Of a DNA stretch of 64,000 nt, positions 1 through 64,000 are shown piece by piece. Under the pieces are notes generated by a model. That model searched no databases and was not told the origin of the DNA. It was given only the letters and a program-made list of their open reading frames with translations. The translations under genes were made by a program, and so were the position numbers. The stretch lies in contig NZ_CP011125.1 of the NCBI RefSeq assembly GCF_000737325.1, positions 7,936,001 to 8,000,000 of the forward strand, in the 5' to 3' direction. The stretch comes from Sandaracinus amylolyticus. GTDB taxonomy: Bacteria; Myxococcota_A; Polyangia; Polyangiales; Sandaracinaceae. Each line of letters starts with the position of its first letter. The stretch's first letter is position 1.

Positions 1-2
1 TC

Positions 3-2036
3 CGCTGGACGCTCGAGGATCTGCTCGCGGTCGCGCTTCCCTCGGAGCGCGACGCGTTCGAGGTGCTCGGCATCGGCGAGATCGCGCTGCGCGGCGACGG
101 CAGCACGCACGTCGCGCTGCACGAAGCGGGTGTGTCGGTGACCAGGCTCGACCTCGATCTGCGACCGAGCGTCGTGATCGCGTGCGAGCCGTCGTTCCCG
201 GTCTCGCCCGAGGTCGCGCCCGCCGACCGCACGCGCCTCGACGCGGCGGTGCGAGAGGTGCTCGCGCGCGCGATCCGTCATCTCGTCGAGACCGTGCCGC
301 ACGAGACGCTGCCCGGCTGGGTGCGCGGCGCGCTGCGCGAGAGCGCGCTGCTCGGCGGCCGCGCCCACCTCGAGTCGCTGCCCGATCTGCCGATGTTCGA
401 GACGACCGCGGGAGGCTGGGCGTCGTTCCGCGATCTGCAGGCCCAGGTCGCGCGCTTCGCGAAGCTCTGGGTCACGCACAACCCCGGACAGAGCCTCGAG
501 CCGCTCGATCCCGAGCGCATCGCGATCCGCGTGCCGCGCCCCGACGCGACGAACCTCGGCGCGGTGATCGCGACGCAGGACGCGGATCCCGAGCTGCGCC
601 TCGACGCGATCGCGCGCGCCCACCTCGCGCGCCCCAAGGTCGAGGTCGTCGGGCCCTCGGCGGGCGAGCGCGCGCGTGCGATCGCGGAAGCGCGCATCGA
701 GGGCCACGAGGGCGTGGTGCTCGCGCTCTTGCCGACGCACGCGAACGTCCGCGCGATGCACGCGTCGCGCGAGCGTCATCCGCTCGGCACCGTGCCCGAT
801 CCCGCGTCGTGGCCCGCGCTCTCGTGGGTCGACGAGCCGCGCTTCACGCCCGACCGCACGTGGAGCGCGCCCCAGCCGGACGGCGTGCTCGAGGAGGTCT
901 CCGCCGCGGTGCTGAAGGCTTGCGAGCACGCGCTCGAGAGCGCGTTCCCCGCGCCGGAGCGCCCGTTCGCGATGGTGCGCGTCGATCGCACGTTCTCGAC
1001 GCAGGCGCTCTCGGGTCGCGGCGCGCAGGCGCGCGGCGTGCTGTGGATCGAGCCCGCGGGTGATGCGACGGTCGGCGTGCTCGACGCGTACGAGCGCTCC
1101 GAGCGCGTGCTCTCGACGTCGCGCGGCCCCGCGCGCCTGCCGCTCGCGGGCGAGCTCGCGATCGTCGGCGTCGCGGGCGTGGGCGCGAGCGCGGTGCTCA
1201 CGTCGATCGCGAACCACGCGTACGAGCGCATGACGCGCGACATCGCGCGGCGCCTGGCGCGGAACGAGCGCGGTGCCGAGGAGCGCGATCTCGACCTCGC
1301 GGAGATGGTGCGCGCGGGCGCGCTCGGCTTCGTCGAGCAGACGCACCCGGGCGCCGCGATCGCCCTTCCCTTCCTCGACCTCTCGTACCGCGGCGCGAAG
1401 GGCGACGTGCTCGGTCTCACGCGCGAGCTCGCCGATCGTCAGGCCGCGCTGCTCGTCCCGCCGGCGCGCATCGCGCACGCGCGCGAGCTCGACTGGAAGG
1501 GACCGATCCTCTTCGAAGACGGCTCGCTCGCGGCGACGCGCGCGATCCTCGCGTTCGGCGATCGCGTCGTGCGCTTCGAGCAGGCGCTCGCCGATCGTGT
1601 GCGCGAGACGCCCGTCGTGCGCGCGCAGCCCGAGCAGCTCCCCGCCACCGGCCCGGCGCCGATCGCGCCGACACCCGCGCCGCCGCCGGCCGCGGCGCCG
1701 AAGCGCGTGGAGCCGCCGAAGCCCGCGCCGCGCGCCGCGGATCCGCTCGCCGAGCGTGTCGACGCGACGCTGCGACGCGCGGGCGCGGCGCGCGGATCGA
1801 TGCCGCGCATCCGCGCGCTCCCGCTCTCGACGCAGCCGCTCGCCTCGCTGCGCCCCGACGGCAGTGTCGAGATCGCGCGCGCGCATCCGCTCGCCGACGC
1901 GCTCGCGCGCACCGGCGATCACCCCGACGCGCTCGCCATCCTCGCCGCGCACGTGATCGGCCTCGCTGCGCGCGGCACCGACGACGCGCACGAGGCCGAG
2001 GCCCACGCGATCCACGCGCTGCTCACGACGCGCTGA
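3..2036 (+). CDS. Unknown large protein, 5' end outside the window
   Basis: The reading frame is open from base 3, so the true start lies upstream and only the last 677 residues are visible. I do not recognise the family. The visible part is mostly Ala/Arg/Glu-rich globular sequence. It has a hydrophobic Gly/Ala/Val stretch near residue 390, a proline/alanine-rich linker around residues 540-585 (runs such as PAPPPAAAP), and a short C-terminal domain of about 90 residues. No signal peptide or clear membrane span is seen, but the N-terminus is missing. It ends just before a dispersed hairpin element and converges on the next gene. Codon use matches the neighbours, so it is very likely a real gene. 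Confidence 0.8.
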   Translation, partial: RWTLEDLLAVALPSERDAFEVLGIGEIALRGDGSTHVALHEAGVSVTRLDLDLRPSVVIACEPSFPVSPEVAPADRTRLDAAVREVLARAIRHLVETVPHETLPGWVRGALRESALLGGRAHLESLPDLPMFETTAGGWASFRDLQAQVARFAKLWVTHNPGQSLEPLDPERIAIRVPRPDATNLGAVIATQDADPELRLDAIARAHLARPKVEVVGPSAGERARAIAEARIEGHEGVVLALLPTHANVRAMHASRERHPLGTVPDPASWPALSWVDEPRFTPDRTWSAPQPDGVLEEVSAAVLKACEHALESAFPAPERPFAMVRVDRTFSTQALSGRGAQARGVLWIEPAGDATVGVLDAYERSERVLSTSRGPARLPLAGELAIVGVAGVGASAVLTSIANHAYERMTRDIARRLARNERGAEERDLDLAEMVRAGALGFVEQTHPGAAIALPFLDLSYRGAKGDVLGLTRELADRQAALLVPPARIAHARELDWKGPILFEDGSLAATRAILAFGDRVVRFEQALADRVRETPVVRAQPEQLPATGPAPIAPTPAPPPAAAPKRVEPPKPAPRAADPLAERVDATLRRAGAARGSMPRIRALPLSTQPLASLRPDGSVEIARAHPLADALARTGDHPDALAILAAHVIGLAARGTDDAHEAEAHAIHALLTTR

Positions 2037-2043
2037 CTCCTCA

Positions 2044-2150
2044 CCGGAGTGCTCGGGCGAGCTGATTCGTAACCGGAGTGCTCGTCCCGTCGGTCCCGCA
2101 CGGGAGCGCGCGAAGCGCGCGGACGGCAGGGACTGGCGGGCGAGCCGATG
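2044..2150 (+). repeat. Dispersed hairpin element, copy A, with a miniature derivative
   Basis: A full copy lies at 2072-2149 and a shortened one at 2044-2067. Full copy: basal stem GCTCG (2080-2084) with CGAGC (2141-2145); main 12-bp stem 2086-2097 with 2129-2140 (two G-T pairs); apical hairpin GCGCGC-GAA-GCGCGC (2106-2120). The short copy joins the two ends directly, GCTCG-GG-CGAGC (2051-2062), as if the interior had been deleted. Related copies lie at 7680-7754 and 32771-32990. The element sits between two convergent genes. Function is unknown. Confidence 0.75.
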
Positions 2151-2159
2151 TTCGACTGA

Positions 2160-2942
2160 TCACAGCCACGCGCGAACGCCGAGCACCGGCCCCGACAGCC
2201 ACGTTCCGCCGCCGAGCTCGGCGTCGATCGGCTCGAACGCGACGTGCTCCCACCCCGCGTAGATCTCGATCGGCCCCGCCGCGAGCCCGACCGTCGCGCG
2301 CGCGGCGAGCACCCATCCTTCGCCGACCACGCCCACGCCGCCCTCGATCGAGATCACGAGCGGCTCGAGCGGCGTCACGTCGATCCCGCCGAACCCTTCG
2401 ATCCCGGCGATCCCGCCCAGCCGATCGTGCACGTGTCGCAGCGCGAGCCCCACGCGCGCCTGCACCTCGGGCAGATCGACGAGCCGACCCGCGATCCCGA
2501 GCCGGCCGAGCCCCAGCGCCTCCACGCCGCGCGCGAGCGGCTCGACGTACACGCCGTACGCCGCGTGCAGCTCGACCGGCCACGCGAAGCCCACGCGCAG
2601 CGTCAGCGCGCCGTGCCCGATCCCGTCGAGCACGTACTGTCCTTCGCCCGCGATCGTGATGCGCAGGAACCGCTCGGCCGCCGGCTCGTCGCTCGTGATC
2701 GCGACGTACGGCCCCGTCACGATCAGCGGCGCCCATCGCCGGCGCGCCGTGACGCGCACCGGGTCGCGCGTGGTGCGTCGCTCGCGGCGCGTGGTGCTCT
2801 GCGCGCGCCGTGGCTCGCCGCGCACGACACCCGATGCGCGCCGCAGTCGCTGCGCGTCCGCGGTGGAAGGAACGAAAGTGAAGAGCGCGAGCAGCAGCGC
2901 TCCGGTGAAGACGATCCAGCTCGTACGCACGGCCGGCCGCAT
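2160..2942 (-). CDS. Exported hypothetical protein, possibly an outer-membrane barrel
   Basis: This 260-residue protein starts with an apparent signal peptide: a hydrophobic segment at residues 9-27 ending in STADAQ. A basic Arg-rich stretch follows at residues 30-70. The rest alternates short amphipathic strands rich in Gly, Val and aromatic residues, which would suit a small beta-barrel or beta-sandwich of the envelope. No named family is recognised. It is convergent with the truncated gene upstream in the window and lies about 90 bp downstream of the HAD phosphatase gene on the same strand. Co-transcription with that gene is possible but not evident. Confidence 0.7.
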   Translation of the reverse strand: MRPAVRTSWIVFTGALLLALFTFVPSTADAQRLRRASGVVRGEPRRAQSTTRRERRTTRDPVRVTARRRWAPLIVTGPYVAITSDEPAAERFLRITIAGEGQYVLDGIGHGALTLRVGFAWPVELHAAYGVYVEPLARGVEALGLGRLGIAGRLVDLPEVQARVGLALRHVHDRLGGIAGIEGFGGIDVTPLEPLVISIEGGVGVVGEGWVLAARATVGLAAGPIEIYAGWEHVAFEPIDAELGGGTWLSGPVLGVRAWL

Positions 2943-3035
2943 CGAGCCACCGACGCGCGCGTTGCCATCCGTGCTCGCAACCGGCTCGGCGACCGCCGGG
3001 GGTCGACAGGCGGGCGCGCAGCCCCCCGGGGAAGC

Positions 3036-3884
3036 TCAGCCCGGGAGCTCGAGCTGCAGCAGCAGCCCGCCGAGATCCTGGCTCGCGCTGCCGCCCGGCA
3101 TGCCGCGCACCGCGCGCCGCTCGTACTCCGGCGTCTCGGGGCGCGCGACGAGGTGCACGCGCGCGCCGAGCCGCGCCGGCATCGCGAGATCGAGCTCGAA
3201 GATGTCGCCGCAGACCATCGTCGTCTCGGGGCCCGCGCCGGTCTCGTCCCAGATCTTCCGCAGCGCCTCGAAGTAGAAGCCACGGCGCAGGTGGATCGGA
3301 CGACCGAGGCCCGGCAGCTCCATCGTCTCGGGCAGCGACGTGAACAGCGAGTGCGGCTTCTCGGGCTCGTGGATCACGAACTTGCGCGCATCGCCGCGCA
3401 CGCGGATCGCGCTCTTGCCGATCGGATCGAGCGCGTCGATCTTCGCGCGCACGTGCTCGGTCGCCGAGTTCGACACCACGAAGAGCGGCAGGCCGCTCGC
3501 GACCAGCGCCTCGACGACCATCTTCGCGTCGGGCCGGAACACGGTGCGCGAGAGCGGGTACGCGTGCTTGTAGAGCCCCTGCAGGATCTCGGTGCGGCGC
3601 CCCGGCGAGTGCCCTTCTTCCGCGAGCAGCAGCTGACCGATCGTGGTGCACCGGATGTACGGGTCCGCGTGCGACGGCGCGACGATCACGCCCTCGTACT
3701 CCCAGCCGTAACGATCGGGATCGGCCTGGACGAGCTTCGCGGCGTCGTCCCAGCGCGCCGCGCGCTCGGGCGAGAGGTGCTCGGCGATGCCTGTGCGGAA
3801 CGCCTCCACGAAGGGCGCGGCCTCCTCGTCGACGCGCGTGAACGTGCCGTCGAAGTCGAGGACGATGCACTCGATGCTGCTCAT
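3036..3884 (-). CDS. HAD-superfamily hydrolase
   Basis: A 282-residue cytoplasmic HAD phosphatase. Motif I is DFDGTFT near residues 10-16, with the nucleophile Asp and general-acid Asp. Motif II is VVSNS near residue 137. Motif IV is CGDIFELD near residue 228, so all acidic residues needed for Mg binding are present. Between motifs I and II lies a helical C1-type cap of about 110 residues. The family removes phosphate from small metabolites; the substrate cannot be read from the sequence. The ATG at 3884 directly precedes the DFDGT strand, which fixes the start. It is divergent from the lipoprotein gene at 3980. Confidence 0.88.
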   Translation of the reverse strand: MSSIECIVLDFDGTFTRVDEEAAPFVEAFRTGIAEHLSPERAARWDDAAKLVQADPDRYGWEYEGVIVAPSHADPYIRCTTIGQLLLAEEGHSPGRRTEILQGLYKHAYPLSRTVFRPDAKMVVEALVASGLPLFVVSNSATEHVRAKIDALDPIGKSAIRVRGDARKFVIHEPEKPHSLFTSLPETMELPGLGRPIHLRRGFYFEALRKIWDETGAGPETTMVCGDIFELDLAMPARLGARVHLVARPETPEYERRAVRGMPGGSASQDLGGLLLQLELPG

Positions 3885-3979
3885 GAGGGGCGCAGCGATA
3901 GCATCGATCGTCGCGGGGCGACAGATCTCCTGACCGCATGGGATCGGCTATGCTCTTCGCTCTGCCGCGCGGAGGTCGC

Positions 3980-4801
3980 ATGCGCCTTGGCTCTCGGTCT
4001 TCCACGCTCGCCGTCGCGTCGCTGCTCGCGCTCGCGGGCTGTCACACCGACCGCCGCTACGTGACGCCCGAAGAGGGAGCGACGTGGCAGCTCGCGTTCC
4101 CAGAGGGCGCGGCGCCGTTCTTCACCGGCGAGGAGCTCACCGTCTTCCTCGTCGAGCAGCGCATCGAGCTCCCGGTGCGCCCGCCCACCGACGAGGAGTT
4201 CGGCGCGCTGTCCGCGGGCGACGCGACCGAGTTCACGCCCTACGCGCGACGCCCCTGGGCCGCGCGCGGCGACTACGAGATCCAGATCGACTTCACGCTC
4301 TCGAACCTCGACGACGAGCCGCAGCGCATCGCGGTCACGCTCAACGGCATCAACGAGTTCCACGAGTACGTGCCCGGCGTGAGCGTCGTGGGCGACGAGA
4401 CGGTCGTCGACTTCTCGGGCTGGGAGCGCACCTACGCGCTCGATCCCGGCGAGCGCATCCAGGTCACGATCCGCGAAGAAGAGATCGACGAGGTCGCGGT
4501 CGATCTCGCGACCGTCGTGAACGGCGCGCCGAACAGCAACCAGGTCGTGTTCTTCCAGAACCAGTCGTCGCACGACCCGCGCTCGCAGATGTACATCCCG
4601 CCGATCGTGCCCGCGCTCGTCGGCGTGCGGCTCGGGCTGCGCATCGAGGCCGGCGAGGGCGCGACCGAAGCGCCGCCCGCAGCGCTCGAGGCCGTCGTGC
4701 GAGTGCGCGATCCCGAGGACCGCGTCGTCGGGACCGGCGAGGAGCCCTGGGTGCTCCCCCAGCCCGCGCAGTTCGCACCGGTGGTCGTCGAAGAAGAGTG
4801 A
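3980..4801 (+). CDS. Lipoprotein of unknown function
   Basis: The ATG at 3980 is chosen because a perfect GGAGGT (3971-3976) precedes it by three bases and the product then begins with a classic lipoprotein signal, MRLGS...LALAGC, with the lipid-modified Cys at residue 18. An ATG at 3938 in frame would spoil the signal peptide. The 273-residue product is acidic and beta-rich, with the pattern of an immunoglobulin-like or periplasmic binding fold (strand repeats around residues 85-230). No enzyme motif is seen. An A/T-rich TATGCT at about 3950 could be its promoter -10 box. Confidence 0.82.
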   Translation: MRLGSRSSTLAVASLLALAGCHTDRRYVTPEEGATWQLAFPEGAAPFFTGEELTVFLVEQRIELPVRPPTDEEFGALSAGDATEFTPYARRPWAARGDYEIQIDFTLSNLDDEPQRIAVTLNGINEFHEYVPGVSVVGDETVVDFSGWERTYALDPGERIQVTIREEEIDEVAVDLATVVNGAPNSNQVVFFQNQSSHDPRSQMYIPPIVPALVGVRLGLRIEAGEGATEAPPAALEAVVRVRDPEDRVVGTGEEPWVLPQPAQFAPVVVEEE

Positions 4802-4939
4802 CGTGACGCCTCACGCGGCGCGCATCGCCGCACTTCGTGCGCTCCCGGGACGAATCGCCCGCGCGTGAGCGCGGCACGCCCGTTGCGCCGTCTCCTGCGA
4901 GCGCCCCGCGGACGACGGGGCCACGAAGGAGGTGTGACG

Positions 4940-5443
4940 ATGAAGCCCGGCAAGGCGTTCGTCGCAGGCGTGGTCGGTGGGGCCGTGATGAGCGTGTGCC
5001 TCGCGGTCGCGCGCCTGCTCGGCATGCCCGTGAACCTCGAGATGATGCTCGGCACGATGACCGGCATGGCCCCCGGGTCCGGCACGTGGGTGCTCGGGCT
5101 GATCATGCACCTCGTGATCAGCGGCCTGATCGCGCTCGCGTACGCGTTCGGGTTCGAGCACGTGTCGCATCGCTCGGGCGCGCTGCCCGGGGTCGTGTTC
5201 TCGCTCGTGCACATCGTGATCGGCGGGCTCTTCATGGGCCTCATGCCCGCGATCCATCCGATGGTGCCCGAGCGCATGGCCGCGCCCGGCGCGTTCATGT
5301 CGAACGTCGGAGACGTCGGCGTGATCGCGTTCGTCGTGCTGCACGCGATCTACGGCGCGGTCGTCGGCGTGATGTACGGACCGGTCGTGCACCCCGCAGC
5401 GCCGATCGAGCGTCGCGTGATCGGCCGGCGCGCGATGGCGTGA
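4940..5443 (+). CDS. Small integral membrane protein
   Basis: The start at 4940 is supported by AAGGAGGT about 7 bases upstream; the longer ORF from 4865 would add a basic tail with no ribosome binding site. The 167-residue product has four hydrophobic segments, at about residues 6-27, 46-72, 82-104 and 122-148. The segments are rich in Gly and Met with conserved-looking His residues (MHLVISG, VHIVIGG, LHAIYG), each near the membrane. This recalls small multi-helix inner-membrane proteins of unknown role. It stands alone and is followed by a strong hairpin that probably ends its transcript. Confidence 0.8.
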   Translation: MKPGKAFVAGVVGGAVMSVCLAVARLLGMPVNLEMMLGTMTGMAPGSGTWVLGLIMHLVISGLIALAYAFGFEHVSHRSGALPGVVFSLVHIVIGGLFMGLMPAIHPMVPERMAAPGAFMSNVGDVGVIAFVVLHAIYGAVVGVMYGPVVHPAAPIERRVIGRRAMA

Positions 5444-5454
5444 CGGAAGCGCGA

Positions 5455-5490
5455 AGCGCGCGCGAGATCACGTTCGATCTCGCGCGCGCT
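5455..5490. terminator. Probable bidirectional terminator hairpin
   Basis: A perfect 15-bp inverted repeat, AGCGCGCGCGAGATC (5455-5469), pairs with 5476-5490 around a 6-base loop ACGTTC. It lies between two convergent genes that end at 5443 and 5565, the expected place for a shared terminator. No T-run follows, as is common in very GC-rich genomes. Confidence 0.7.
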
Positions 5491-5564
5491 CGTTCGCGGC
5501 GCTCGGAGACCTGAGCGCGCTCGCGCGGTCAGGTCCGGGCCGAGACGAGCGCTCCCGCAGGGGC

Positions 5565-6305
5565 TCACTCGATGACGGGCGCGGACTCGACGCGCGGTCC
5601 TGCCGCGCGCGCAGCGCCGCCGCCGATCTCACGCGCGCCCGCGGGCGGCGTGAAGCGGAACACGTCCGCGCCGATCTCGCGGTTGAAGCGCAGGTCGCTG
5701 AAGTCGAAGCGGTTCCAGTTGCCGTCGGGATCTTCGATGCTCACGCGGCGCACCACACCGAGCGACGCGGGCTGGTTGTCGACGTACACGACGATGCGGC
5801 GGTAGTGCGGATCGGCGCGGCGCGGCGTCAGCTCGAGCGCGTCGGTGTTGGGCGGATCCGAGCTCGCGCGCGCGCGCAGCGAGCGACGGAACTGACGCAG
5901 GTCCGCGGTGCCCATCAGGAACCCGAACGCGCTCTGGCTCGCAGCGGCGCTGCTGCCGCGCGCGTACTGCCCGGCGCTGCCGTCGTCGCCCGGCTCGTAC
6001 ATCGTCCACTCGCCTTCGTTGCTCACGAGCACCTTGCCGCTCGGCTGGTCGTAGTCGAAGCGGATGCGCCCGGGGCGACCGATCGACACCTGACCGCGCG
6101 AGCTCTGCGTGCGCGCGTAGACGCGGTTCCAGAAGTGCTGCTGGAAGCGGGCCTGCACGGTGCGCGTCTGCTCGTAGAACTGCTGCACGCGCGCCGCGAC
6201 CACGTCGGCGGTCACGCGCTCCTGCGCGCCGGCGTGCGGCTGCATCGGCAGCGTGAGCGCGGCGAGCGCGACGGGAACGGCGAACAGAACGGATCGTCGA
6301 TTCAT
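5565..6305 (-). CDS. lolA: Outer-membrane lipoprotein carrier protein LolA
   Basis: A 246-residue periplasmic protein with a signal peptide (residues 1-27, ending HAGAQ). The body follows the LolA pattern: an N-terminal amphipathic helix with VQARFQQHF near residues 51-59, the strand region GRPGRIRFDYDQPSGKVLVS, then EGEWTMYEP, and the C-terminal DLRFNREIGADVFRFTPP typical of LolA (DL..N..I....F.F..P). LolA receives lipoproteins from LolCDE and hands them to the outer membrane. The window encodes many lipoproteins but no lolB or lolCDE. A cluster of GTGCCAC palindromes lies upstream of the start. Confidence 0.85.
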   Translation of the reverse strand: MNRRSVLFAVPVALAALTLPMQPHAGAQERVTADVVAARVQQFYEQTRTVQARFQQHFWNRVYARTQSSRGQVSIGRPGRIRFDYDQPSGKVLVSNEGEWTMYEPGDDGSAGQYARGSSAAASQSAFGFLMGTADLRQFRRSLRARASSDPPNTDALELTPRRADPHYRRIVVYVDNQPASLGVVRRVSIEDPDGNWNRFDFSDLRFNREIGADVFRFTPPAGAREIGGGAARAAGPRVESAPVIE

Positions 6306-6480
6306 TGCGGATGGCCTCGATGGGAAGGAACGCGACCGCGAGCGGCCGTATTCATAGCGAGACTACGAGCGTCGGGCCCGGGCCTCGAGCGCGTCGCAGT
6401 CAGACACGAGACCGTGTGCATCGCATCCGTCGTGGGCGCGTTCACGCTTCTTCACGCGCACATGCGCACGCGAGCACGCG

Positions 6481-6537
6481 AGTGCCACCGCGGCACTCGC
6501 AGTGCCACTGGTGGCACTCGCGGTGCCACCGTGGCAC
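6481..6537. promoter_or_regulatory. Three phased GTGCCAC palindromes
   Basis: Three palindromic sites follow one another: 6481-6497 (AGTGCC...GGCACT), 6501-6518 (AGTGCCAC-TG-GTGGCACT) and 6523-6537 (GTGCCAC-C-GTGGCAC). The starts are 20-22 bp apart, close to two helical turns. They lie upstream of lolA and just past the end of the Rieske gene. Phased operators for a dimeric regulator are one reading; a hairpin array is another. Confidence 0.5.
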
Positions 6538-6547
6538 TCGAGCGCGA

Positions 6548-7621
6548 TCACTCCGCGGCGATGTCCTCGGTGCTCGACGAGGGCGCGCCGCCGACGGGGT
6601 AGAACTGCCGCGCCCAGCGCCGGTACGTCCCGACCGGGCCGTCACCCACCGCGAGCTGCGGCGGATGCACGTAGCGCTTGTTCTTCCAGATCTCGAAGTC
6701 CTGCCCGACGTCGTGCGCGAACATGCGGATGCCCACCTGCATGAACACCGCCTCGACGAGCTCGCGCGCGATGCGCGTCGCGAACGGCAGGCGCAGCGTG
6801 CCGCGGCGCACCGAGAACCCGACGCGCAACCGCACGCGCTCGCGCTCGGTCGCGGTCGCGAGCACGTAGTGGCGCGACTCGAAGCCGAGCGAGGGCACCT
6901 TCACCTCGACCATCGAGTACCCGAGACCGTGCACGTGGATCTTGAACACCGCGTGCACCGAGCCGAGCTTCGGGTGCCCCGGGATCATCGGTCGATCCAT
7001 CGAGTACGTCGTCGTCAGCGACGCGCCGTCGACGCGCAGCGGCTCGACGATCTCGACGTTCGAGTAGCCGTGCACCGGACCGAAGTGCCCGATGTCGACG
7101 CTGTTCTCGCTCGTCTCCTGGGGATGACCGCGCAGCTCGAACACGCGATCGAGCATCGGCAGGTAGCCGTCCTGCGCGTCGTCGAGGTGCGGGATGCGGA
7201 ACGTCGGCGCTTCTCCGGCCGCGCCGTGCCACACGAACACGCAGCCGTGGATCTCGTGCACCGCGTAGGTCGTCAAGCGCGCGCGTGGCGGAGGCGGCGT
7301 GCCGTAGCCGGTCTTCGTGCAGCGCCCTTCGCGATCGAACTCGAACGCGTGGAACGGGCACACGATGCTCTCGCCGCTGACCTTGCCGCCGCAGCCGAGG
7401 TGCGCGCCCATGTGCGGGCAGTGCGGCGAGACGGCGCACGCGACGCCGGACTCGGTGCGGTAGAGGACGACGTCGCGGCCGGCGAGGCGGCGCGTCAGCA
7501 CGCGCCCGTCGTCGAGCTCGTGCGAGCGTGCGAGATCGAACCAGCCGCTCGGGAAGTGATCGTAGAGGTTCGCCGCGGGGTCGCGGGTCGGATCGAGTAC
7601 GGGCAAGCGTCGCTCGTTCAT
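6548..7621 (-). CDS. Rieske non-heme iron oxygenase (sterol/steroid-type)
   Basis: A 357-residue oxygenase. The Rieske [2Fe-2S] ligands are C68-P-H70 and C88-PF-H91, with the usual spacing. The mononuclear iron site is in ENSVDIGHFGPVH: D176, H179, H184. Overall layout and length fit the KshA / Neverland (DAF-36) group, which hydroxylates or desaturates steroids and needs a separate reductase; none is in this window. The substrate is inferred from family resemblance only. The ATG at 7621 follows a short AT-rich region with an imperfect dyad. An AraC-type regulator is encoded just upstream on the same strand, with a dispersed hairpin element between them. Confidence 0.85.
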   Translation of the reverse strand: MNERRLPVLDPTRDPAANLYDHFPSGWFDLARSHELDDGRVLTRRLAGRDVVLYRTESGVACAVSPHCPHMGAHLGCGGKVSGESIVCPFHAFEFDREGRCTKTGYGTPPPPRARLTTYAVHEIHGCVFVWHGAAGEAPTFRIPHLDDAQDGYLPMLDRVFELRGHPQETSENSVDIGHFGPVHGYSNVEIVEPLRVDGASLTTTYSMDRPMIPGHPKLGSVHAVFKIHVHGLGYSMVEVKVPSLGFESRHYVLATATERERVRLRVGFSVRRGTLRLPFATRIARELVEAVFMQVGIRMFAHDVGQDFEIWKNKRYVHPPQLAVGDGPVGTYRRWARQFYPVGGAPSSSTEDIAAE

Positions 7622-7631
7622 GGCGCGCCAA

Positions 7632-7652
7632 TGTTAGCTGCATTCGCAAACA
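7632..7652. promoter_or_regulatory. Imperfect dyad upstream of the Rieske gene
   Basis: Read on the minus strand this 21-bp segment has arms TGTTnGC and GCnAACA around a 7-base centre. It ends 11 bp before the Rieske start codon, in the only AT-rich stretch nearby. Position suits an operator; the regulator is not known. Confidence 0.35.
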
Positions 7653-7679
7653 ACTGGCGCGCCCTCGCTCAGCCCAGCT

Positions 7680-7754
7680 GGAGTGCTCGCTCGCGCAGGG
7701 CCCGCACGGGCGCGTGAGCGTGGACGGGAGGGCCCTGAGCGGGCGAGCCGATTA
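7680..7754 (+). repeat. Dispersed hairpin element, copy B (diverged)
   Basis: This copy keeps the ends GGAGTGCTCG and GGGCGAGCCGAT. Basal stem GCTCG (7685-7689) pairs with CGAGC (7744-7748). The main stem 7690-7703 pairs with 7730-7743 at 13 of 14 positions, counting one G-T pair. Its stem sequence (CAGGGCCC/GGGCCCTG) differs from copies A and C on both sides at once. The apical part is CGC-GTGA-GCG, a GNRA-type loop if transcribed. It lies between two minus-strand genes. Confidence 0.7.
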
Positions 7755-7767
7755 TTGCGCACTCCCT

Positions 7768-8595
7768 TCAGGGTTTCCGAGGGCGCGGGGCGCGCTCGCG
7801 ACGAAACGCGCCCGGCGTCGTGTCGCGCACGCTCCGGAAGAGCGTCACGAGGCGCGCGGCGGATCCCACGCCGAGCATCGCGGCGATCGCGGCGAGGTCG
7901 AGCTGCGTGCCCTCGAGCAAGCGCTCGGCGCGCGCGACGACGTGACGGACGCGCTCTTCGCGGATCGAGGTGCCCGCCGCGGCGAGATGACGCTGCAGCG
8001 AGCGCACGCTGAGCCCGAGCTCGCGCGCGAGGTCGCGCGCCGAGAGCGCGCGCGGCTGCTCGTCGAGCGTGACGCGCACCCGGCGCACGATGTCGGGCGC
8101 TTCGAGGAGCGACGCGCGCAGCAGCTCGACGTCGCGCTCCACCTGCGGCGCGCCGAGCCACGCGAAGGCGGCGCGCGACGAGTCGAACGCGCCGATGCGA
8201 TAGCCCTGCCCCACGAGCTGCAGCGCGCCGAGGATCACCGCGCCGCTGAAGCCGCCGCCGTGCAGGATCGCCTGCGGCCCGGTGCGCGCGATCCACACCG
8301 CGCGGTGCTCCGCGAACGCGCGGAGGAGCCGATCGAACGCGAGCACGTCGATCGACTCGAGCCCGCGGATGTCGGTCAGCGTCGGGTCCGACCCGCGCGG
8401 CGAGCGCACGTGCGCGTCCCACACGCCGCACATCTCGTCGACGTCGAGCTCGGTCGGGCGGCCCCACATGACGGTGCCGTGCACGCGCTCGCGCGACTCC
8501 CAGAACGCGAAGCTGCGCCGGACGAGCACGAGATCGGCGGGCGCTCCGAGGAAGCGCTCGATGTCCGGCGCAGGGGTGAACGGGGAACGCGCCAT
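7768..8595 (-). CDS. AraC-family transcriptional regulator
   Basis: A 275-residue regulator from the ATG at 8595; a GTG at 8616 would add seven residues. The C-terminal 90 residues form the double helix-turn-helix of AraC proteins: SARDLARELGLSVRSLQRHLAAAG for the first and LAAIAAMLGVGSAARLVTLFRS for the second, with the usual TPGAFR ending. The N-terminal 170 residues are a mixed alpha/beta sensor of unknown ligand, not an obvious cupin. The neighbouring Rieske gene on the same strand is the natural candidate target, which is inference from position. The second helix-turn-helix is slightly degenerate (SAARLVTLF in place of the usual S.F.R.F). Confidence 0.85.
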   Translation of the reverse strand: MARSPFTPAPDIERFLGAPADLVLVRRSFAFWESRERVHGTVMWGRPTELDVDEMCGVWDAHVRSPRGSDPTLTDIRGLESIDVLAFDRLLRAFAEHRAVWIARTGPQAILHGGGFSGAVILGALQLVGQGYRIGAFDSSRAAFAWLGAPQVERDVELLRASLLEAPDIVRRVRVTLDEQPRALSARDLARELGLSVRSLQRHLAAAGTSIREERVRHVVARAERLLEGTQLDLAAIAAMLGVGSAARLVTLFRSVRDTTPGAFRRERAPRPRKP

Positions 8596-8667
8596 CGTGT
8601 TCTCGGTACGCGCCACGACGGAGCGCGGGCACGTGTCGTCATCGTACTACCGGCGCAGGAGGAGCCG

Positions 8668-9540
8668 ATGAGGAAGACCGTGCTCGTCGCGTGCTTCGTG
8701 CTGATCGCCGCGTGCCGCGAGGAAGATCCGGTGAGCGACGCGGGGGTCGTGCCCGACGCGTCGATCGGCGGATCGCTCGACTGCGCAGGGCTGCTCGGGT
8801 GCGCGGCGGAGTGCGCGGACGAGCCATGCGCCGACGGATGCGTGGCGCGCGCGACGCCCGACGCGATCACGCGGGTGAGCGCGCTGATCGACTGCGTGGA
8901 GCGCGAGGGCTGCGGTGAGGACGACGCGTGCATCGAGGCGCGCTGCGGGAGCGAGGTCGCGTCGTGCCTCGGAGGCGAGCAGCCCGACGGTGGCGTGATC
9001 GTCGCCCCGCACGATGGAGGCGGCGATGCGCTGCCCTCGCGCATCGAGGGCACGACCCGCGACTTCACCGAGTCCTCGGGGCTGACGCTCGACTCGAACG
9101 CGACGGTCGTCTTCGTGCGCGACGACGCGGCGGGCGAGGCCGCGGGCTTCCCGATCGCGAGCGTCGCGTTCTACCGCGTCGAGCGCATCGAGTATCGCGC
9201 GACGGCGACGGGGACCCCCGGGGGCGTGTGCAGCCTGAGCGCCGACGAGACCGAGAGCTTCGTCGCGCCCGACCCGTTCGAGAACAACCTGATGATCGAG
9301 CGCACGCCGGGCGCGGACGGCCTCTACCACTACGAGCTCTCGACGTCGCTCTCGGTGCACCACCCGAACGGCATGGTCACCGTGTGCCCGCCGCCCGCGG
9401 GCACCAGCACCGGCATCTTCAACGCCGAGCACAACGTGAGCAGCGGGACGAGCATGCCGCGCGGTGACGCGCGCACGTTCGTCGGCAGCACGACGCTCAG
9501 CGCGCGCATGTGGTCGTGGGATCTGCGCGCGACCGAGTGA
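8668..9540 (+). CDS. Cys-rich lipoprotein of unknown function
   Basis: The start at 8668 has a strong AGGAGGAG ribosome binding site and gives a lipoprotein signal, MRKTV...LIAAC, with the lipidated Cys at residue 16. After a short linker with DAGVVPDAS, residues 35-110 hold twelve cysteines in a pattern reminiscent of Cys-rich modules of myxobacterial surface lipoproteins. An Asp/Gly-rich linker follows, then a beta-rich C-terminal domain (about residues 125-290). No catalytic motif is seen. The gene is divergent from the AraC regulator and stands alone. Confidence 0.8.
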   Translation: MRKTVLVACFVLIAACREEDPVSDAGVVPDASIGGSLDCAGLLGCAAECADEPCADGCVARATPDAITRVSALIDCVEREGCGEDDACIEARCGSEVASCLGGEQPDGGVIVAPHDGGGDALPSRIEGTTRDFTESSGLTLDSNATVVFVRDDAAGEAAGFPIASVAFYRVERIEYRATATGTPGGVCSLSADETESFVAPDPFENNLMIERTPGADGLYHYELSTSLSVHHPNGMVTVCPPPAGTSTGIFNAEHNVSSGTSMPRGDARTFVGSTTLSARMWSWDLRATE

Positions 9541-9592
9541 TTCCGACGCACCGAGTTGGCAGCGCGGCCGCGCGTGGTAGCACTGTCGCTTC

Positions 9593-10504
9593 GTGAGCGT
9601 CGCAGTCCGCGCCCGCACCCTCCGTCCGCGTGTCCCGACGGTCTCGCTCGCCGTGACGGAGAGCGGGCTCCCGATCCGCGTGTTCCGCTGCGATGGCAGC
9701 AAGCGCATCCACCACGAGGGCCCGCACGCGCATCGGTTCTTCGTGATGGTCTACGCGGCGCGCGGCGTGTGCCGGGTGCGCACCGGAGGCGGTGAGCTCG
9801 AGCTGCGCGCGGGCGATCTGCACCTGCTCTTCCCGGGCGAGCCGCACGACCCGGTGCCGGTCGAGGGCTACGAGGCTTGGGTGGTCGAATTCACGACCGA
9901 CGCGCTCGGCACGCACGACGGGCCGGGCTATTTCGGGAGCGCGGGCGGACGACCGCGCTGGGTCGGGTTCCTGCGCGGGTGCGACGTCTCGTCGCGTCGC
10001 GTGCCGGTGCAGTGCGCGCGTCGAGACGTGATCGAGCGGACGATCCGCGATCTCGCGCGCGAGCTCGACGAGGGCGCGCTCGCACATCGCGAGGCGGCGC
10101 GCGCGCACCTGCAGCTCTTGCTCGTCGAGGTGCTGCGCATGGTCGCGCCCGCACAGACGCCGGCCGCGCTGTCGCCGCTCGTCGAGGAAGTGCTCGCGGT
10201 GATCGACGCGCGCTACGCGGAGTCGATCTCGCTCGCGTCGGTGGCGCGCGCGGTCGGTCGATCGCCGGCGCACGTGACGCACGTGGTGCGGCAGCAGACC
10301 GGGCTCACCGTGGTCGAGTGGATCACCGAGCGCCGCATGGAAGAGGCGCGACGGCGGCTGCGCGACACCGACGAGGACGTCGCGATCGTCGCGGAGCGCA
10401 TCGGGTATCGCTCGACGAACCACTTCATCCGCCAGTTCCGGCGCGCGCACGACCTCACGCCGGGCGCGTGGCGGCGCACGCGCAGCGAGCCGCCCGGCGT
10501 GTGA
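9593..10504 (+). CDS. AraC-family regulator with N-terminal cupin
   Basis: A 303-residue regulator from a GTG start. Residues 20-110 form a cupin-like effector domain (HEGPHAHRFF, then GDLHLLFPGEPH). Residues 205-300 hold the AraC double helix-turn-helix: ISLASVARAVGRSPAHVTHVVRQQTG and the signature DVAIVAERIGYRSTNHFIRQFRRAHDLTPGAWR, here only described by its ends, DVAIVAERIG and LTPGAW. It is convergent with the RND operon, with only one base between the two stop codons (10504 and 10506). Regulation of that operon is plausible from position but the promoter lies 5.6 kb away. Confidence 0.9.
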   Translation: MSVAVRARTLRPRVPTVSLAVTESGLPIRVFRCDGSKRIHHEGPHAHRFFVMVYAARGVCRVRTGGGELELRAGDLHLLFPGEPHDPVPVEGYEAWVVEFTTDALGTHDGPGYFGSAGGRPRWVGFLRGCDVSSRRVPVQCARRDVIERTIRDLARELDEGALAHREAARAHLQLLLVEVLRMVAPAQTPAALSPLVEEVLAVIDARYAESISLASVARAVGRSPAHVTHVVRQQTGLTVVEWITERRMEEARRRLRDTDEDVAIVAERIGYRSTNHFIRQFRRAHDLTPGAWRRTRSEPPGV

Positions 10505-10505
10505 T

Positions 10506-11774
10506 TCACCGTCGATCGAGCCCCACCAGCGCGTGCAGCGTGGCGCGCGCGCCGGCCAGCTGCGCGACGGCGAGCGCGTGCGCGACCGTCGCGTCGAAGC
10601 GCTCGCGCTCGGCGATCAGCAGATCGAGCTGCGTCGCGCGCGCGACCTGGTAGCGCTCGCGCGCGTCGTGCACCGCACGCGCGCTCGCCTCGAGCGCGAT
10701 CGTCGCGGCCTCGACGCGCGCGCGACCGGCCTCGACGCGGTTCCACGCCTCGACGACCGCGCTGTCGGCCGCGACGCGCACCGCATCCGCGCGCGCCTCG
10801 GCCGCGGCGAGCTCGTGATCCGCGGTGGACAGCGCGGCAGGGCGCGCGAAGTCGAACGTCCACTGCGCGGCGACGCCGACGCTCCAGAGCGACTCGGGCT
10901 GGAACCCCGCGGCGTTCGTGTAGCGCTCCCGCGCGAAGGCACGCAGCACCGGGAGCATGCGCTGCCACGCGACCTCGCGGCGGCGCGACGCGCCGTGCGT
11001 CGCCTCGCGCGCGGCGCGCAGCGCGGGCATCTCGTCGAGCATCGCGCGGTAGTCGTCGAGCGGGCGCTCGGCCGCGAGATCGACGTCGAGCGCGACGCGC
11101 GTGGCGTCCGGCTCGAGCCCGCTCGCCGCGAAGAGCGCCTGCGCCGCGAGACGCTCCTCGAGCACGGCGTTCGTGTGCGCCTCGCGCGCGAGGCCGACCT
11201 CGACGTCGGCGCGCGCGACGTCGAGCGCAGGGGCGACGCCCGCGTCGTGCCGGCGGCCCACGTCCTCGCGCGCCCGCTGCGCGACGCGCAGGCGCTCGTC
11301 GCTCGCGTCGACCACGGAGCGCGCACCCACCAGGCGATGCCACGCGACGACCACCGCGATGCGCGCGCGATCCTCGGCGGCGCGGGTCGCTTCGTGCGCG
11401 CCGTCGGCGTCGGCCTCCGACGCGTCGAGCGCGGACCACGCAGCGACGTCGACGAGCGGCACGTCGAGCTGCACTGCGGCGTCGAACTGATCGTACGGAA
11501 GGATCGTCGCGGTGAGCACCGAGCCGTCGGGGCTCGTGCGCTGGGTCCGCACCTCGACCTCGTTGCGCTGGTAGCCGAGGAGCGCGGTGATCGACGGGAG
11601 CAGCGCCGCGCGCGCTTCGTCGATGCGGCTGCGCGCGGCAGCCTCGTCGTGACGCGCGGCGCGCAGCGCGGGCTCGTACGAGGACGCGGCGTCGACGAAC
11701 TGGGAGAGCGGCTGCTGCGCGGCCGCGCGCGACGTGACGAGCAGCGCCGCGATCACGACGAACGCGCGCGTCAT
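10506..11774 (-). CDS. TolC-family outer-membrane efflux protein
   Basis: A 422-residue outer-membrane channel, last gene of a three-gene RND operon. The signal peptide (residues 1-19) ends ASRAAAQ-like. The rest shows the two-fold repeat of long coiled-coil helices separated by short strands typical of TolC, such as LPSITALLGY and GVAAQWTFDFARPA. The protein trimerises to carry substrates across the outer membrane. The ATG at 11774 overlaps the TGA of the adaptor gene (ATGA), which fixes the start and implies coupled translation. The substrate is not predictable. Confidence 0.87.
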   Translation of the reverse strand: MTRAFVVIAALLVTSRAAAQQPLSQFVDAASSYEPALRAARHDEAAARSRIDEARAALLPSITALLGYQRNEVEVRTQRTSPDGSVLTATILPYDQFDAAVQLDVPLVDVAAWSALDASEADADGAHEATRAAEDRARIAVVVAWHRLVGARSVVDASDERLRVAQRAREDVGRRHDAGVAPALDVARADVEVGLAREAHTNAVLEERLAAQALFAASGLEPDATRVALDVDLAAERPLDDYRAMLDEMPALRAAREATHGASRRREVAWQRMLPVLRAFARERYTNAAGFQPESLWSVGVAAQWTFDFARPAALSTADHELAAAEARADAVRVAADSAVVEAWNRVEAGRARVEAATIALEASARAVHDARERYQVARATQLDLLIAERERFDATVAHALAVAQLAGARATLHALVGLDRR

Positions 11775-12919
11775 CGCGGCGCTCCGCGCTCGACCGGCGT
11801 GACGATCGCTCGGTCGGCGAGCCCATCGGGCGCGGAGAGCACGACGCGATCGCCGGGCTGCACGCCGGTCGCGATCTCGAGATCGCGGCCGCGGTCGCGC
11901 ATGATCTCGACGCGCCGCAGGTGCGCGTGATCGTCGGTCCCGACGACCCACGCCGAAGGCCCCTCGTTCGTCATGACGAGGGCGCGCGCAGGCAGGAGCG
12001 CGGCCGCGTGCACGCGCGGCACGCGCAGGCGCGCGCGGAGGTACATGCCCGCGAGCAGCCCCGGCGAGGTCGGGACCTCGATCTCGATGCGCATCGTGCG
12101 CGTCGCGGGATCGAGGCGCGACGCCGTGCGCGCGACGCGCCCCGTCGCGACCACCCGCTCGCCCTCGAGGATCTCGGCGTCGAGCCCGATCGCCATCGCG
12201 GGCGCGTGCTCCTGCGGGACGTCGACGACCACCTCCACGTCGGGCCGCGCGATCTCGAAGAGCACCGTCGCGTTCGCCGTTGCGAGCGCGCCACGATCGA
12301 TCGCGCGCGCGGTGACGATGCCGTCGAACGGCGCGACGATCCGCTGGTATCCGCGCAACGCCTGCAGGCGCCGCAGCTCGGCGCGCTGCGAGTCGAGCGC
12401 GGCGCTCGCGGTGCTGAGCGAGAGCTGCGCGTCGTCGTTCTCCTGTCCGGTCACGACCCCCTGCGCCGACAGCGTCGTGGTGCGCTCGGTCGACGCGCGG
12501 GTGAGCGCGAGGCGCTGCTCGGCCTCGCCGAGGCGCGCGCTCGCCGCGCGGATCTCCTCGTCGCGCTCGGGCGCGCCGAGCTCCGCGAGCAGCTGTCCCG
12601 CCCGCACGTGATCGCCGAGATCGGCGTGCAGCGCGCGCACGAACCCGTCGGCGCGCGCGATCACCGCGATCGTCTCCGCGGGATCGCTGGTCGCGGGCAG
12701 CGTCACCGTCAGCTCGGGCGGCGCGGCCTGCACCGTCTCGATCAGCACGCGCGGCGGCGCAGCACGCTCCGCCTCCTGCGCGGCGAGGCGCGCGGCTCGC
12801 TCGGCGCGCGGCATCCACCCGAGCACGCCGCCACCCGCGATCACCACGATCACGACCAGCACGCCCAGCACGCGCCCGACGGGCGACGTGGGGGCCTCGG
12901 TCCGCAGCTCTCCGTCCAT
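11771..12919 (-). CDS. RND efflux periplasmic adaptor (membrane fusion protein)
   Basis: A 382-residue HlyD/AcrA-type adaptor. An N-terminal membrane anchor spans residues 16-36. A barrel-sandwich half follows (ADGFVRALHADLGDHVRAGQ), then a coiled-coil hairpin of about 80 residues, the second lipoyl half (IVAPFDGIVTARAIDRGAL) and a beta-barrel domain. It bridges the inner-membrane pump and TolC. The start at 12919 lies 5 bases past the stop of the RND gene, and its own stop overlaps the tolC start. The longer ORF upstream is only shadow sequence of the RND gene. Confidence 0.88.
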   Translation of the reverse strand: MDGELRTEAPTSPVGRVLGVLVVIVVIAGGGVLGWMPRAERAARLAAQEAERAAPPRVLIETVQAAPPELTVTLPATSDPAETIAVIARADGFVRALHADLGDHVRAGQLLAELGAPERDEEIRAASARLGEAEQRLALTRASTERTTTLSAQGVVTGQENDDAQLSLSTASAALDSQRAELRRLQALRGYQRIVAPFDGIVTARAIDRGALATANATVLFEIARPDVEVVVDVPQEHAPAMAIGLDAEILEGERVVATGRVARTASRLDPATRTMRIEIEVPTSPGLLAGMYLRARLRVPRVHAAALLPARALVMTNEGPSAWVVGTDDHAHLRRVEIMRDRGRDLEIATGVQPGDRVVLSAPDGLADRAIVTPVERGAPR

Positions 12920-12924
12920 CTTCG

Positions 12925-15900
12925 TCAGCTCTCCGTGCGTAGCGCGAGTTCGGGTCCGTCGAGATCGGGGTCGTGCTCGTGCACCGGCGGGCGGCGTCGC
13001 ACGACCGAGTAGACGACCGGCACGATCAGCAACGTCGTGAGGGTCGAGCCCGCGAGCCCGCCGAGCGCGGCGCGCGCGAGCGTCGCGTTCATCTCGCTGC
13101 CCTCGCCGAGCCCCAGCGACATCGGGAGCATGCCGAGGAACATCGCGAGCGCGGTCATCACGATGGGGCGCAGGCGCGTGCGCCCTGCTTCGAGCGCGGC
13201 GTCGACCGAGGTCGCGGCGCCGGCGCGCGACTCGTTCGCGAACGTCACGAGCAGCGTCGCGTTCGACGTCGCGATCCCGATGCTCGTGATCGCGCCCATC
13301 ATCGACGGCACGTTGAGCGTCGTCTGCGTGACCCACAGCGCCGCGACGATGCCGACGCCCGAGCCGAGCACCGCGACGAGCACGATCGCGGGATCGACCC
13401 ACGATCCGAAGTTCACGACCATCAGCGCGTAGACGATCAGCGCCGCGCAGAGCAGCCCGAGGCCGAGCCCGTGGAACGCCGACTCCATGCTCGCGGGCTG
13501 ACCGCGCAGCGCGATCGTCACGCTCGGCGGGAGCTCGGCGCGATGGCGCGCGAGGATCGCGTCGATGCGCTCGGTGACGCTCGCGAGATCGGCGTCTTGC
13601 ACGCTCGCGCGCACGTTGAACGTCGGCTGCACGTCGACCTGGGTCGCGACGACCGGCGCGGTGCGCCGCGAGATCTCGGCGAGATCACCGACGAGCTGCG
13701 GGCCCGCCGCGGTCGCGAGGCCGAGCGTCGAGAGATCGTCCGCGGACGACGTGAGCCGCTCGGGGATGCGCACCACCACCGGGAACGCGTTGCCGCTGCG
13801 CGGATCGGTCCAGTAGTTCGGGTTCGTCACGCCGCTCGTGCCGACCGCGAGCAGCACGCTCGACGCGACGTCGCGCTGGGTGAGCCCGACCTCCATCGCG
13901 CGCGCACGATCGACCTCGAGGTGCAGGCGCGGTGCGTCGAGCACCTGCTGGAGGCGCACGTCGACGAGCCCCGGCACGTCGCTCAGCTCGGCGCGGATCG
14001 CGCGCGCCGCGGCGAGCGCCTGGTCGCGGTTGAGGCTCGCGACCTGCACGTCGATCGGCGCCGGGATCCCGAAGCTCAGGATCTGCGTCATGATGTCGGC
14101 TGCCTCGAAGTAGACGGTCACGTCGGGCATGCGGCGCTGGACCTCGGCGCGGATCGCGCGCCGGTACTCGTCGGTGGAGCGCGCGCGATCGTGCGCGAGG
14201 TCGATCAGGATCTCGCCCTCCGACGTGCTGGTGCTCGTCGTGTCGGTGATCGCCATCGTGTACGGCGCGGGCAGCCCGATGACGTCGAGGATCCGCTCGC
14301 GATCGTGCGCCGGGATGATCTCGCGCACGATCGACTCGACCGACGCGAAGATGCGCTCGGTCTCCTCGATGCGCGTGCCCGCGGGCGCGCGGACGTGCAG
14401 CCGGATGCGGCCCTGATCGACGGTGGGGAAGAAGTCGCGCCCGAGGTGCGGCACCAGCGCGAACGCGCCCGCGACGACGATCGCGAACCCGCCGATGGTG
14501 AGCGCGGGACGCGCGAGCAGCGCCGCGAGGGCGCGCCCGTACCGCGCGCGCATGCGCTCGAACGCACGCTCGACGACCCCGTTGACGCGCGCGAGCGGAC
14601 CGTGGCCGTGCCCGTGCGGCGCCTCGTGGCGCAGCATCGCGCGCATCATCGTCGGCACGACGGTGCGCGAGAGGAAGTACGACGCCATCACCGAGAGCCC
14701 GACCGCGAGCCCGAGCGGGAGGAACAAGAAGCGCGGCGGCCCCTCGAGGAACACCAGCGACACGAACACGATCGCGATCGAGAGCGACGCGACGAACGCG
14801 GGCGTCGCGATCTCCTGCGCGCCGTCGAGGATCGCGCGGGTGAGCGGCTTGCCCATCGCGCGGTGGCGGTGGACGTTCTCGATCTCGACCGTCGCGTCGT
14901 CGACGAGGATGCCGATGGCGAGCGCGAGCCCGCCGAGCGTCATCACGTTGATCGTGTGGCCCATCGCGCGCATCGCGAGCGCGGCGACGAGCACCGAGAG
15001 CGGGATCGACGTCGCGATGATGATCGTGCTGCGCCAGCTCCCGAGGAAGACGAGGATGAGCAGCGCGGTGAGCGACGCCGCGATCGCGCCCTCGACGACG
15101 AGCCCGTGCACCGCCTCGGTGACGAAGCCCGACTGATCCGAGACGACGTCGATCTCGAGCCCCTCGGGCGCGACCGCGCGCAGCCGCGGGATCATGTCGC
15201 GCACCTGCGCGACGATGTCGGTGGTCGACGCGTCGCCGTTCTTCAGGACCGAGAGCACGATCGCGCGGCTGCCCTCGCGGCGCGCGACGTTGGTCTGCGT
15301 CGCGTAGCCGTCGTGCACGAACGCGACGTCGCGCACGAAGATGGTGCGCCCGTCACGGCGCGCGACCGGCACGTCGTTGAGCGCGTCGATCGACGTCGCG
15401 CTGCTGTTGAGGCTCACGCGCACCTCGAGCTCGCCCATCTTCGCGGTGCCGGTCGGCAGCGTGAGGTTCTGCAGGCCGACCGCCTGCGTGACCTCGGCGG
15501 GCGAGACGCCGCGCGCGCGCAGCGCATCGGGATCGAGATCGACGACGACCTGCCTCGGCGCGCCGCCCGCGGGCACCGGGTAGCGCGAGCCGCGGATCGA
15601 GCCGAGCTGCTGGCGCGCGGTGCGGTTCACGAAGTCGAAGATCTCTGCCTCGGAGAGCGTGTCGCTCGAGAAGCCGAGCTGGAGCACCGGCACGCTCGAC
15701 GCGTCGTAGCGCACGATGATCGGCGGCTGCGTGCCCGGCGGCATGAGCCGCACGATCGTCTGCATGATCGCGGTGACCTGCGCGGTCGACGCGGCGACGT
15801 CGGTGCCCTCGTGGAAGTAGATCTTGATGACCGACGCGCCGTCGAGCGTCTGGCTCTCGATCGTGCGGATGTCCGCGACGTTGCCGGCGATCGCGTACTC

Positions 15901-16101
15901 CGCGGAGCGCGTGATCTGCTGCTGCATCTCGGGCACGGGCAGGCCCGCGTAGACCCACACGACGCTCACGACCGGCAGGTCGACGCTCGGGAAGATGTCG
16001 GTCGGCGTGCGCCGGATCGTCTCGACGCCGGCGACGACGATCAGCAGCGCCAGCACCGCGAACGTGTGTGGGCGACGGAGGGCGAGTCGAACGATCCACA
16101 T
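12925..16101 (-). CDS. RND-family inner-membrane efflux transporter
   Basis: A 1058-residue AcrB/MdtB-like pump, first gene of a complete pump-adaptor-channel operon. It has TM1 at residues 12-30, a large periplasmic loop, TM2-6 with the proton-relay motif GILVDDATVEIENVHRH, a second periplasmic loop, and TM7-12 near the end. The start at 16101 (MWIVRLALRRP) gives the normal short cytoplasmic N-terminus; the upstream 21 codons are unlikely. A His-rich stretch (HEAPHGHGHG) lies in the cytoplasmic loop after TM6. That is unusual and could bind metal, but the rest does not look like a CusA-type metal pump. Confidence 0.92.
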   Translation of the reverse strand: MWIVRLALRRPHTFAVLALLIVVAGVETIRRTPTDIFPSVDLPVVSVVWVYAGLPVPEMQQQITRSAEYAIAGNVADIRTIESQTLDGASVIKIYFHEGTDVAASTAQVTAIMQTIVRLMPPGTQPPIIVRYDASSVPVLQLGFSSDTLSEAEIFDFVNRTARQQLGSIRGSRYPVPAGGAPRQVVVDLDPDALRARGVSPAEVTQAVGLQNLTLPTGTAKMGELEVRVSLNSSATSIDALNDVPVARRDGRTIFVRDVAFVHDGYATQTNVARREGSRAIVLSVLKNGDASTTDIVAQVRDMIPRLRAVAPEGLEIDVVSDQSGFVTEAVHGLVVEGAIAASLTALLILVFLGSWRSTIIIATSIPLSVLVAALAMRAMGHTINVMTLGGLALAIGILVDDATVEIENVHRHRAMGKPLTRAILDGAQEIATPAFVASLSIAIVFVSLVFLEGPPRFLFLPLGLAVGLSVMASYFLSRTVVPTMMRAMLRHEAPHGHGHGPLARVNGVVERAFERMRARYGRALAALLARPALTIGGFAIVVAGAFALVPHLGRDFFPTVDQGRIRLHVRAPAGTRIEETERIFASVESIVREIIPAHDRERILDVIGLPAPYTMAITDTTSTSTSEGEILIDLAHDRARSTDEYRRAIRAEVQRRMPDVTVYFEAADIMTQILSFGIPAPIDVQVASLNRDQALAAARAIRAELSDVPGLVDVRLQQVLDAPRLHLEVDRARAMEVGLTQRDVASSVLLAVGTSGVTNPNYWTDPRSGNAFPVVVRIPERLTSSADDLSTLGLATAAGPQLVGDLAEISRRTAPVVATQVDVQPTFNVRASVQDADLASVTERIDAILARHRAELPPSVTIALRGQPASMESAFHGLGLGLLCAALIVYALMVVNFGSWVDPAIVLVAVLGSGVGIVAALWVTQTTLNVPSMMGAITSIGIATSNATLLVTFANESRAGAATSVDAALEAGRTRLRPIVMTALAMFLGMLPMSLGLGEGSEMNATLARAALGGLAGSTLTTLLIVPVVYSVVRRRPPVHEHDPDLDGPELALRTES

Positions 16102-16245
16102 CGCGGCGCAGCTTCTAGGGCGCGGAAAGGGGCCCGCGATGGTCGTGCGCCGACGCGCGATCACCCGATCTTTCGATCGCGATGTAGGCGCCCCGGGGGC
16201 GAGGCCTTTACACGTCCGCTACGCTCGATCGCCGAGGGCTCGCGC

Positions 16246-17892
16246 ATGCTCGGAGGGGGATCGATCTCGCGCTCGCTCGTCGCGCTCGCCGCGCTCGCCG
16301 GCTGCGCGGGAGAGCCATCGACGACGACGCTCACCCACGCGCCGCCCGTCGCGACCGCGCCGGTGCCGACGTTGCGCGCGTCGCTGCGGCCCGCGGACGA
16401 TCAGCTCGTCGCGGCCGATCCCTTGCTCGACGGATTCGACGGATGGCCGATCACGTTCGAGGTGAGCGCGTCCCGCGATCGCTGCGAGATCGCGCTCGCG
16501 CGCGACGGCACCACGCTGCGTCGGCTCGACGGCTGCGACGCGCGCTGGGACGGGCGCGACGAGTCGGGCGACATCGTCGCGCCGGGCGCGCTGGTCGCCA
16601 CCGCGCGTCTCGTTCGTGCCGACGGATCCGAGCGTGCGCGCGCGGAGAGCGCGCTCGAGGTCGTACGGCTCGGGATCGATTGCGTGCAGCTCGAGGGCCC
16701 GTCGCGCGTGCCGCTGCTCTATCGCGCGACCGCGGGGCTGCGCGACGGCTGGTACGAGGTCGGATCCGCGATGGTCCCCTGGCAGCTCGCGCGCGACGCG
16801 AGCGAGGGCGCGGACGCGGTCGCGCTCGAGCTCGCCGACGGCACGCCGCGGGCGCTCCCGGCGCCGTGGGACGACGTGCTCTCTCCGCCGCTCGACGAGC
16901 GCTCCGACGACGGCGTGGAGCACGACACGTACAGCCTTCCGACCGCGTGGATCGCGGGCGCCGAGATCACGGCGCGCGTGCGTCTCGCGTCGATCGTCGC
17001 GGGCGGGATCGAAGGCGCGCCGCGCGACGTCGAGGTCCGCGTCGTCGCGCCCGAGGGGCTCGCGATCGAAGGCGAGGATCGCTTCGCCGAGGGCGCGGAG
17101 ATCTTCGCGCGCACCACGAGCTCGCCGGTGCCCGCGGTGGGGCGCTACGACGTCGCGTGGCGCTTCACCTTCGAGGCGCGTCGCGGCGACGGTGCGTGGC
17201 AGCGGATCCCGGGCGCGACCACGCCGGCGCTGCGGCTTTACGGGCTCGTCGCGGAGCCGGTGTTCGATCTCGATCGCGTGCCCTACCGCGCGTGGGTCGA
17301 CGTCGTGGATCGCATCGCGACGTGGGTCGACGGCGCGAGCGCGGACGAGCGCGAGGTCGCGGCCGCGATCGTCGAGGGCATCTACACGACGATGGGGCTT
17401 CGCTACGACACCGCGCGGGGCGCGTCGTTCTACACCGACTACGCGACCGACTTCTCGGGCGCGACGTTCTCGATGCAGCGCTTCGAGGAGCGCGCCTCGG
17501 GCTCGGTCGTCAACTGCAGCGACGCCGCGTCGATCCTGACCGCGTACGCGAACATGGTCGGCATCGACCTGCGCTACCACATCCTCACGAACGTCGCGGG
17601 CGCGCAGGTCGGCTTCGACCTCAACTACATCCGCGCGATCGGCGGCACCGAGTTCGACGAGACGCCCTTCGACTCGGGGCGCGGTGGCTTCCGCTACCAC
17701 GCGATCGTCGGATCGCGCGACGGTCGCACCTGGGACGCGACGCTCGCGGTCGACGGTGACGGCACGCCCGCGGCGCCGCCCCACCTGCCGCTCCTCGTGC
17801 AGGGGCTCGAGCCCGACGTGTACCTCGCGGCGCTCTCGTCGGAGCCCGCGCGCATCCGCGCCGACTACGACGAGCGAGTGAGGATCCGATGA
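16246..17892 (+). CDS. Lipoprotein with transglutaminase-like domain
   Basis: A 548-residue lipoprotein: MLGGG...LAALAGC, with the Cys near residue 20. The C-terminal third carries a papain-like transglutaminase/protease core. A possible triad is C424 (in VNCSDAAS), H485 (in RYHAIV) and D497 (in WDATL). The middle region (residues 60-320) is beta-rich, and part of it resembles a FlgD-like or immunoglobulin-like fold (RWDGRDESGDIVAPG). It probably acts in the periplasm or at the cell surface on proteins or peptidoglycan; the substrate is unknown. Its TGA overlaps the start of the next gene by four bases. Confidence 0.8.
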   Translation: MLGGGSISRSLVALAALAGCAGEPSTTTLTHAPPVATAPVPTLRASLRPADDQLVAADPLLDGFDGWPITFEVSASRDRCEIALARDGTTLRRLDGCDARWDGRDESGDIVAPGALVATARLVRADGSERARAESALEVVRLGIDCVQLEGPSRVPLLYRATAGLRDGWYEVGSAMVPWQLARDASEGADAVALELADGTPRALPAPWDDVLSPPLDERSDDGVEHDTYSLPTAWIAGAEITARVRLASIVAGGIEGAPRDVEVRVVAPEGLAIEGEDRFAEGAEIFARTTSSPVPAVGRYDVAWRFTFEARRGDGAWQRIPGATTPALRLYGLVAEPVFDLDRVPYRAWVDVVDRIATWVDGASADEREVAAAIVEGIYTTMGLRYDTARGASFYTDYATDFSGATFSMQRFEERASGSVVNCSDAASILTAYANMVGIDLRYHILTNVAGAQVGFDLNYIRAIGGTEFDETPFDSGRGGFRYHAIVGSRDGRTWDATLAVDGDGTPAAPPHLPLLVQGLEPDVYLAALSSEPARIRADYDERVRIR

Positions 17893-18575
17893 GGACGCTG
17901 CTCTGCTCGCTGCTCCTCGTGCTCGCGCTCGCGGCGAGCGCGTCGGCGCAGGCGCGCGCAGGGGTCGCGATCGACGCGCTGCGCGCGGCGCTCGCCGAGG
18001 ACGGGCTCGAGCTGCGCGAGATCGAGCTCGACGACGAGGCCGATCGCCCGGTGCGCCTCGAGATCGCGCGCATCGGCGCGGGGGGCGCGGTCGCGCTGCT
18101 CGACGTGCAGGTGCGCGAGAGCGAGCGCGAAGCGAGCGCGACGGCACGCGCGCGGATCGAGGTCGAGAGCACGCACGGGCTCGTGGTGCGCGGCGCCGAT
18201 GTCTGGGCCGACGTGGCGCACGGCGCTGCGGGGCTCGTGGTCGCGCGCGATGCGAACGTGGTCGCGATCGTGCGAACGATCGATCGACGCGTGGACGCCA
18301 TGACGATCCTCGAGCGGGTGCGCGCCGCGATCGCGCACGCTCCGGTGAGCGCGACGCGCCGCGATGCACCGCGCGTCGAGGTCCCGCGCGACCTCGCGAT
18401 CGGCGCGTCGTTCGGCGTGCCCGTGCCGCGCGAGCTGATCGCGGCGCGCGTGATCGCCGAGGGCCCGGGCTACGCGCGGCGCACGCCGCGCGGGTGGATG
18501 GTGACGCGCACCGCGCAGGGCGCGCTCACCGTGCGCGTGATCGGCGTCGACGCGCTCTTGCGCCCGCTGCGTTAG
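17889..18575 (+). CDS. Exported hypothetical protein coupled to the transglutaminase-like lipoprotein
   Basis: A 228-residue protein whose ATG overlaps the TGA of the preceding gene (ATGA at 17889), so the two are translated together. A signal peptide occupies residues 1-20 (LLVLALAASASAQ). The mature part is mixed alpha/beta with no Cys and no recognised family. It may be a partner or inhibitor of the transglutaminase-like protein, an inference from coupling only. No homologous domain is claimed. Confidence 0.75.
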   Translation: MRTLLCSLLLVLALAASASAQARAGVAIDALRAALAEDGLELREIELDDEADRPVRLEIARIGAGGAVALLDVQVRESEREASATARARIEVESTHGLVVRGADVWADVAHGAAGLVVARDANVVAIVRTIDRRVDAMTILERVRAAIAHAPVSATRRDAPRVEVPRDLAIGASFGVPVPRELIAARVIAEGPGYARRTPRGWMVTRTAQGALTVRVIGVDALLRPLR

Positions 18576-18751
18576 TCCGGCTCGCGGCGTGGATCGCGCG
18601 GGTCCCGGGGCGGCGGGATCTCCTCCACCGCGGGCGCGCGCCGGGGCGTCCGGGCGCGTCCGATCGACACCGAGCGCATCGCGTCGTCGGCGCGCGGCGG
18701 CGCCGGCGACGTCGGTCGCTCGAGCGGAGGAGGGGTCGGGCGCGACGCCAT
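18572..18751 (-). CDS. Possible small proline/arginine-rich protein
   Basis: A 59-residue ORF from the ATG at 18751, rich in Pro and Arg (RPTPPPLERPTSPAPPR, and IPPPRDPRDPRREPD at the end). It has no ribosome binding site and no recognised domain. Its stop overlaps the stop of the plus-strand gene by four bases. Long open frames arise easily at this GC content, so this is a weak call. It lies in the 377-base gap between 18575 and 18953, which otherwise holds nothing I can identify. Confidence 0.3.
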   Translation of the reverse strand: MASRPTPPPLERPTSPAPPRADDAMRSVSIGRARTPRRAPAVEEIPPPRDPRDPRREPD

Positions 18752-18952
18752 CGAGTGTCGCGCAATCCTGTACGAAATCACACGTGGGCGGCAATGTTTC
18801 CGCGGGGGCGGCGAGGTCACGTGGGGAGCATCGTCCCCGCTGCTCGGGCTCGTAGGCTCCGCTCCGGCGGTGTCCGCGCCGCGATGCGGTCGCGTTTCCC
18901 TCGTGATCTCGTCGAGCCTGCGCGCGGCACGCGCGTTGCGCAGGGCCGGCGC

Positions 18953-20596
18953 GTGCGCCGCCTGCCATCGATCGCCGTCGTGCTCGCGCTCGTGGGATGC
19001 GAAGGGGTCGTGCTCGACGACCCCGCGTCGCCCGGGCGCGCGACCTCCGCGAGCTACGAGCCCGGACCCGCGGTGCTCCCACGGCTCACCGCGAGGCAGT
19101 ACCGCCGCTCGGTGGAGGACCTGCTGGGCGGACCGGTCCCCGAGAGCGCCGTCGAGGCGGACACCACGCCGTTCCTGTTCGCGTCGATCGGCGCCGCGAG
19201 CACCACGCTGTCGGCGCGCGGCGCGCAGCAATTCGAAGAGGCCGCGCACGTCGCCGCCGACGCGGTGTTCGCCGACGAAGCACGACGCGGTGCGCTCGTC
19301 GGGTGCGCCCCGGCGAGCGCCGACGATCTCTGTGCACGCGCGTTCGTCGCGCGCTTCCTGCGCCGCGCGTTCCGCCGGGCGATCGAGGACGACGAGCTCG
19401 AGCGCTGGATGACGCTCGCGCGCGTCGAGCCCGACGTCTGGCGCGGCCTCGCGAGCCTCGTCGCCGGCGCGCTCCAGTCGCCCTCGTTCGTCTACCGCGT
19501 CGAGCTCGGCGATCCCGATCCCACGCGCCCCGGATGGAGCCGCCTGCACGGGTACGAGCTCGCGAGCCGCCTCTCGTTCGTGCTGTGGGGGCGCGTTCCC
19601 GACGCCGCGCTGCTCGACGCCGCCGAGCGCGGCGTGCTCGACACGCACGAAGGTCTCCGCCACGAAGCGCGCCGCCTCCTCGGCGACGATCGCGCGCGCG
19701 AGACGGTGCGCGCGTTCTTCCGCGAGTACCTCGGCCTCGCGGCGCTCGACGCGCTCGATCGCGATCCGACGCTCTTCCCCTCGTTCACGCCCGCGCTCGG
19801 TCGCTCGATGCGCGGCGAGATCGAGCGCCTCGTCGAGCACGTCGTGTTCGAGCAGGACGGCGACTTCCGCGCGATCTTCGACTCGCCGGTCACGTTCGTG
19901 GACGCGCCGCTCGCCGCGCTGTACGAGCTGCCGATCGCGCTCGACGACGCCGACGAAGAAGGCTTCGTCCGCGTGACGCTCCCGGCCGGCGGCGTGCGCG
20001 CGGGCCTCCTCACCACGGCGGGCTTCCTCGCGGCGCAGGCGCACCCGAACCTCACGTCGCCCACGCGCCGCGGCAAGTTCGTGCGCGAGCGCCTGCTCTG
20101 CCAGCTCGTCGCCGATCCGCCGCAGGACATCGAGCTCGATCTCGGCGAGGCCGAGGACGACGACGGAAGGCCGCGCACGCTGCGCGAGCGCCTCGCGATG
20201 CACCGCGAGAACCCGGCGTGCGCGACGTGCCACGCGCAGATCGATCCGATCGGCCTCGGCATGGAGGACTTCGACGCGATCGGCGCGCACCGCACGCTCG
20301 AGGCGGGGCGCGCGATCGACGCGACCGGAGACCTCGACGCGCTGGCGTTCGAGGGCGCGCGCGAGCTCGGCGAGCTGATGCGCCACGACGGTCGCGTGCC
20401 CGCGTGCGTGACGCGCCAGCTCTTCCGCCACGCGATCGGGCGGCTCGAAGAGGAGCGCGAGCGGCGCGCGATCGAGGAGCTGACCGAGCGCTTCGCGGAG
20501 AGCGGGTTCCGCTTCCGCGAGCTGCTCTTCGCGCTGGTCACGAGCGAGGCGTTCCGCACGGTGCGCACCACCGAGATCGAGGAGGAAGCGCGATGA
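18953..20596 (+). CDS. DUF1592/DUF1588-type exported protein with one heme-like CxxCH
   Basis: A 547-residue lipoprotein if started at the GTG at 18953 (VRRLP...LALVGC); an ATG at 18884 is an alternative. The order of domains matches the planctomycete/myxobacterial DUF1587-1595-1592-1588-1585 family: LTARQYRRSVEDLLG near residue 42, the ARAFVARFLRRAFRR region, RLSFVLWGRVPDAALL, GLLTTAGFLAAQAHPNLTSP, then a single CATCH (C423, C426, H427), followed by IDPIGLGMEDFDAIG. These proteins occur with DUF1552 partners, as here; their biochemical role is not established. Stop and next start overlap (ATGA). Confidence 0.85.
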   Translation: MRRLPSIAVVLALVGCEGVVLDDPASPGRATSASYEPGPAVLPRLTARQYRRSVEDLLGGPVPESAVEADTTPFLFASIGAASTTLSARGAQQFEEAAHVAADAVFADEARRGALVGCAPASADDLCARAFVARFLRRAFRRAIEDDELERWMTLARVEPDVWRGLASLVAGALQSPSFVYRVELGDPDPTRPGWSRLHGYELASRLSFVLWGRVPDAALLDAAERGVLDTHEGLRHEARRLLGDDRARETVRAFFREYLGLAALDALDRDPTLFPSFTPALGRSMRGEIERLVEHVVFEQDGDFRAIFDSPVTFVDAPLAALYELPIALDDADEEGFVRVTLPAGGVRAGLLTTAGFLAAQAHPNLTSPTRRGKFVRERLLCQLVADPPQDIELDLGEAEDDDGRPRTLRERLAMHRENPACATCHAQIDPIGLGMEDFDAIGAHRTLEAGRAIDATGDLDALAFEGARELGELMRHDGRVPACVTRQLFRHAIGRLEEERERRAIEELTERFAESGFRFRELLFALVTSEAFRTVRTTEIEEEAR

Positions 20597-21960
20597 GGCT
20601 CTCGCGACGCGCGATGCTCCGCGGTGCGCTCGGCGGCGCGGTGTGCACGATGGGCCTGCCGCTGCTCGACGCGATGCTCGACGGTCACGGCACCGCGCAC
20701 GCCGACGGCACCGCGCTCCCGAAGCGCTTCGCGGTGTTCTTCTGGGCGAACGGGCTGCCGTGGCACGGCGCGCACGGCCACGGTCGGCCGGATCACTGGA
20801 CGCCGAGCACGATCGGCGCGGGCTGGAGCGCGACGCCGCTGCTGAGCCCGCTCGCGGGCCTCGAGCCCTCGATCGACGTGATCACCGGGCTCGAGCCGCA
20901 CACCGAGATCCCCAGCGATCCCCCGGGCCAGGGCGACGGCCACATGCGCGGCTGCGCGGTCGCGCTCACCAGCGATCGACCGCGCAGCGAGGGGTTCCAT
21001 CACCCCGATCACGTCTTCGCGTTCCAGCGCGCGACGCTCGATCAGGTGATCGCCGCGCACCCCGACTTCGCGGGGCGCTCGATCCTCGGAACGCAGCCGC
21101 GCTTCCGCTCGATCGAGCTCGCCGTGAGCGGCGCGCGCTTCCACGACTACGGGCACTGGAACGCGATCTCGCACCGCGGGCCCGACATGCTGAACCTGCC
21201 GATGCGCTCGGCGCGCGAGCTCTTCGCGCACCTCTTCGGCGTGCCCGCGGACACGGCGGTGCTCGGCCGTCGCGCGAGCGTGCTCGACGTCGTCGCGGAG
21301 GACGCGCGGGCGCTGCGGCGCCGGCTCGGCGGGCGCGATCGCGAGCGCCTCGATGCGCACCTCGAGCACGTCGGCGAGATCCAGACGCGCCTGCGCGCGG
21401 GCGTCGCGGCGTGCACGACGCCCGCGATGCCGGGCGAGAGCGGCGGTGATCTGATCGCCGAGACCGAGGCCCAGACGCGCCTGCTCGCGCTCGCGATGTC
21501 GTGCGATCTCACGCGCGTCGCGTCGATGATGCTCACCTCGCCCGCGACCACGCACGTCTTCCGCGACGTCGGCGTCGCCGGCGGCATGCACCAGGTCGTG
21601 CACGACGGCGACTGGGACGCGGCGTATCGCGTCACCCAGCGCCAGATGCAGGCGTTGCGCGTGTTCCTCGACGTGCTCGCGTCGGTGCCCGATCACGACG
21701 GCGGGACGCTGCTCGACTCGATGGTCGTCTACGCGACGAGCGAGTACGGCGAGGGCACGACCCACAGCAACCGCGAGCACCCGGTGATCCTCGCGGGCGG
21801 CGCGCGCGGTGCGCTCGCGCGCGGCATCCACGCGCGCGAGCCGGGCGGCAACCTCGCGAAGGTCCACGTCACGATCCTGCGCGCGCTCGGGATCGAGACG
21901 CCGAGCTACGGGTTCCACGGCGCCGAGACGAGCGACGCGATCCCCGGCCTGCTCGTCTGA
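20593..21960 (+). CDS. DUF1552 Tat-exported protein
   Basis: A 455-residue protein starting MRLSRRAMLRGALGG, a twin-arginine (SRRAML) Tat signal, so it is probably exported folded. The body matches the DUF1552 family, which resembles the alkaline-phosphatase/sulfatase-like fold of DUF1501 proteins: FAVFFWANGLPWHG near residue 45, QGDGHMRGCAVALTS near 113, and YATSEYGEGTTHSNREHPVILAGG near 380. The start is fixed by the ATGA overlap with the preceding DUF1592 gene and a GGAGGAAG ribosome binding site. The two are a conserved pair in Myxococcota and Planctomycetes; function is unknown. Confidence 0.87.
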   Translation: MRLSRRAMLRGALGGAVCTMGLPLLDAMLDGHGTAHADGTALPKRFAVFFWANGLPWHGAHGHGRPDHWTPSTIGAGWSATPLLSPLAGLEPSIDVITGLEPHTEIPSDPPGQGDGHMRGCAVALTSDRPRSEGFHHPDHVFAFQRATLDQVIAAHPDFAGRSILGTQPRFRSIELAVSGARFHDYGHWNAISHRGPDMLNLPMRSARELFAHLFGVPADTAVLGRRASVLDVVAEDARALRRRLGGRDRERLDAHLEHVGEIQTRLRAGVAACTTPAMPGESGGDLIAETEAQTRLLALAMSCDLTRVASMMLTSPATTHVFRDVGVAGGMHQVVHDGDWDAAYRVTQRQMQALRVFLDVLASVPDHDGGTLLDSMVVYATSEYGEGTTHSNREHPVILAGGARGALARGIHAREPGGNLAKVHVTILRALGIETPSYGFHGAETSDAIPGLLV

Positions 21961-21967
21961 GCCGCGA

Positions 21968-23341
21968 TCAGAGCCGGAACGGGTAGCTCACCGAGAACGT
22001 CGCGCGCTCGAAGCGATCGAAGCGCGCGTTCCGCACCGCGCGCGCGACGCACGAGCCGACGGGCGTGCCCGCGAATTGTCCGCTCACGTTCGCGCTCGTC
22101 ACACGACCGCTCTCGCCCGCGACGACGATCGCGACGATCGCGGTGCCGTGCTCCCCCTGCGCGCACGCCGACACCGACGCCTCGATGCGCTCCATCGCCG
22201 CGACCACCGAGTCGCGCCCCGGCATCTCGGGCAGATCGACGTCGGGCGCGGGCGCGGGCGCCGCGATCTCGGGCGTGCTGCGCTCGACGCTCGCCTCGGA
22301 CGCGCCCGACGAGGCGCGCACCACGGGCGCGTCGTCGCTCGCTGCGCGCGCGGTCGACGAGCGACGCGACCGCGACGACCGTGAGCGCGATGCACGACCC
22401 TCCTGCGCGGCGACGGGCGCGGGCGCCGCGGGCGCGACGACCGGCGCCGGCGCGGCGACGATCGGCGCAGGCGGCGGCTCGTCACGGACGGGCTCGGTCG
22501 CGGCGACCGGCACGGCGGGCGTCGGATCGCTCGGAGGACGACCGAGCATCGCGCCCGCGACGAGCGCGCCCGCGACGAGCGCACAGCCTCCGAGGATCGC
22601 GCCGCTCATGATGAGGCTGGGCGCGCGCGCGGCCGGCGCGTGCGCGGGCGGCGGGGTCGACGGCGGCGAGATCGTCGGAGGGAGCGCGAGCGGCGCGGCG
22701 AGCGTGGGCGCCTGCGCGGGCGTGCTCCCGCTGAGCGCCGCGAGCACGCGCACGTCGGCGAGCATCGACGCCTCGTCGTCGGAGGCGGCGGGCTTCGGCG
22801 TGCGCTCGGGGCGCTGGCTCGGCAGCGGAGGCGGCTTGGTCGGCGCGGGCCGCTTGCTCGGCACCGGAGGCGGCGTGCGAGGCCCCGGGATCGGAGGCGG
22901 CCCGCTGCGCGGCAGCGCAGGCGGACGTGCCGACGCGAGCCCGAGGACGGCCTCCGAAGGCGCTTCCGGCGTCGACTGCGGCGGGGGGCGCAGCGCGAGC
23001 CGCGCGCGCGGCGGCGGGCTCTCGGAGGCACGCGCCACGCTCGGGGGAGGCGCGCTGCTCGTGCGGGGCGCGAGCGACGGGATCGCCGACGGGCGCGGCA
23101 CCAGCGGTCGCGGCGACGGCGTGCCGTCCGACCCGCCGAGCGGTAGCGTCGGCCGCGCGCTCGGCGACGGCATCACGATCGTCCGCTCCCCCGAGTCGGT
23201 GCCCGCGGTGCTCGGCTCGGCATCGGGCATCGCGAAGATCGCCGCGCCGCACGTGGCGCACTGCACGCGCAGCATCCGCCCGCGCACCTTGCCGTCGGCG
23301 ACCGAGTACCTCGAGCCACACTTCGAGCACGTGATCTTCAT
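21968..23341 (-). CDS. MJ0042 zinc-finger protein with proline-rich linker and AgmX/TonB-like C-terminus
   Basis: A 457-residue protein. Residues 1-40 are an MJ0042-type zinc ribbon: CSKCGSRY at residues 5-12, then CATCGA near 28-32. A proline/serine-rich linker follows to about residue 245, then one membrane span (about residues 247-270, SGAILGGCALVAGALVAGAML), a second Pro/Ala linker and an Arg/Ser-rich stretch. The last 90 residues (GESGRVTSANVSGQFAGTPVGSC...ARF) match the C-terminal domain common in myxobacterial AgmX/gliding-related and TonB-like proteins. A role linking cytoplasm to periplasm is likely; the exact task is unknown. Confidence 0.8.
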   Translation of the reverse strand: MKITCSKCGSRYSVADGKVRGRMLRVQCATCGAAIFAMPDAEPSTAGTDSGERTIVMPSPSARPTLPLGGSDGTPSPRPLVPRPSAIPSLAPRTSSAPPPSVARASESPPPRARLALRPPPQSTPEAPSEAVLGLASARPPALPRSGPPPIPGPRTPPPVPSKRPAPTKPPPLPSQRPERTPKPAASDDEASMLADVRVLAALSGSTPAQAPTLAAPLALPPTISPPSTPPPAHAPAARAPSLIMSGAILGGCALVAGALVAGAMLGRPPSDPTPAVPVAATEPVRDEPPPAPIVAAPAPVVAPAAPAPVAAQEGRASRSRSSRSRRSSTARAASDDAPVVRASSGASEASVERSTPEIAAPAPAPDVDLPEMPGRDSVVAAMERIEASVSACAQGEHGTAIVAIVVAGESGRVTSANVSGQFAGTPVGSCVARAVRNARFDRFERATFSVSYPFRL

Positions 23342-23628
23342 CGCGACCTCCCCCGGAACGGATCTCGGCGCACGCGATCGACGCCGCCCGCTCGATCACT
23401 CCGCACGCACGGGAGAGACGTCGCTCCGCGTGGCGCATCGTCCAGCTCCATCCGCGCGCGACGCGGGGCGGTGTCGCCGCGGGCGTCACGAGACCGCGCG
23501 CGACGTCGCGCGTCGCCACGCAGCTCGATGCGCTGCGCGATCGCGCCACGCTCGACGACGCGGGCGATCCGCGGCTGCGTTGCCGCGCTCCGGGACGGTG
23601 CCGAGATGCGCAGAGAGGAGCGAAGCGC

Positions 23629-24219
23629 GTGGCGACGATCGAAGGGGTCGGCTCGTTCGAGCGGCGTGAGGTCGAGCGCGATCGCACCGAGCTCGATCGC
23701 ATCGAGGACGCGGAGCTCGCGCGACATCCGGCGCGCGCGCGCCTCGTGCGCGGCGCGCGGATGGTCGGCGTCGCGCTGATCGCGGCGATGGCGGGCTACG
23801 TCGCGGGCCGCATCCACGGCGCGATCGCGGTGGGCGCGGTCGAGTCGCAGCTCGAGCGCGCGCAGGCGGAGCACGCCCGCGCGCTCGGTGTCGCCGAGCA
23901 GCACGCCGGTGACGCGAGCGCGCGCGCCGCACGCGCGGAGCAGCACGTCCAGCTGCTCGAGGCCGCGCAGCGCATCGGCATCGCGCGGCGCGCGCTCGAC
24001 GCGCGCAATTTCGGCATCGCCGAGGAGGCGCTGCGCGACGCCGAGCGACGCCTCCGCCCGCTCGAGCAGCGCGTCGAAGGGCTCTCCCCGATCGTCGCGT
24101 CGATCGCCGGCACGCGCGTCGTCGTCGCCGAGGACCTCGCGACCCAGCGCGCCGAGCTCGACGCGCTCGCGGATCGCCTCGACGCGCTCCTCGGATCGAT
24201 CGAGGAGCGCGCCGGCTGA
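23629..24219 (+). CDS. Single-span membrane protein with coiled coil
   Basis: A 196-residue protein from a GTG start with a GAGAGGAG ribosome binding site about 6 bases upstream. A basic/acidic N-terminal segment (residues 1-42) leads to one membrane span (about 44-62, VGVALIAAMAGYVAGRIHG). The remainder is a long Ala/Glu/Arg-rich helix (70-195) with heptad character, likely a periplasmic or cytoplasmic coiled coil. No family name is recognised. The 287 bases before it (23342-23628) hold no supported gene and probably carry the two divergent promoters. Confidence 0.7.
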   Translation: MATIEGVGSFERREVERDRTELDRIEDAELARHPARARLVRGARMVGVALIAAMAGYVAGRIHGAIAVGAVESQLERAQAEHARALGVAEQHAGDASARAARAEQHVQLLEAAQRIGIARRALDARNFGIAEEALRDAERRLRPLEQRVEGLSPIVASIAGTRVVVAEDLATQRAELDALADRLDALLGSIEERAG

Positions 24220-24223
24220 GCGC

Positions 24224-25147
24224 TCACTCGAGACGGTGCTCGAGCAGCCAGCCGACGAGCTTCTCCATCCACGTCGACTGGAAGCTCGGCACGTGCGAGC
24301 CACCCGCGATCGTCCAGAGCTCGGCGTCGTGCCCCTCGGCGCATCCGGTCGACCAGCGCTCGACCGTGGTCTCCGCGCCGTCGAGCGAGGTGACGAGATC
24401 GATCGGCTCGAGCGTCTCGACCGCGGCGACGTCGCATCCCGCGCGCCCCGCCCAGCGCTCCACCGCGGTGCGCGCCGACGGGTAGTACGCGGTGCCGGTG
24501 AACGACACCGTCTCGTCCGCGTCGCCGTGCACGTGCAGCACGGAGACCGGATGCGCCGGCTCGCAGTCGGTGTCGTTCAGGAAGTCCGCGCCCGCGAGGC
24601 CGCCGATCGCGGCGACGCGATCCGAGAGCTCGCAGGCCATCCGGAAGCTCATGTAGCTGCCGTTCGAGTGCCCGATGAAGTACACGCGCGACGTGTCGAC
24701 CGGGACGACGCTCTCCGCTTCGTCGAGCAGCGACGTGAGGTACGCGACGTCGTCGACGCCGGTCATGTCGAAGTCACAGCACGCCGTCGTCGCGTTCCAG
24801 AAGCGGTTCCCGCGCGAGTCGGTCGTGCCGTTCGGCAGCAGGAGGTAGAAGCCCATCGAGCGCGCGGCCTGGGTCGCGCGCCAGTACGTGTCCTGCAGCG
24901 GCGCGCTCGCGGAGTACCCGTGCAGCAGCACGACCAGCGGCAGCGGCGTGGTGCCGTCGTGCGCATCGGGCACGACGAGGCGCGCCGGGCGTTCCGCGGG
25001 CCCGATCTCGCTCGGCGGCCCCGTCGGCGCTCCGGCATCGGGCGTGGCGGTCGACGCGTCGTCGACCATCGAGTCGTCGCTCGAGCCCTCGCACGCGAGC
25101 GTCGCGAGGGCGGAGGTCACCAGCAACACGCGAGCAGAGATGCGCAT
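24224..25147 (-). CDS. Lipoprotein esterase of the LpqC / polyhydroxybutyrate depolymerase type
   Basis: A 307-residue alpha/beta hydrolase with a lipoprotein signal (lipobox ATLAC, Cys 19) and an Asp/Thr/Pro linker. The oxyanion-hole motif is LLHGYSAS (residues 74-81). The nucleophile is S161 in GHSNGS. An acid is likely in HGDADETV (about residue 205), and the catalytic His in GGSHVPSFQ near the end. This set is typical of secreted feruloyl esterase / PHB-depolymerase-like enzymes (LpqC family). It should cleave esters at the cell surface; the substrate is unknown. It converges on the coiled-coil gene with four bases between stops. Confidence 0.87.
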   Translation of the reverse strand: MRISARVLLVTSALATLACEGSSDDSMVDDASTATPDAGAPTGPPSEIGPAERPARLVVPDAHDGTTPLPLVVLLHGYSASAPLQDTYWRATQAARSMGFYLLLPNGTTDSRGNRFWNATTACCDFDMTGVDDVAYLTSLLDEAESVVPVDTSRVYFIGHSNGSYMSFRMACELSDRVAAIGGLAGADFLNDTDCEPAHPVSVLHVHGDADETVSFTGTAYYPSARTAVERWAGRAGCDVAAVETLEPIDLVTSLDGAETTVERWSTGCAEGHDAELWTIAGGSHVPSFQSTWMEKLVGWLLEHRLE

Positions 25148-25202
25148 GGCCGGGAGGAGTACCCGATCTCGACGCGCTGCGTCGAGACCACGCGCCTCGA
25201 TC

Positions 25203-25496
25203 TCAGGCCGGTGCGTGCTTCGCCGCGTCGAGCTCGCGCTTGGTCTCCGCGATCAGCTGCCGGCACTCCATCCGTCGGACGCCGAGCAGGTAGGCCTGCA
25301 CGCCGATCAGCGCCGGCGTGCACACGAGGACCACGCCCGCGACGAGCGGACCGAACAAGAAATACGCGGGAATCGCGAGCAGCGCGAAGAACGCGAGGCG
25401 ATGCTTGCGATGCCACTGACGCTCGAGGATCGAGAGCTCGTGCTCGAGGCGCGTCACCTCGGACTGCAGCATCGGGATGCGCTGGACTGCGGCCAT
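25203..25496 (-). CDS. Small two-span membrane protein
   Basis: A 97-residue product from the ATG at 25496; a GTG at 25517 would add seven residues. A short helix with heptads (MLQSEVTRLEHELSILERQW) precedes two hydrophobic segments, about residues 34-52 and 53-72, and a charged C-terminal helix. No family is recognised. The coding pattern is consistent with a real gene: third-position GC, no rare codons and a clean boundary with both neighbours. Confidence 0.65.
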   Translation of the reverse strand: MAAVQRIPMLQSEVTRLEHELSILERQWHRKHRLAFFALLAIPAYFLFGPLVAGVVLVCTPALIGVQAYLLGVRRMECRQLIAETKRELDAAKHAPA

Positions 25497-25533
25497 CGAC
25501 CGCTGATTTGCGGCCACCCGGCGAGCCCGTCAA

Positions 25534-26835
25534 TCAGCGTCCGTACACGAGCGCGAAGCGCGGGAACGCCTCGCGACGATTCGGCGGATTGCCGCACAGG
25601 CGCGCCCCGCCCGCGGTGTTCCCGAACGTCGAGCACCCCGCCTGCCCGGCCACGCTCGCGCCGATGCCCGCCCATCCCGAGGCCTGGCTGCAGTCGCTCT
25701 GGCTCGAGGCCACGATCCCGATGCGCACCCGCACGCGCGGATCGCCGTCCGGCGCCTGCGCGGGGATGCCCACTCGGGTGCACGCCTCGCCCTGCACCGC
25801 GGTCGTCCCCACGAGCGACGTCCACTCCGCGAGCGTCCCCCCGACCTCGACCGGCACGTCGTCGCGCACCGCGGACACGAGCGTCACCGGCAGCCCTTCG
25901 CCGAGCAGCGGGAACACCTGATCGCGCGACGTCGCGCCCTCGCGCATCACGACGCGCAGCTCGCGCACCGGGAGCGACCAGTACGACGGGAGCATCGCGT
26001 CCTCGACCGCGCCCGGCATCTCGGTCCCGAAGGGCGCGGCCGTCGAGGTGACCCACTCGTCGTTCGTGAACGCCATGCGCGGCGAGCCGCCATCGACCTT
26101 GAGCAGGAGCGTCCACCCGTCGAGGCACCACGTCCAGAACGGCGGGCTCGCGCCGGCGCCGTCGGGATCGATCTGCTGGCGGCCGTCGAGGCCCTCGCAC
26201 GATCGCGGCGACGTCCCGCCGTCCGACGGCTCCACCGTGCCGGCGTCGCCCGCGTCGACGACCTCCACCTGCGCGTCCTCGCCGCCGCCGGCATCGTGCT
26301 CGCCCGCGTCGCGCACGCCCGCGTCGCGCACGCCCGCATCGCGGAGCTCGTCACCCGGCCCGTATCCGTCGAAGATCTCGGGCGCGACCTCGTCGCCGCG
26401 GCAGTCGCCCGCGACGCACGTCAGCCCGGCCGTCGTGCACGTTCGCGCCTCGCACGCGCGCTCGAGGTGGACCACCACGCGAGCCGTGCTCCCCGCGACG
26501 AACGAGGTCCGCACGGTGCGCACCACGATGGCCGCGCCACGCTCGTCGCGTCCCTCGAGCTGCAGCGCGATCGGCCGGCTCGCGTCTCCGTCGCGCGGTG
26601 CGATCACGAACGAGAGCGGCATCTCGTGGCGCTCCGTGCCGCTCAGCGCGAACTCGGCGCTGCACGCGTCGCAGCCCGCCTCCGGGCCGACCTGTGCGTG
26701 CACCGCGGCGAGCTCCCCGGGGACCTCGAAGTCCGTCGTGACCACCACCAGGAGGCGCGTCGGGTCGCTCGTCTCACCGCACCCCACGCACATCGCCGCG
26801 AGCATCACGAGCCCGCATCCCCGAGCCCAAGCCAT
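25534..26835 (-). CDS. Lipoprotein with a fibrinogen-like C-terminal domain
   Basis: A 433-residue lipoprotein from the ATG at 26835, with signal MAWARGCG...MCVGC. The first 150 residues are beta-rich with paired cysteines (GCDACS, CEARTCTTAGLTC). Residues 175-225 are an Asp/Ala/Gly linker containing a short tandem repeat (RDAGV, RDAGV, RDAGE, HDAGG). The C-terminal 200 residues resemble bacterial fibrinogen-related domains (WCLDGWTLLLKVDGG, then FTNDEWV), which bind sugars or acetylated groups in animals. Surface adhesion is a guess. The upstream part of the open frame to 26952 is rejected because it lacks a signal peptide. Confidence 0.75.
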   Translation of the reverse strand: MAWARGCGLVMLAAMCVGCGETSDPTRLLVVVTTDFEVPGELAAVHAQVGPEAGCDACSAEFALSGTERHEMPLSFVIAPRDGDASRPIALQLEGRDERGAAIVVRTVRTSFVAGSTARVVVHLERACEARTCTTAGLTCVAGDCRGDEVAPEIFDGYGPGDELRDAGVRDAGVRDAGEHDAGGGEDAQVEVVDAGDAGTVEPSDGGTSPRSCEGLDGRQQIDPDGAGASPPFWTWCLDGWTLLLKVDGGSPRMAFTNDEWVTSTAAPFGTEMPGAVEDAMLPSYWSLPVRELRVVMREGATSRDQVFPLLGEGLPVTLVSAVRDDVPVEVGGTLAEWTSLVGTTAVQGEACTRVGIPAQAPDGDPRVRVRIGIVASSQSDCSQASGWAGIGASVAGQAGCSTFGNTAGGARLCGNPPNRREAFPRFALVYGR

Positions 26836-26947
26836 TCCCGGCGAGTGTAGTCGAGCCGCGGGCGGTCGCCCGGAGCGACGGCCGAGGCGGACGATTGCAC
26901 CATTCACTGGCGTCCAGCGCGGGAGAGCCCTGGGAAGCCCTTGCACG

Positions 26948-26965
26948 ATCAACTACAGTTGGTCA
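26948..26965. promoter_or_regulatory. Short dyad before the gene at 26980
   Basis: The 18-bp segment contains CAACT-AC-AGTTG, extended by GA and TC on each side after one unpaired base. It ends about 14 bases before the start codon, next to the GGGGGA ribosome binding site. A repressor bound here could block translation or transcription. The regulator is unknown. Confidence 0.3.
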
Positions 26966-26979
26966 GGGGGAACACTCGA

Positions 26980-27951
26980 ATGCCGCCGGCACGTGCTTCG
27001 CTCGAAGGCCCGTTCTCACGTTCGTTGCGCGAGGCGCTCGAGAGCGTTGCTTCGGAGCCGATGGTCCCGCGTCTGATCGCGATGGCGCTGTCCGCCGCGG
27101 GGCGCGGCGCGGTGCCCGAGGACGCGGCGCCGTTCGCGGCATTCGTCGAAGGCGCGCTGCGCACGGTCGTCGTGCAGACGCTCGGGCATCCCTCGTACGA
27201 AGTCGTCTCGGAGCGCCTCTCGCACGTGCTCGCGATGGCGACGAGCCAGGTGCGCGCGAGAGAAACGCACGACCACGCGGTCGACGAGCGCGAGGAGGAC
27301 AGCCGCGTGCGCCTCGCCGCGCTCCCCGAGGCGGGCCGGCCCGGCGCGGTCGTCGAGATCGAGGATCCCGAGCTCCCGCCGCCCTCCGACGAGATCCTCA
27401 TCCCGCCCGCGCCGCGCGTGCCGCGTCAGGCGCAGACGCTCGGGCGCATCCAGGCTTCGCGCGGATCGTCGCGCGGCGCGATCGAAGAGGACGCGCGCCG
27501 CTACGTGCCTCCTCCGACGCCCCCTCCCGTCCTCGCGGAGCCCGAGATCCCGCCGCCCGCGCCGGCGCAGCGCACCGTCGACACCGTTCGCCCGCCCCGG
27601 ACCGCGCCGTCGCGCGTGCTGGTCGCGACGCTCGATCCGCTGTTGATCGGTGAGACCGAGGGGCGCCTCTCGGGCCGCAGCGACGTGCTCGCGGTCGGCA
27701 CGACGGCGGAGCTCCTCGCGCACACGAGCGCGCCGGGTCGGATCGCGATCGTGATCGACACCGCGCTGCCCTCGATCGACGTGCCGACGTTCGCCGCGCT
27801 CGCGCCGTCGTTCCCGCTCGGCACCGTGGTCGTGCTGTGGGGCATGAGCGAGCGTCAGAAGCAGCGGCTCGTCGCGATGTTCCCGATCGCCGCGAGCTGG
27901 ATCGCGAGCGGCGTCGCGGCGTCTCCGGCCGACGTGCTCGTGCGCGAGTGA
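26980..27951 (+). CDS. Cytoplasmic protein with receiver-like C-terminal domain
   Basis: A 323-residue protein from the ATG at 26980 (ribosome binding site GGGGGAA). Residues 1-110 are a helical domain. Residues 110-215 are an acidic, then proline-rich linker (IPPAPRVPRQ, PPPTPPPVLAEP). Residues 218-320 have the alternating strand/helix pattern of a response-regulator receiver (SRVLVATLDPLLIGE, then AIVIDTALPSIDV, then VVVLWGMSE). The usual paired acidic residues and the Lys are not evident, so it is at best a pseudo-receiver. Its partner is not identifiable. It is convergent with the PEGA/TPR gene (7-base gap). Confidence 0.65.
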   Translation: MPPARASLEGPFSRSLREALESVASEPMVPRLIAMALSAAGRGAVPEDAAPFAAFVEGALRTVVVQTLGHPSYEVVSERLSHVLAMATSQVRARETHDHAVDEREEDSRVRLAALPEAGRPGAVVEIEDPELPPPSDEILIPPAPRVPRQAQTLGRIQASRGSSRGAIEEDARRYVPPPTPPPVLAEPEIPPPAPAQRTVDTVRPPRTAPSRVLVATLDPLLIGETEGRLSGRSDVLAVGTTAELLAHTSAPGRIAIVIDTALPSIDVPTFAALAPSFPLGTVVVLWGMSERQKQRLVAMFPIAASWIASGVAASPADVLVRE

Positions 27952-27958
27952 CCGGCGC

Positions 27959-28747
27959 TCAGAACGTCAGCGCGCGCAGGACGACGCCGGTCGAGCCGCG
28001 GTAGTCCTCGCCGCCCTGCGTCGCCGCGACGCCCGCGCCGATCGCGACGCCCGCGCCGATCACGACGACGCCGGTGATCACCCAGAACACCGGGTCCTCG
28101 AGGATGCTCCCGCCGGACGGCGGAGGCGGCGGATCGACGATCTCCGCGCTCTGGTGCGCGACGAGCGTCATCGATCGCGCGCCGTGCTCGCCCGCGAGCA
28201 CCGAGATCGTCAGCGCTCCCTCTTCGTAGCCCTCGGCGTTCGCGCGCACGACGTGGCGCCCGGGATCGAGGCGCAGCGTCCGCGGTGAGCCGGTCTCCTC
28301 GCGGATCGGCTCGCCATCGAGCAGCACGCGCGCGTCAAGCGGCGCGATCTCGAGCGTGATCTCGGCGAGGCTCGCGACCGACTCGCCGCGCAGGCGCACC
28401 GCTTCGTCGCGACGCTCGCTCGGCGGCTGGCCCTCGGTCATCGCGAGGTACTGCTCGAACTCGTCGATCGCCTGGGTGAAGCGGCCGAGGCGATAGAGCG
28501 CGAACGCGACGTTGAACACGGTGTTCGGGCGCTCCGCGATCGCGCGCGAGCGACGGAAGTGCTCGAGCGCGTCGGCCCAGCGATCCTGCTCGCCGAGCTC
28601 GACGCCGCGGCGGAAGAGCGCGAGCGCCTCGGCCTGCGCTGGATCGAGCGGCGCGTCCTGCGCGCGCGCGATCGCCGGGACGATCCCGGGTGGCAGCGCG
28701 AGCGCGAAGGCGAGCGCGGAGACCAGCGCGAGACGCACCCTCACCAC
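27959..28747 (-). CDS. Exported TPR/PEGA-domain protein
   Basis: A 262-residue protein with a signal peptide (residues 1-29, ending ARAQD). Residues 35-105 form TPR-like helical repeats (ALALFRRGVELGEQDRWADALEHF, NVAFALYRLGRFTQAIDEFEQYL). Residues 125-195 are a PEGA-like beta domain (DARVLLDGEPI, then DPGRHVVRANAEGYEEG). A C-terminal membrane span lies at about residues 222-246. Its ATG overlaps the 3' end of the kinase gene by seven bases, so the two are one transcript. This kinase-plus-TPR/PEGA arrangement is common in Myxococcota; the second product may be a sensor or scaffold. Confidence 0.82.
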   Translation of the reverse strand: MVRVRLALVSALAFALALPPGIVPAIARAQDAPLDPAQAEALALFRRGVELGEQDRWADALEHFRRSRAIAERPNTVFNVAFALYRLGRFTQAIDEFEQYLAMTEGQPPSERRDEAVRLRGESVASLAEITLEIAPLDARVLLDGEPIREETGSPRTLRLDPGRHVVRANAEGYEEGALTISVLAGEHGARSMTLVAHQSAEIVDPPPPPSGGSILEDPVFWVITGVVVIGAGVAIGAGVAATQGGEDYRGSTGVVLRALTF

Positions 28748-30135
28748 TCCGTCGCGAGCCCCGAGCCCGAGCGCGCCGCGCCTTCTTCGCGCTCGCGATC
28801 GTCGAACGAGCGCGCGAGGCCGCGGCGACGGCGAGGCGACGGCGCCGGCTCGATGGGCGCGGCGCCGATCTCGACCGGCGCGCTCGGAAGGGCGGCGCGC
28901 GCGCGCGCCTCCTCACGCATGCCGTCGGCCGACGGAGGTGCGCTCGCGGGCTCTACGAGCGTCGCTCCGGTCGTCGCGATCGGCTCGCGCGCGGTCTCGT
29001 CGGGCGCGACCGGCTGAGCCGCGCTCGGGACCACGTCGGCCGGCGTGGCAGCGGGCGTCGGGCTCGCGACGACCGGCTCACCTCCGAGGCCGACCACGCC
29101 GACCCCGATCGCGGCGAGCACCAGCGCCGCGAGCAACGCGACGATCGCCGACGTGCGACGGCGATCTCCGGGCCGCGCGTCGCTCACCACCTCGCTCGCG
29201 CGCTCGGGCACGCTGCGCAGCGGCGCGGTCGGTGTGGGCAGCGTCCCGCTCGCGCGCATCGGCTCGACCTCGCCGCGCGCGGCGCGATCGATCGCCGCGA
29301 GCATCTCGCGCATGTCGGCGTAGCGCTCGGCGCGATCGACGCGCAGCGCGCGCTCGACCACCGACGCGAGCGCGGCGGGCACGTGCGGCGCGCGCTCCGA
29401 GACGGTCACGTGATCGCCGCGCACGATCGCGAGCAGCAGCGACGTCGGCGAGCTCGCGAAGAACGGCAGCACGCCGGTGAGGCAGCGATAGAGCAGCACG
29501 CCCATCGACCACGCGTCCGACGCGGCGCCCACGTCGCTCGCGCCCTCGGCCTGCTCGGGCGACATGTAGAACGGCGTGCCGACGATCAGGCCCGACTGCG
29601 TCGCGTGCCCCCACGCGGCCTCGGTCATCTTCGCCATGCCGAAGTCGAGCAGGATCGGCCGGACGACTCCGTCGCCGCGATCGCCGATCAGCACGTTGTC
29701 CGGCTTGATGTCGCGGTGGACGATCCCGCGCTCGTGCGCGATCGCGAGCGCCTCCATGATCGGCCGCAGCAGCTCGACCGTGCGCTCGGGGGAGAGCGTG
29801 CTCTCGCGATCGAGGATCTCGCCGAGCGAGCTGCCCTCGAGCAGCTCCATCGCGAGGTACACGTCCCCGCCGGGATCGGTGCCCATGTCGAGGATCGTCA
29901 CGACGTTCGGGTGCACGATCGTCGACGCCGTGCGCGCCTCGCGCAGGAAGCGCATCACGAGGCCCTTGTCGCGCGCGTGCTCGGGCTTGAGCAGCTTCAG
30001 CGCGACCGGGCGGCCGGTCCAGGTGTGGCTCGCGCGAAACACGACGGACGTGCCGCCGGAGCCGAGGATCGACTCGAGGCGGTAGCGTCCGGCGAGAAGG
30101 CTCCCGACTCGCTCCTCGGGCGTGAGGATCGGCAT
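28741..30135 (-). CDS. Membrane Ser/Thr protein kinase
   Basis: A 464-residue PknB-type kinase. Residues 18-280 hold the catalytic domain: glycine loop GSGGTSVVF, ATP-binding K47, HRDIKPDN with catalytic D142, DFG at D164, and GTPFYMSPEQ. All key residues are present, so it should be active. A membrane span lies near residues 320-342, followed by an Ala/Pro-rich periplasmic tail of about 120 residues with no recognised domain. It overlaps the downstream TPR/PEGA gene and is probably co-expressed with it. The 198 bases upstream (30136-30333) hold no gene. Confidence 0.9.
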   Translation of the reverse strand: MPILTPEERVGSLLAGRYRLESILGSGGTSVVFRASHTWTGRPVALKLLKPEHARDKGLVMRFLREARTASTIVHPNVVTILDMGTDPGGDVYLAMELLEGSSLGEILDRESTLSPERTVELLRPIMEALAIAHERGIVHRDIKPDNVLIGDRGDGVVRPILLDFGMAKMTEAAWGHATQSGLIVGTPFYMSPEQAEGASDVGAASDAWSMGVLLYRCLTGVLPFFASSPTSLLLAIVRGDHVTVSERAPHVPAALASVVERALRVDRAERYADMREMLAAIDRAARGEVEPMRASGTLPTPTAPLRSVPERASEVVSDARPGDRRRTSAIVALLAALVLAAIGVGVVGLGGEPVVASPTPAATPADVVPSAAQPVAPDETAREPIATTGATLVEPASAPPSADGMREEARARAALPSAPVEIGAAPIEPAPSPRRRRGLARSFDDREREEGAARSGSGLATEW

Positions 30136-30333
30136 GCGCGGCGATCACCTTAGCACGCCTGGTTCCCAGCCTTTCGGCCCGGCGGACACGTTGGAATTCC
30201 GCGGTTTGCCCGGACGAGCGGGGCACTGCGCTTCCGATCAGGGACGTGGCGACGAGGCCGCCATACGAGGCGGCGCGGCAACGAGCCCCATCCCTGGTCG
30301 CGGTACAGCCTCCGTCGGACGCCCTCGAGCGGC

Positions 30334-31245
30334 TCAGCGCCTGCCGCGCACGAGCAGCACCACCGCGCCGACGATCAGCGCCGTCGCGGCGATCACCTCG
30401 AGGCCGACGTGCTCCGCCCCGAGCACCGCGCCGAGCAGCACCGCGAGCGCGGGGTTCACGTACGCGTAGCTCATCGCGAGCGCGGGTCGCGCGTTCTGGA
30501 GCAAGTGCGCGTATGCGCTGAACCCGACGAGCGAGCCGAGCACCACGAGATACACGAACGCGAACGCGGAGCTCCACGAGATCACCTCGGGCGCGTGCTC
30601 GCCCGAGAGCGCACCGACGGCGAGCATCACGACGCCGCCCGCGATCATCTGCGTCGCCGCGCCCGAGGGACCGCGCGCGACCGGGAGCTTGCGCGCCCAG
30701 AGCGAGCCCGCGGCCCATCCGAGCGGCGCGATCAGGAGCAGCGCGGCCGCGATCGGATCGCTCGTCAGATCGCCACCCGCCGAGAGCACGACCACGCCCG
30801 CGAAGCCGAGCGCCATGCCGAGCCACTCGCGGCGCGTCGCGCGCTCGCCGAAGATCGGGCCGAGCACGCCGGCCCAGAGCGGCGTCGTCCCGCAGACCAC
30901 CGCCGCGATGCCCGACGAGATGCTGCGCTCGGCGTGCATCACGAAGCCGTTGCCGACGCCGAAGAGCAGGACGCCGACGGGGACCGCCGCGATCCATTCG
31001 CGCCGTGTCGGCAGTACCACTCCGCGCGCCCGCTGGATCGCGAGGAGCACCGCGCCCGCGATCACGAAGCGCACGCCGCCCGTCGCGAGCGGCGGCAGCT
31101 CGCGCACCATCACGCGGATCGCCAGGTACGTCGAGCTCCAGATCACGTAGACGAGCGCGAGCGCGACGAGGACGTGGCCGGGGAGCGACGAGGCGGGCGA
31201 CGTGGGCGCGGGAGCGGGCGACGCGGCGGCAGCAGGGGTGGTCAC
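30334..31245 (-). CDS. EamA-family (drug/metabolite) transporter
   Basis: About 303 residues from the GTG at 31245; a GTG at 31302 would add a 19-residue tail. Ten hydrophobic segments form two EamA repeats. The first begins VLVALALVYVIWSSTYLAIRVMV and the second contains PLGWAAGSLWARKLP. The size and the motif IWSSTYLAIR are typical of the YedA/RhaT-like group of DMT exporters in the inner membrane. Substrate unknown; the family exports amino acids or metabolites. It lies downstream of the glutathione S-transferase gene on the same strand with about 80 bases between them. Confidence 0.85.
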   Translation of the reverse strand: MTTPAAAASPAPAPTSPASSLPGHVLVALALVYVIWSSTYLAIRVMVRELPPLATGGVRFVIAGAVLLAIQRARGVVLPTRREWIAAVPVGVLLFGVGNGFVMHAERSISSGIAAVVCGTTPLWAGVLGPIFGERATRREWLGMALGFAGVVVLSAGGDLTSDPIAAALLLIAPLGWAAGSLWARKLPVARGPSGAATQMIAGGVVMLAVGALSGEHAPEVISWSSAFAFVYLVVLGSLVGFSAYAHLLQNARPALAMSYAYVNPALAVLLGAVLGAEHVGLEVIAATALIVGAVVLLVRGRR

Positions 31246-31323
31246 GGGGCGAGAACTCTGGTCCGCGGTGGATCGGACCGGGAGGTACCACCCTGGCCGC
31301 ACGGCGTGGACCGCCTTGGTCCA

Positions 31324-32082
31324 TCAGGCAGCGATCGCGACCGCCGGCGCGCGCGTCGCCTCGTCGACGCGATCGAGCCACGCACAGAGGGTCGGGCGCG
31401 CGTCGATGCGCGAGGACTGCCACGGCGTGAGCGGCGTGCGCAGCGCGCGGAGCTGCGCGAACAGCGCGAGATCCGCGACGCTGAGGCGATCGCCGACCCA
31501 CCATCCGCGCTCCGGCGCGCGCGCCTCGAGCTGATCGAGGAGCGCTTCGTAGCGACGCCAGCACTCGTCCTCGCCGGCGCGCCACACGTCGCGCGCGACG
31601 AGCGTCGCGACGACGTTCGCGCGGAGCCGCGCGGGGACGATCGCGCGCACCAACGCGGGCATCTCCGCGAAGTACGCGTCGCGCACGGCAGGCCAATTGC
31701 GCGCGTCGGCCCAGCGCGCGGCGACGAGGAACCCGTTGAGCGCGGTGTCCGCGAGCTCTTCCCAGAGCCACGCCTCGGCGCGCTCGCGCCCGGTCGGCCC
31801 CGCGTCGAGCGAGCGACCGAGCTGCGAGATGCGCGCGACGATGCGCGTCGAGTCCGCGACGGGCTCGTCGCCGACGAGCAGCACCGGCACCTGGCCCGTC
31901 GCGTTGAGCGACTTGAACGCATCGGGACGCGCGCTCGTGCGGCGCTGGTACTGCAGGCCCGCGGCGCGCAGCGCGCGGTGCGCCTTGAGGCAGAACGGCG
32001 AGAAGCTCTCGAGCCCCTCGATGCCCGTGTCGCCGAGCTCGCAGAGCGTGAGGATCGGCTGTGCTCGTCGGGTCGTCGTCAT
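31324..32082 (-). CDS. Glutathione S-transferase family protein
   Basis: A 252-residue protein from the ATG at 32082 (ribosome binding site GGAGAGA). An N-terminal thioredoxin-like half contains SPFCLKAHRALRAAGLQY with an S-P-F-C active-site motif, then VPVLLVGDEPVADSTRIVARI (the cis-proline V-P and the DS glutathione-binding pair). The C-terminal half is all-helical with the capping motif GDRLSVADLALFAQL. It probably conjugates or reduces small electrophiles with glutathione or another thiol. A direct repeat TGTCA-N6-TGTCA, also found before the WYL regulator, lies 49 bases upstream. Confidence 0.88.
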   Translation of the reverse strand: MTTTRRAQPILTLCELGDTGIEGLESFSPFCLKAHRALRAAGLQYQRRTSARPDAFKSLNATGQVPVLLVGDEPVADSTRIVARISQLGRSLDAGPTGRERAEAWLWEELADTALNGFLVAARWADARNWPAVRDAYFAEMPALVRAIVPARLRANVVATLVARDVWRAGEDECWRRYEALLDQLEARAPERGWWVGDRLSVADLALFAQLRALRTPLTPWQSSRIDARPTLCAWLDRVDEATRAPAVAIAA

Positions 32083-32130
32083 CGTCTCTCCTTCGTCGTC
32101 GTGGACGAGGAGGACGGTGGACTGGCGCGC

Positions 32131-32147
32131 TGTCAGGTGTGTGTCAG
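32131..32147 (+). promoter_or_regulatory. TGTCA-N6-TGTCA direct repeat, site 1
   Basis: TGTCAGGTGTGTGTCAG lies in the divergent promoter between the glutathione S-transferase gene and the gene at 32158, ending 11 bases before the latter's GTG. The same pattern, followed by NTTT, lies 13 bases before the WYL regulator start. A shared operator for that regulator is the simplest reading. Confidence 0.5.
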
Positions 32148-32157
32148 TTTTCGCGCG

Positions 32158-32763
32158 GTGAGCGACACGCCCGCGCGTCGATGGCCGAAGGGCCCGTTCC
32201 CCGACAAGTATCGCTGGGAGACGATCGAAGCGCGTCTCGCGGGCGGATGGGACGACCCGCGCCGGCGCACGCTGGTCGACGCGCTCGAGGCGCGCGGATG
32301 GCGCGCGATGGAGGGGCACGACGATCCGTATCTCCGCGTCGTGATCCGCGAGGGCGCGAGCGAGGAGGAGCTCGACGCGCTGCGCGCGCTCGCGCGCGAC
32401 GCGGGGACGTTCGCGTTCCGATGGCGCGCGCACGATCGGCGCGAGGGCATCGGGCTCGTCGCGAGCGGGGATCCGGTCGACGCGGTCGCTGCGGTGGGCG
32501 TCGCAGGACCGCAGCACGGCGTGGGCACCGCCGCGATCGTGCGGTTCCTGGTCTCGCTGCGATCGTTCGCGCGCTACGAGCTCGAAGAGCTCGCGGACGA
32601 TCGCGTCGCGATGCGCATCGAGCCGCGAGACGAGGAGATCGCGCGGATGATCGGCGAGCGCGTCCCGCACGTGTGCCCGCCGCGCGCGCGGCGCGCGCAG
32701 ACCGGCGCGCAGATCGCGGAGGAGATGCGCACGACCGGCCGCTTGGTGCTCGACTACGCGTAA
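32158..32763 (+). CDS. Hypothetical protein, divergent from the glutathione S-transferase
   Basis: A 201-residue protein from the GTG at 32158. Much of it is alpha/beta with a repeated charged pattern (LRVVIREGASEEELDALRALARDAG, FRWRAHDRREGIGLV). A Gly/Val/Ala strand pair sits in the middle (GVAGPQHGVGTAAIVRFLV). No membrane segment or export signal is present. I do not recognise a family. It shares a promoter region, and a probable operator, with the glutathione S-transferase gene, so it may act in the same response. It is followed at once by a tandem array of the dispersed hairpin element. Confidence 0.7.
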   Translation: MSDTPARRWPKGPFPDKYRWETIEARLAGGWDDPRRRTLVDALEARGWRAMEGHDDPYLRVVIREGASEEELDALRALARDAGTFAFRWRAHDRREGIGLVASGDPVDAVAAVGVAGPQHGVGTAAIVRFLVSLRSFARYELEELADDRVAMRIEPRDEEIARMIGERVPHVCPPRARRAQTGAQIAEEMRTTGRLVLDYA

Positions 32764-32770
32764 GCGTTGC

Positions 32771-32990
32771 CGGAGTGCTCGTCCCGCCGGTCCCGGACGG
32801 GAGCGCGCGAAGCGCGCGGACGGGAGGGGCCGGCGGGCGGGCCGATTTTTGGTTCGAGCGCGTCGCGGAGGGCTCGTCGCGGACGGGAGCGCGCGGAGCG
32901 CGCGGACGGGAGGGGCCGGCGGGCGAGCCGATTTTTTGGTTCGGCTCGTCGCGGAGGGCTCGTCGCGGACGGGAGCGCGCGGAGCGCGCC
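32771..32990 (+). repeat. Dispersed hairpin element, copy C, expanded as an 86-bp tandem array
   Basis: Unit 1 is complete: basal stem 32777-32781 with 32838-32842, main 12-bp stem 32783-32794 with 32826-32837, apical GCGCGC-GAA-GCGCGC at 32803-32817, then a T-run. Units 2 and 3 start 86 and 172 bases later (apical hairpins at 32887 and 32973). They have lost the 5' arm of the main stem. Unit 3 is cut off after its hairpin. The array fills most of the gap between the gene ending at 32763 and the next start at 33058; the remaining bases look empty. Confidence 0.75.
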
Positions 32991-33057
32991 GTGCTCCGCG
33001 ATCCGGCAGCTCGACTGGCCACTCAGCCGCGGATTCGTGGGGGATCCCGGGTGCGCG

Positions 33058-34527
33058 ATGTGGGCGCGCGTCTTGCTCGAGCGCACGAGCGTGGCGTCGC
33101 CATGTGGCAGGACGGGCTACGAGCTCGTCGTCGACGACGAGCTGCACCCGGGCTGGCGGGTGATGTTCGAGAGGCTGCGCGCGATCGGTCTCGCGCACGA
33201 CCTCGCGCCGAGCACCCTGCCCTCGGGGCTGCAAGCGCTGCTCGCGCTGCCGCCCGAGCCGGTGCTGCGCGGTGCGGTGCTCGCGGCGTACTACCTCGCG
33301 GGCGATCCCGTCGTCGCGAAAGCGCGCCGCGAGCGTGATCGCGTCGTCGAGCTGCACGAGGGCGAAGAGCTCGACGTGCTGCGCACGACGACGCGGCTCG
33401 CGGTGGCGCTCGACGGTACGCCGCTCTTCGCGCGGAACGCGGGCGATGCGTGGGAGATCCAGCTCGCGGGGAACGTCGCGCGGGTTCGGCGGGTGACGCG
33501 TCACGCGCGGATGGGGATGGTGCGCACCGCGCGCGCAGGCGAGCTCGACGTGGGCACGCTGCTCGCGGCGGTGCACGCGCTGCTGCGGGTGCACGGCGAA
33601 GCGCGCCGTTGGGTGCGCGTGCGGAGCGCGCCCGGGATGATCGTGCTCGTGCCGCTCGCGTGGGAGCGCGCGCAGGTGCTCGCCGAGCTCGATCTCATCG
33701 CGGGCGACGACGAGCACACGTGGGCGCAGCGCTTCGATCGCGAGTCGCGCTCGAGCTCGCGCGCCATCGATGCGATCGCCGACGTCGACGACGCCGAGCT
33801 CGTGCTCGCGAGCGATCCCGGCGCCGACGTCGACGACGCCGAGCTCGTCCTCGCGAGCGATCCCGGCGCCGACGTCGACGATGCCGAGCTCGTCCTCACC
33901 AGCGATCCAGGCGCCGACGTCGACGACGCCGAGCTCGTCCTCACCAGCGACCCGGGCGCCGACGCGAGCGAGCAGATCACGAACGTCGACGACGCGGAGC
34001 TCGTCGAAGCGAGCAAGACCGTCGCCGCGTGGATCGACGCGCACGGCGCGGACGCACCGGAGCCTCGCCCTGCGAGGAACCTCGGCGAAGCGCTGGGCGA
34101 CGCAGTGGCCCTCGCGCGCGACGGCGCGCTCCCGCGACGCGACGCGACGCCGCCCTCGCCGTTCACGCTCCCTCCGCCGCCCACGACGCGCACGCGCCGC
34201 GCGAAGAGCGAGCCGTCGGTGCTCGAGTGGCGTCCTCCCGCGATCACCGAGACGCGCGCGATCGCGCGACGCGACGACACGCCCGCGACGCCCTTCCGGA
34301 TCGACCCGCGACCCGTCGCGGCGAAGGCGCTCTCGCTCACGACCCGCACGGTCGCGCAGCGCGCGCCGGCGACGATGGCCGAGGCCGTCGCGGCCGCGCT
34401 CGCGACGCTCGCGCCTCCGCCGGTGGTGCGCGTCCCGCGTCCGTCCGAGATCGTGCCCGCACCGCCGACGTCATCGCGCGAGCGTGACGCGAGCGGGGTC
34501 GTGCGCCGCCCGACTCGCAAGCGCTGA
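33058..34527 (+). CDS. Hypothetical protein with an internal 15-residue acidic repeat
   Basis: A 489-residue protein from the ATG at 33058; the open frame reaches back into the hairpin array but no start there is credible. Residues 1-240 form a folded domain with no recognised family. Residues 241-300 are a tandem repeat of the unit DVDDAELVLASDPGA (four near-perfect copies and one decayed one). The rest is a low-complexity tail rich in Ala, Pro, Arg and Thr with PSPFTLPPPPTTRTRR-like stretches, probably disordered. The product is likely cytoplasmic. A perfect 9-bp hairpin follows the gene at 34582-34605. Confidence 0.72.
   Translation: MWARVLLERTSVASPCGRTGYELVVDDELHPGWRVMFERLRAIGLAHDLAPSTLPSGLQALLALPPEPVLRGAVLAAYYLAGDPVVAKARRERDRVVELHEGEELDVLRTTTRLAVALDGTPLFARNAGDAWEIQLAGNVARVRRVTRHARMGMVRTARAGELDVGTLLAAVHALLRVHGEARRWVRVRSAPGMIVLVPLAWERAQVLAELDLIAGDDEHTWAQRFDRESRSSSRAIDAIADVDDAELVLASDPGADVDDAELVLASDPGADVDDAELVLTSDPGADVDDAELVLTSDPGADASEQITNVDDAELVEASKTVAAWIDAHGADAPEPRPARNLGEALGDAVALARDGALPRRDATPPSPFTLPPPPTTRTRRAKSEPSVLEWRPPAITETRAIARRDDTPATPFRIDPRPVAAKALSLTTRTVAQRAPATMAEAVAAALATLAPPPVVRVPRPSEIVPAPPTSSRERDASGVVRRPTRKR
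33781..33980 (+). repeat. In-gene 45-bp tandem repeat
   Basis: The 45-base unit beginning GACGTCGACGACGCCGAGCT is repeated about four times in frame, then decays. It encodes the acidic repeat DVDDAELVLASDPGA. The copies differ mainly at silent positions and at one Ala/Thr site, which suggests recent duplication followed by drift. Confidence 0.85.
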
Positions 34528-34533
34528 TCGCGT

Positions 34534-34572
34534 CGAGCGATCGCCTCGAACGATCGCCTCGAACGATCGCCC
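34534..34572. repeat. 13-bp tandem repeat, three copies
   Basis: CGAGCGATCGCCT, CGAACGATCGCCT and CGAACGATCGCCC follow one another without a gap. Each unit contains the palindrome CGATCG. The array lies just after the gene ending at 34527 and before the hairpin at 34582. Confidence 0.7.
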
Positions 34573-34581
34573 CGCGCGCCG

Positions 34582-34605
34582 GCGCCGCCACGCCTCTGGC
34601 GGCGC
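34582..34605. terminator. Hairpin after the gene ending at 34527
   Basis: GCGCCGCCA (34582-34590) pairs perfectly with TGGCGGCGC (34597-34605) around the loop CGCCTC. It ends at the start of the WYL-regulator operator. No T-run follows, so it may terminate the upstream gene or simply be part of the regulator's leader. Confidence 0.45.
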
Positions 34606-34622
34606 TGTCATGATTCTGTCAG
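34606..34622 (+). promoter_or_regulatory. TGTCA-N6-TGTCA direct repeat, site 2
   Basis: TGTCATGATTCTGTCAG, with an 11-base period, ends 13 bases before the GTG of the WYL regulator. It matches the site at 32131-32147 in spacing, in the trailing G and in the following NTTT. Autoregulation by the WYL protein is likely. Confidence 0.5.
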
Positions 34623-34634
34623 CTTTGCTCCCTC

Positions 34635-35321
34635 GTGACCCGCACCGAACGGCTCTTCGCCATCGCCGAAGCGCTCCGGGCGCGCCGCACCGGCGTCACC
34701 GCCGAGCTCCTCGCCGAGCGCTTCGGCGTCAGCGTGCGCACCATCTATCGCGACCTCGACGCGCTGCGCGAGGCATCGCTCCCGCTGCACTCGGATCGCG
34801 GCCGCGGCGGCGGCTACGCGCTCGATCGCACCTACGCGCTGCCGCCGGTGAACTTCACCGCGCGCGAGGCGACGCTGCTGCTCGCGCTCGGACGTTGGGC
34901 GACCGACATGCGCGTGCTGCCGTTCACGACGACGCTGCACAGCGCGCTCGACAAGGTGCGCGGCGCGCTCCCGACCGCGACGCAGCGCCAGCTCGAGCAG
35001 CTCCTCGAGACGGTGAAGTTCGTCGGCGTCCCCGCGCAGCCGAGCGACGACAAGGTGCGCGCGGCGCTGGAGCGCGCGTTCTTCGAGAGCCGCGCGCTGC
35101 GCATCGTCTACGTGAGCCGCGAGCACCTCGAGACCGAGCGCGTCGTGCGCATCGAGAGCGTCGTGCTCGAGCGCGGCGAGACGCTGCTCAACTGCATCGA
35201 CCTCGACAAGAACGAAGCGCGCCAGCTGCGCCTGCACCGCATCGCGCGCGCCGAGGTCGTCACCGAGCGCGAAGAGTCGCCATCGAACGTCGCCCCGCCG
35301 TTCCGGGGACGGCGCGGCTGA
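34635..35321 (+). CDS. HTH_11/WYL-domain transcriptional regulator (YafY type)
   Basis: A 228-residue regulator from a GTG start. The first 60 residues are the winged helix-turn-helix of the HTH_11 group (RTGVTAELLAERFGVSVRTIYRDLDALRE; the VSVRTIYRDL recognition helix is typical). A GRGGGYALD turn follows, then a helical linker. The WYL-type fold (FESRALRIVYVSREH, then RIESVVLERGETLLNCI) fills the rest. Such regulators sense small ligands or single-stranded nucleic acid. A TGTCA direct repeat precedes it and recurs before the glutathione S-transferase gene. Its 3' end overlaps the next, opposite-strand gene by 62 bases. Confidence 0.88.
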   Translation: MTRTERLFAIAEALRARRTGVTAELLAERFGVSVRTIYRDLDALREASLPLHSDRGRGGGYALDRTYALPPVNFTAREATLLLALGRWATDMRVLPFTTTLHSALDKVRGALPTATQRQLEQLLETVKFVGVPAQPSDDKVRAALERAFFESRALRIVYVSREHLETERVVRIESVVLERGETLLNCIDLDKNEARQLRLHRIARAEVVTEREESPSNVAPPFRGRRG

Positions 35322-36024
35322 TCGCGACGGCGATCGGCACCACCCACACGTTCGACACGCCGGGCGTGTCGTCGCCTGCCTCCGCGATGCGCAGCAGGAA
35401 CGTGTCCGCCGGGTCGTGCCACACGCCGACCGCGCTCCGATCGAGGGAATGACGTGCCCCGGGCGGGAGCTCGACCTCGAATCGACCGAGCGGGCAGCGG
35501 CCGTAGGGGCTCCAGTCGTAGACGATCCGCCACGGGTCGCTGCGACGATCGATCTGCCAACCGGGGATGCCCTGGTCCTGGCCCTCGAGCACCACCAATC
35601 GCGCCGCGTCGTTCACGAGGGTCCACGTGGCGCGCTCGATGTGGATGTCCGGATCGAAGCGCGCGACGGTCACGCGGAGCTCGATCGGGCCGTCGTACTC
35701 CAACCGACCCGTTCGCAACAAGACTGCGACCTCTTCGCCCGTCGCGACGAACGAGCGCTCGAGGCGCGTGCGCTCCGAGGTCTCGACGGCGATCGTGTAC
35801 TCGCCGGGGCCACGCCAATACGCGCGCTCTTGACGACACGGCGCTTCGGGCGTCGGTGTGCATGCGTCCTCCTCGACGACGGTCCCGTCGGGCGCGCGCG
35901 CGGTCACGCGCGTGATGCGCAGCTCGCTCCAGGACGCCGCGATCGAGAGCGGCGCCTCGGGGCCTTGCGCAACCGCCGGTGCGGCAGTGCCCAGGATCGC
36001 GATCGCGAGCAGACGTGCATGCAT
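35260..36024 (-). CDS. Exported hypothetical protein
   Basis: About 254 residues from the ATG at 36024, which opens a good signal peptide (MHARLLAIAILGTAAPAVAQG); the ATG at 36057 would add eleven residues before it. The mature part is beta-rich with two Cys (DACTPTPEAPCRQ) and motifs such as YWRGPGEYTIAVET and WRIVYDWSPYGRCPLGRFEVELPPG, suggesting a secreted beta-sandwich. No family is recognised. Its last 20 codons overlap the end of the WYL regulator on the other strand. Confidence 0.72.
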   Translation of the reverse strand: MHARLLAIAILGTAAPAVAQGPEAPLSIAASWSELRITRVTARAPDGTVVEEDACTPTPEAPCRQERAYWRGPGEYTIAVETSERTRLERSFVATGEEVAVLLRTGRLEYDGPIELRVTVARFDPDIHIERATWTLVNDAARLVVLEGQDQGIPGWQIDRRSDPWRIVYDWSPYGRCPLGRFEVELPPGARHSLDRSAVGVWHDPADTFLLRIAEAGDDTPGVSNVWVVPIAVAISRAVPGTAGRRSMATLRAR

Positions 36025-36151
36025 CGGAGCCACGACGGCTCCGCGCGTCCACCGCATTCCCGATCGCGCCGCGACGAACCGCGTTATGCACGGCCAGGAC
36101 GATCACAACCGCGGGTCTCGCCATCGCGACGGCCGGGCCTACGTCGATCGC

Positions 36152-38548
36152 ATGCGCGAGCCCGAGGTCGAACGCCGAGAGGACGGAGAGCGCCGTCGCG
36201 AGCAGGACGAGGCGGTGCGCGACATCGCTCGGCTCCGCGTGGGGGACGTCCGTGTCGCGGGCGGCAAGGGCGCGAACCTCGGCGAGCTGCGCGCCGCGGG
36301 TGTCGACGTTCCTCACGGGTTCGTCGTCACCGCGCAGGCGTACCTCGACGCGATGTCGCGCGCGGGCGTTCGGCGCGCGCTGATCGAGCGGATGAAGACC
36401 GTCGATGCCGACGACTCCGCCGCGCTCGCCGCGGGCTCCGACGAGGCGCGCGCGATGATCGCGAAGGCGGGCGTGCCCGACGCGCTGCGCGCCGCGATCG
36501 TGCGCGCGTATCGCTCGCTCGGCGATCCCACGACACGCGTCGCGGTGCGCTCTTCCGCGACGATGGAGGACTCCGCGGGCACGTCGTTCGCGGGGATGAA
36601 CGAGACGTTCACCGGCGTCGCAGGCGACGCGGCGGTGGTCGACGCGGTGCAGCGCTGCTGGCAGTCGCTCTGGGGGCGGCGCGTCGTGGCGTACCGCGCC
36701 GCGCAGGGCCTCACCGAGGAGCCCGCGATCGCCGTGGTCGTGCAGCGGCTCGTCGAGAGCGAGCGCGCGGGCGTGATGTTCACCGCAGATCCGTCGACGG
36801 GCGAGCGCGGGCACGTCGTGATCGAGGCGTCGTGGGGCCTCGGCGAGGCCGTCGTGTCGGGGATGGTCGAGCCCGACACCTACGTCGTCGACAAGTCGAG
36901 CGGCGCGATCCTGAGCGCGCGCGTCGGCACGAAGGCGCTCGAGATCGTCGCGAACGTGCGTCGCGAGGTCGAGCCCGAGCGCGCGCGACGTCGTGCGCTC
37001 GACGACGCGGAGCTGAAGGCGCTCGCGACGCTCGGCGCGCGCATCGAGCAGCACTACGGCAAGCCGCAGGACATCGAGTGGGCGATCGCGGGCGGGCGGA
37101 TCTGGATCGTGCAGTCGCGCCCGATCACGGCGCTCGAGCACGCGCATCCGACCGCGGCGAATCGCACGTCGGGCGCGCCGCTGCTGCGCGGGCTCGGCGC
37201 GTCGCCGGGCAGGCGTAGCGGGCGCGTTCGCGTCCTCGCGTCGGCCGAGCAGGGTCACTTGCTCGAGAAGGGCGAGATCCTCGTCGCGACGATGACGAGC
37301 CCCGACTGGATGCTCGCCCTGCGCCGCGCCGGAGCGATCGTCACCGACGCTGGCGGCATGACGTGCCACGCGGCGATCGTGAGCCGCGAGCTGCGCATCC
37401 CGTGCGTCGTCGGCACGCGCGACGCGACGCGCTTCCTGCGCGACGGCGAGGTCGTCACGGTCGACGGCAACGCGGGGCGCGTGCTCGCGGGCGAGATCGT
37501 CGGACCGAGCGCGATCGCGACCCCGGGCGCACACGAGCCGGTGGTCGAGGCAGGACCGACGCCGATGTCGCCCTTCGCGCGAGCGGGCGCGACGCCGGAT
37601 CGCATGGTGAGCGCGCGCGGTGAGCTGTTCGCGGTCGCGGCGATCGAGCCGCTCGCGACGAGCGTCTACGTGAACGTGCACTCGCCCGAGGGCATCGAGG
37701 AGATCGCAGCCGGGCCCGTCGACGGCGTGGGCCTCTTGCGCGCCGAGTCGATGCTCGCCGAGGCGCTCGAAGGCGCGCACCCGCGGACGCTGATCGAAGA
37801 AGGTCGCGCGCGCGAGGTCGTCGCGCGGATGAGCGAGAGCGTGCTGCGCATCGCGCGCGCGTTCGGCTCGCGGCCGGTCGTCTACCGCACGTACGACTTC
37901 CGCACGAACGAGTTCCGCGCGCTGCGTGGCGGCAAGGACTGGGAGCCGCACGAGGAGAACCCGATGATCGGGTACCGCGGCGCGTTCCGCTACGTGAAGG
38001 ACGCGTCGATCTTCGGGCTCGAGCTCGACGTGCTCGCGCAGGTACGCGAGCAGCAGCCGAACGTGCACGTGATGATCCCGTTCGTGCGCACGACGTGGGA
38101 GCTCGAGGCCGTGCTCGAGCGGATCGCGAAGCACGCGCTCGGACGGGAGCGCGGGCTGAAGAAGTGGGTGATGGCCGAGGTGCCGTCGGTCGTGTTCCGC
38201 ATCCCCGAGTACGCGAAGCTCGGCATCGACGGGGTCTCGATCGGCAGCAACGATCTCACGCAGCTCGTGCTCGGCGTCGATCGCGACTCCGCGGTGTGCG
38301 CCGAGCTCTTCGACGAGCGCGACGAGGCGGTGCTCGACACGATCCGTCGGATCGTCGAGGCGGCGCGCGCGAGCCGGCTGACGAGCTCGCTCTGCGGTCA
38401 GGCCCCGACGACGTACCCCGAGTATGCGTCGCACCTCGTGCGCTTCGGGATCGACTCGATCAGCGTGAGCCCCGACGCGCTCTTCGCGGCGCGCGCCGCG
38501 ATCGGGCGCGCGGAGCGCAAGATGCTGCTCGACGCGACGCGGCGCTGA
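36152..38548 (+). CDS. ppsA: Phosphoenolpyruvate synthase
   Basis: A 798-residue enzyme, close to the 792 residues usual for PpsA, from the ATG at 36152; an ATG at 36086 would add 22 residues of low-quality sequence. The ATP-grasp domain opens with VAGGKGANLGELRAAG and contains RSSATMEDSAGTSFAGMNETF. The swivelling phosphohistidine domain has GGMTCHAAIVSREL with the phospho-accepting H406. The C-terminal PEP/pyruvate domain has GSNDLTQLVLGVDRD and the catalytic C748 in SLCGQAP. It makes phosphoenolpyruvate from pyruvate and ATP, the first step of gluconeogenesis from pyruvate. A regulator (PSRP/DUF299) is not in the window. Confidence 0.94.
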   Translation: MREPEVERREDGERRREQDEAVRDIARLRVGDVRVAGGKGANLGELRAAGVDVPHGFVVTAQAYLDAMSRAGVRRALIERMKTVDADDSAALAAGSDEARAMIAKAGVPDALRAAIVRAYRSLGDPTTRVAVRSSATMEDSAGTSFAGMNETFTGVAGDAAVVDAVQRCWQSLWGRRVVAYRAAQGLTEEPAIAVVVQRLVESERAGVMFTADPSTGERGHVVIEASWGLGEAVVSGMVEPDTYVVDKSSGAILSARVGTKALEIVANVRREVEPERARRRALDDAELKALATLGARIEQHYGKPQDIEWAIAGGRIWIVQSRPITALEHAHPTAANRTSGAPLLRGLGASPGRRSGRVRVLASAEQGHLLEKGEILVATMTSPDWMLALRRAGAIVTDAGGMTCHAAIVSRELRIPCVVGTRDATRFLRDGEVVTVDGNAGRVLAGEIVGPSAIATPGAHEPVVEAGPTPMSPFARAGATPDRMVSARGELFAVAAIEPLATSVYVNVHSPEGIEEIAAGPVDGVGLLRAESMLAEALEGAHPRTLIEEGRAREVVARMSESVLRIARAFGSRPVVYRTYDFRTNEFRALRGGKDWEPHEENPMIGYRGAFRYVKDASIFGLELDVLAQVREQQPNVHVMIPFVRTTWELEAVLERIAKHALGRERGLKKWVMAEVPSVVFRIPEYAKLGIDGVSIGSNDLTQLVLGVDRDSAVCAELFDERDEAVLDTIRRIVEAARASRLTSSLCGQAPTTYPEYASHLVRFGIDSISVSPDALFAARAAIGRAERKMLLDATRR

Positions 38549-38590
38549 TTTGTCGCGCGCGCGCGCGCCGCGTCTATGATGCGCGCCATC

Positions 38591-38908
38591 ATGCGTACCC
38601 TCTTCTCGATGCTCGTGATCGCGCTCGCGATCGGTTGTGGTGGTGGCTCGTCGACGTCGTCCGAGGAGACGACCGGAGGCGAGACGACGGGCAACGAGCC
38701 CGCCGGTGAGAGCCAGACCGAGCCGGGCACCGGCGCGACCGAGCGCCCGCTCCTCACGCCCGACGAGTGCACCGCGCAGGGCGGCACGGTCGTCGGCGAC
38801 ATCGGCGACGGTGCGACGCTCCGTCCCGACTACGTCTGTCCGAGCGGCGGCGCGCCGATCGGCAACGTGCCCTCGGGCATCGAAGGGTCGGTCTGCTGCC
38901 CCGGCTGA
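38591..38908 (+). CDS. Small lipoprotein
   Basis: A 105-residue product from the ATG at 38591; two upstream ATGs in frame (38576, 38579) are possible. The signal MRTLFSMLVIALAIGC gives a lipidated Cys at residue 16, followed by a Gly/Ser/Thr/Glu linker to about residue 55. A small domain with three cysteines follows (ECTAQGG, DYVCPSGG, SVCCPG), perhaps disulfide-linked. A TATGAT box at 38575 with TTGTCG 19 bases upstream could be its promoter, and an alternating CG tract (38554-38568) lies between them. The gene converges on the SDR gene with four bases between stops. Confidence 0.75.
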   Translation: MRTLFSMLVIALAIGCGGGSSTSSEETTGGETTGNEPAGESQTEPGTGATERPLLTPDECTAQGGTVVGDIGDGATLRPDYVCPSGGAPIGNVPSGIEGSVCCPG

Positions 38909-38912
38909 TGCG

Positions 38913-39686
38913 TCACCAGGGGATCGTGCGGCCGTCGCGATAAAAACGTCCGGTCTCGAGATCGGGCGTCGTCGCGGCCCACACGATCCCCGCCGCTCCT
39001 TCGCGCGGTGATCGGCTCGCGCCCGCGCCGCCCACCCGTGTGCGCACCCACCCCGGGCACACCGCGACGACCCGCGCGCGCCCGCGCAGCGTCTCGGCGT
39101 ACACCCGCGTCATCGCGTTCAGCGCGACCTTCGAGATGCGATACGCGGAGCGCGGCCAGCCCTCCTCGCGCTCTCGCCCGGCGCGCACGGCGCGCGCGAA
39201 TTCGTCGACCGCCGCGAGCACGTGCGCGCGATCGCGCGGCGGATCGAAGCGCGCGCGGATCGCGCTCGGCAGCCCGTGCAGCTCGCCCATGCCGCTCGAG
39301 ACCATCACGACGCGCGCGTCCTCGGAGAGCTGCGGCGCGAGCGCGTCGGTCACCGCGATCGCGCGCTCGAGGTTCACCGCGAGCGTGCGCCGCACGACCT
39401 CGACGTCGAACCCGTCGAGCGACGTCCCCGCGTTGTTCACCACCACGTCGATCGGCGCCTGCCCCTCGAGCGACGACACGAGCGCGGCGATGCTCTCGCG
39501 ATCGGAGACGTCGAGCACGCACGCGCGCACGTCGTGGCCGCCCTCGCGCAGCGAGCGCGCAGCGGCCTCGCCCTCGTCGCGATCGCGCGCCGCGAGCAGC
39601 ACGCGGAAGCCGGGCTCCGCGAGCCCGCGGCACACCTCGAGACCGATGCCGCGATTTCCGCCCGTGACCAGCGCAGTCCGTGTCAT
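38913..39686 (-). CDS. Short-chain dehydrogenase/reductase
   Basis: A 257-residue SDR of the carbonyl-reductase type. The cofactor motif TGGNRGIG starts at residue 8, NNAG is near residue 87, the catalytic Ser region is VVMVSSGMGEL (about 132), and the YRISK active site (Tyr, Lys) lies near residue 190. The downstream PGWVRT loop is normal. An insert of about 35 residues between the Ser and Tyr motifs (AIRARFDPPRDRAHVLAAVDEF) matches eukaryotic-like carbonyl reductases, which reduce a wide range of carbonyls with NADPH. The substrate is unknown. Confidence 0.9.
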   Translation of the reverse strand: MTRTALVTGGNRGIGLEVCRGLAEPGFRVLLAARDRDEGEAAARSLREGGHDVRACVLDVSDRESIAALVSSLEGQAPIDVVVNNAGTSLDGFDVEVVRRTLAVNLERAIAVTDALAPQLSEDARVVMVSSGMGELHGLPSAIRARFDPPRDRAHVLAAVDEFARAVRAGREREEGWPRSAYRISKVALNAMTRVYAETLRGRARVVAVCPGWVRTRVGGAGASRSPREGAAGIVWAATTPDLETGRFYRDGRTIPW

Positions 39687-39731
39687 CCGTGCCGATCTGT
39701 GGCCCCGAGCAGGTCGTGTCGACGCCCGCGA

Positions 39732-41495
39732 TCAGCGCTCGTCGCGCGGGAGCAACGCCTCGAGGTGCCACGTATGGAGGAGCAGCTTGCGCTGGGAGCC
39801 CACGAGCGCGTCGCGCACGCGCCCTGCGATCACGCCGGGCACGCCGACCGCGGTCGTCGCGCCCATCACGAGGAGCCACCACGTGAGGCGCGGCTCGAAG
39901 TCGACCAGACGCGGGAGCACGTGGATGCCCTGCGCGTCGACGACGAACGTCGGCGCGAGCACGCCGAGCTCCTCGAGCACGATCGGGATCCCCATGCCCG
40001 CGAGCGCGACCGCGATCAGCATCGCGCGCTGCACCGGCGCGGCGTACGCGCAGTAGACGATCAGGTGCGTCGCCATCAGCGTCGGCGCGACGAGCACCGG
40101 GCTGAACACCTGCGTGAAGACCGCGATCGAGATCGTCCCCGCGAGGAACGACACCACCGCGCCGAGCATCCCGCGCATCGCGCCCGCGGCGACGAGGCCC
40201 ATCGCCGCGGTCATCGCGACGAGCGTCCCGATCGCGAAGATCGCCGCCGGTGGATCGCGGAAGCCCATCACGATCCACACCGGGATGAACGAGCACCAGA
40301 AGAGGTAGCGCAGCGTCGCCGTGCGCGCGGCCGCGCGCCACGCGCCCTCCGCCCAGCGCGACATCCGCTCGTGCACCGCGGGCGGCACCTCGCGCGGAGG
40401 CTCGAGCAACAAGCGCGACAGCAGCGTGCTCGCCTCGACGTGCTTCGGCACCAGCGCGACCGCGCGCGCGAGCAGGCTCGTCGCGATCGCTCCGTCCTCG
40501 CGCGCGAGCGCGCTCTTCGCGTCGATCACGAGCGCATCGGCCATGCGCGTGCGCTCGGCGAGATCACGATCGCCGTCGAGGAATCGCTCGACCGCGTCGG
40601 CCAGCTCGCGCGCGGTGCGCGTCCGCTCGCCGGGGTGCGCGCGTGTCGCGGAGGCGATGACGCGCGCGAGCTCGGGCGGCACGTCGTGCTCTCCGCCCGC
40701 GAGCGCGGCGCTCGGCTCGATGCCGCGGATCGTGAGGTCGAGCCGCTCGCGCGTGGTGCTGCCCGGGTTGAACGGGCGCGTCGCGAGGATCTCGAAGAGG
40801 ATCACGCCGAGCGCGTAGACGTCGGCCTCGGGCCCGACGTCGGGATCGCCGAGCGCTTGCTCGGGCGACATGTAGCCGGGCGTGCCGAGCGCCTGACCGG
40901 GACGCGTCTCGGAGAGATCGTCCTCTTCGTTCGCGCGCGTGCGCTCGCCGGGATCGGAGAGGCGCGCGAGGCCCCAGTCGAGCACGTGCACCTCGCCGAA
41001 CTCGCCGAGCATCACGTTCCGCGGCGAGAGATCGCGGTGCACGACGTTCTGCGCGTGCGCGAAGTCGATCGTGCGACAGCACTGCACGAACGCGGCGAGG
41101 AGACGCGCCCGCGTGAACCGCGCGCACGTCTCGGCGTCGCGCGCGACGAGCCGGGCGATCACGCCCTCGAGCGTGATGCCGCGGACGCGCTTCATCGTGA
41201 ACCAAGGGCGCGCGCGCTCCGCGTCCGCGAGCTCGTAGACGGGCACGACGCCCGGGTGCTCGAGCCGTCCTTGCAGCCGCGCCTCGCGCAGGAAGCGTGT
41301 GCGCGCGTCGCGATCCTCGCTCTGATCGGCGCGCAGCACCTTCACCGCGACGTCGCGCCCGATGCGCCCGTCGCGGCAGAGCTGCACCTCCGCGCTCGAG
41401 CCTGCGCCGAGCGTCCCGGTTGGCGCGTAGCGCGCGAGGAACGTCGGATCGTCGAACATCCCGCCTTCACGATCGTCGCCGCCCATCGCGATCAT
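39732..41495 (-). CDS. Membrane Ser/Thr protein kinase with variant catalytic motifs
   Basis: A 587-residue kinase; an ATG three codons further in is an alternative start. The catalytic domain (residues 22-300) has GAGSSAEVQL, K52 in VAVKVL, HRDLSPRN where most kinases have HRDLKP, DWG instead of DFG, and GTPGYMSPEQ. The DWG form is common in myxobacterial and planctomycete kinases, but Ser replacing the conserved Lys is unusual. After a TPR-like helical stretch (residues 330-390) come five or six membrane spans (about 415-580). The polytopic C-terminus suggests a membrane sensor. Confidence 0.85.
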   Translation of the reverse strand: MIAMGGDDREGGMFDDPTFLARYAPTGTLGAGSSAEVQLCRDGRIGRDVAVKVLRADQSEDRDARTRFLREARLQGRLEHPGVVPVYELADAERARPWFTMKRVRGITLEGVIARLVARDAETCARFTRARLLAAFVQCCRTIDFAHAQNVVHRDLSPRNVMLGEFGEVHVLDWGLARLSDPGERTRANEEDDLSETRPGQALGTPGYMSPEQALGDPDVGPEADVYALGVILFEILATRPFNPGSTTRERLDLTIRGIEPSAALAGGEHDVPPELARVIASATRAHPGERTRTARELADAVERFLDGDRDLAERTRMADALVIDAKSALAREDGAIATSLLARAVALVPKHVEASTLLSRLLLEPPREVPPAVHERMSRWAEGAWRAAARTATLRYLFWCSFIPVWIVMGFRDPPAAIFAIGTLVAMTAAMGLVAAGAMRGMLGAVVSFLAGTISIAVFTQVFSPVLVAPTLMATHLIVYCAYAAPVQRAMLIAVALAGMGIPIVLEELGVLAPTFVVDAQGIHVLPRLVDFEPRLTWWLLVMGATTAVGVPGVIAGRVRDALVGSQRKLLLHTWHLEALLPRDER

Positions 41496-41525
41496 CGTAG
41501 ACGAGGTGCGCGCGGGCGCGCGCGC

Positions 41526-41906
41526 TCAGCAGTGATCGCGGATCACGTCGAGCAGCGTGTCGAGATCCACTGGCTTCCGCACGAACCCCGCGGCGCGCAT
41601 CCGCTGCGCCGCGGTGGGCCCGTCGGCGTGCGCGGAAAGCACGACGACGGGGATGCCCGCGAGCGTCGCGTCGTTCTCCTGCATCGCGCGGAACTGCCAT
41701 CCGTCGACGATCGGCATGAGGATGTCGAGCAGGATCACGCACGGGAGCCCGTCGACCTTCGCTTGCTCGAGCAGATCGAGCGCCTCGCGCCCGTTCGCCG
41801 CGGCGAGCGTGCAGAAGCCCTCGTCCGCGACGAGCTCCGCGAGGAGCTCGCGCACGTCGCGATCGTCCTCGACGATCATCACCAGCCGATCGCACGCGTC
41901 GGTCAC
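41526..41906 (-). CDS. Single-domain response regulator
   Basis: A 126-residue receiver-only protein with no output domain. D14 and D15 are in MIVEDD, the phospho-acceptor D61 is in LLDILMP, S91 is in VVLSAH, and K111 is in VRKPVD, so all active-site residues are present. The GTG start overlaps the TGA of the histidine kinase gene (GTGA at 41903-41906), which implies coupled translation and makes that kinase the probable phosphodonor. It likely acts by protein-protein contact or within a phosphorelay. The upstream part of the open frame is kinase shadow. Confidence 0.9.
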   Translation of the reverse strand: MTDACDRLVMIVEDDRDVRELLAELVADEGFCTLAAANGREALDLLEQAKVDGLPCVILLDILMPIVDGWQFRAMQENDATLAGIPVVVLSAHADGPTAAQRMRAAGFVRKPVDLDTLLDVIRDHC

Positions 41907-44329
41907 GCGAGCCTCCGCTCGTCTCCGCCGGGCACGCGCGGGAGCTCGACGACGAACCGCGCGCCCGCGCCGAGCCGGCTGTCCACGTGGACGCGACCTC
42001 CGTGACGGCACGCGATCTCGCGCGTGATGTAGAGCCCGAGGCCGAGCCCCGCGGCGTGGCGCGTCACCGCCGCGCGGTGGAAGCGATCGAAGATGCGCTC
42101 GAGCTCGTCGGGCGCGATGCCGACGCCACGATCCTCGACGACGAGGCGCGCGCGATCCGCGGCGCCCTCCACGCGCACGCTGATCGGCTTGCCGGCGCCG
42201 TACTGGATCGCGTTCGCGACGAGGTTCGTCGCGACCTGCGTGAGCAGCGTGCGGTCCCACTCGCCCGTCGCGTCGCCCGACGCCGCGATCGTCAGCTCGC
42301 TGCCCGCGTGCTGCGCGGCGTCCTGGAACGACTCGACGACCTCGCTCGCGAGCTCCGCGAGATCGACGTGCCCCGGCACGACCTCGAGGTGCCCCGACAC
42401 GATGCGCGACGTGTCGAGCAGTCGGTCGACGAGCAGACCGAGGCGGCGCGTCTGCCGCAGCGCGCTCCGCAGGCGCTTCTTCACCTGCTCGGTCGCATCG
42501 CCACCGACCGCGCGCTCGAGCGCGTAGATGCTGAGCTGCAGCGCGTTCAGCGGCGTGCGCATCTCGTGCGCCGCGATCGAGATGAACTCGTCGCGCAGGC
42601 GCACCTCCTGGCGCTGCTCGGCCGCGGCCAGCTCGGCCGCGCGCAGCTGCTCCTCGTCGGCGCGCCGGGCGATCGAGGCCGCGATGACGTTCGCCACGCC
42701 GCGCAGGAAGGTCACGTCCTCCGCGACGAGCGTGTGCGGCCGCCGGCGCAGCGCGACGAGCACGCCGTAGGGTCGCGCCGTGGGCTCGAGCGCCGGCACC
42801 ACCACCGCGACGCCGCTGCGCACGCCGTGCGCCTCTTCGAGCGGAGTGCGCACGATCGACGCGCGCTCGAAGTCGTCGACGAGCGCGGGCTCGCGCGTGG
42901 CCTCGACGTGCCCGACGAGCGTGCGACCGTCGAGCTCGACGCGCGCGCCGACCAGGTCGTCCGATCCACCGAACGCCGCCGCGACGCGCAGGCCCTCGGC
43001 GTCGCGGACCAGCAGCGCGACGAGATCCGCGCCGAGCACGTCGGCGCTCACCCGCACCACGCGATCGCCGATCACGTCGGGATCACGCCCGCGCAGCGCC
43101 GCGAGGCCGAGCTCCGCCGCCGCCTCCTGCTGCCGCGCGCGCGCCTCGAGCCGCCGCGTCGCGTGCCGCTGCTCGGTCTGGTCGCGCGTGACCATCGTGA
43201 AGCCGAGCAGCGCGCCGTGCGCATCGCGCACCGCGCTGATCACCACGTTCGCCCAGAACCGCGTGCCGTCCTTGCGGACGCGCCAGCCCTCGTCCTCGTG
43301 ACGTCCGTCGCGCTCGGCGATCACCAGCTCGCGCGCGGGCTTGCCCATCTCGCGCTCGTCGTCCGGGTAGAAGATCTCGAAGCGGCGTCCGATCACCTCC
43401 GCGCCGCGATAGCCCTGCAGCTGCTCCGCGCCCGCGTTCCACGTCGCGACGCGACCCTCGCGATCGAGCATGAAGATCGCGTAGTCCTTCACGCTCGCGA
43501 CGAGCAGGCGCGCGCGCTCCTCGCTCGTGCGCAGCGCTTCGTCGGCAGCGCGTCGCGCCGTGAGATCGCGGGTGACCTTCGAGAACCCCACGAGCCGTCC
43601 GCTCTCGTCCTGCACGCGCGAGATCACGACGTCCGCCCAGAAGCGCGAGCCGTCCTTGCGAACGCGCCAGCTCTCCTCCTCGACGCGCCCTTCCTCGGCC
43701 GCGATGCGCAGGAGCTCTCGCGGGCGACCGCGCGCGAGCGCGTCGGCCGGATAGAAGATCGAGAGGTCGCGCCCGATCACCTCGCTCGCGGTCCAGCCCT
43801 TGAGGCGCTCCGCGCCCGGGTTCCACGATGCGATCCGACCATCGGGCTCGAGCATGAAGAACGCGTAGTCCTTCACGCTCTCGACGAGCAGGCGCAGCCG
43901 ATCCTCGCTGCGACGAAGCGCCTGCTCCGTCTCGCGACGCTCGCTCAGATCGCGCACGACCTTCACGAACCCGCGCAGCGCGCCGCGCTCGTCGCGCAGC
44001 GCGGTGATCACGACGTCGGCCCAGAAGCGCCTGCCGTCCTTGCGAACGCGCCACGCCTCGTCCTCGATGCGCCCGACCGACGCGGCCTGCGCGAGCAGGC
44101 GCTGCGGCCTCCCGGCGCGCTGATCTTCCTCGGTGTAGAAGGCGGTGAAGCTCCGACCGAGGATCTCGGCCTCGCTCCAGCCCTTCATCAAGCGCGCGCC
44201 CTCGTTCCACCCGACCACGCGACCTTCGGTGTCCAGGACGACGATCGCGTAGTGCTCGATGCCGGCGACGAGCGCGAGCGCTTCGCGGCTGAGCACCTCC
44301 ATCGTCGACTGATCGCGCGCGTCGTCCAT
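41903..44329 (-). CDS. Hybrid-free histidine kinase with three PAS domains and a GAF domain
   Basis: An 808-residue soluble sensor kinase from the ATG at 44329, preceded by GGGAGCGGGCGAG; the ORF upstream adds 55 unlikely residues. Three tandem PAS/PAC modules (each with a WN.GAE/GWS..E pattern, and WRVRKDG.RFWADV) occupy residues 20-390. A GAF domain follows (about 410-560), then HisKA with H588 in AAHEMRTPL and HATPase_c with N-box NAIQYG, G1 DRGVGIAP and G2 GLGLGLYIT. No membrane span is seen, so it senses an intracellular signal. It is coupled to the response regulator by a 4-base overlap. Confidence 0.93.
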   Translation of the reverse strand: MDDARDQSTMEVLSREALALVAGIEHYAIVVLDTEGRVVGWNEGARLMKGWSEAEILGRSFTAFYTEEDQRAGRPQRLLAQAASVGRIEDEAWRVRKDGRRFWADVVITALRDERGALRGFVKVVRDLSERRETEQALRRSEDRLRLLVESVKDYAFFMLEPDGRIASWNPGAERLKGWTASEVIGRDLSIFYPADALARGRPRELLRIAAEEGRVEEESWRVRKDGSRFWADVVISRVQDESGRLVGFSKVTRDLTARRAADEALRTSEERARLLVASVKDYAIFMLDREGRVATWNAGAEQLQGYRGAEVIGRRFEIFYPDDEREMGKPARELVIAERDGRHEDEGWRVRKDGTRFWANVVISAVRDAHGALLGFTMVTRDQTEQRHATRRLEARARQQEAAAELGLAALRGRDPDVIGDRVVRVSADVLGADLVALLVRDAEGLRVAAAFGGSDDLVGARVELDGRTLVGHVEATREPALVDDFERASIVRTPLEEAHGVRSGVAVVVPALEPTARPYGVLVALRRRPHTLVAEDVTFLRGVANVIAASIARRADEEQLRAAELAAAEQRQEVRLRDEFISIAAHEMRTPLNALQLSIYALERAVGGDATEQVKKRLRSALRQTRRLGLLVDRLLDTSRIVSGHLEVVPGHVDLAELASEVVESFQDAAQHAGSELTIAASGDATGEWDRTLLTQVATNLVANAIQYGAGKPISVRVEGAADRARLVVEDRGVGIAPDELERIFDRFHRAAVTRHAAGLGLGLYITREIACRHGGRVHVDSRLGAGARFVVELPRVPGGDERRLA

Positions 44330-44404
44330 CTCGCCCGCTCCCACCTCGGGCACCAGAGCGGCCCTGACAAGGCGCAAACGCAACGTTCCGCCACGAATAC
44401 CGCA

Positions 44405-44448
44405 CGATCGTGGCGCATCGCCACAGATCGTCCGATCACGCGTGATCG
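44405..44448. other. Hairpin and 16-bp palindrome between sctR and the histidine kinase
   Basis: A stem-loop at 44405-44430 (GTGGCG-CAT-CGCCAC extended by CGATC/GATCG across one bulged base) is followed by the perfect palindrome CGATCACGCGTGATCG (44433-44448). They lie just past the end of sctR and about 100 bases upstream of the kinase start. Terminator for sctR or operator for the kinase are both possible. Confidence 0.45.
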
Positions 44449-44451
44449 AGA

Positions 44452-45123
44452 TCAGCTGTATCCGAGCACGAGCGCGCGTGCGAGCAGGTACCAACCATCG
44501 ACGAGCACGAAGAGCAGCAGCTTGAACGGCATGCTCACCTGCGTCGGAGAGAGCGCGTTCATGCCGAGCGCGAGCAGCACGTTCGCGACGACCATCTCGA
44601 CGACGAGGAACGGCACGAACACCAGGAAGCCGATCTGGAACGCCTCGCTCAGCTCGGTGATCACGAACGCGGGGAGCACGATGAGGAGGTCGTGCTCGGT
44701 CACCTCCGCGCGCTGATCGGCGGGCCGCGCGCGGCGCGCGAGATCGAGGAACAGACGCAGCTCGCGCGCGCCGGCGTTGCGCTCGAGGAACGCGCGCAGC
44801 GGCGCGACGCCGAGCTCCACCGCTTCGAAGAGCGCGTCGCTCGTCGACATCGGATCGGCGCGATCGATGCGCGCGACGGCGGGCGCGGTCGCGTCGACGA
44901 TCTGCGATCCGACCGGCGCCATCACGTAGAGCGTGAGGATCGCGGCGAGCGCGGTGACGATCGTCCCGCTCGGGACCTGCCCGGCGCCGAGCGCGTTGCG
45001 CAGGATCGAGAAGACGACCGAGATCTTCACGAAGCTCGTCGCCGTCATGAAGACGAAGGGCAGCAGCGTCAGCGCGCCGAGCGCGACGATCGTGACGAGC
45101 GGCAGCCCGGTCCCGTCCTGCAT
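44452..45123 (-). CDS. sctR: Type III secretion export-apparatus protein SctR (orphan)
   Basis: About 223 residues from the ATG at 45123, the usual size for SctR (FliP/YscR family). Conserved segments are FVKISVVFSILRNALGAGQVPS near residue 30, LPAFVITELSEAFQIGFLVFVPF near 145, and MPFKLLLFVLVDGWYLLARALV at the end. The -LVDGW- ending fits the injectisome branch rather than FliP. SctR forms the core of the export gate in the inner membrane with SctS and SctT. None of those, nor any other type III gene, is in the window. It may be a leftover or part of a scattered system. Confidence 0.85.
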   Translation of the reverse strand: MQDGTGLPLVTIVALGALTLLPFVFMTATSFVKISVVFSILRNALGAGQVPSGTIVTALAAILTLYVMAPVGSQIVDATAPAVARIDRADPMSTSDALFEAVELGVAPLRAFLERNAGARELRLFLDLARRARPADQRAEVTEHDLLIVLPAFVITELSEAFQIGFLVFVPFLVVEMVVANVLLALGMNALSPTQVSMPFKLLLFVLVDGWYLLARALVLGYS

Positions 45124-45305
45124 CCCGGCGCGAGCATCGGCCGCGGCACCGGAGAGGTCAACGGATAGCGTCGCTCGCGGCGTGCGATCGACGCATCGAC
45201 AGCTCGTCAGCGCAGCGCTGCCCGGGCGTGACGAAACGTCAGGACGCACTCGCGCGATCTCCGAGAAACGTCGCGGGGCACGTGCGTTGCTGAGGCGCGC
45301 GACGC

Positions 45306-46151
45306 ATGGCTCGCATCGCGATCGTGGTCACGCTCGCGCTCGTCGCGTGGCTCGCGGCGGGCGCGACGAACGCGCTCGTCTCGCTCGCGCTCGTCGTCGA
45401 CACGCCAGCGCGCGCACGCGCCGCCGCGCCGCCGTCCCCGACACGGATCGATCGCGGCTGCGAGATCCTCGCGCGCAACATCTTCGATCAGCGCGGCGCA
45501 CTCCCGTGCGAGGAGCGGACGCCGACGAGCACGGTCACGGCCGCCACCCCGAGCGCGCCCGCCGAGTGCACGGAGGGGCTCCGTCTCGTCGCGACCTACC
45601 TCGATCGCGACGCGCCGCTCGCGATGATCGCGCGTCCCACCGGACCCACGGAGCTCGTCACGATCGGCACGACGATCGAGCCGGGCACCATCGAGCACAT
45701 CGAGCGCGAGCACCTCGTGCTCGAGCGCGACGGCACGAGGTGCCTGCTCTCGATGTTCGCCTCGCGCGCGACCACGACGCTCGCGCGCACCGCCGCGACG
45801 CCCGAGCCGATCGCCGGCGCGCGCCTGCTCGACGATCGCATCGAGCTCGATCGCAGCGCGCTCGATCGCCTCGTGTCGGAGCCCGCGTTCGCGCGCCTCC
45901 GCGCGATGCCCGCGCCCACCCGCGATGGTCGTCTCGCGGTGCGCGTGCTCGGGATCGGACGCGATCATCCGCTCGCCGCGCTCGGTCTGCGCAGCGGCGA
46001 TCTCCTCACGTCGATCGACGCGCGCCCGCTCGACGGGCCCGACGCGTGGCTCGAGGCGATGACGCGCGCGCGATCACCGGGACGGCACGTCGTGGTCGTC
46101 GAGCGCGGCGGCGAGCGGCGCGAGATCGTCGTCGACCTCCTCGATCGCTGA
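45306..46151 (+). CDS. GspC-like type II secretion protein (orphan)
   Basis: A 281-residue protein with one N-terminal membrane span (residues 5-27) and a periplasmic body. The homology-region-like segment has ILARNIFDQRGAL at about residues 52-64, a motif typical of GspC, then DAPLAMI and GTTIEPGTIEHIEREHLVLERDG. A C-terminal PDZ-like domain follows (DHPLAALGLRSGDLLTSIDARPLDGPDAW). GspC links the inner-membrane platform to the secretin GspD. No other type II gene is present, so it is either an orphan subunit or a related adaptor. It is divergent from sctR. Confidence 0.7.
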   Translation: MARIAIVVTLALVAWLAAGATNALVSLALVVDTPARARAAAPPSPTRIDRGCEILARNIFDQRGALPCEERTPTSTVTAATPSAPAECTEGLRLVATYLDRDAPLAMIARPTGPTELVTIGTTIEPGTIEHIEREHLVLERDGTRCLLSMFASRATTTLARTAATPEPIAGARLLDDRIELDRSALDRLVSEPAFARLRAMPAPTRDGRLAVRVLGIGRDHPLAALGLRSGDLLTSIDARPLDGPDAWLEAMTRARSPGRHVVVVERGGERREIVVDLLDR

Positions 46152-46475
46152 GTGGATCGTCCCGACCCTGATCTCGAAGGCTGGGCGAGCGCTTCGCGCG
46201 ACGGCATCGCCTCGCGTGGAACGCTCGACGACTACCTCGATCCCGACGACGACGGCGACGGAATCTCGACGATCGACCAGACCCGAACCAGAACGGCGAT
46301 CCGCGCGACGACGACAGCGACGGCGACGGGCGGCCCGACTACCTCGACCCGACGCGCGAGCGTGCAGCCCGGCGGCTTCAGCGGCGCCGCGCTCTGCGCG
46401 GCATCGCCCGGCTCGCGTCCGAGCGGTGCCGCGATGCTCGTGCTCGAGATCGCGCAGCGTCCACGCACGCGCTGA
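46152..46475 (+). pseudogene. Decayed gene: calcium-binding DxDxDG repeat and MYXO-CTERM-like tail
   Basis: One frame from the GTG at 46152 (right after the gspC-like stop) reads LDDYLDPDDDGDGIST, a thrombospondin-type-3-like repeat, and ends with CAASPGSRPSG...MLVLEIAQRPRTR, which resembles a MYXO-CTERM sorting tail. The next repeat, NGDPRDDDSDGDGRPDYLDP (46289-46351), is intact only in another frame. So two frameshifts, which cancel, enclose the middle part. The tail has a charged residue inside its hydrophobic stretch. The upstream part of the parent gene is missing. Sequencing indels could mimic this. Confidence 0.65.
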
Positions 46476-46480
46476 CGGCG

Positions 46481-46524
46481 AGTCCACGGCGTGGACTTCC
46501 GAGTCCACGCGCGTGGACTCGGAA
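46481..46524. repeat. Paired AGTCCAC palindromes
   Basis: Site 1 is AGTCCAC-GGC-GTGGACT (46481-46497). Site 2 is a perfect 28-bp palindrome centred between 46510 and 46511 (46497-46524), with core GAGTCCACGCGCGTGGACTC. Both use the same AGTCCAC/GTGGACT arms. No gene within reach has an obvious promoter here, so a hairpin or recombination role is as likely as an operator. Confidence 0.6.
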
Positions 46525-46531
46525 CAGCTCA

Positions 46532-46601
46532 ACCACAGAGGGCCACGGAGGGCCGCAGAGAGCTCTTTCCGATCTCTGCGGCTCTCTGCGTCCTCTGCGG
46601 T
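46532..46601. repeat. Long imperfect inverted repeat (ACCACAGAGG type)
   Basis: Arms of about 30 bases (46532-46561 and 46573-46601) face each other across an 11-base loop. The inner 9 bp, CCGCAGAGA with TCTCTGCGG, are perfect. The outer end is ACCACAGAGG with CCTCTGCGGT. AT content and composition differ from the surroundings. Elements of this ACCACAGAGG kind are dispersed in many bacterial genomes; their role is not established. Confidence 0.65.
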
Positions 46602-46627
46602 GAATTCGTCGCTCGCGCGAACCGCGA

Positions 46628-47137
46628 TCAGCGGCCGCCGTCGATCACCTTGAAGCGCGCGCGGCGGCGCTTCGCTTCTTCGTCCGACGACTCCGGCTTC
46701 TCACCCGACGATGCCGGTGCCGGAACCGGCGCAGGCGCCTCGACGCTCGCCTCGCTGCTCTCCACGCCCTCGCGCAGCGCGGGCCGCTCGGGGTGCGTCT
46801 GCAGCGTCTCGTCCTTCGGCAGGTGGCTCTCGATCACGATCCCGCGCCCGGTCGCGCGATCGAGCACCACGTAGATCGAAGCCCACGGCAGCGTGCAGCG
46901 CGTGACCTGCCCCTGGAACGCGAGATCCACCTCGAGGCCCTGCTCGCTCGCGGTCAGGTTCAGCGGCCAGCTCGCGTCGAGATCGAGCACGAGCCGCGCG
47001 CCCCACTTCGTCTTCACGAACTCGGGCACCACCACGTCGTCGCGCCGCGCGTCCACCTGGATGCGCGGCGTGTGGCCGGCGTTCCAGATGTCGTCGATCG
47101 CCGCGTGGATGGGGTGGTGGATCTCGGCGCGCCGCAT
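46628..47137 (-). CDS. sspB: SspB-like ClpXP protease adaptor
   Basis: A 169-residue protein from the ATG at 47137. The first 115 residues have the SspB pattern: a leading helix (HPIHAAIDDIWNAGHTPRIQVDA), VVVPEFVKTKWGARLVLDL, the peptide-binding strand region ASEQGLEVDLAFQGQVTRCTLPWASIYVVLD, and then a disordered acidic/proline tail (residues 120-155). A basic, hydrophobic end follows (RRRARFKVIDGG), which could serve as the ClpX-docking motif. SspB delivers ssrA-tagged proteins to ClpXP. It precedes no protease gene here; the ATPase gene upstream is 45 bases away. Confidence 0.85.
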   Translation of the reverse strand: MRRAEIHHPIHAAIDDIWNAGHTPRIQVDARRDDVVVPEFVKTKWGARLVLDLDASWPLNLTASEQGLEVDLAFQGQVTRCTLPWASIYVVLDRATGRGIVIESHLPKDETLQTHPERPALREGVESSEASVEAPAPVPAPASSGEKPESSDEEAKRRRARFKVIDGGR

Positions 47138-47181
47138 CTCGCTCTCTCTCGATCTCAATCTGTCTCGGAACGGGCGCGCTG

Positions 47182-48108
47182 TCAGAACGCGCTGCTGAGC
47201 GACTCGATCGACTCGCGCCGGAACTCCGGCGTGAACAGCATCGGCAGCGTCACGCGCGGCAGCTTCGGCAGCGCCGACGCGAGCTTCGCGAGGCTCTGCT
47301 CCTGCACGCCCTCGCGGATCGCGCGCGCCCGGCCCGCGAGCGCGAGCCCGTGCAGCACCGACCCGCTCGGCAGCTGCGCCGCGAGCCCGCTCACCGCGTC
47401 GCGCTCGCTCGGCGTGAAGAGCCGCGGCAGCACCTGGTTCACGACCAGTGCTTGGGGGTTCATGCCCAGCTCCTTCACGACCGCGCCGTGCAGCTCGATC
47501 GTCTCGTTCGCCGGCATGTCCTCGGCGAGCGTGACCAGCACCACGCCGCAGCGCGCGGGATCGCGGAAGAGCGCGAGCGCGTCCTCGGCCTCGCGGCGCA
47601 AGAGGCCCGGCGGCGCGACGTCCACGATCACCTTCGGCACGCGCAGCATGTCGAGCCCGTGCCCGGTCGCAGGCGCATCGAGGATCACGAGGTCGTAGCG
47701 CTTGCTGCGACCGTCGGGCAGCGTCTCCTTCGTGTGGAAGAACGCCTTGCCCAGCATCGACCACGCCTCGATGCCCGGGGTCCCGCGGAGCAGCGCGGTC
47801 ACGATGCGGTTCTCGAAGATCGCGCGCTGCAGCGTGCGCGACTTGAGCACCATGAGGCCGTACTCCTCGAGCGCGTGCTGCGGGACCATGTTCACCGCGT
47901 CGAAGTTCGGCGCGACGTTCTGGTTGTGCGGCCCGATCGGCTCCACCTCGAGCAGCGTCGAGAGACGCTCCTTCGCGTTCGCCATCGCGACGAGCACGCG
48001 CTTGCCCTTGCGCGCCGCCGCGAGGCCGAGCGACGCCGCGACGGTGGTCTTGCCGACGCCTCCTTTGCCGACGACGAACAGGAACTGCTGATCGAGGAGC
48101 GCAGGCAT
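47182..48108 (-). CDS. ArsA/Get3-family ATPase
   Basis: A 308-residue deviant-Walker-A ATPase: VVGKGGVGKTTVA at residues 12-24 with the signature Lys (K15). Switch-II DAPATGHGLDMLRVP lies near residue 145. The family (anion-transporting ATPase, ArsA/Get3) hydrolyses ATP as a dimer; arsenite ligand cysteines are not conserved here. In Myxococcota such single-domain ATPases are often encoded in tandem pairs and linked to envelope or partition functions. Only one is seen here. Its role is not predictable from sequence. Confidence 0.85.
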   Translation of the reverse strand: MPALLDQQFLFVVGKGGVGKTTVAASLGLAAARKGKRVLVAMANAKERLSTLLEVEPIGPHNQNVAPNFDAVNMVPQHALEEYGLMVLKSRTLQRAIFENRIVTALLRGTPGIEAWSMLGKAFFHTKETLPDGRSKRYDLVILDAPATGHGLDMLRVPKVIVDVAPPGLLRREAEDALALFRDPARCGVVLVTLAEDMPANETIELHGAVVKELGMNPQALVVNQVLPRLFTPSERDAVSGLAAQLPSGSVLHGLALAGRARAIREGVQEQSLAKLASALPKLPRVTLPMLFTPEFRRESIESLSSAF

Positions 48109-48259
48109 CGGGTTGGGGGGCCGAAGCTACCGCCCTGCCCCGCCCCGGGCAACCGCCAGGCGCGGCGGAAACCAGACACACGCGACCGCGAAACCGGCAC
48201 GGACCGCCGTTGCTTTTTCCGTGCGCGTGGCGCCCGCGTTTGGCAGCGTGTGCGGTTCG

Positions 48260-48757
48260 ATGTCGTCCTCGACCGACAACACCACGTCCGGGTCGAACGC
48301 GCCCGTTCAGTTCATCGACGAGTTCTTCCCGCTGGTCGTGTGCGTCTCGCCCACGCGGTACGACGACGTCGAGCTCCAGCGCATGTACGACGGCTATCGC
48401 CGCTACTTCGAGCGCGGCAAGCGCTATGCGCTCGTGACGCACACGCGCGAGGGCGCGGAGCCTGCGTCGCCGCGCGCGCGCAAGGCGATCGTCGACTGGG
48501 CGAACCGGCCCGAGGTGCGCGCGAACAGCGCGAAGCTGTGCGTCGGCTCGTCGACGGTCGTCGCGAACGCGCTCGCGCGCGGCGCGATGACCGCGATGCT
48601 CTGGCTGTGGAAGCCCGCGTCGCCGCACCACCTCGCGGCGACGATCGACGAGGCGATCGACTGGTCGATCGATCAGCTCGTCGCGGCGGGCGTCGCGCTC
48701 CCGCAGCCGCGCGAGAAGCTGCGCGCCGCGGTGCTCGCGAAGCTGCGCCGGATCTGA
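48260..48757 (+). CDS. Conserved-looking hypothetical protein
   Basis: A 165-residue protein from the ATG at 48260; the open frame extends 147 bases upstream but without a plausible start. A Ser/Thr/Asn-rich head (residues 1-15) is followed by an alpha/beta domain with the segment FFPLVVCVSPTRYDDVELQRMYDGYRRYF, a central strand (RYALVTHTRE), and a helix with ANSAKLCVGSSTVVANALARGA. The pattern resembles small domains of the SpoIIAA/STAS-like type (LLxVxxP..YD...L), but I cannot name the family. It is divergent from the ATPase gene and converges on the second RND gene (one base between). Confidence 0.72.
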   Translation: MSSSTDNTTSGSNAPVQFIDEFFPLVVCVSPTRYDDVELQRMYDGYRRYFERGKRYALVTHTREGAEPASPRARKAIVDWANRPEVRANSAKLCVGSSTVVANALARGAMTAMLWLWKPASPHHLAATIDEAIDWSIDQLVAAGVALPQPREKLRAAVLAKLRRI

Positions 48758-48758
48758 G

Positions 48759-51865
<3,107 letters not shown>

Positions 51866-51869
<4 letters not shown>

Positions 51870-52999
51870 GACCCGCTCCGCGCGCCCGCGGCCTCGTCCG
51901 GCGCGCGCGCCGCGGCCGCGCCCTCGGCGTCCTCTTCGTCGCCGGCGCGGACCTCGACGTCGGGCGCGAGCAGGCCCGGGCTCCGCGCGACGACGATCGC
52001 GCCCGGCGCGAGCCCACGCACGATCGCGACGCCCTCGCCCTCGCCGACGATCTCGACGTCGTGCGGGCGCGTGCGCCCCTCGACCACCTCGACCACGCGC
52101 GATCGACCGAGCACCTCGAACACCGCGGGACGCGGCACGCTCACCGCATCGTCGACCGCGCCGAGATCGATCGTCGCGCGCACGTACGTGCCGGGCCGCA
52201 GCACCGAGCCCTCGGGCGCGGCGACCTCGACCTGCGCGCGGAACGTGCGCGTCTCGGGATCGACGACCGGCGCCACCCGCGCGACGTGCGCCTCGCCCGC
52301 GGTCTCCGACGTCACGCCGTCGAGCTCGATCGTCACCGGCGTCGACTCGCGCACCACGCCGCCGAGCCGCTCGGGCACGTCGATCGCCAGCCGCAACGGG
52401 GAGGTCGCGACCAGCACGAAGAGCGGGGTCCCCACGCGCACGAACGCGCCGGGCGACACGAGCCGCTGCGCGATCGCTCCGTCGAACGGCGCGATCACCC
52501 GCGTGTCGCGCAGCTGTCGTCCCGCGAGCGCGCGCTGCGCCTCCGCGACGCTCAGCTTCGTGCGCGCCTGCTCGAGCCGCTCGCGCGTCGCGAGATCGCC
52601 CTGCGCGAGGCGCTCGGCGCGCTCGAGATCGAGGCGCGCCTGCGCGAGCTCCGCCTCGCTCTGCGCGACGCGCGCCGCGAAGTCCTCGGAGGTGATGCGC
52701 GCCAGCGTGCTCCCACGCCGCACGACGTCGCCCAGCTCCGCATCGAGCCCGACGATCGCGCCTTCCACGCGGGCCGCGACCTCGACGCGCTCGGGCGCTT
52801 CGAGCGTGCCGCCGAGCGAGAGCGTGCGGCGCCACGCCGTCGGCTCGGCGCGTGCGGTGACGACGGTGCGCGGCCCGGCGGGCGCGCGCGCGGCCGCGCT
52901 CGGCGCACCGCCTCCGCCGCGCTCACCGGTGCCACAGCCACCCGCGAGCAGGGCCACGAGCACGAGGCCCGCGGCGAGACGACGATGGTTTGAGCTCAT
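51866..52999 (-). CDS. RND efflux periplasmic adaptor lipoprotein
   Basis: A 377-residue adaptor from the ATG at 52999, with a lipobox (LLAGGC, Cys 22). Domain order is membrane-distal barrel-sandwich (ARVEGAIVGLDAELGDVVRRGSTL), a coiled-coil hairpin (SEAELAQARLDLERAERL...), a second lipoyl half (VIAPFDGAIAQRLVSPGAF) and a beta-barrel. It joins the downstream RND pump to the divergently encoded TolC. The C-terminal tail is acidic and Ala-rich. The longer ORF to 53557 is shadow of the divergent tolC gene. Confidence 0.9.
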
Positions 53000-53041
53000 A
53001 GCAACGATCGGGAGACGTCCATCCGGGCGGACCCGCGACTC

Positions 53042-54415
53042 ATGAGCAATACTCGCCGCGCGATGCGAGGACAACGTCGTAACGACGTGACGTGGCTCGC
53101 CGTCGTCGCAGTGAGCACCGTCATCGCGCTGTGCCCTCGCACGGCAGGCGCGCAGGATGGATCGAGCCCGGTGCGCGCCGAGGACGACACCTGGGCCGCG
53201 CCCCCTCTCCCGCAGCCGCCGACCGAGCGGCTCACGCTCGAGGAAGCGCTCGCGCGCGCCGACGCCGAGGCGGTCGATCTCGTGATCGCGCGCCTTCAGG
53301 TCGATCGCAGCGAGGCCGCGGAGCGCATCGCGTGGGCGGGCATCCTGCCGCTGGTCACCGGGAGCGTGAGCTACTCGCGCCTCGACGAGTCGATCGAGCG
53401 CGCAGGTGTGGGCACGGTGCGTCCCGCGGACTCGATCACCGGACAGCTGACGATCACCGAGACGCTCTCGATGCGCGCGGTGTCGCAGATCCGCATCGCG
53501 GAGAGCGAGTCGGACGCGGTGCGCGCCGAGCTCGACGACGCGCGGCGCGCGGCGCACGCGGCGATCGCGCGGGTGTACTTCACCGCGCTCGCGGCGCAGC
53601 GCGCATCCGAGCTCACGCGCGCGCAGATCGCCGACGCGGTTCGTCAGCTGCGCGCGGCGCAGCTGCGCGTCGAAGCGGGCGCCGCGATCGGTCTCGACGC
53701 GGCGCGCGCCGAGGTCGCCGCGCTCGACGCGATGCGGCGCGCCGCCGATGCCGACGCCGCGCTCGAGCGCGCGTGGGATCAGCTCGGCGAAGCGCTGGGC
53801 CTCGACGTCGCGGTGGAGCCCGCGCCCTCGACGCTGCCGAGCGTGCCGAGCGAGGACGCAGCGATCCAGCGCGCCCAGGCGACGCGCGCCGACGTGCGCG
53901 CGGCGATGCTTCGTCGCGAGCAGGCGTCGCGGCTGGTCGACGACGCGTGGTACCGCTTCGTGCCCTCGATCACGCTCGGCTGGGTCGGCACGCTCACCGC
54001 GCCCACGACGATCTTCAATCCCGATCCCGCGCAGTGGGTCGCGACCGCGACGCTGAACATCCCGTTCTACGACGGCGGCGTGCGCTACGGCGCGCTGCGC
54101 GACGCGCAGACCCAGGTCTCTCAGGCCGACGAATTCCTGGAGGGGCTGCGACGCCGCGTGCGCATCGAGATCCGCGACGCGCGGCGCCGCATCGACACCG
54201 CGGAGCGCGCGCTCGCGATCGCGACGCGCCAGGCCGAGATCGCGCGCCGCGCCGTCGAGCAGACCGAAGAAGGCTATCGCGCGGGCGCGAACACCGGCCT
54301 CGAGCTCGACGCCGCGCGCCGCGACGCGGAGCAGGCCGATCTGCAGCGCATCCTCGCCGAGCTCGAGCTCGACAACGCGCGCGTCGATCTGCTCACCGCG
54401 GTCGGCGATCTCTAG
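53042..54415 (+). CDS. TolC-family outer-membrane channel
   Basis: A 457-residue TolC-type protein with an N-terminal signal peptide (residues 15-37, ending GAQ). The body has the internal repeat: ERLTLEEALARADAEAVDL opens the first half, and LNIPFYDGGVRYGALRDAQTQVSQADEFL is typical of the second. It is divergent from the adaptor/pump operon with 42 bases between start codons, so one regulator could control all three. It completes a second tripartite pump. A strong nested palindrome follows the stop. Confidence 0.9.
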   Translation: MSNTRRAMRGQRRNDVTWLAVVAVSTVIALCPRTAGAQDGSSPVRAEDDTWAAPPLPQPPTERLTLEEALARADAEAVDLVIARLQVDRSEAAERIAWAGILPLVTGSVSYSRLDESIERAGVGTVRPADSITGQLTITETLSMRAVSQIRIAESESDAVRAELDDARRAAHAAIARVYFTALAAQRASELTRAQIADAVRQLRAAQLRVEAGAAIGLDAARAEVAALDAMRRAADADAALERAWDQLGEALGLDVAVEPAPSTLPSVPSEDAAIQRAQATRADVRAAMLRREQASRLVDDAWYRFVPSITLGWVGTLTAPTTIFNPDPAQWVATATLNIPFYDGGVRYGALRDAQTQVSQADEFLEGLRRRVRIEIRDARRRIDTAERALAIATRQAEIARRAVEQTEEGYRAGANTGLELDAARRDAEQADLQRILAELELDNARVDLLTAVGDL

Positions 54416-54439
54416 CGCCGCTCGGGCGACCCGGCGCTG

Positions 54440-54471
54440 CTACGGAATGCGTAGCGCTACGGATTCCGTAG
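54440..54471. terminator. Nested palindrome 25 bases after the TolC gene
   Basis: CTACGGAAT (54440-54448) pairs with ATTCCGTAG (54463-54471), and the inner CGTAGCGCTACG is itself a perfect 12-bp palindrome; only one pair of the 32 bases mismatches. Position suits a terminator for the tolC-like gene. Confidence 0.6.
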
Positions 54472-54490
54472 CGCACGTCCGGAGCGCATG

Positions 54491-54529
54491 GACGCGGCGG
54501 CCCCCCGGGCAGAGGGGGACCGCCGCGTC
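54491..54529. terminator. Strong GC hairpin
   Basis: GACGCGGCGG (54491-54500) pairs with CCGCCGCGTC (54520-54529); inside it, after one mismatch, CCCCC pairs with GGGGG around the loop GGGCAGA. It lies 20 bases after the nested palindrome. It could terminate the TolC transcript or the opposite-strand gene from 55957. The rest of the 381-base gap (54416-54796) holds an ATGG-type microsatellite near 54545-54576 and no gene. Confidence 0.5.
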
Positions 54530-54796
54530 GTCCCCACGCGACGCATGGATGGATGGGATGGATGGAGGATGGAGCAGGAACCAGGAACCGAGACCAAGTG
54601 AAGCTCGAGCATCCGTCGTGAACGCGACGGAGGATTTCCAAGAGCGCGCAACCCCGCGCTCGACACCGCCCTGAGCACCCCACGTGCCACGCGAAGCGCC
54701 CGCGATTTCCGCGCGTTCGCGCGAGATCGCGACCGTGCCCCTCGCGCACGCGTCGTGCCGCGCTGTGCCGATCCTTGGACGTGGCCGCCGACGCTG

Positions 54797-55957
54797 TCAG
54801 CGCCGCCGATCGATCCGCACCCGATCCGTGCGCAACGTCTCGCCCGGAGCCGGCTCGCCCTCGATCGCGATCATCGATCCGCGCTGCGCGCCCTCGAGCG
54901 CATCGCCCTCACGGCGGTTGCGCGTCAGCCGCGCGATCCGCACCAGCCCGGGCTCGCCGCACGCATGCCACTCCGTGCGTCCCTTGCTCTCGATCGGCCC
55001 ACCCACGACGCGCCAGGCGTCCGCAACGCGCCCCGGCGTCTTCCGCAGCGTGAGGTACGCGTAGCTGAGCCCCTCCCAGCGCAGCCCCGCGCCGCGCGCG
55101 ACCGTCTTGAGCGCGTCGGGCAGCGCGAGCGGGAGCTCCTCGTGACACCAGTCGCGCTCGCCCTCGAGCATCGGGCACGGCCCCGAGCGCGTGCACGGCG
55201 CGAAGACGTACGGCGCGCGCGGCGAGGCGTCGATGCGATCGCGCAGCTGCTGTAGCGCGCGCGAGCTCTCGCGCAGCGCGGGCTCGATCACGATCACCAC
55301 GCCGTCGTCCGCGAGAATCTCCGATGCGCGCGCGAGCAACGTGCTGCGTCGCTCCAGCGGATCGGGGTGCGCGGCCCAGAGCTCGTTCAGCGCGAGCCCG
55401 AGCACGACCATCGAGTACCCGCCCGGCGTGCGGAGCGCCCGCACGTCGATGGGCTCGAGGTCGAGCTCGCGCGTCTCGAGCGTGACCGGCGCCGTCTCGT
55501 CCGCGAGCACGCCGCGACCGCACTTCGCCGCGAGGTGCTTCATCACGTCGAGCGAGCGCGGGTCGCGCTCGATCGCGAGCACGTCGAGCCCTTCGATGCC
55601 CACGCGCTTCGCGAACGTCGCGATCCCGAGCGTCGTCGTGCCGAGCCCGGCCCCGAGATCGAGCACCTTCCATCGCGGCCCGGCCGGCAGCGCGCCCGCC
55701 CACGCGAGCTCCGCGAGCGGTCCTTCGATCTTCGGCAGATCGCGCGGCAGGAAGAATCGCAGCCGCGCCGCGAGCGCCGCGCTCTGCGCACGGAGCGCAC
55801 CTCGGTCACGCGTGTACAGCTCGCTGAGGCGCGCCACCTCGTCCGCGAGGGCGGGACCGGTTCGATCGTGAGGGCCGAGCAGCACGGGCGCCGCTTCGTC
55901 GATGGCGCGGAGCCACGCGTCCGAGAGGGCACGAGGGTCGTGGATCGATGACACCAC
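54797..55957 (-). CDS. Rsm22-type rRNA methyltransferase-like protein
   Basis: A 386-residue protein. The SAM-binding core has VLDLGAGLGTTTLG at about residues 97-110, VLAIERDPRSLDVMKHLA, and a LGLALNELW strand at the motif IV position. The C-terminal half holds four Cys in APCTRSGPCPMLEGERDWCHE, the pattern seen in Rsm22 proteins, where cysteines bind an iron-sulfur cluster. Mitochondrial Rsm22 acts on small-subunit rRNA; bacterial members are uncharacterised. The N-terminal 60 residues are helical. It is divergent from the bpt gene. Confidence 0.82.
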   Translation of the reverse strand: MVSSIHDPRALSDAWLRAIDEAAPVLLGPHDRTGPALADEVARLSELYTRDRGALRAQSAALAARLRFFLPRDLPKIEGPLAELAWAGALPAGPRWKVLDLGAGLGTTTLGIATFAKRVGIEGLDVLAIERDPRSLDVMKHLAAKCGRGVLADETAPVTLETRELDLEPIDVRALRTPGGYSMVVLGLALNELWAAHPDPLERRSTLLARASEILADDGVVIVIEPALRESSRALQQLRDRIDASPRAPYVFAPCTRSGPCPMLEGERDWCHEELPLALPDALKTVARGAGLRWEGLSYAYLTLRKTPGRVADAWRVVGGPIESKGRTEWHACGEPGLVRIARLTRNRREGDALEGAQRGSMIAIEGEPAPGETLRTDRVRIDRRR

Positions 55958-56061
55958 GCGGCGAGCCTACAGCGCCGATCCCGCGCGTCGATGCGACGGT
56001 GCGCGCTCCGCGCGGGGGCACGTCCGCCCTGGCTCGCCCGGTGCTATCTTCGGCTTCTGCC

Positions 56062-56826
56062 GTGACGCGCGTCCTGCCCACGATCCCGCCGGAGCTCGTG
56101 GTCGTAGACGAGGACGAGCCCTGTCCGTACCTCGAAGGCCACACCGCGCGACGCCCGCTGCGCGTGCCGATCCGGCCGCTCAGCCCCGAGGAGCTCGACG
56201 CGCGGCTCGAGGCCGGGGATCGCCGGAGCGGTCCGTTCCTCTACAACCAGCGCTGTCCTTCGTGCAGCGCGTGCGAGCCGCTGCGCATCGACGTGCGGAG
56301 CTTCGAGCCGAGCAGCTCGCAGCGACGCGCGGGGCGCAAGGGCGATCGCGAGCTGATCGTGGAGATCGGCGAGCCGCTGGTCGACGAGGAGCGCGTCGCG
56401 CTCTTCGGCAAGCACGAGGAGCTGCGCGGCCTGCGCCAGCGCGAGCGCGCGCTCGACACCCAGGAGTACGCGCGCTTCCTCGTCGAGAGCAGCGCGCCCG
56501 CGTTCGAGATCCGCTACCGCCTCGCGTCGACGAAGCAGCTCGTCGGCATCGCGATCACCGACCGCGGCGCGCGCTCGCTCTCCGCGGTCTACACGTATTA
56601 CGACCCCGACTTCGCGCGGCTCTCGCCCGGCGTGTACTCGATCCTCACGCAGCTGCGGCTCTGTCAGCAGATGAGCCTGCGCTGGCTGTACCTCGGCCTC
56701 GCCATCGAGCAGAGCGCGCACATGCGCTACAAGCTCGCGTGGTACCCGCACGAGCGGCGGATCGGCGGGGTCTGGACGCGCTTCGAAGAGGGCGCTGCGC
56801 TCGACGGGACCCCCGCGCTGCGATAG
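56062..56826 (+). CDS. bpt: Aminoacyl-tRNA--protein transferase Bpt (N-degron pathway)
   Basis: A 254-residue ATE/Bpt enzyme from the GTG at 56062, the normal length; the frame upstream is not credible. The N-terminal region has PCPYLEGHTARRPLRV near residue 19, then FLYNQRCPSCSACEPLRIDV with the CxxC-C pattern of ATE N-domains. The C-terminal GNAT-like half has SAVYTYYDPDFARLSPGVYSIL and YLGLAIEQSAHMRYKLAWYPHE. It transfers Leu (or a similar residue) from tRNA to N-terminal Asp/Glu, marking proteins for ClpS-ClpAP. No clpS gene is in the window. An A/T-rich TATCTT at 56045 may be the promoter -10 box. Confidence 0.92.
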   Translation: MTRVLPTIPPELVVVDEDEPCPYLEGHTARRPLRVPIRPLSPEELDARLEAGDRRSGPFLYNQRCPSCSACEPLRIDVRSFEPSSSQRRAGRKGDRELIVEIGEPLVDEERVALFGKHEELRGLRQRERALDTQEYARFLVESSAPAFEIRYRLASTKQLVGIAITDRGARSLSAVYTYYDPDFARLSPGVYSILTQLRLCQQMSLRWLYLGLAIEQSAHMRYKLAWYPHERRIGGVWTRFEEGAALDGTPALR

Positions 56827-56840
56827 GTTCCGCGGACCCG

Positions 56841-57557
56841 ATGGACCCCCGAGAGAAGGTCCGCGCGCCCGTCGCGTTCTGGGCGCTCGCCGCGCTCGCG
56901 ATCGTGCTGCTCGTCGCGTCGCTCTACGCGATCTTCATCGTCGCTCCGGTGGAGCGACAGATGGGCATCGTGCAGAAGATCTTCTACTTCCACGTGCCGA
57001 GCGCGTACGCGATGTACGTGGGCTTCACGCTCGCGATGATCGGGAGCATCGGCTACCTGTGGACGCGCCACGACAAGTGGGACGCGCTCGGGGTCGCGGG
57101 AGCCGAGGTCGGGCTGCTCTTCACGGCGATCGTGCTGATCACCGGGCCGCTCTGGGCGCGCAAGGCGTGGGGCGTCTACTGGACGTGGGATCCGCGCCTG
57201 ACCACCACGTTGCTCGCCGGGCTCATCTTCACCGCATTCGTCGTGCTGCGCTCGTTCGGCGGCGCGGGCGAGGCGGAGAAGCGCTTCGCCGCGGGCCTGT
57301 CGATCGTGGGGTTCTTCCTGCTGCCCGTGATCCACTACTCGGTGCAGCGCTGGCGCGGTCAGCACCCGACCGTGATCACCGCGCGCGGCGGCGGGCTCCA
57401 CCCGGACATGTACCCGGCGCTCTGGCTCGCGTTCACGCTCTTCACCGTGCTCGTCGCGCTGCTCGTCTGGGCGCGCGCGCGGGCGGAGCGAGCGCGACAG
57501 CGCATCGCCGAGATCGAGACCGAAGCGGCCGCGCAGGGTCTGCTGGAGGAAGCATGA
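56841..57557 (+). CDS. ccmC: Cytochrome c biogenesis protein CcmC (heme exporter permease)
   Basis: A 238-residue inner-membrane protein with six membrane spans. The tryptophan-rich heme motif WGVYWTWDPRLTT lies near residue 112. Histidines flank it: FHVPSAYAM near residue 50 and IHYSVQ near 164, the expected axial-ligand sites. CcmC presents heme to the chaperone CcmE. Only a small CcmD-like gene follows here; other ccm genes are not in the window. The start at 56841 is 15 bases after the stop of bpt, so they may share a transcript. Confidence 0.92.
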   Translation: MDPREKVRAPVAFWALAALAIVLLVASLYAIFIVAPVERQMGIVQKIFYFHVPSAYAMYVGFTLAMIGSIGYLWTRHDKWDALGVAGAEVGLLFTAIVLITGPLWARKAWGVYWTWDPRLTTTLLAGLIFTAFVVLRSFGGAGEAEKRFAAGLSIVGFFLLPVIHYSVQRWRGQHPTVITARGGGLHPDMYPALWLAFTLFTVLVALLVWARARAERARQRIAEIETEAAAQGLLEEA

Positions 57558-57865
57558 AGACGATCCGCGCCCTGATGCTCGCGGCGTTCGTGGTGCTCGT
57601 GCCGCTCGCGACCGCGCTCGCACAGGACGGCGAGCCGCGACGCGAGACCGCGGCCGAGAGCCGCGCGACGTCGTTCCAGGCCGTCGAGGGCCCGAGCACC
57701 GAGGACGTGCCCGGAGGCCCGCTGCTGGTCGGTGCGTACGGCACGATCCTCGTGCTCCTCCTCGCGTACGTCGCGTGGCTCGGTCGCCTGCAGAGCACGA
57801 CCGCGCGCGATCTCGATCGGCTCCAGAAGGCGCTCGATCGCGCCCCCGCGCCGAAGGCGGAGTGA
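57554..57865 (+). CDS. CcmD-like small membrane protein
   Basis: A 103-residue protein. Its ATG overlaps the TGA of ccmC (ATGA). A signal-peptide-like segment (residues 7-24, ending ATALAQ) is followed by a short linker and one membrane span (about 57-77, VGAYGTILVLLLAYVAWLG), then a charged helix (STTARDLDRLQKALDR). The span-plus-charged-tail layout and the position after ccmC fit CcmD, a small stabiliser of the heme exporter. It is longer than typical CcmD because of the extra N-terminal part. The call rests on context. Confidence 0.6.
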   Translation: MKTIRALMLAAFVVLVPLATALAQDGEPRRETAAESRATSFQAVEGPSTEDVPGGPLLVGAYGTILVLLLAYVAWLGRLQSTTARDLDRLQKALDRAPAPKAE

Positions 57866-58002
57866 GCGTGGGGCTCCCGACGGCCGACCACTTCTTCTTC
57901 ATCCCGGCCGTGCTCCTCGTGGGGATCGCGATCGGGTTCGTGCTCGGTGCGCGCTCGGCGCGCGCCGAGCTCAAGCGGCGCGAGCAGGCGCGCCGGAGGT
58001 AA
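57862..58002 (+). CDS. 46-residue single-span membrane protein
   Basis: A short gene whose GTG overlaps the TGA of the preceding CcmD-like gene (GTGA at 57862-57865), a third consecutive overlap in this operon. The product is one hydrophobic span (about residues 11-29, FFFIPAVLLVGIAIGFVLG) flanked by a short polar head and a basic tail (RAELKRREQARRR). No family is recognised. Overlap and composition support a translated gene. Role in cytochrome c assembly is only a guess from position. Confidence 0.6.
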   Translation: MSVGLPTADHFFFIPAVLLVGIAIGFVLGARSARAELKRREQARRR

Positions 58003-58073
58003 CGCGAGCTTCTGCTCGTCGGGGAAGGAGGGCCTGCGCACGGGCCCTCCAGTAGTCACGACACGAGGACGAG

Positions 58074-59222
<1,149 letters not shown>

Positions 59223-59232
59223 CGCGGGTCTG

Positions 59233-60177
59233 GTGATCGGCGCACGCAGAGCGTTCGCGATCGTCTCGGGGGCGGTGGTGATCCTGGTCACCGCCGCCCT
59301 CGGCGTTCGCGCGCAGGGGCCGCGCCGCTCGTTCGCGAGCGGCGAGCTCGGCGAGGCGGCGATCGTCGCAGCGCTCGCGTCCGCGCCGCCGGAGCGATTC
59401 CGCGCAGTCGGCTCGTCATCGCTGGTGTTCCAGGCCGAGCTCGCGGGCACGATCGACGCGGCGTTCCGGCCCGAGTCGCGCACGCATCCGCGCGGATGGC
59501 TCGCCGAGGTCGCCGCCTATCGAGTCGCGCTGGAGCTCGGGATCGACGACGTCCCGCCGGCGGTGCTGCGCAGCATCGATCGCGTGGCGCTGCGACGAGC
59601 GCTCGATCCCGAGGTCGACTTCGACGAGCTCACGCGCGAGCTCGTGCTCACCGGCAACGTCGCCCGCGGCGCGTTCGTGTACTGGGTGCCGGGCATGTTG
59701 CGCAGCGACCTCGACACGCCCGAGGGGATCGCACGATGGCGCGCGTGGCTCGCGCAGGGCGGCGCGATCCCGGAGGGCGATCTCGCGCTCGCGCGCGATC
59801 TCTCGAACGTGCTCGTGTTCGACTACCTCATCGCGAACCGTGATCGCTGGAGCGGTGGGAACGTGCGACCGCTGCCCAACGGGCGCTTGGTCATCCGCGA
59901 TCACAACCTCGCGTTCCCGTTCGCGCTCGGGGAAGGCGTGCAGGCGCGCATGCTCGACACGCTGCGCCGCACGACGCGCTTCTCGCGGGCGACGATCGAG
60001 CACCTGATCGCGCTCGACGAAGAGGCGCTGCGCGCCGCGCTCGCGGCGGACGAGCCGAGCGTGCTGCTCGAGGATCGTCAGATCGCGGGCGTGCTCGAGC
60101 GCCGCGAGACGCTGCTCTCGTACGTCGGCGCGTTGATCGAAGCGCACGGCGAGGAGGCCGTGCTCTACTTCGAGTGA
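59233..60177 (+). CDS. Exported protein resembling Fam20/PI-kinase-like atypical kinases
   Basis: A 314-residue protein with an N-terminal signal or anchor (residues 8-27, VSGAVVILVTAALGVRAQ). The region SLVFQAELAGTIDAAFRPES, then WLAEVAAYRVALELGIDDVPPAVL, resembles the nucleotide-binding half of Fam20C-type secreted kinases, where AEIAAFHLDR holds the Glu. The later DYLIANRDRWSGGNV and IRDHNLAFPF resemble the catalytic D..N/DRH and metal-binding Asp motifs. The usual Lys is replaced by Arg in the AFRPES segment. If active it would phosphorylate exported targets. Family assignment is by motif only. Confidence 0.5.
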   Translation: MIGARRAFAIVSGAVVILVTAALGVRAQGPRRSFASGELGEAAIVAALASAPPERFRAVGSSSLVFQAELAGTIDAAFRPESRTHPRGWLAEVAAYRVALELGIDDVPPAVLRSIDRVALRRALDPEVDFDELTRELVLTGNVARGAFVYWVPGMLRSDLDTPEGIARWRAWLAQGGAIPEGDLALARDLSNVLVFDYLIANRDRWSGGNVRPLPNGRLVIRDHNLAFPFALGEGVQARMLDTLRRTTRFSRATIEHLIALDEEALRAALAADEPSVLLEDRQIAGVLERRETLLSYVGALIEAHGEEAVLYFE

Positions 60178-60491
60178 TGGGCGCGCTGCTCGCGATCGCC
60201 GGCTTCGCGATCGGGCTCGCGCTCGGCCTCGCGATCGGCGCGAGGAGGCTCGCTGCGTTCCGCCGAGAGCTCGCGATGCGCAAGGCCGAGCTGCGCAGCC
60301 ACGTGCTCCCGCTGCTCGAGCACCGCGCCGCGGGATCGAGCGTGCCTCCCGCCGAGCGCGCCCACGACGAGCGCGATCCGCTGATCGCCGCGATCGCGCT
60401 GGCGCGGTCGATCCAATCGACCGAGGCTCGCGCGGACCTGCCGTACACCGACACGCTCGAGGTCGGCCCGACGACACCGCGCGAGCGCTGA
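60177..60491 (+). CDS. Small membrane-anchored protein
   Basis: A 104-residue product from the ATG at 60177, sharing one base with the stop of the kinase-like gene; a GTG at 60174 would give a 4-base overlap. One membrane span at residues 3-22 (LLAIAGFAIGLALGLAIGAR) has the small-residue pattern of a glycine zipper. A cytoplasmic helix rich in Arg/Glu and a short Pro/Arg tail follow. It is coupled to the kinase-like gene and may be a partner. No family name is claimed. Confidence 0.6.
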   Translation: MGALLAIAGFAIGLALGLAIGARRLAAFRRELAMRKAELRSHVLPLLEHRAAGSSVPPAERAHDERDPLIAAIALARSIQSTEARADLPYTDTLEVGPTTPRER

Positions 60492-60513
60492 GCCGAGCGC
60501 CGCCGCCGACCGG

Positions 60514-61266
60514 TCAGGCGCGCTCCAGCCGGAGCGCGTCGGCGGGCAGCGTGAGGGCGAACGTCGTCGCTGCGACGCCGGCGATCACGACGGCCGGCAC
60601 GACGAGCGCGGCGTACCCGAGCGTTCCCGCGAGCGCGATCCCCAGCCCGGCGCCGATCGCGAACGCGATCATCTTCCCTCCGCGGAGCGCAGCCGAGCGG
60701 CGCGCGGCCTCGCGGAGCGGCGAAGGAACGTCGTGCGCGAGCGTGCCCAGCGCGACGCCGAGGTCGGTCGCGGGGCCGGTCATGTGCGTCGTGCGCACCA
60801 GCATCCCGGTGGCGGTCGCGACCGCCGCGTTCTGCAGGCCCATCCCGAACGCGAGCACCGCGAGGAACGCGAAGTCACCGGGTCGCTCCACGCCCGCACC
60901 GAAATCCCCGAACACGCCGAGCGATCCGAGCGCGCCCGCGAGCGCGAGCAGCGAAGCGGTGAGCGCGAGAGGCGCCCAAGGCCGCGGCGGCAGGCCGCGC
61001 AGCCGTCGTCCCTCGGAGAGCCCGACCGACGACGCCGCGCCGAGCACGAACGCGCCGAGCACGAGCAGGTACTCGAACACCAGCGGCCACGAGAGCGCGT
61101 CGATGCCGATCCGCGTCAGCGTTCCGGTCACGTGCGTCACGTAGCGAGAGCACGCGGCGAGCGCGATCGCGTTCACCGCGCCTGCGGAGAGCGCGAGCGC
61201 GAGCCAGCTCGCGACGCGCGAGGGCGCGTGCACCGCGCTCGAGTCGAACAGCGGCGGAGGGCTCAT
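60514..61266 (-). CDS. YoaK family membrane protein (DUF1275)
   Basis: A 250-residue protein with about six membrane spans. It has the family marks VTHVTGTLTRIG near residue 43, GMGLQNAAVATATG near 140 and VRTTHMTGPATDLG near 158. The ATG overlaps the TGA of the carbonic anhydrase gene (ATGA at 61263-61266), so the two are translated together. The function of DUF1275 is unknown. Its pairing with carbonic anhydrase suggests a role in ion, CO2 or pH balance; that is inference from context. Confidence 0.88.
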   Translation of the reverse strand: MSPPPLFDSSAVHAPSRVASWLALALSAGAVNAIALAACSRYVTHVTGTLTRIGIDALSWPLVFEYLLVLGAFVLGAASSVGLSEGRRLRGLPPRPWAPLALTASLLALAGALGSLGVFGDFGAGVERPGDFAFLAVLAFGMGLQNAAVATATGMLVRTTHMTGPATDLGVALGTLAHDVPSPLREAARRSAALRGGKMIAFAIGAGLGIALAGTLGYAALVVPAVVIAGVAATTFALTLPADALRLERA

Positions 61267-61955
61267 CGAGACCCTCCGTCCCGCGCATCTGCGAGGAGCG
61301 CTCCATCGAGCGAGCGCCGCGGCTGATCCATCGCCGGCGCCTCACCGCCGAGCACGCGGAACTGCCCCGCGTCCTGGTCGTACGCGAAGACCTCGCCGCT
61401 CGTGATCTTGTAGACCCACGCGTGCAGGTGGAGCTTGCCGGTCGCGAGCCGCGCGGCGACCGCGGGGTGCGTGCGCAGGTTCGTCAGCTGCGCGAGCACG
61501 TTCTCCTGGATCGCGACGTTCAAACGCTCTTCGGGATCACGATCCGCGTAGCACTCGTCCACGACCTGCCCGGTCGCGGCGGCGTGCGTGAGCCACTCGC
61601 GCATCGCGGGCATGCGATCGACCGAGCCCGGTGTGATCAGCGCCTTCATCGCGCCGCAGTGCGAGTGGCCGCACACCACGATGTGCTCGATGCCGAGCCC
61701 CGCGATCGCGAACTCGATCGTGGCCGCCTCGGCGCCGTGCGTGCCCCATGCCGGTACGATGTTCCCCGCGTTCCGCAGGATGAACAGCTCGCCGGGCTGG
61801 GTCTGCGTGAGCAGGTTCGGATCGATGCGCGAGTCCGAGCAGGTCACGAACAGCGCCTGCGGGCTCTGGCCGCCACCGAGGCGGAGGAACAGGTCTCGCT
61901 GGCTCGCGAAGACCTCGCTGTGGAACCGATGCACGCCGTGCACGAGCTTCTTCAT
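61263..61955 (-). CDS. can: Beta-class carbonic anhydrase
   Basis: A 230-residue enzyme from the ATG at 61955, fixed by a strong GAAGGAGGT ribosome binding site; the ORF upstream to 62027 is not used. Zinc ligands are C39 (in FVTCSDSR), H97 and C100 (in VVCGHSHCGAM). The catalytic pair D41-R43 is present. NAGNIVP follows the usual core. It interconverts CO2 and bicarbonate. It heads a two-gene operon with the YoaK-type gene and is divergent from the NhaR-like regulator, which is the likely controller. Confidence 0.94.
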   Translation of the reverse strand: MKKLVHGVHRFHSEVFASQRDLFLRLGGGQSPQALFVTCSDSRIDPNLLTQTQPGELFILRNAGNIVPAWGTHGAEAATIEFAIAGLGIEHIVVCGHSHCGAMKALITPGSVDRMPAMREWLTHAAATGQVVDECYADRDPEERLNVAIQENVLAQLTNLRTHPAVAARLATGKLHLHAWVYKITSGEVFAYDQDAGQFRVLGGEAPAMDQPRRSLDGALLADARDGGSR

Positions 61956-62068
61956 GGGACCTCCTTCGTCGAGCGCGCCGCCCGACGCCCGATGAGATGC
62001 GGCGTGCGTCCTCCCACCACCAGGCATGTAATTTCGTCGTAACCTGACGGTTGGAGCGTCACATCGCG

Positions 62069-63028
62069 ATGGAATGGCTGAACTACCATCATCTTCTCTA
62101 CTTCTGGACCGTCGCCCACGAGGGCGGTCTGCTGCCCGCCGCGCGCAAGCTGCGCGTCACGCACTCGACCGTCGGCGCGCAGGTACACGCGCTCGAGGAG
62201 TCGCTCGGCGAGAAGCTCCTGGTCCGCGAGGGGCGGCGGCTCGTGCCGACCGACGTCGGCCGGCTCGTGCTGCGCTACGCCGACGAGATCTTCGGGCTCG
62301 GGCGCGAGCTCGTCGACACGGTGCGAGGCCGTCCGACCGGACAGGCGCTGCGCCTCGACGTCGGCGTGGTCGACGTCATCCCCAAGCTGGTCGCGCGGCG
62401 GCTCTTGCGCCCGGCGCACGAGCTCGACCAGCCGGTGCGCATCGTCTGCCGCGAGGATCACCTCGAGCGCTTGATCGGGGAGCTCGCGCTGCACTCGCTC
62501 GACGCGATCATCAGCGACTCGCCCCCGCCGCCGAGCGCGAACGTGAAGGTCTTCGGACATCCGCTCGGCGAGTGCGGCGTCACGCTCTTCGCCGCGCCCG
62601 CGCTCGCGAAGAAGCTGGCGCGCGGCTTCCCGCGCTCGCTCGACGGTGCGCCGATGGTCGTGCCCACCGAAGGCACCGTGCTGCGCCGCTCGCTCGACCG
62701 CTGGCTCGCCGCGATCTCGGTGCGCCCGACGATCGTCGCGGAGATCGAGGACTCGGCGCTGCTCAAGGCGTTCGGGCAGGACGGCGCGGGCGTGTTCCCT
62801 GCGCCCTCGGTGGTCCGCGACGAGGTGGTGCGCCAGTACGGCGTGCGCGCGCTGGGCGAAGCGCCCGGCGTGGTCGAGCGCTTCTACGTGATCACCGCAG
62901 AGCGCCGGTTCCAGCATCCCGCGCTGGTCGCGATCACCGCGCGCGCACGCGCCGAGCTCGACGCCTCTCCCAAGACCGCTCGTCGCCGGCCCGGCGCGAG
63001 CGCACGCGACCACACCGGCTCGCGCTGA
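62069..63028 (+). CDS. LysR-type regulator, NhaR-like
   Basis: A 319-residue LysR protein from the ATG at 62069. The N-terminus MEWLNYHHLLYFWTVAHEGG is characteristic of NhaR, followed by the helix-turn-helix VTHSTVGAQVHALEESLG. The effector domain spans residues 90-300 (LDVGVVDVIPKLVARRLL). NhaR of E. coli activates the Na+/H+ antiporter gene nhaA in response to sodium. Here it is divergent from carbonic anhydrase with 113 bases between starts. The shared region contains a T-N11-A candidate LysR box (TAATTTCGTCGTA), too weak to call alone. Confidence 0.88.
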   Translation: MEWLNYHHLLYFWTVAHEGGLLPAARKLRVTHSTVGAQVHALEESLGEKLLVREGRRLVPTDVGRLVLRYADEIFGLGRELVDTVRGRPTGQALRLDVGVVDVIPKLVARRLLRPAHELDQPVRIVCREDHLERLIGELALHSLDAIISDSPPPPSANVKVFGHPLGECGVTLFAAPALAKKLARGFPRSLDGAPMVVPTEGTVLRRSLDRWLAAISVRPTIVAEIEDSALLKAFGQDGAGVFPAPSVVRDEVVRQYGVRALGEAPGVVERFYVITAERRFQHPALVAITARARAELDASPKTARRRPGASARDHTGSR

Positions 63029-63040
63029 GCGCGACCGCGA

Positions 63041-63703
63041 TCAGGCGCGTGCGCGCTTCTTCGCGCTCTTGCCGTCGCGCGCCGCGCGATACGCGTCGGC
63101 GTCGACGCGCTCGCCCTCGGCCCAGCGCTGCAGCGTCGGCACCACGACACCCGCCCAGCGCGCGCTGAGGCGCAGCGCGAGGAACTCGCGATAGAGCGCC
63201 GCGAGCACTTCCTCGATCTCGCGCGTCATCTTCATGCGCTCGTAGAACGGCGTGTCGTCGGCTTCGTCCTCGTCGGCGCCCTTCTTCTTCTTCGGCGTGC
63301 CGCGCGTGCGCCCCGCCATCTCGTCGACGAGATCACCGGTCACCGCCTCGCCCTCCCCGCCGAGCTCGGTCTGCAGCTTCAGCCCGCGCACCGCGAAGCT
63401 CTCGCCGGTGAGCACGAGGCTCGTGTCGTCGTCGCCGCGCGAGATGCGGATCCCCGCGCTCTCGGGGAGCTGACCGCGCAGCAGCGCTTCCTTCGCCTCG
63501 CGCCCGAGGCCCGGCAGCGCCGCGGTGATGCGCGTGCTCTCCGCGTCGGCCGAGAGCACGAGCTTCTTCTCGATCCACAGCCCGAACGAGCCGTGCTCGC
63601 GCGTGCTCAGCGTGCCGTCGAAGAGCTCGCTCTCCATCCACAGCCAGAGCAAGAGCTCGCGGCCCACGAAGCGCCGCTTCTCGATCAGATCCGCGAGCTG
63701 CAC
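63041..63703 (-). CDS. Hypothetical cytoplasmic protein
   Basis: About 220 residues from the GTG at 63703, which is preceded by GGAGGT with a short three-base spacer; a GTG at 63745 would overlap the next gene by four bases. The N-terminus QLADLIEKRRFVGRELLLWLWMESELF is distinctive, and I believe similar proteins occur in other Myxococcota, though I cannot name a family. A Lys-rich stretch (PKKKKGADEDEADD) lies at about residue 140. The C-terminal helices and basic tail (GKSAKKRARA) suggest nucleic-acid binding, a guess. Confidence 0.7.
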   Translation of the reverse strand: MQLADLIEKRRFVGRELLLWLWMESELFDGTLSTREHGSFGLWIEKKLVLSADAESTRITAALPGLGREAKEALLRGQLPESAGIRISRGDDDTSLVLTGESFAVRGLKLQTELGGEGEAVTGDLVDEMAGRTRGTPKKKKGADEDEADDTPFYERMKMTREIEEVLAALYREFLALRLSARWAGVVVPTLQRWAEGERVDADAYRAARDGKSAKKRARA

Positions 63704-63741
63704 ACGACCTCCGGAAGGGCGCGCATCATAGCGGGTTTCGA

Positions 63742-64000
63742 TCACTCGGCCCGGACGAGCAGCGCGACGTCGGTCATGCCGACCGACGTGTAGCCGCCCG
63801 CGACGAGCACGTCGCCCGACGCGAGCACCGTCGCGGTGTGACCGCTGCGTCCGAGCGGGATGGAGCCGACGACCTCGAAGCGCTCGCCCTCCGGATCGAG
63901 CGCGAGCACGTCTTCGATCGACTGCCCGCCCGTCGACGGCGAGAAGAAGAAGCCGCCGATCGCGAGCACCGCCGCGCTCGTCTCGACCAGCGCGATCGAG
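63742..64000 (-). CDS. Kelch-repeat protein, 5' end outside the window
   Basis: Only the last 85 residues are visible; the frame is open to the edge of the window. Two kelch motifs can be seen: AVLAIGGFFFS...DVLALDPEGERFEVVGSIPLGRSGHTATVLASG (described by its ends, AVLAIGG and RSGHTATVL) and DVLVAGGYTS. The Gly-Gly and the R/S-G-H-T-A-T motifs are typical of beta-propeller blades. Such proteins in myxobacteria are usually exported, but the N-terminus is missing. The stop overlaps the GTG at 63745 of the next gene's long form. Confidence 0.75.
   Translation of the reverse strand, partial: SIALVETSAAVLAIGGFFFSPSTGGQSIEDVLALDPEGERFEVVGSIPLGRSGHTATVLASGDVLVAGGYTSVGMTDVALLVRAE

What the first reader, a model, noticed from the sequence alone, without database searches (positions are those of the whole stretch)
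44452..46151. Orphan SctR next to an orphan GspC-like protein
A good SctR (type III export gate) stands alone, divergent from a protein with GspC marks (type II secretion). Neither has partner genes nearby. SctR needs SctS and SctT to form the export gate; a solitary copy is odd. It may be a remnant of a lost system or part of a scattered one with a hybrid role.
Basis: partly seen in the sequence, partly recalled or inferred. Interest (0 to 1): 0.5.

Follow-up and report, generated by a model that had tools for sequence, protein, structure and literature searches.

The report
Scattered type III secretion gate
The lone sctR gene is one piece of a type III secretion core whose genes lie far apart across the chromosome of a soil myxobacterium, an arrangement shared by most sampled relatives in its order, while the neighbouring GspC-like gene is a stray relative of a type II secretion part whose link to it is weak.

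Summary
Window 44452-45123(-) is a genuine non-flagellar SctR. Window 45306-46151(+) is a GspC paralogue (membrane helix, HR and PDZ domains), divergent, 182 bp away. The genome (Sandaracinus amylolyticus DSM 53668, judged by exact length) has one copy each of sctR,S,T,U,V,J,N,Q. Only S and T are adjacent; the rest stand alone, some megabases apart. This is neither a remnant nor peculiar to one genome: 40 of 56 genomes (own plus 55 relatives) hold all eight, nearly always dispersed, and six genomes in two lineages lack all eight. Flanking genes of the lone genes are shared between families, so the dispersal is old. sctR and sctN are strongly constrained. The SctR tree places it with clustered, secretin-less myxobacterial T3SS, the group that by the literature includes the M. 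xanthus predation T3SS*; the SctV tree agrees in part. I read it as a fully dispersed variant of that needleless export machine. No secretin of the genome passes the SctC cut-off, and SctU has lost the NPTH switch motif. A T2SS cluster with its own gspC lies elsewhere (gspC-F confirmed). The sctR-gspC pairing holds in 3 of 46 sctR loci examined; a hybrid role is unproven.

The parts
44452..45123 (-). sctR, export-gate pore subunit, non-flagellar type, 223 aa; sole copy found in the genome
45306..46151 (+). gspC2, GspC paralogue (TM helix + HR domain + PDZ), 281 aa, outside the T2SS cluster; membership in the same system not shown
45124..45305 (.). 182-bp divergent intergenic region between sctR and gspC2; in sister genome G002 a 585-aa gene lies between them
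41903..44329 (-). context only: sensor-kinase-like gene (my reading of the ORF) downstream of sctR, kept in G002; not claimed as part of the system

Best explanation
The lone sctR belongs to a functional, secretin-less (needleless) non-flagellar type III export machine of the myxobacterial ('Myxo') type, whose core genes were dispersed over the chromosome long ago, probably before the order Polyangiales radiated. SHOWN: one copy each of sctR,S,T,U,V,J,N,Q in a closed 10.33-Mb genome at about seven places; the same dispersal in relatives; loss of all eight together in two lineages; strong constraint on sctR and sctN, below-median omega for sctS and sctT; SctR placed with clustered myxobacterial T3SS; three secretins in the genome, none over the SctC cut-off. 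INFERRED: SctR assembles with SctS and SctT into the inner-membrane pore, gated by SctV and SctU and fed by the SctN ATPase and SctQ platform on a SctJ ring, and exports proteins across the inner membrane. Without a secretin of its own, and in Sandaracinus without the SctU NPTH switch, it probably has no early-to-late substrate switch. It passes substrates to the periplasm or to another envelope machine, most likely a Tad/Kil-type one as in M. xanthus. GspC2 is probably an independent neighbour.
For: Single copies and places. Table of eight components in 56 genomes: 40 hold all eight, 6 hold none; R lies within 20 kb of another component in 1 of 49 genomes; S and T lie within 5 kb in 31 of 44, no other pair does in any; no all-absent genome in 10,000 independent shuffles. 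Lone positions shared between families: sctJ with the same kinase-like gene 5 of 5, sctQ with a related kinase-like gene within 6.2 kb 8 of 10, sctV with a 294-aa gene 4 of 6, sctN with a dnaJ-like gene 4 of 6, sctU with priA 3 of 5. Omega G000/G002: R 0.062, N 0.064, S 0.10, T 0.14 against the median 0.168 of 78 other genes. SctR tree: 46 dispersed plus 4 further Myxococcota loci in one clade (SH-aLRT 84), inside a clade (90) with clustered T3SS of Archangium, a Myxococcaceae MAG and Corallococcus, apart from 20 flagellar-type FliP. SctV tree: 6 dispersed SctV one clade (98), with the Corallococcus set (90), in a non-flagellar clade (99). FliO-like protein beside sctR in at least 13 of 44 loci, Pfam-confirmed in 5 of 5 of these tested and in 2 of 2 clustered Myxococcia sets. 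Best NCBIfam model is non-flagellar for T,U,V,J,N,Q. Secretins. Published M. xanthus T3SS*: PMC12075869, PMC10433427 (passages).
Against: In G000 SctT,U,V,J,N,Q score best as non-flagellar but fall under those models' cut-offs, and SctS passes both the SctS and the FliQ cut-off, FliQ slightly better. SctU lost NPTH and evolves fast (omega 0.39); NPTH is intact in 20 of 40 SctU recovered, replaced in 16, not alignable in 4. SctQ, V and J have omega 0.21-0.25, above the background median. The dispersed SctR clade has only SH-aLRT 84, and the SctV tree leaves the Archangium/Myxococcaceae pair unresolved instead of joining it to the dispersed set. M. xanthus itself was in neither tree. The Tad-cluster secretin has SctC as its top NCBIfam model (84.2 bits, cut-off 238.45; GspD 83.3). 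SctL, SctD, SctI, SctK and SctF were not searched. In G000 no FliO lies beside sctR. Many relatives are drafts, so 'different contig' is weak evidence of distance; the firm cases are G000, G002, G041 and G053. The all-or-none count does not control for relatedness. Expression and secretion are untested.
Confidence: 0.78

Rival explanations
1. Remnant: the genes are decaying leftovers of a lost clustered T3SS, as M. xanthus T3SS loci were once annotated.
For: SctU has lost the NPTH motif in G000 and in several lineages and has omega 0.39; ten genomes hold only 3-7 of the eight components (partly draft genomes); several scores are below curated cut-offs.
Against: All eight ORFs are open in G000; sctR and sctN lie in the most constrained quartile and sctS, sctT below the median; all eight are kept in 40 of 56 genomes and lost together in two lineages; SctN has a Walker A sequence (read from the translation).
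Confidence: 0.07
2. Hybrid: GspC2 works with the dispersed export gate, its HR domain linking the gate to a secretin (T2SS GspD or the Tad one) because the T3SS has no secretin of its own.
For: Divergent neighbours in G000, one gene apart in G002 and, in another arrangement, in G005. GspC2 has the HR fold that binds secretin in the GspC-GspD complex. In family f1 the six genomes with full-length GspC2 (G000,G002,G003,G005,G007,G009) are the same six that have a non-NPTH site in SctU, and the three without it (G001,G004,G008) keep NPTH; G006 (75% complete, NPTR) left out.
Against: That coincidence is at most two independent events and fails outside the family: NPTH is lost without a full-length second GspC in G023, G034, G046, and G022, G028, G044 have a second GspC with NPTH intact. 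GspC2 is unlinked from sctR in G003, G007, G009. GspC2 evolves fast (omega 0.43). T3SS-less genomes also have second GspCs.
Confidence: 0.06
3. Left-over flagellar export gate rather than a non-flagellar T3SS.
For: FliO, long thought flagellum-specific, sits beside sctR in at least 13 of 44 loci; SctS scores about equally as FliQ.
Against: SctR passes the yscR and fails the fliP cut-off; SctJ is 254 aa with YscJ as best model, FliF far behind; trees separate the set from the flagellar-type FliP and FlhA of the same relatives; FliO is reported in Myxococcota non-flagellar T3SS (PMC12403147, passages).
Confidence: 0.02
4. The dispersed genes have each been repurposed separately and no longer form one machine.
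For: No close links except S-T; unrelated neighbours (priA-, recR-, dnaJ-, gdhA-like).
Against: Loss of all eight together in two lineages; the gate subunits depend on one another structurally (known for FliPQR-FlhB, PMC9380563, passages).
Confidence: 0.05

Closest known systems
Myxococcus xanthus needleless T3SS* (MXAN_2434-2464) and the 'Myxo' short/long NF-T3SS loci of Cystobacterineae (PMC3459982 section 9 and passages; PMC12075869, PMC10433427 passages)
   Same: Core R,S,T,U,V,J,N,Q; no secretin of its own; FliO beside R in part of the order; SctR groups with clustered Myxococcia sets, SctV with the Corallococcus one
   Different: Clustered there, dispersed here; here in Polyangiales, reported there in Cystobacterineae; SctU NPTH lost in Sandaracinus. 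M. xanthus sequences themselves were not compared
Scattered NF-T3SS of Chlamydiales (at least four loci, three with core genes; PMC3459982, passage)
   Same: T3SS spread over several loci
   Different: Core genes share three loci there (secretin present: recalled); here each gene stands alone except S-T, in large free-living genomes
Flagellar export gate FliPQR-FlhAB with FliO
   Same: Homologous gate; FliO retained in part of the order
   Different: Separate clade; a clustered flagellar-type set is present as well in 21 of 56 genomes by my assignment (score and gene order, not scanned with flagellar models) but not in G000
GspC of the type II secretion system
   Same: TM helix, HR and PDZ folds
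   Different: Not in the T2SS cluster, below the GspC_delta cut-off, 32% identical to the genome's own T2SS GspC

Membership tests
SctR/YscR (TIGR01102) | Score over curated cut-off, and under the flagellar cut-off | tested here: met
   220.6 vs cut-off 208.6; fliP 184 under 217.45
Myxo-type needleless NF-T3SS | Core export apparatus, ATPase, SctJ, SctQ all in the genome | tested here: met
Myxo-type needleless NF-T3SS | Groups with Cystobacterineae T3SS in trees | tested here: inconclusive
   SctR: one clade with Archangium, Myxococcaceae and Corallococcus sets, SH-aLRT 90. SctV: with the Corallococcus set 90, Archangium pair unresolved. No bootstraps, M. xanthus not included
Myxo-type needleless NF-T3SS | No T3SS secretin | tested here: met
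   three secretin ORFs in G000, none over the SctC cut-off; the Tad-cluster one has SctC as top model at 84.2 of 238.45 bits
Myxo-type needleless NF-T3SS | No needle SctF or translocon | not tested
Myxo-type needleless NF-T3SS | Genes in one locus (as described in Cystobacterineae; not taken as defining) | tested here: not met
   dispersed; this is the variant feature
Myxo-type needleless NF-T3SS | Role in prey lysis | not testable with these tools
   needs deletion strains
Canonical injectisome | SctU NPTH autocleavage motif | tested here: not met
   G-AG at the aligned site in G000 and G002
Canonical injectisome | SctC secretin | tested here: not met
Flagellar T3SS | Falls with the flagellar-type sets in trees | tested here: not met
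   (rooted on the flagellar-type rows)
GspC of T2SS | TM helix, HR domain, PDZ domain | tested here: met
GspC of T2SS | Encoded with other gsp genes; passes GspC_delta cut-off | tested here: not met
   no gsp neighbour recognised; 129.7 vs 150 bits

The most novel reading that the evidence does not exclude
In Sandaracinaceae a GspC paralogue has been recruited as the missing periplasmic link of a secretin-less, dispersed type III gate: its HR domain would hand substrates released by SctRST to a borrowed secretin (T2SS GspD or the Tad one), which would fit the loss of the SctU substrate switch in exactly those members of the family that keep GspC2.
Probability: 0.06. Interest if true: 0.85.

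Novelty: new variant of a known kind. Interest (0 to 1): 0.58.

Why it matters
A secretion machine of at least eight parts is usually encoded as one gene block. Here most sampled members of an order keep the parts as single genes at old, shared places, and two lineages have lost all of them together. That shows a T3SS can persist with almost no operon linkage, widens the needleless myxobacterial T3SS to the Polyangiales branch, and gives many natural variants (FliO beside sctR or not, SctU switch kept or lost) for testing what the early non-flagellar T3SS did before secretins were recruited. It also warns that cluster-based T3SS detection misses such systems. In the searches I made (listings, and passages of seven papers) I found no report of this dispersal in Polyangiales; one paper notes multiple copies of SctR and SctV in Myxococcia and Polyangia at the level of gene counts (PMC11509652, passages).

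Tried and rejected
Considered and rejected: (1) PDZ hits beside sctQ in many relatives looked like a second T3SS-GspC link. They are about 150-aa lipoprotein-like PDZ proteins in an old tmk-PDZ-sctQ neighbourhood, and T3SS-less genomes still have PDZ hits (not checked one by one), so I do not count them as evidence. (2) A split sctU in Archangium proved to be a full SctU with NPDH plus an extra ORF like the FlhB C-terminal domain. (3) A GspC2/NPTH-loss correlation: perfect in nine genomes of family f1, absent outside it; kept only as the novel case. (4) A first SctU motif count read one locus on the wrong strand and was replaced.

Dropped or weak rows: in the table I assigned copies to the dispersed or flagellar set by hand from contig context and score; G019 and G024 count with three weak components; G014's S, T and N were left out as ambiguous; the SctN of G001 is a partial hit below the cut-off; the SctR of G025 is a fragment. 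SctR loci were fetched for 46 of the 49 genomes with R (not G019, G024, G025); my gene caller found sctR in 44 of these 46, tblastn in the other two. SctU was read in 40 of 41 genomes tried (G017 gave no hit). G006 (75% complete) was left out of the GspC2/NPTH comparison. Omega rests on one genome pair. L163 is the same locus as G042's, so it is not an independent row. L093's small gene beside sctR is DUF3634, not FliO. Both trees are quick ones with SH-aLRT only.

Full report
WHAT IS THERE. Window 44452-45123 on the minus strand encodes a 223-aa SctR. It passes the curated cut-off of the non-flagellar model (yscR 220.6 vs 208.6) and fails the flagellar one (fliP 184 vs 217.45); PF00813 gives 203.7 bits. 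Divergently, after 182 bp, window 45306-46151 encodes a 281-aa GspC-like protein. It scores 129.7 bits on GspC_delta (cut-off 150) and 27.1 on PF11356 (cut-off 27). Its AlphaFold model (mean pLDDT 66, seven sequences) has a long N-terminal helix, a six-stranded HR-like domain and a PDZ domain. Foldseek matches the GspC HR domain of the ETEC GspC-GspD complex (3oss_C, rmsd 1.8, TM 0.86 by target) and the EpsC PDZ, below several DegQ hits to the PDZ part. The genome is one contig of 10,327,335 bases, exactly the length listed for Sandaracinus amylolyticus DSM 53668 (PMC11509652, table passage).

THE REST OF THE T3SS. Whole-genome family searches find one SctR (7,980,470), one SctS and SctT side by side (5,745,331 and 5,745,630), one SctU (1,959,241), one SctV (5,797,173), one SctJ (5,477,661), one SctN over the cut-off (9,784,844) and one SctQ (9,104,144). 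In gene calls around each I recognised no other T3SS gene: sctV lies by recR-, YbaB- and dnaX-like genes, sctU by priA, sctN by a dnaJ-like gene, sctJ by a kinase-like and a gdhA-like gene, sctQ by a kinase-like and a heme O synthase-like gene (neighbour names are my readings of the sequences). The nearest pair after S-T is T-V, 51.5 kb apart. The sister genome G002 has the genes in the same neighbourhoods.

THE ORDER. Across 56 genomes (G000 and 55 relatives) I tabulated the eight components of the set that is not in a flagellar-type cluster (copies assigned by hand). 40 hold all eight, 4 seven, 4 five, 2 three and 6 none. S and T lie within 5 kb in 31 of 44 genomes; no other pair is within 5 kb in any genome. 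sctR is within 20 kb of another component in 1 of 49. The six empty genomes are the five sampled of one genus (G012, G020, G040, G047, G050, completeness 95-100) and G036 of another family, which keeps only a flagellar-type cluster. In 10,000 shuffles that deal each gene's absences independently no all-absent genome appeared (relatedness is not controlled). Neighbours of the lone genes are shared between families: sctJ with the same kinase-like gene in 5 of 5 genomes compared, sctQ with a related kinase-like gene within 6.2 kb in 8 of 10, sctV with a 294-aa gene in 4 of 6 (two of one genus), sctN with a dnaJ-like gene in 4 of 6, sctU with priA in 3 of 5. So the dispersal is old, probably older than the order's radiation (inference). 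In at least 13 of 44 sctR loci a small membrane protein of one family adjoins sctR; Pfam calls it FliO in 5 of 5 tested, and also in the clustered sets L165 and L168, as if fliO-sctR were carried off together (inference). A small neighbour of another kind (L093) is DUF3634.

WHAT KIND. A tree of 146 SctR/FliP (46 dispersed, 20 flagellar-type from the same relatives, 80 from genome contigs; rooted on the 20) puts all dispersed SctR and four further Myxococcota loci, one of them a duplicate, in one clade (SH-aLRT 84), inside a clade (90) with clustered T3SS of Archangium, a Myxococcaceae MAG, Corallococcus and other MAGs, next to rows I take to be injectisomes. A 45-row SctV tree agrees in part: the six dispersed SctV form one clade (98), with the Corallococcus set (90), in a non-flagellar clade (99), but the Archangium/Myxococcaceae pair is left unresolved in that clade. 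M. xanthus itself is in neither tree. The clustered sets L165 and L168 carry J, L, N, Q, FliO, R, S, T, U and V in that order (J and L read by eye). Abby and Rocha described such 'Myxo' NF-T3SS, without secretin or SctF, in Cystobacterineae, and argued that they are functional and basal (PMC3459982, section 9, and passages). In M. xanthus one such system, T3SS*, acts with the Kil/Tad machine in prey killing and lysis (PMC12075869, PMC10433427, passages). FliO in Myxococcota non-flagellar T3SS is in print (PMC12403147, passages). G000 has three secretin ORFs: GspD in the T2SS, PilQ, and one in a Tad-like cluster. None passes the SctC cut-off of 238.45; the Tad one has SctC as its top model at 84.2 bits, GspD at 83.3.

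FUNCTION OR DECAY. Between G000 and G002 (Nei-Gojobori) omega is 0.062 for sctR, 0.064 sctN, 0.10 sctS, 0.14 sctT, 0.21 sctQ, 0.21 sctV, 0.25 sctJ, 0.39 sctU and 0.43 gspC2; 78 neighbouring genes have median 0.168, quartiles 0.092 and 0.259. The pore subunit and ATPase are well kept; SctU and GspC2 are the loose ones. In G000 T,U,V,J,N,Q score best on non-flagellar NCBIfam models but below their cut-offs. The SctU NPTH motif is intact in 20 of 40 SctU recovered, replaced in 16 including G000 and G002, and not alignable in 4; one further genome, G017, gave no hit. I read this as loss of substrate switching in a machine without a secretin, not as decay of the whole, but it is the best argument for the remnant rival.

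GSPC2. The genome has a T2SS cluster from 1,265,590 onward with its own GspC (341 bits), GspD, GspE and GspF over their cut-offs and three pilin-like ORFs that no model named; the fetched stretch ends before any gspK-M. So GspC2 is a second copy outside that cluster. In family f1 full-length GspC2 occurs in G000, G002, G003, G005, G007 and G009; in G001, G004 and G008 I found only the canonical GspC (not listed for G004) and other PDZ proteins. It adjoins sctR in G000 and, past one gene, in G002; in G005 one leucine-dehydrogenase-like gene separates them; in G003, G007 and G009 it is elsewhere beside other genes. The six with GspC2 are the same six of nine whose SctU lacks NPTH (G006 left out), but this is two lineages at most and fails outside the family. 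A hybrid role stays open at low probability.

VERDICT. Observation confirmed; 'scattered system' right, 'remnant' not supported, 'hybrid' unproven. It is a fully dispersed variant of the known needleless myxobacterial T3SS. I found no report of it; scattered NF-T3SS as such are known from Chlamydiales and others (PMC3459982, passage).

Noticed in passing
L130-L142 (e.g. L130:7075-7527); G000 copy L126:8815-9261: A roughly 150-aa lipoprotein-like protein with a GspC-type PDZ domain sits near tmk and sctQ, often tail to tail with sctQ, in many order relatives; in G000 it is still near tmk but far from sctQ.
   Followed up: partly
L165:10989-11243 and L168:12869-13141: Clustered Myxococcia T3SS carry, behind a full SctU with NPDH instead of NPTH, an extra ORF resembling the SctU/FlhB C-terminal domain.
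   Followed up: partly
L124 (sctJ), L125 (sctQ) and relatives: Both lone sctJ and lone sctQ have a Ser/Thr protein kinase-like neighbour shared between families; clustered L164 also ends with a kinase-like and an FHA-like gene (read from sequence).
   Followed up: no
L169 (BNCN01000001.1, titled Comamonas sp. KCTC 72670): SctR and SctV group with Corallococcus and the gene order matches, so the record title may be wrong or the assembly mixed.
   Followed up: no
L290:4087-5220 (G008), L109:7929-8651 and L289:3887-4393 (G004): Unusual proteins in family f1 carry a GspC-like PDZ domain on unrelated N-terminal parts.
   Followed up: no
L172, L174, L178 (Myxococcales MAGs CSSed): These SctR relatives keep S, T and U within a few kb but loosely spaced, possibly an intermediate between clustered and dispersed states.
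   Followed up: no
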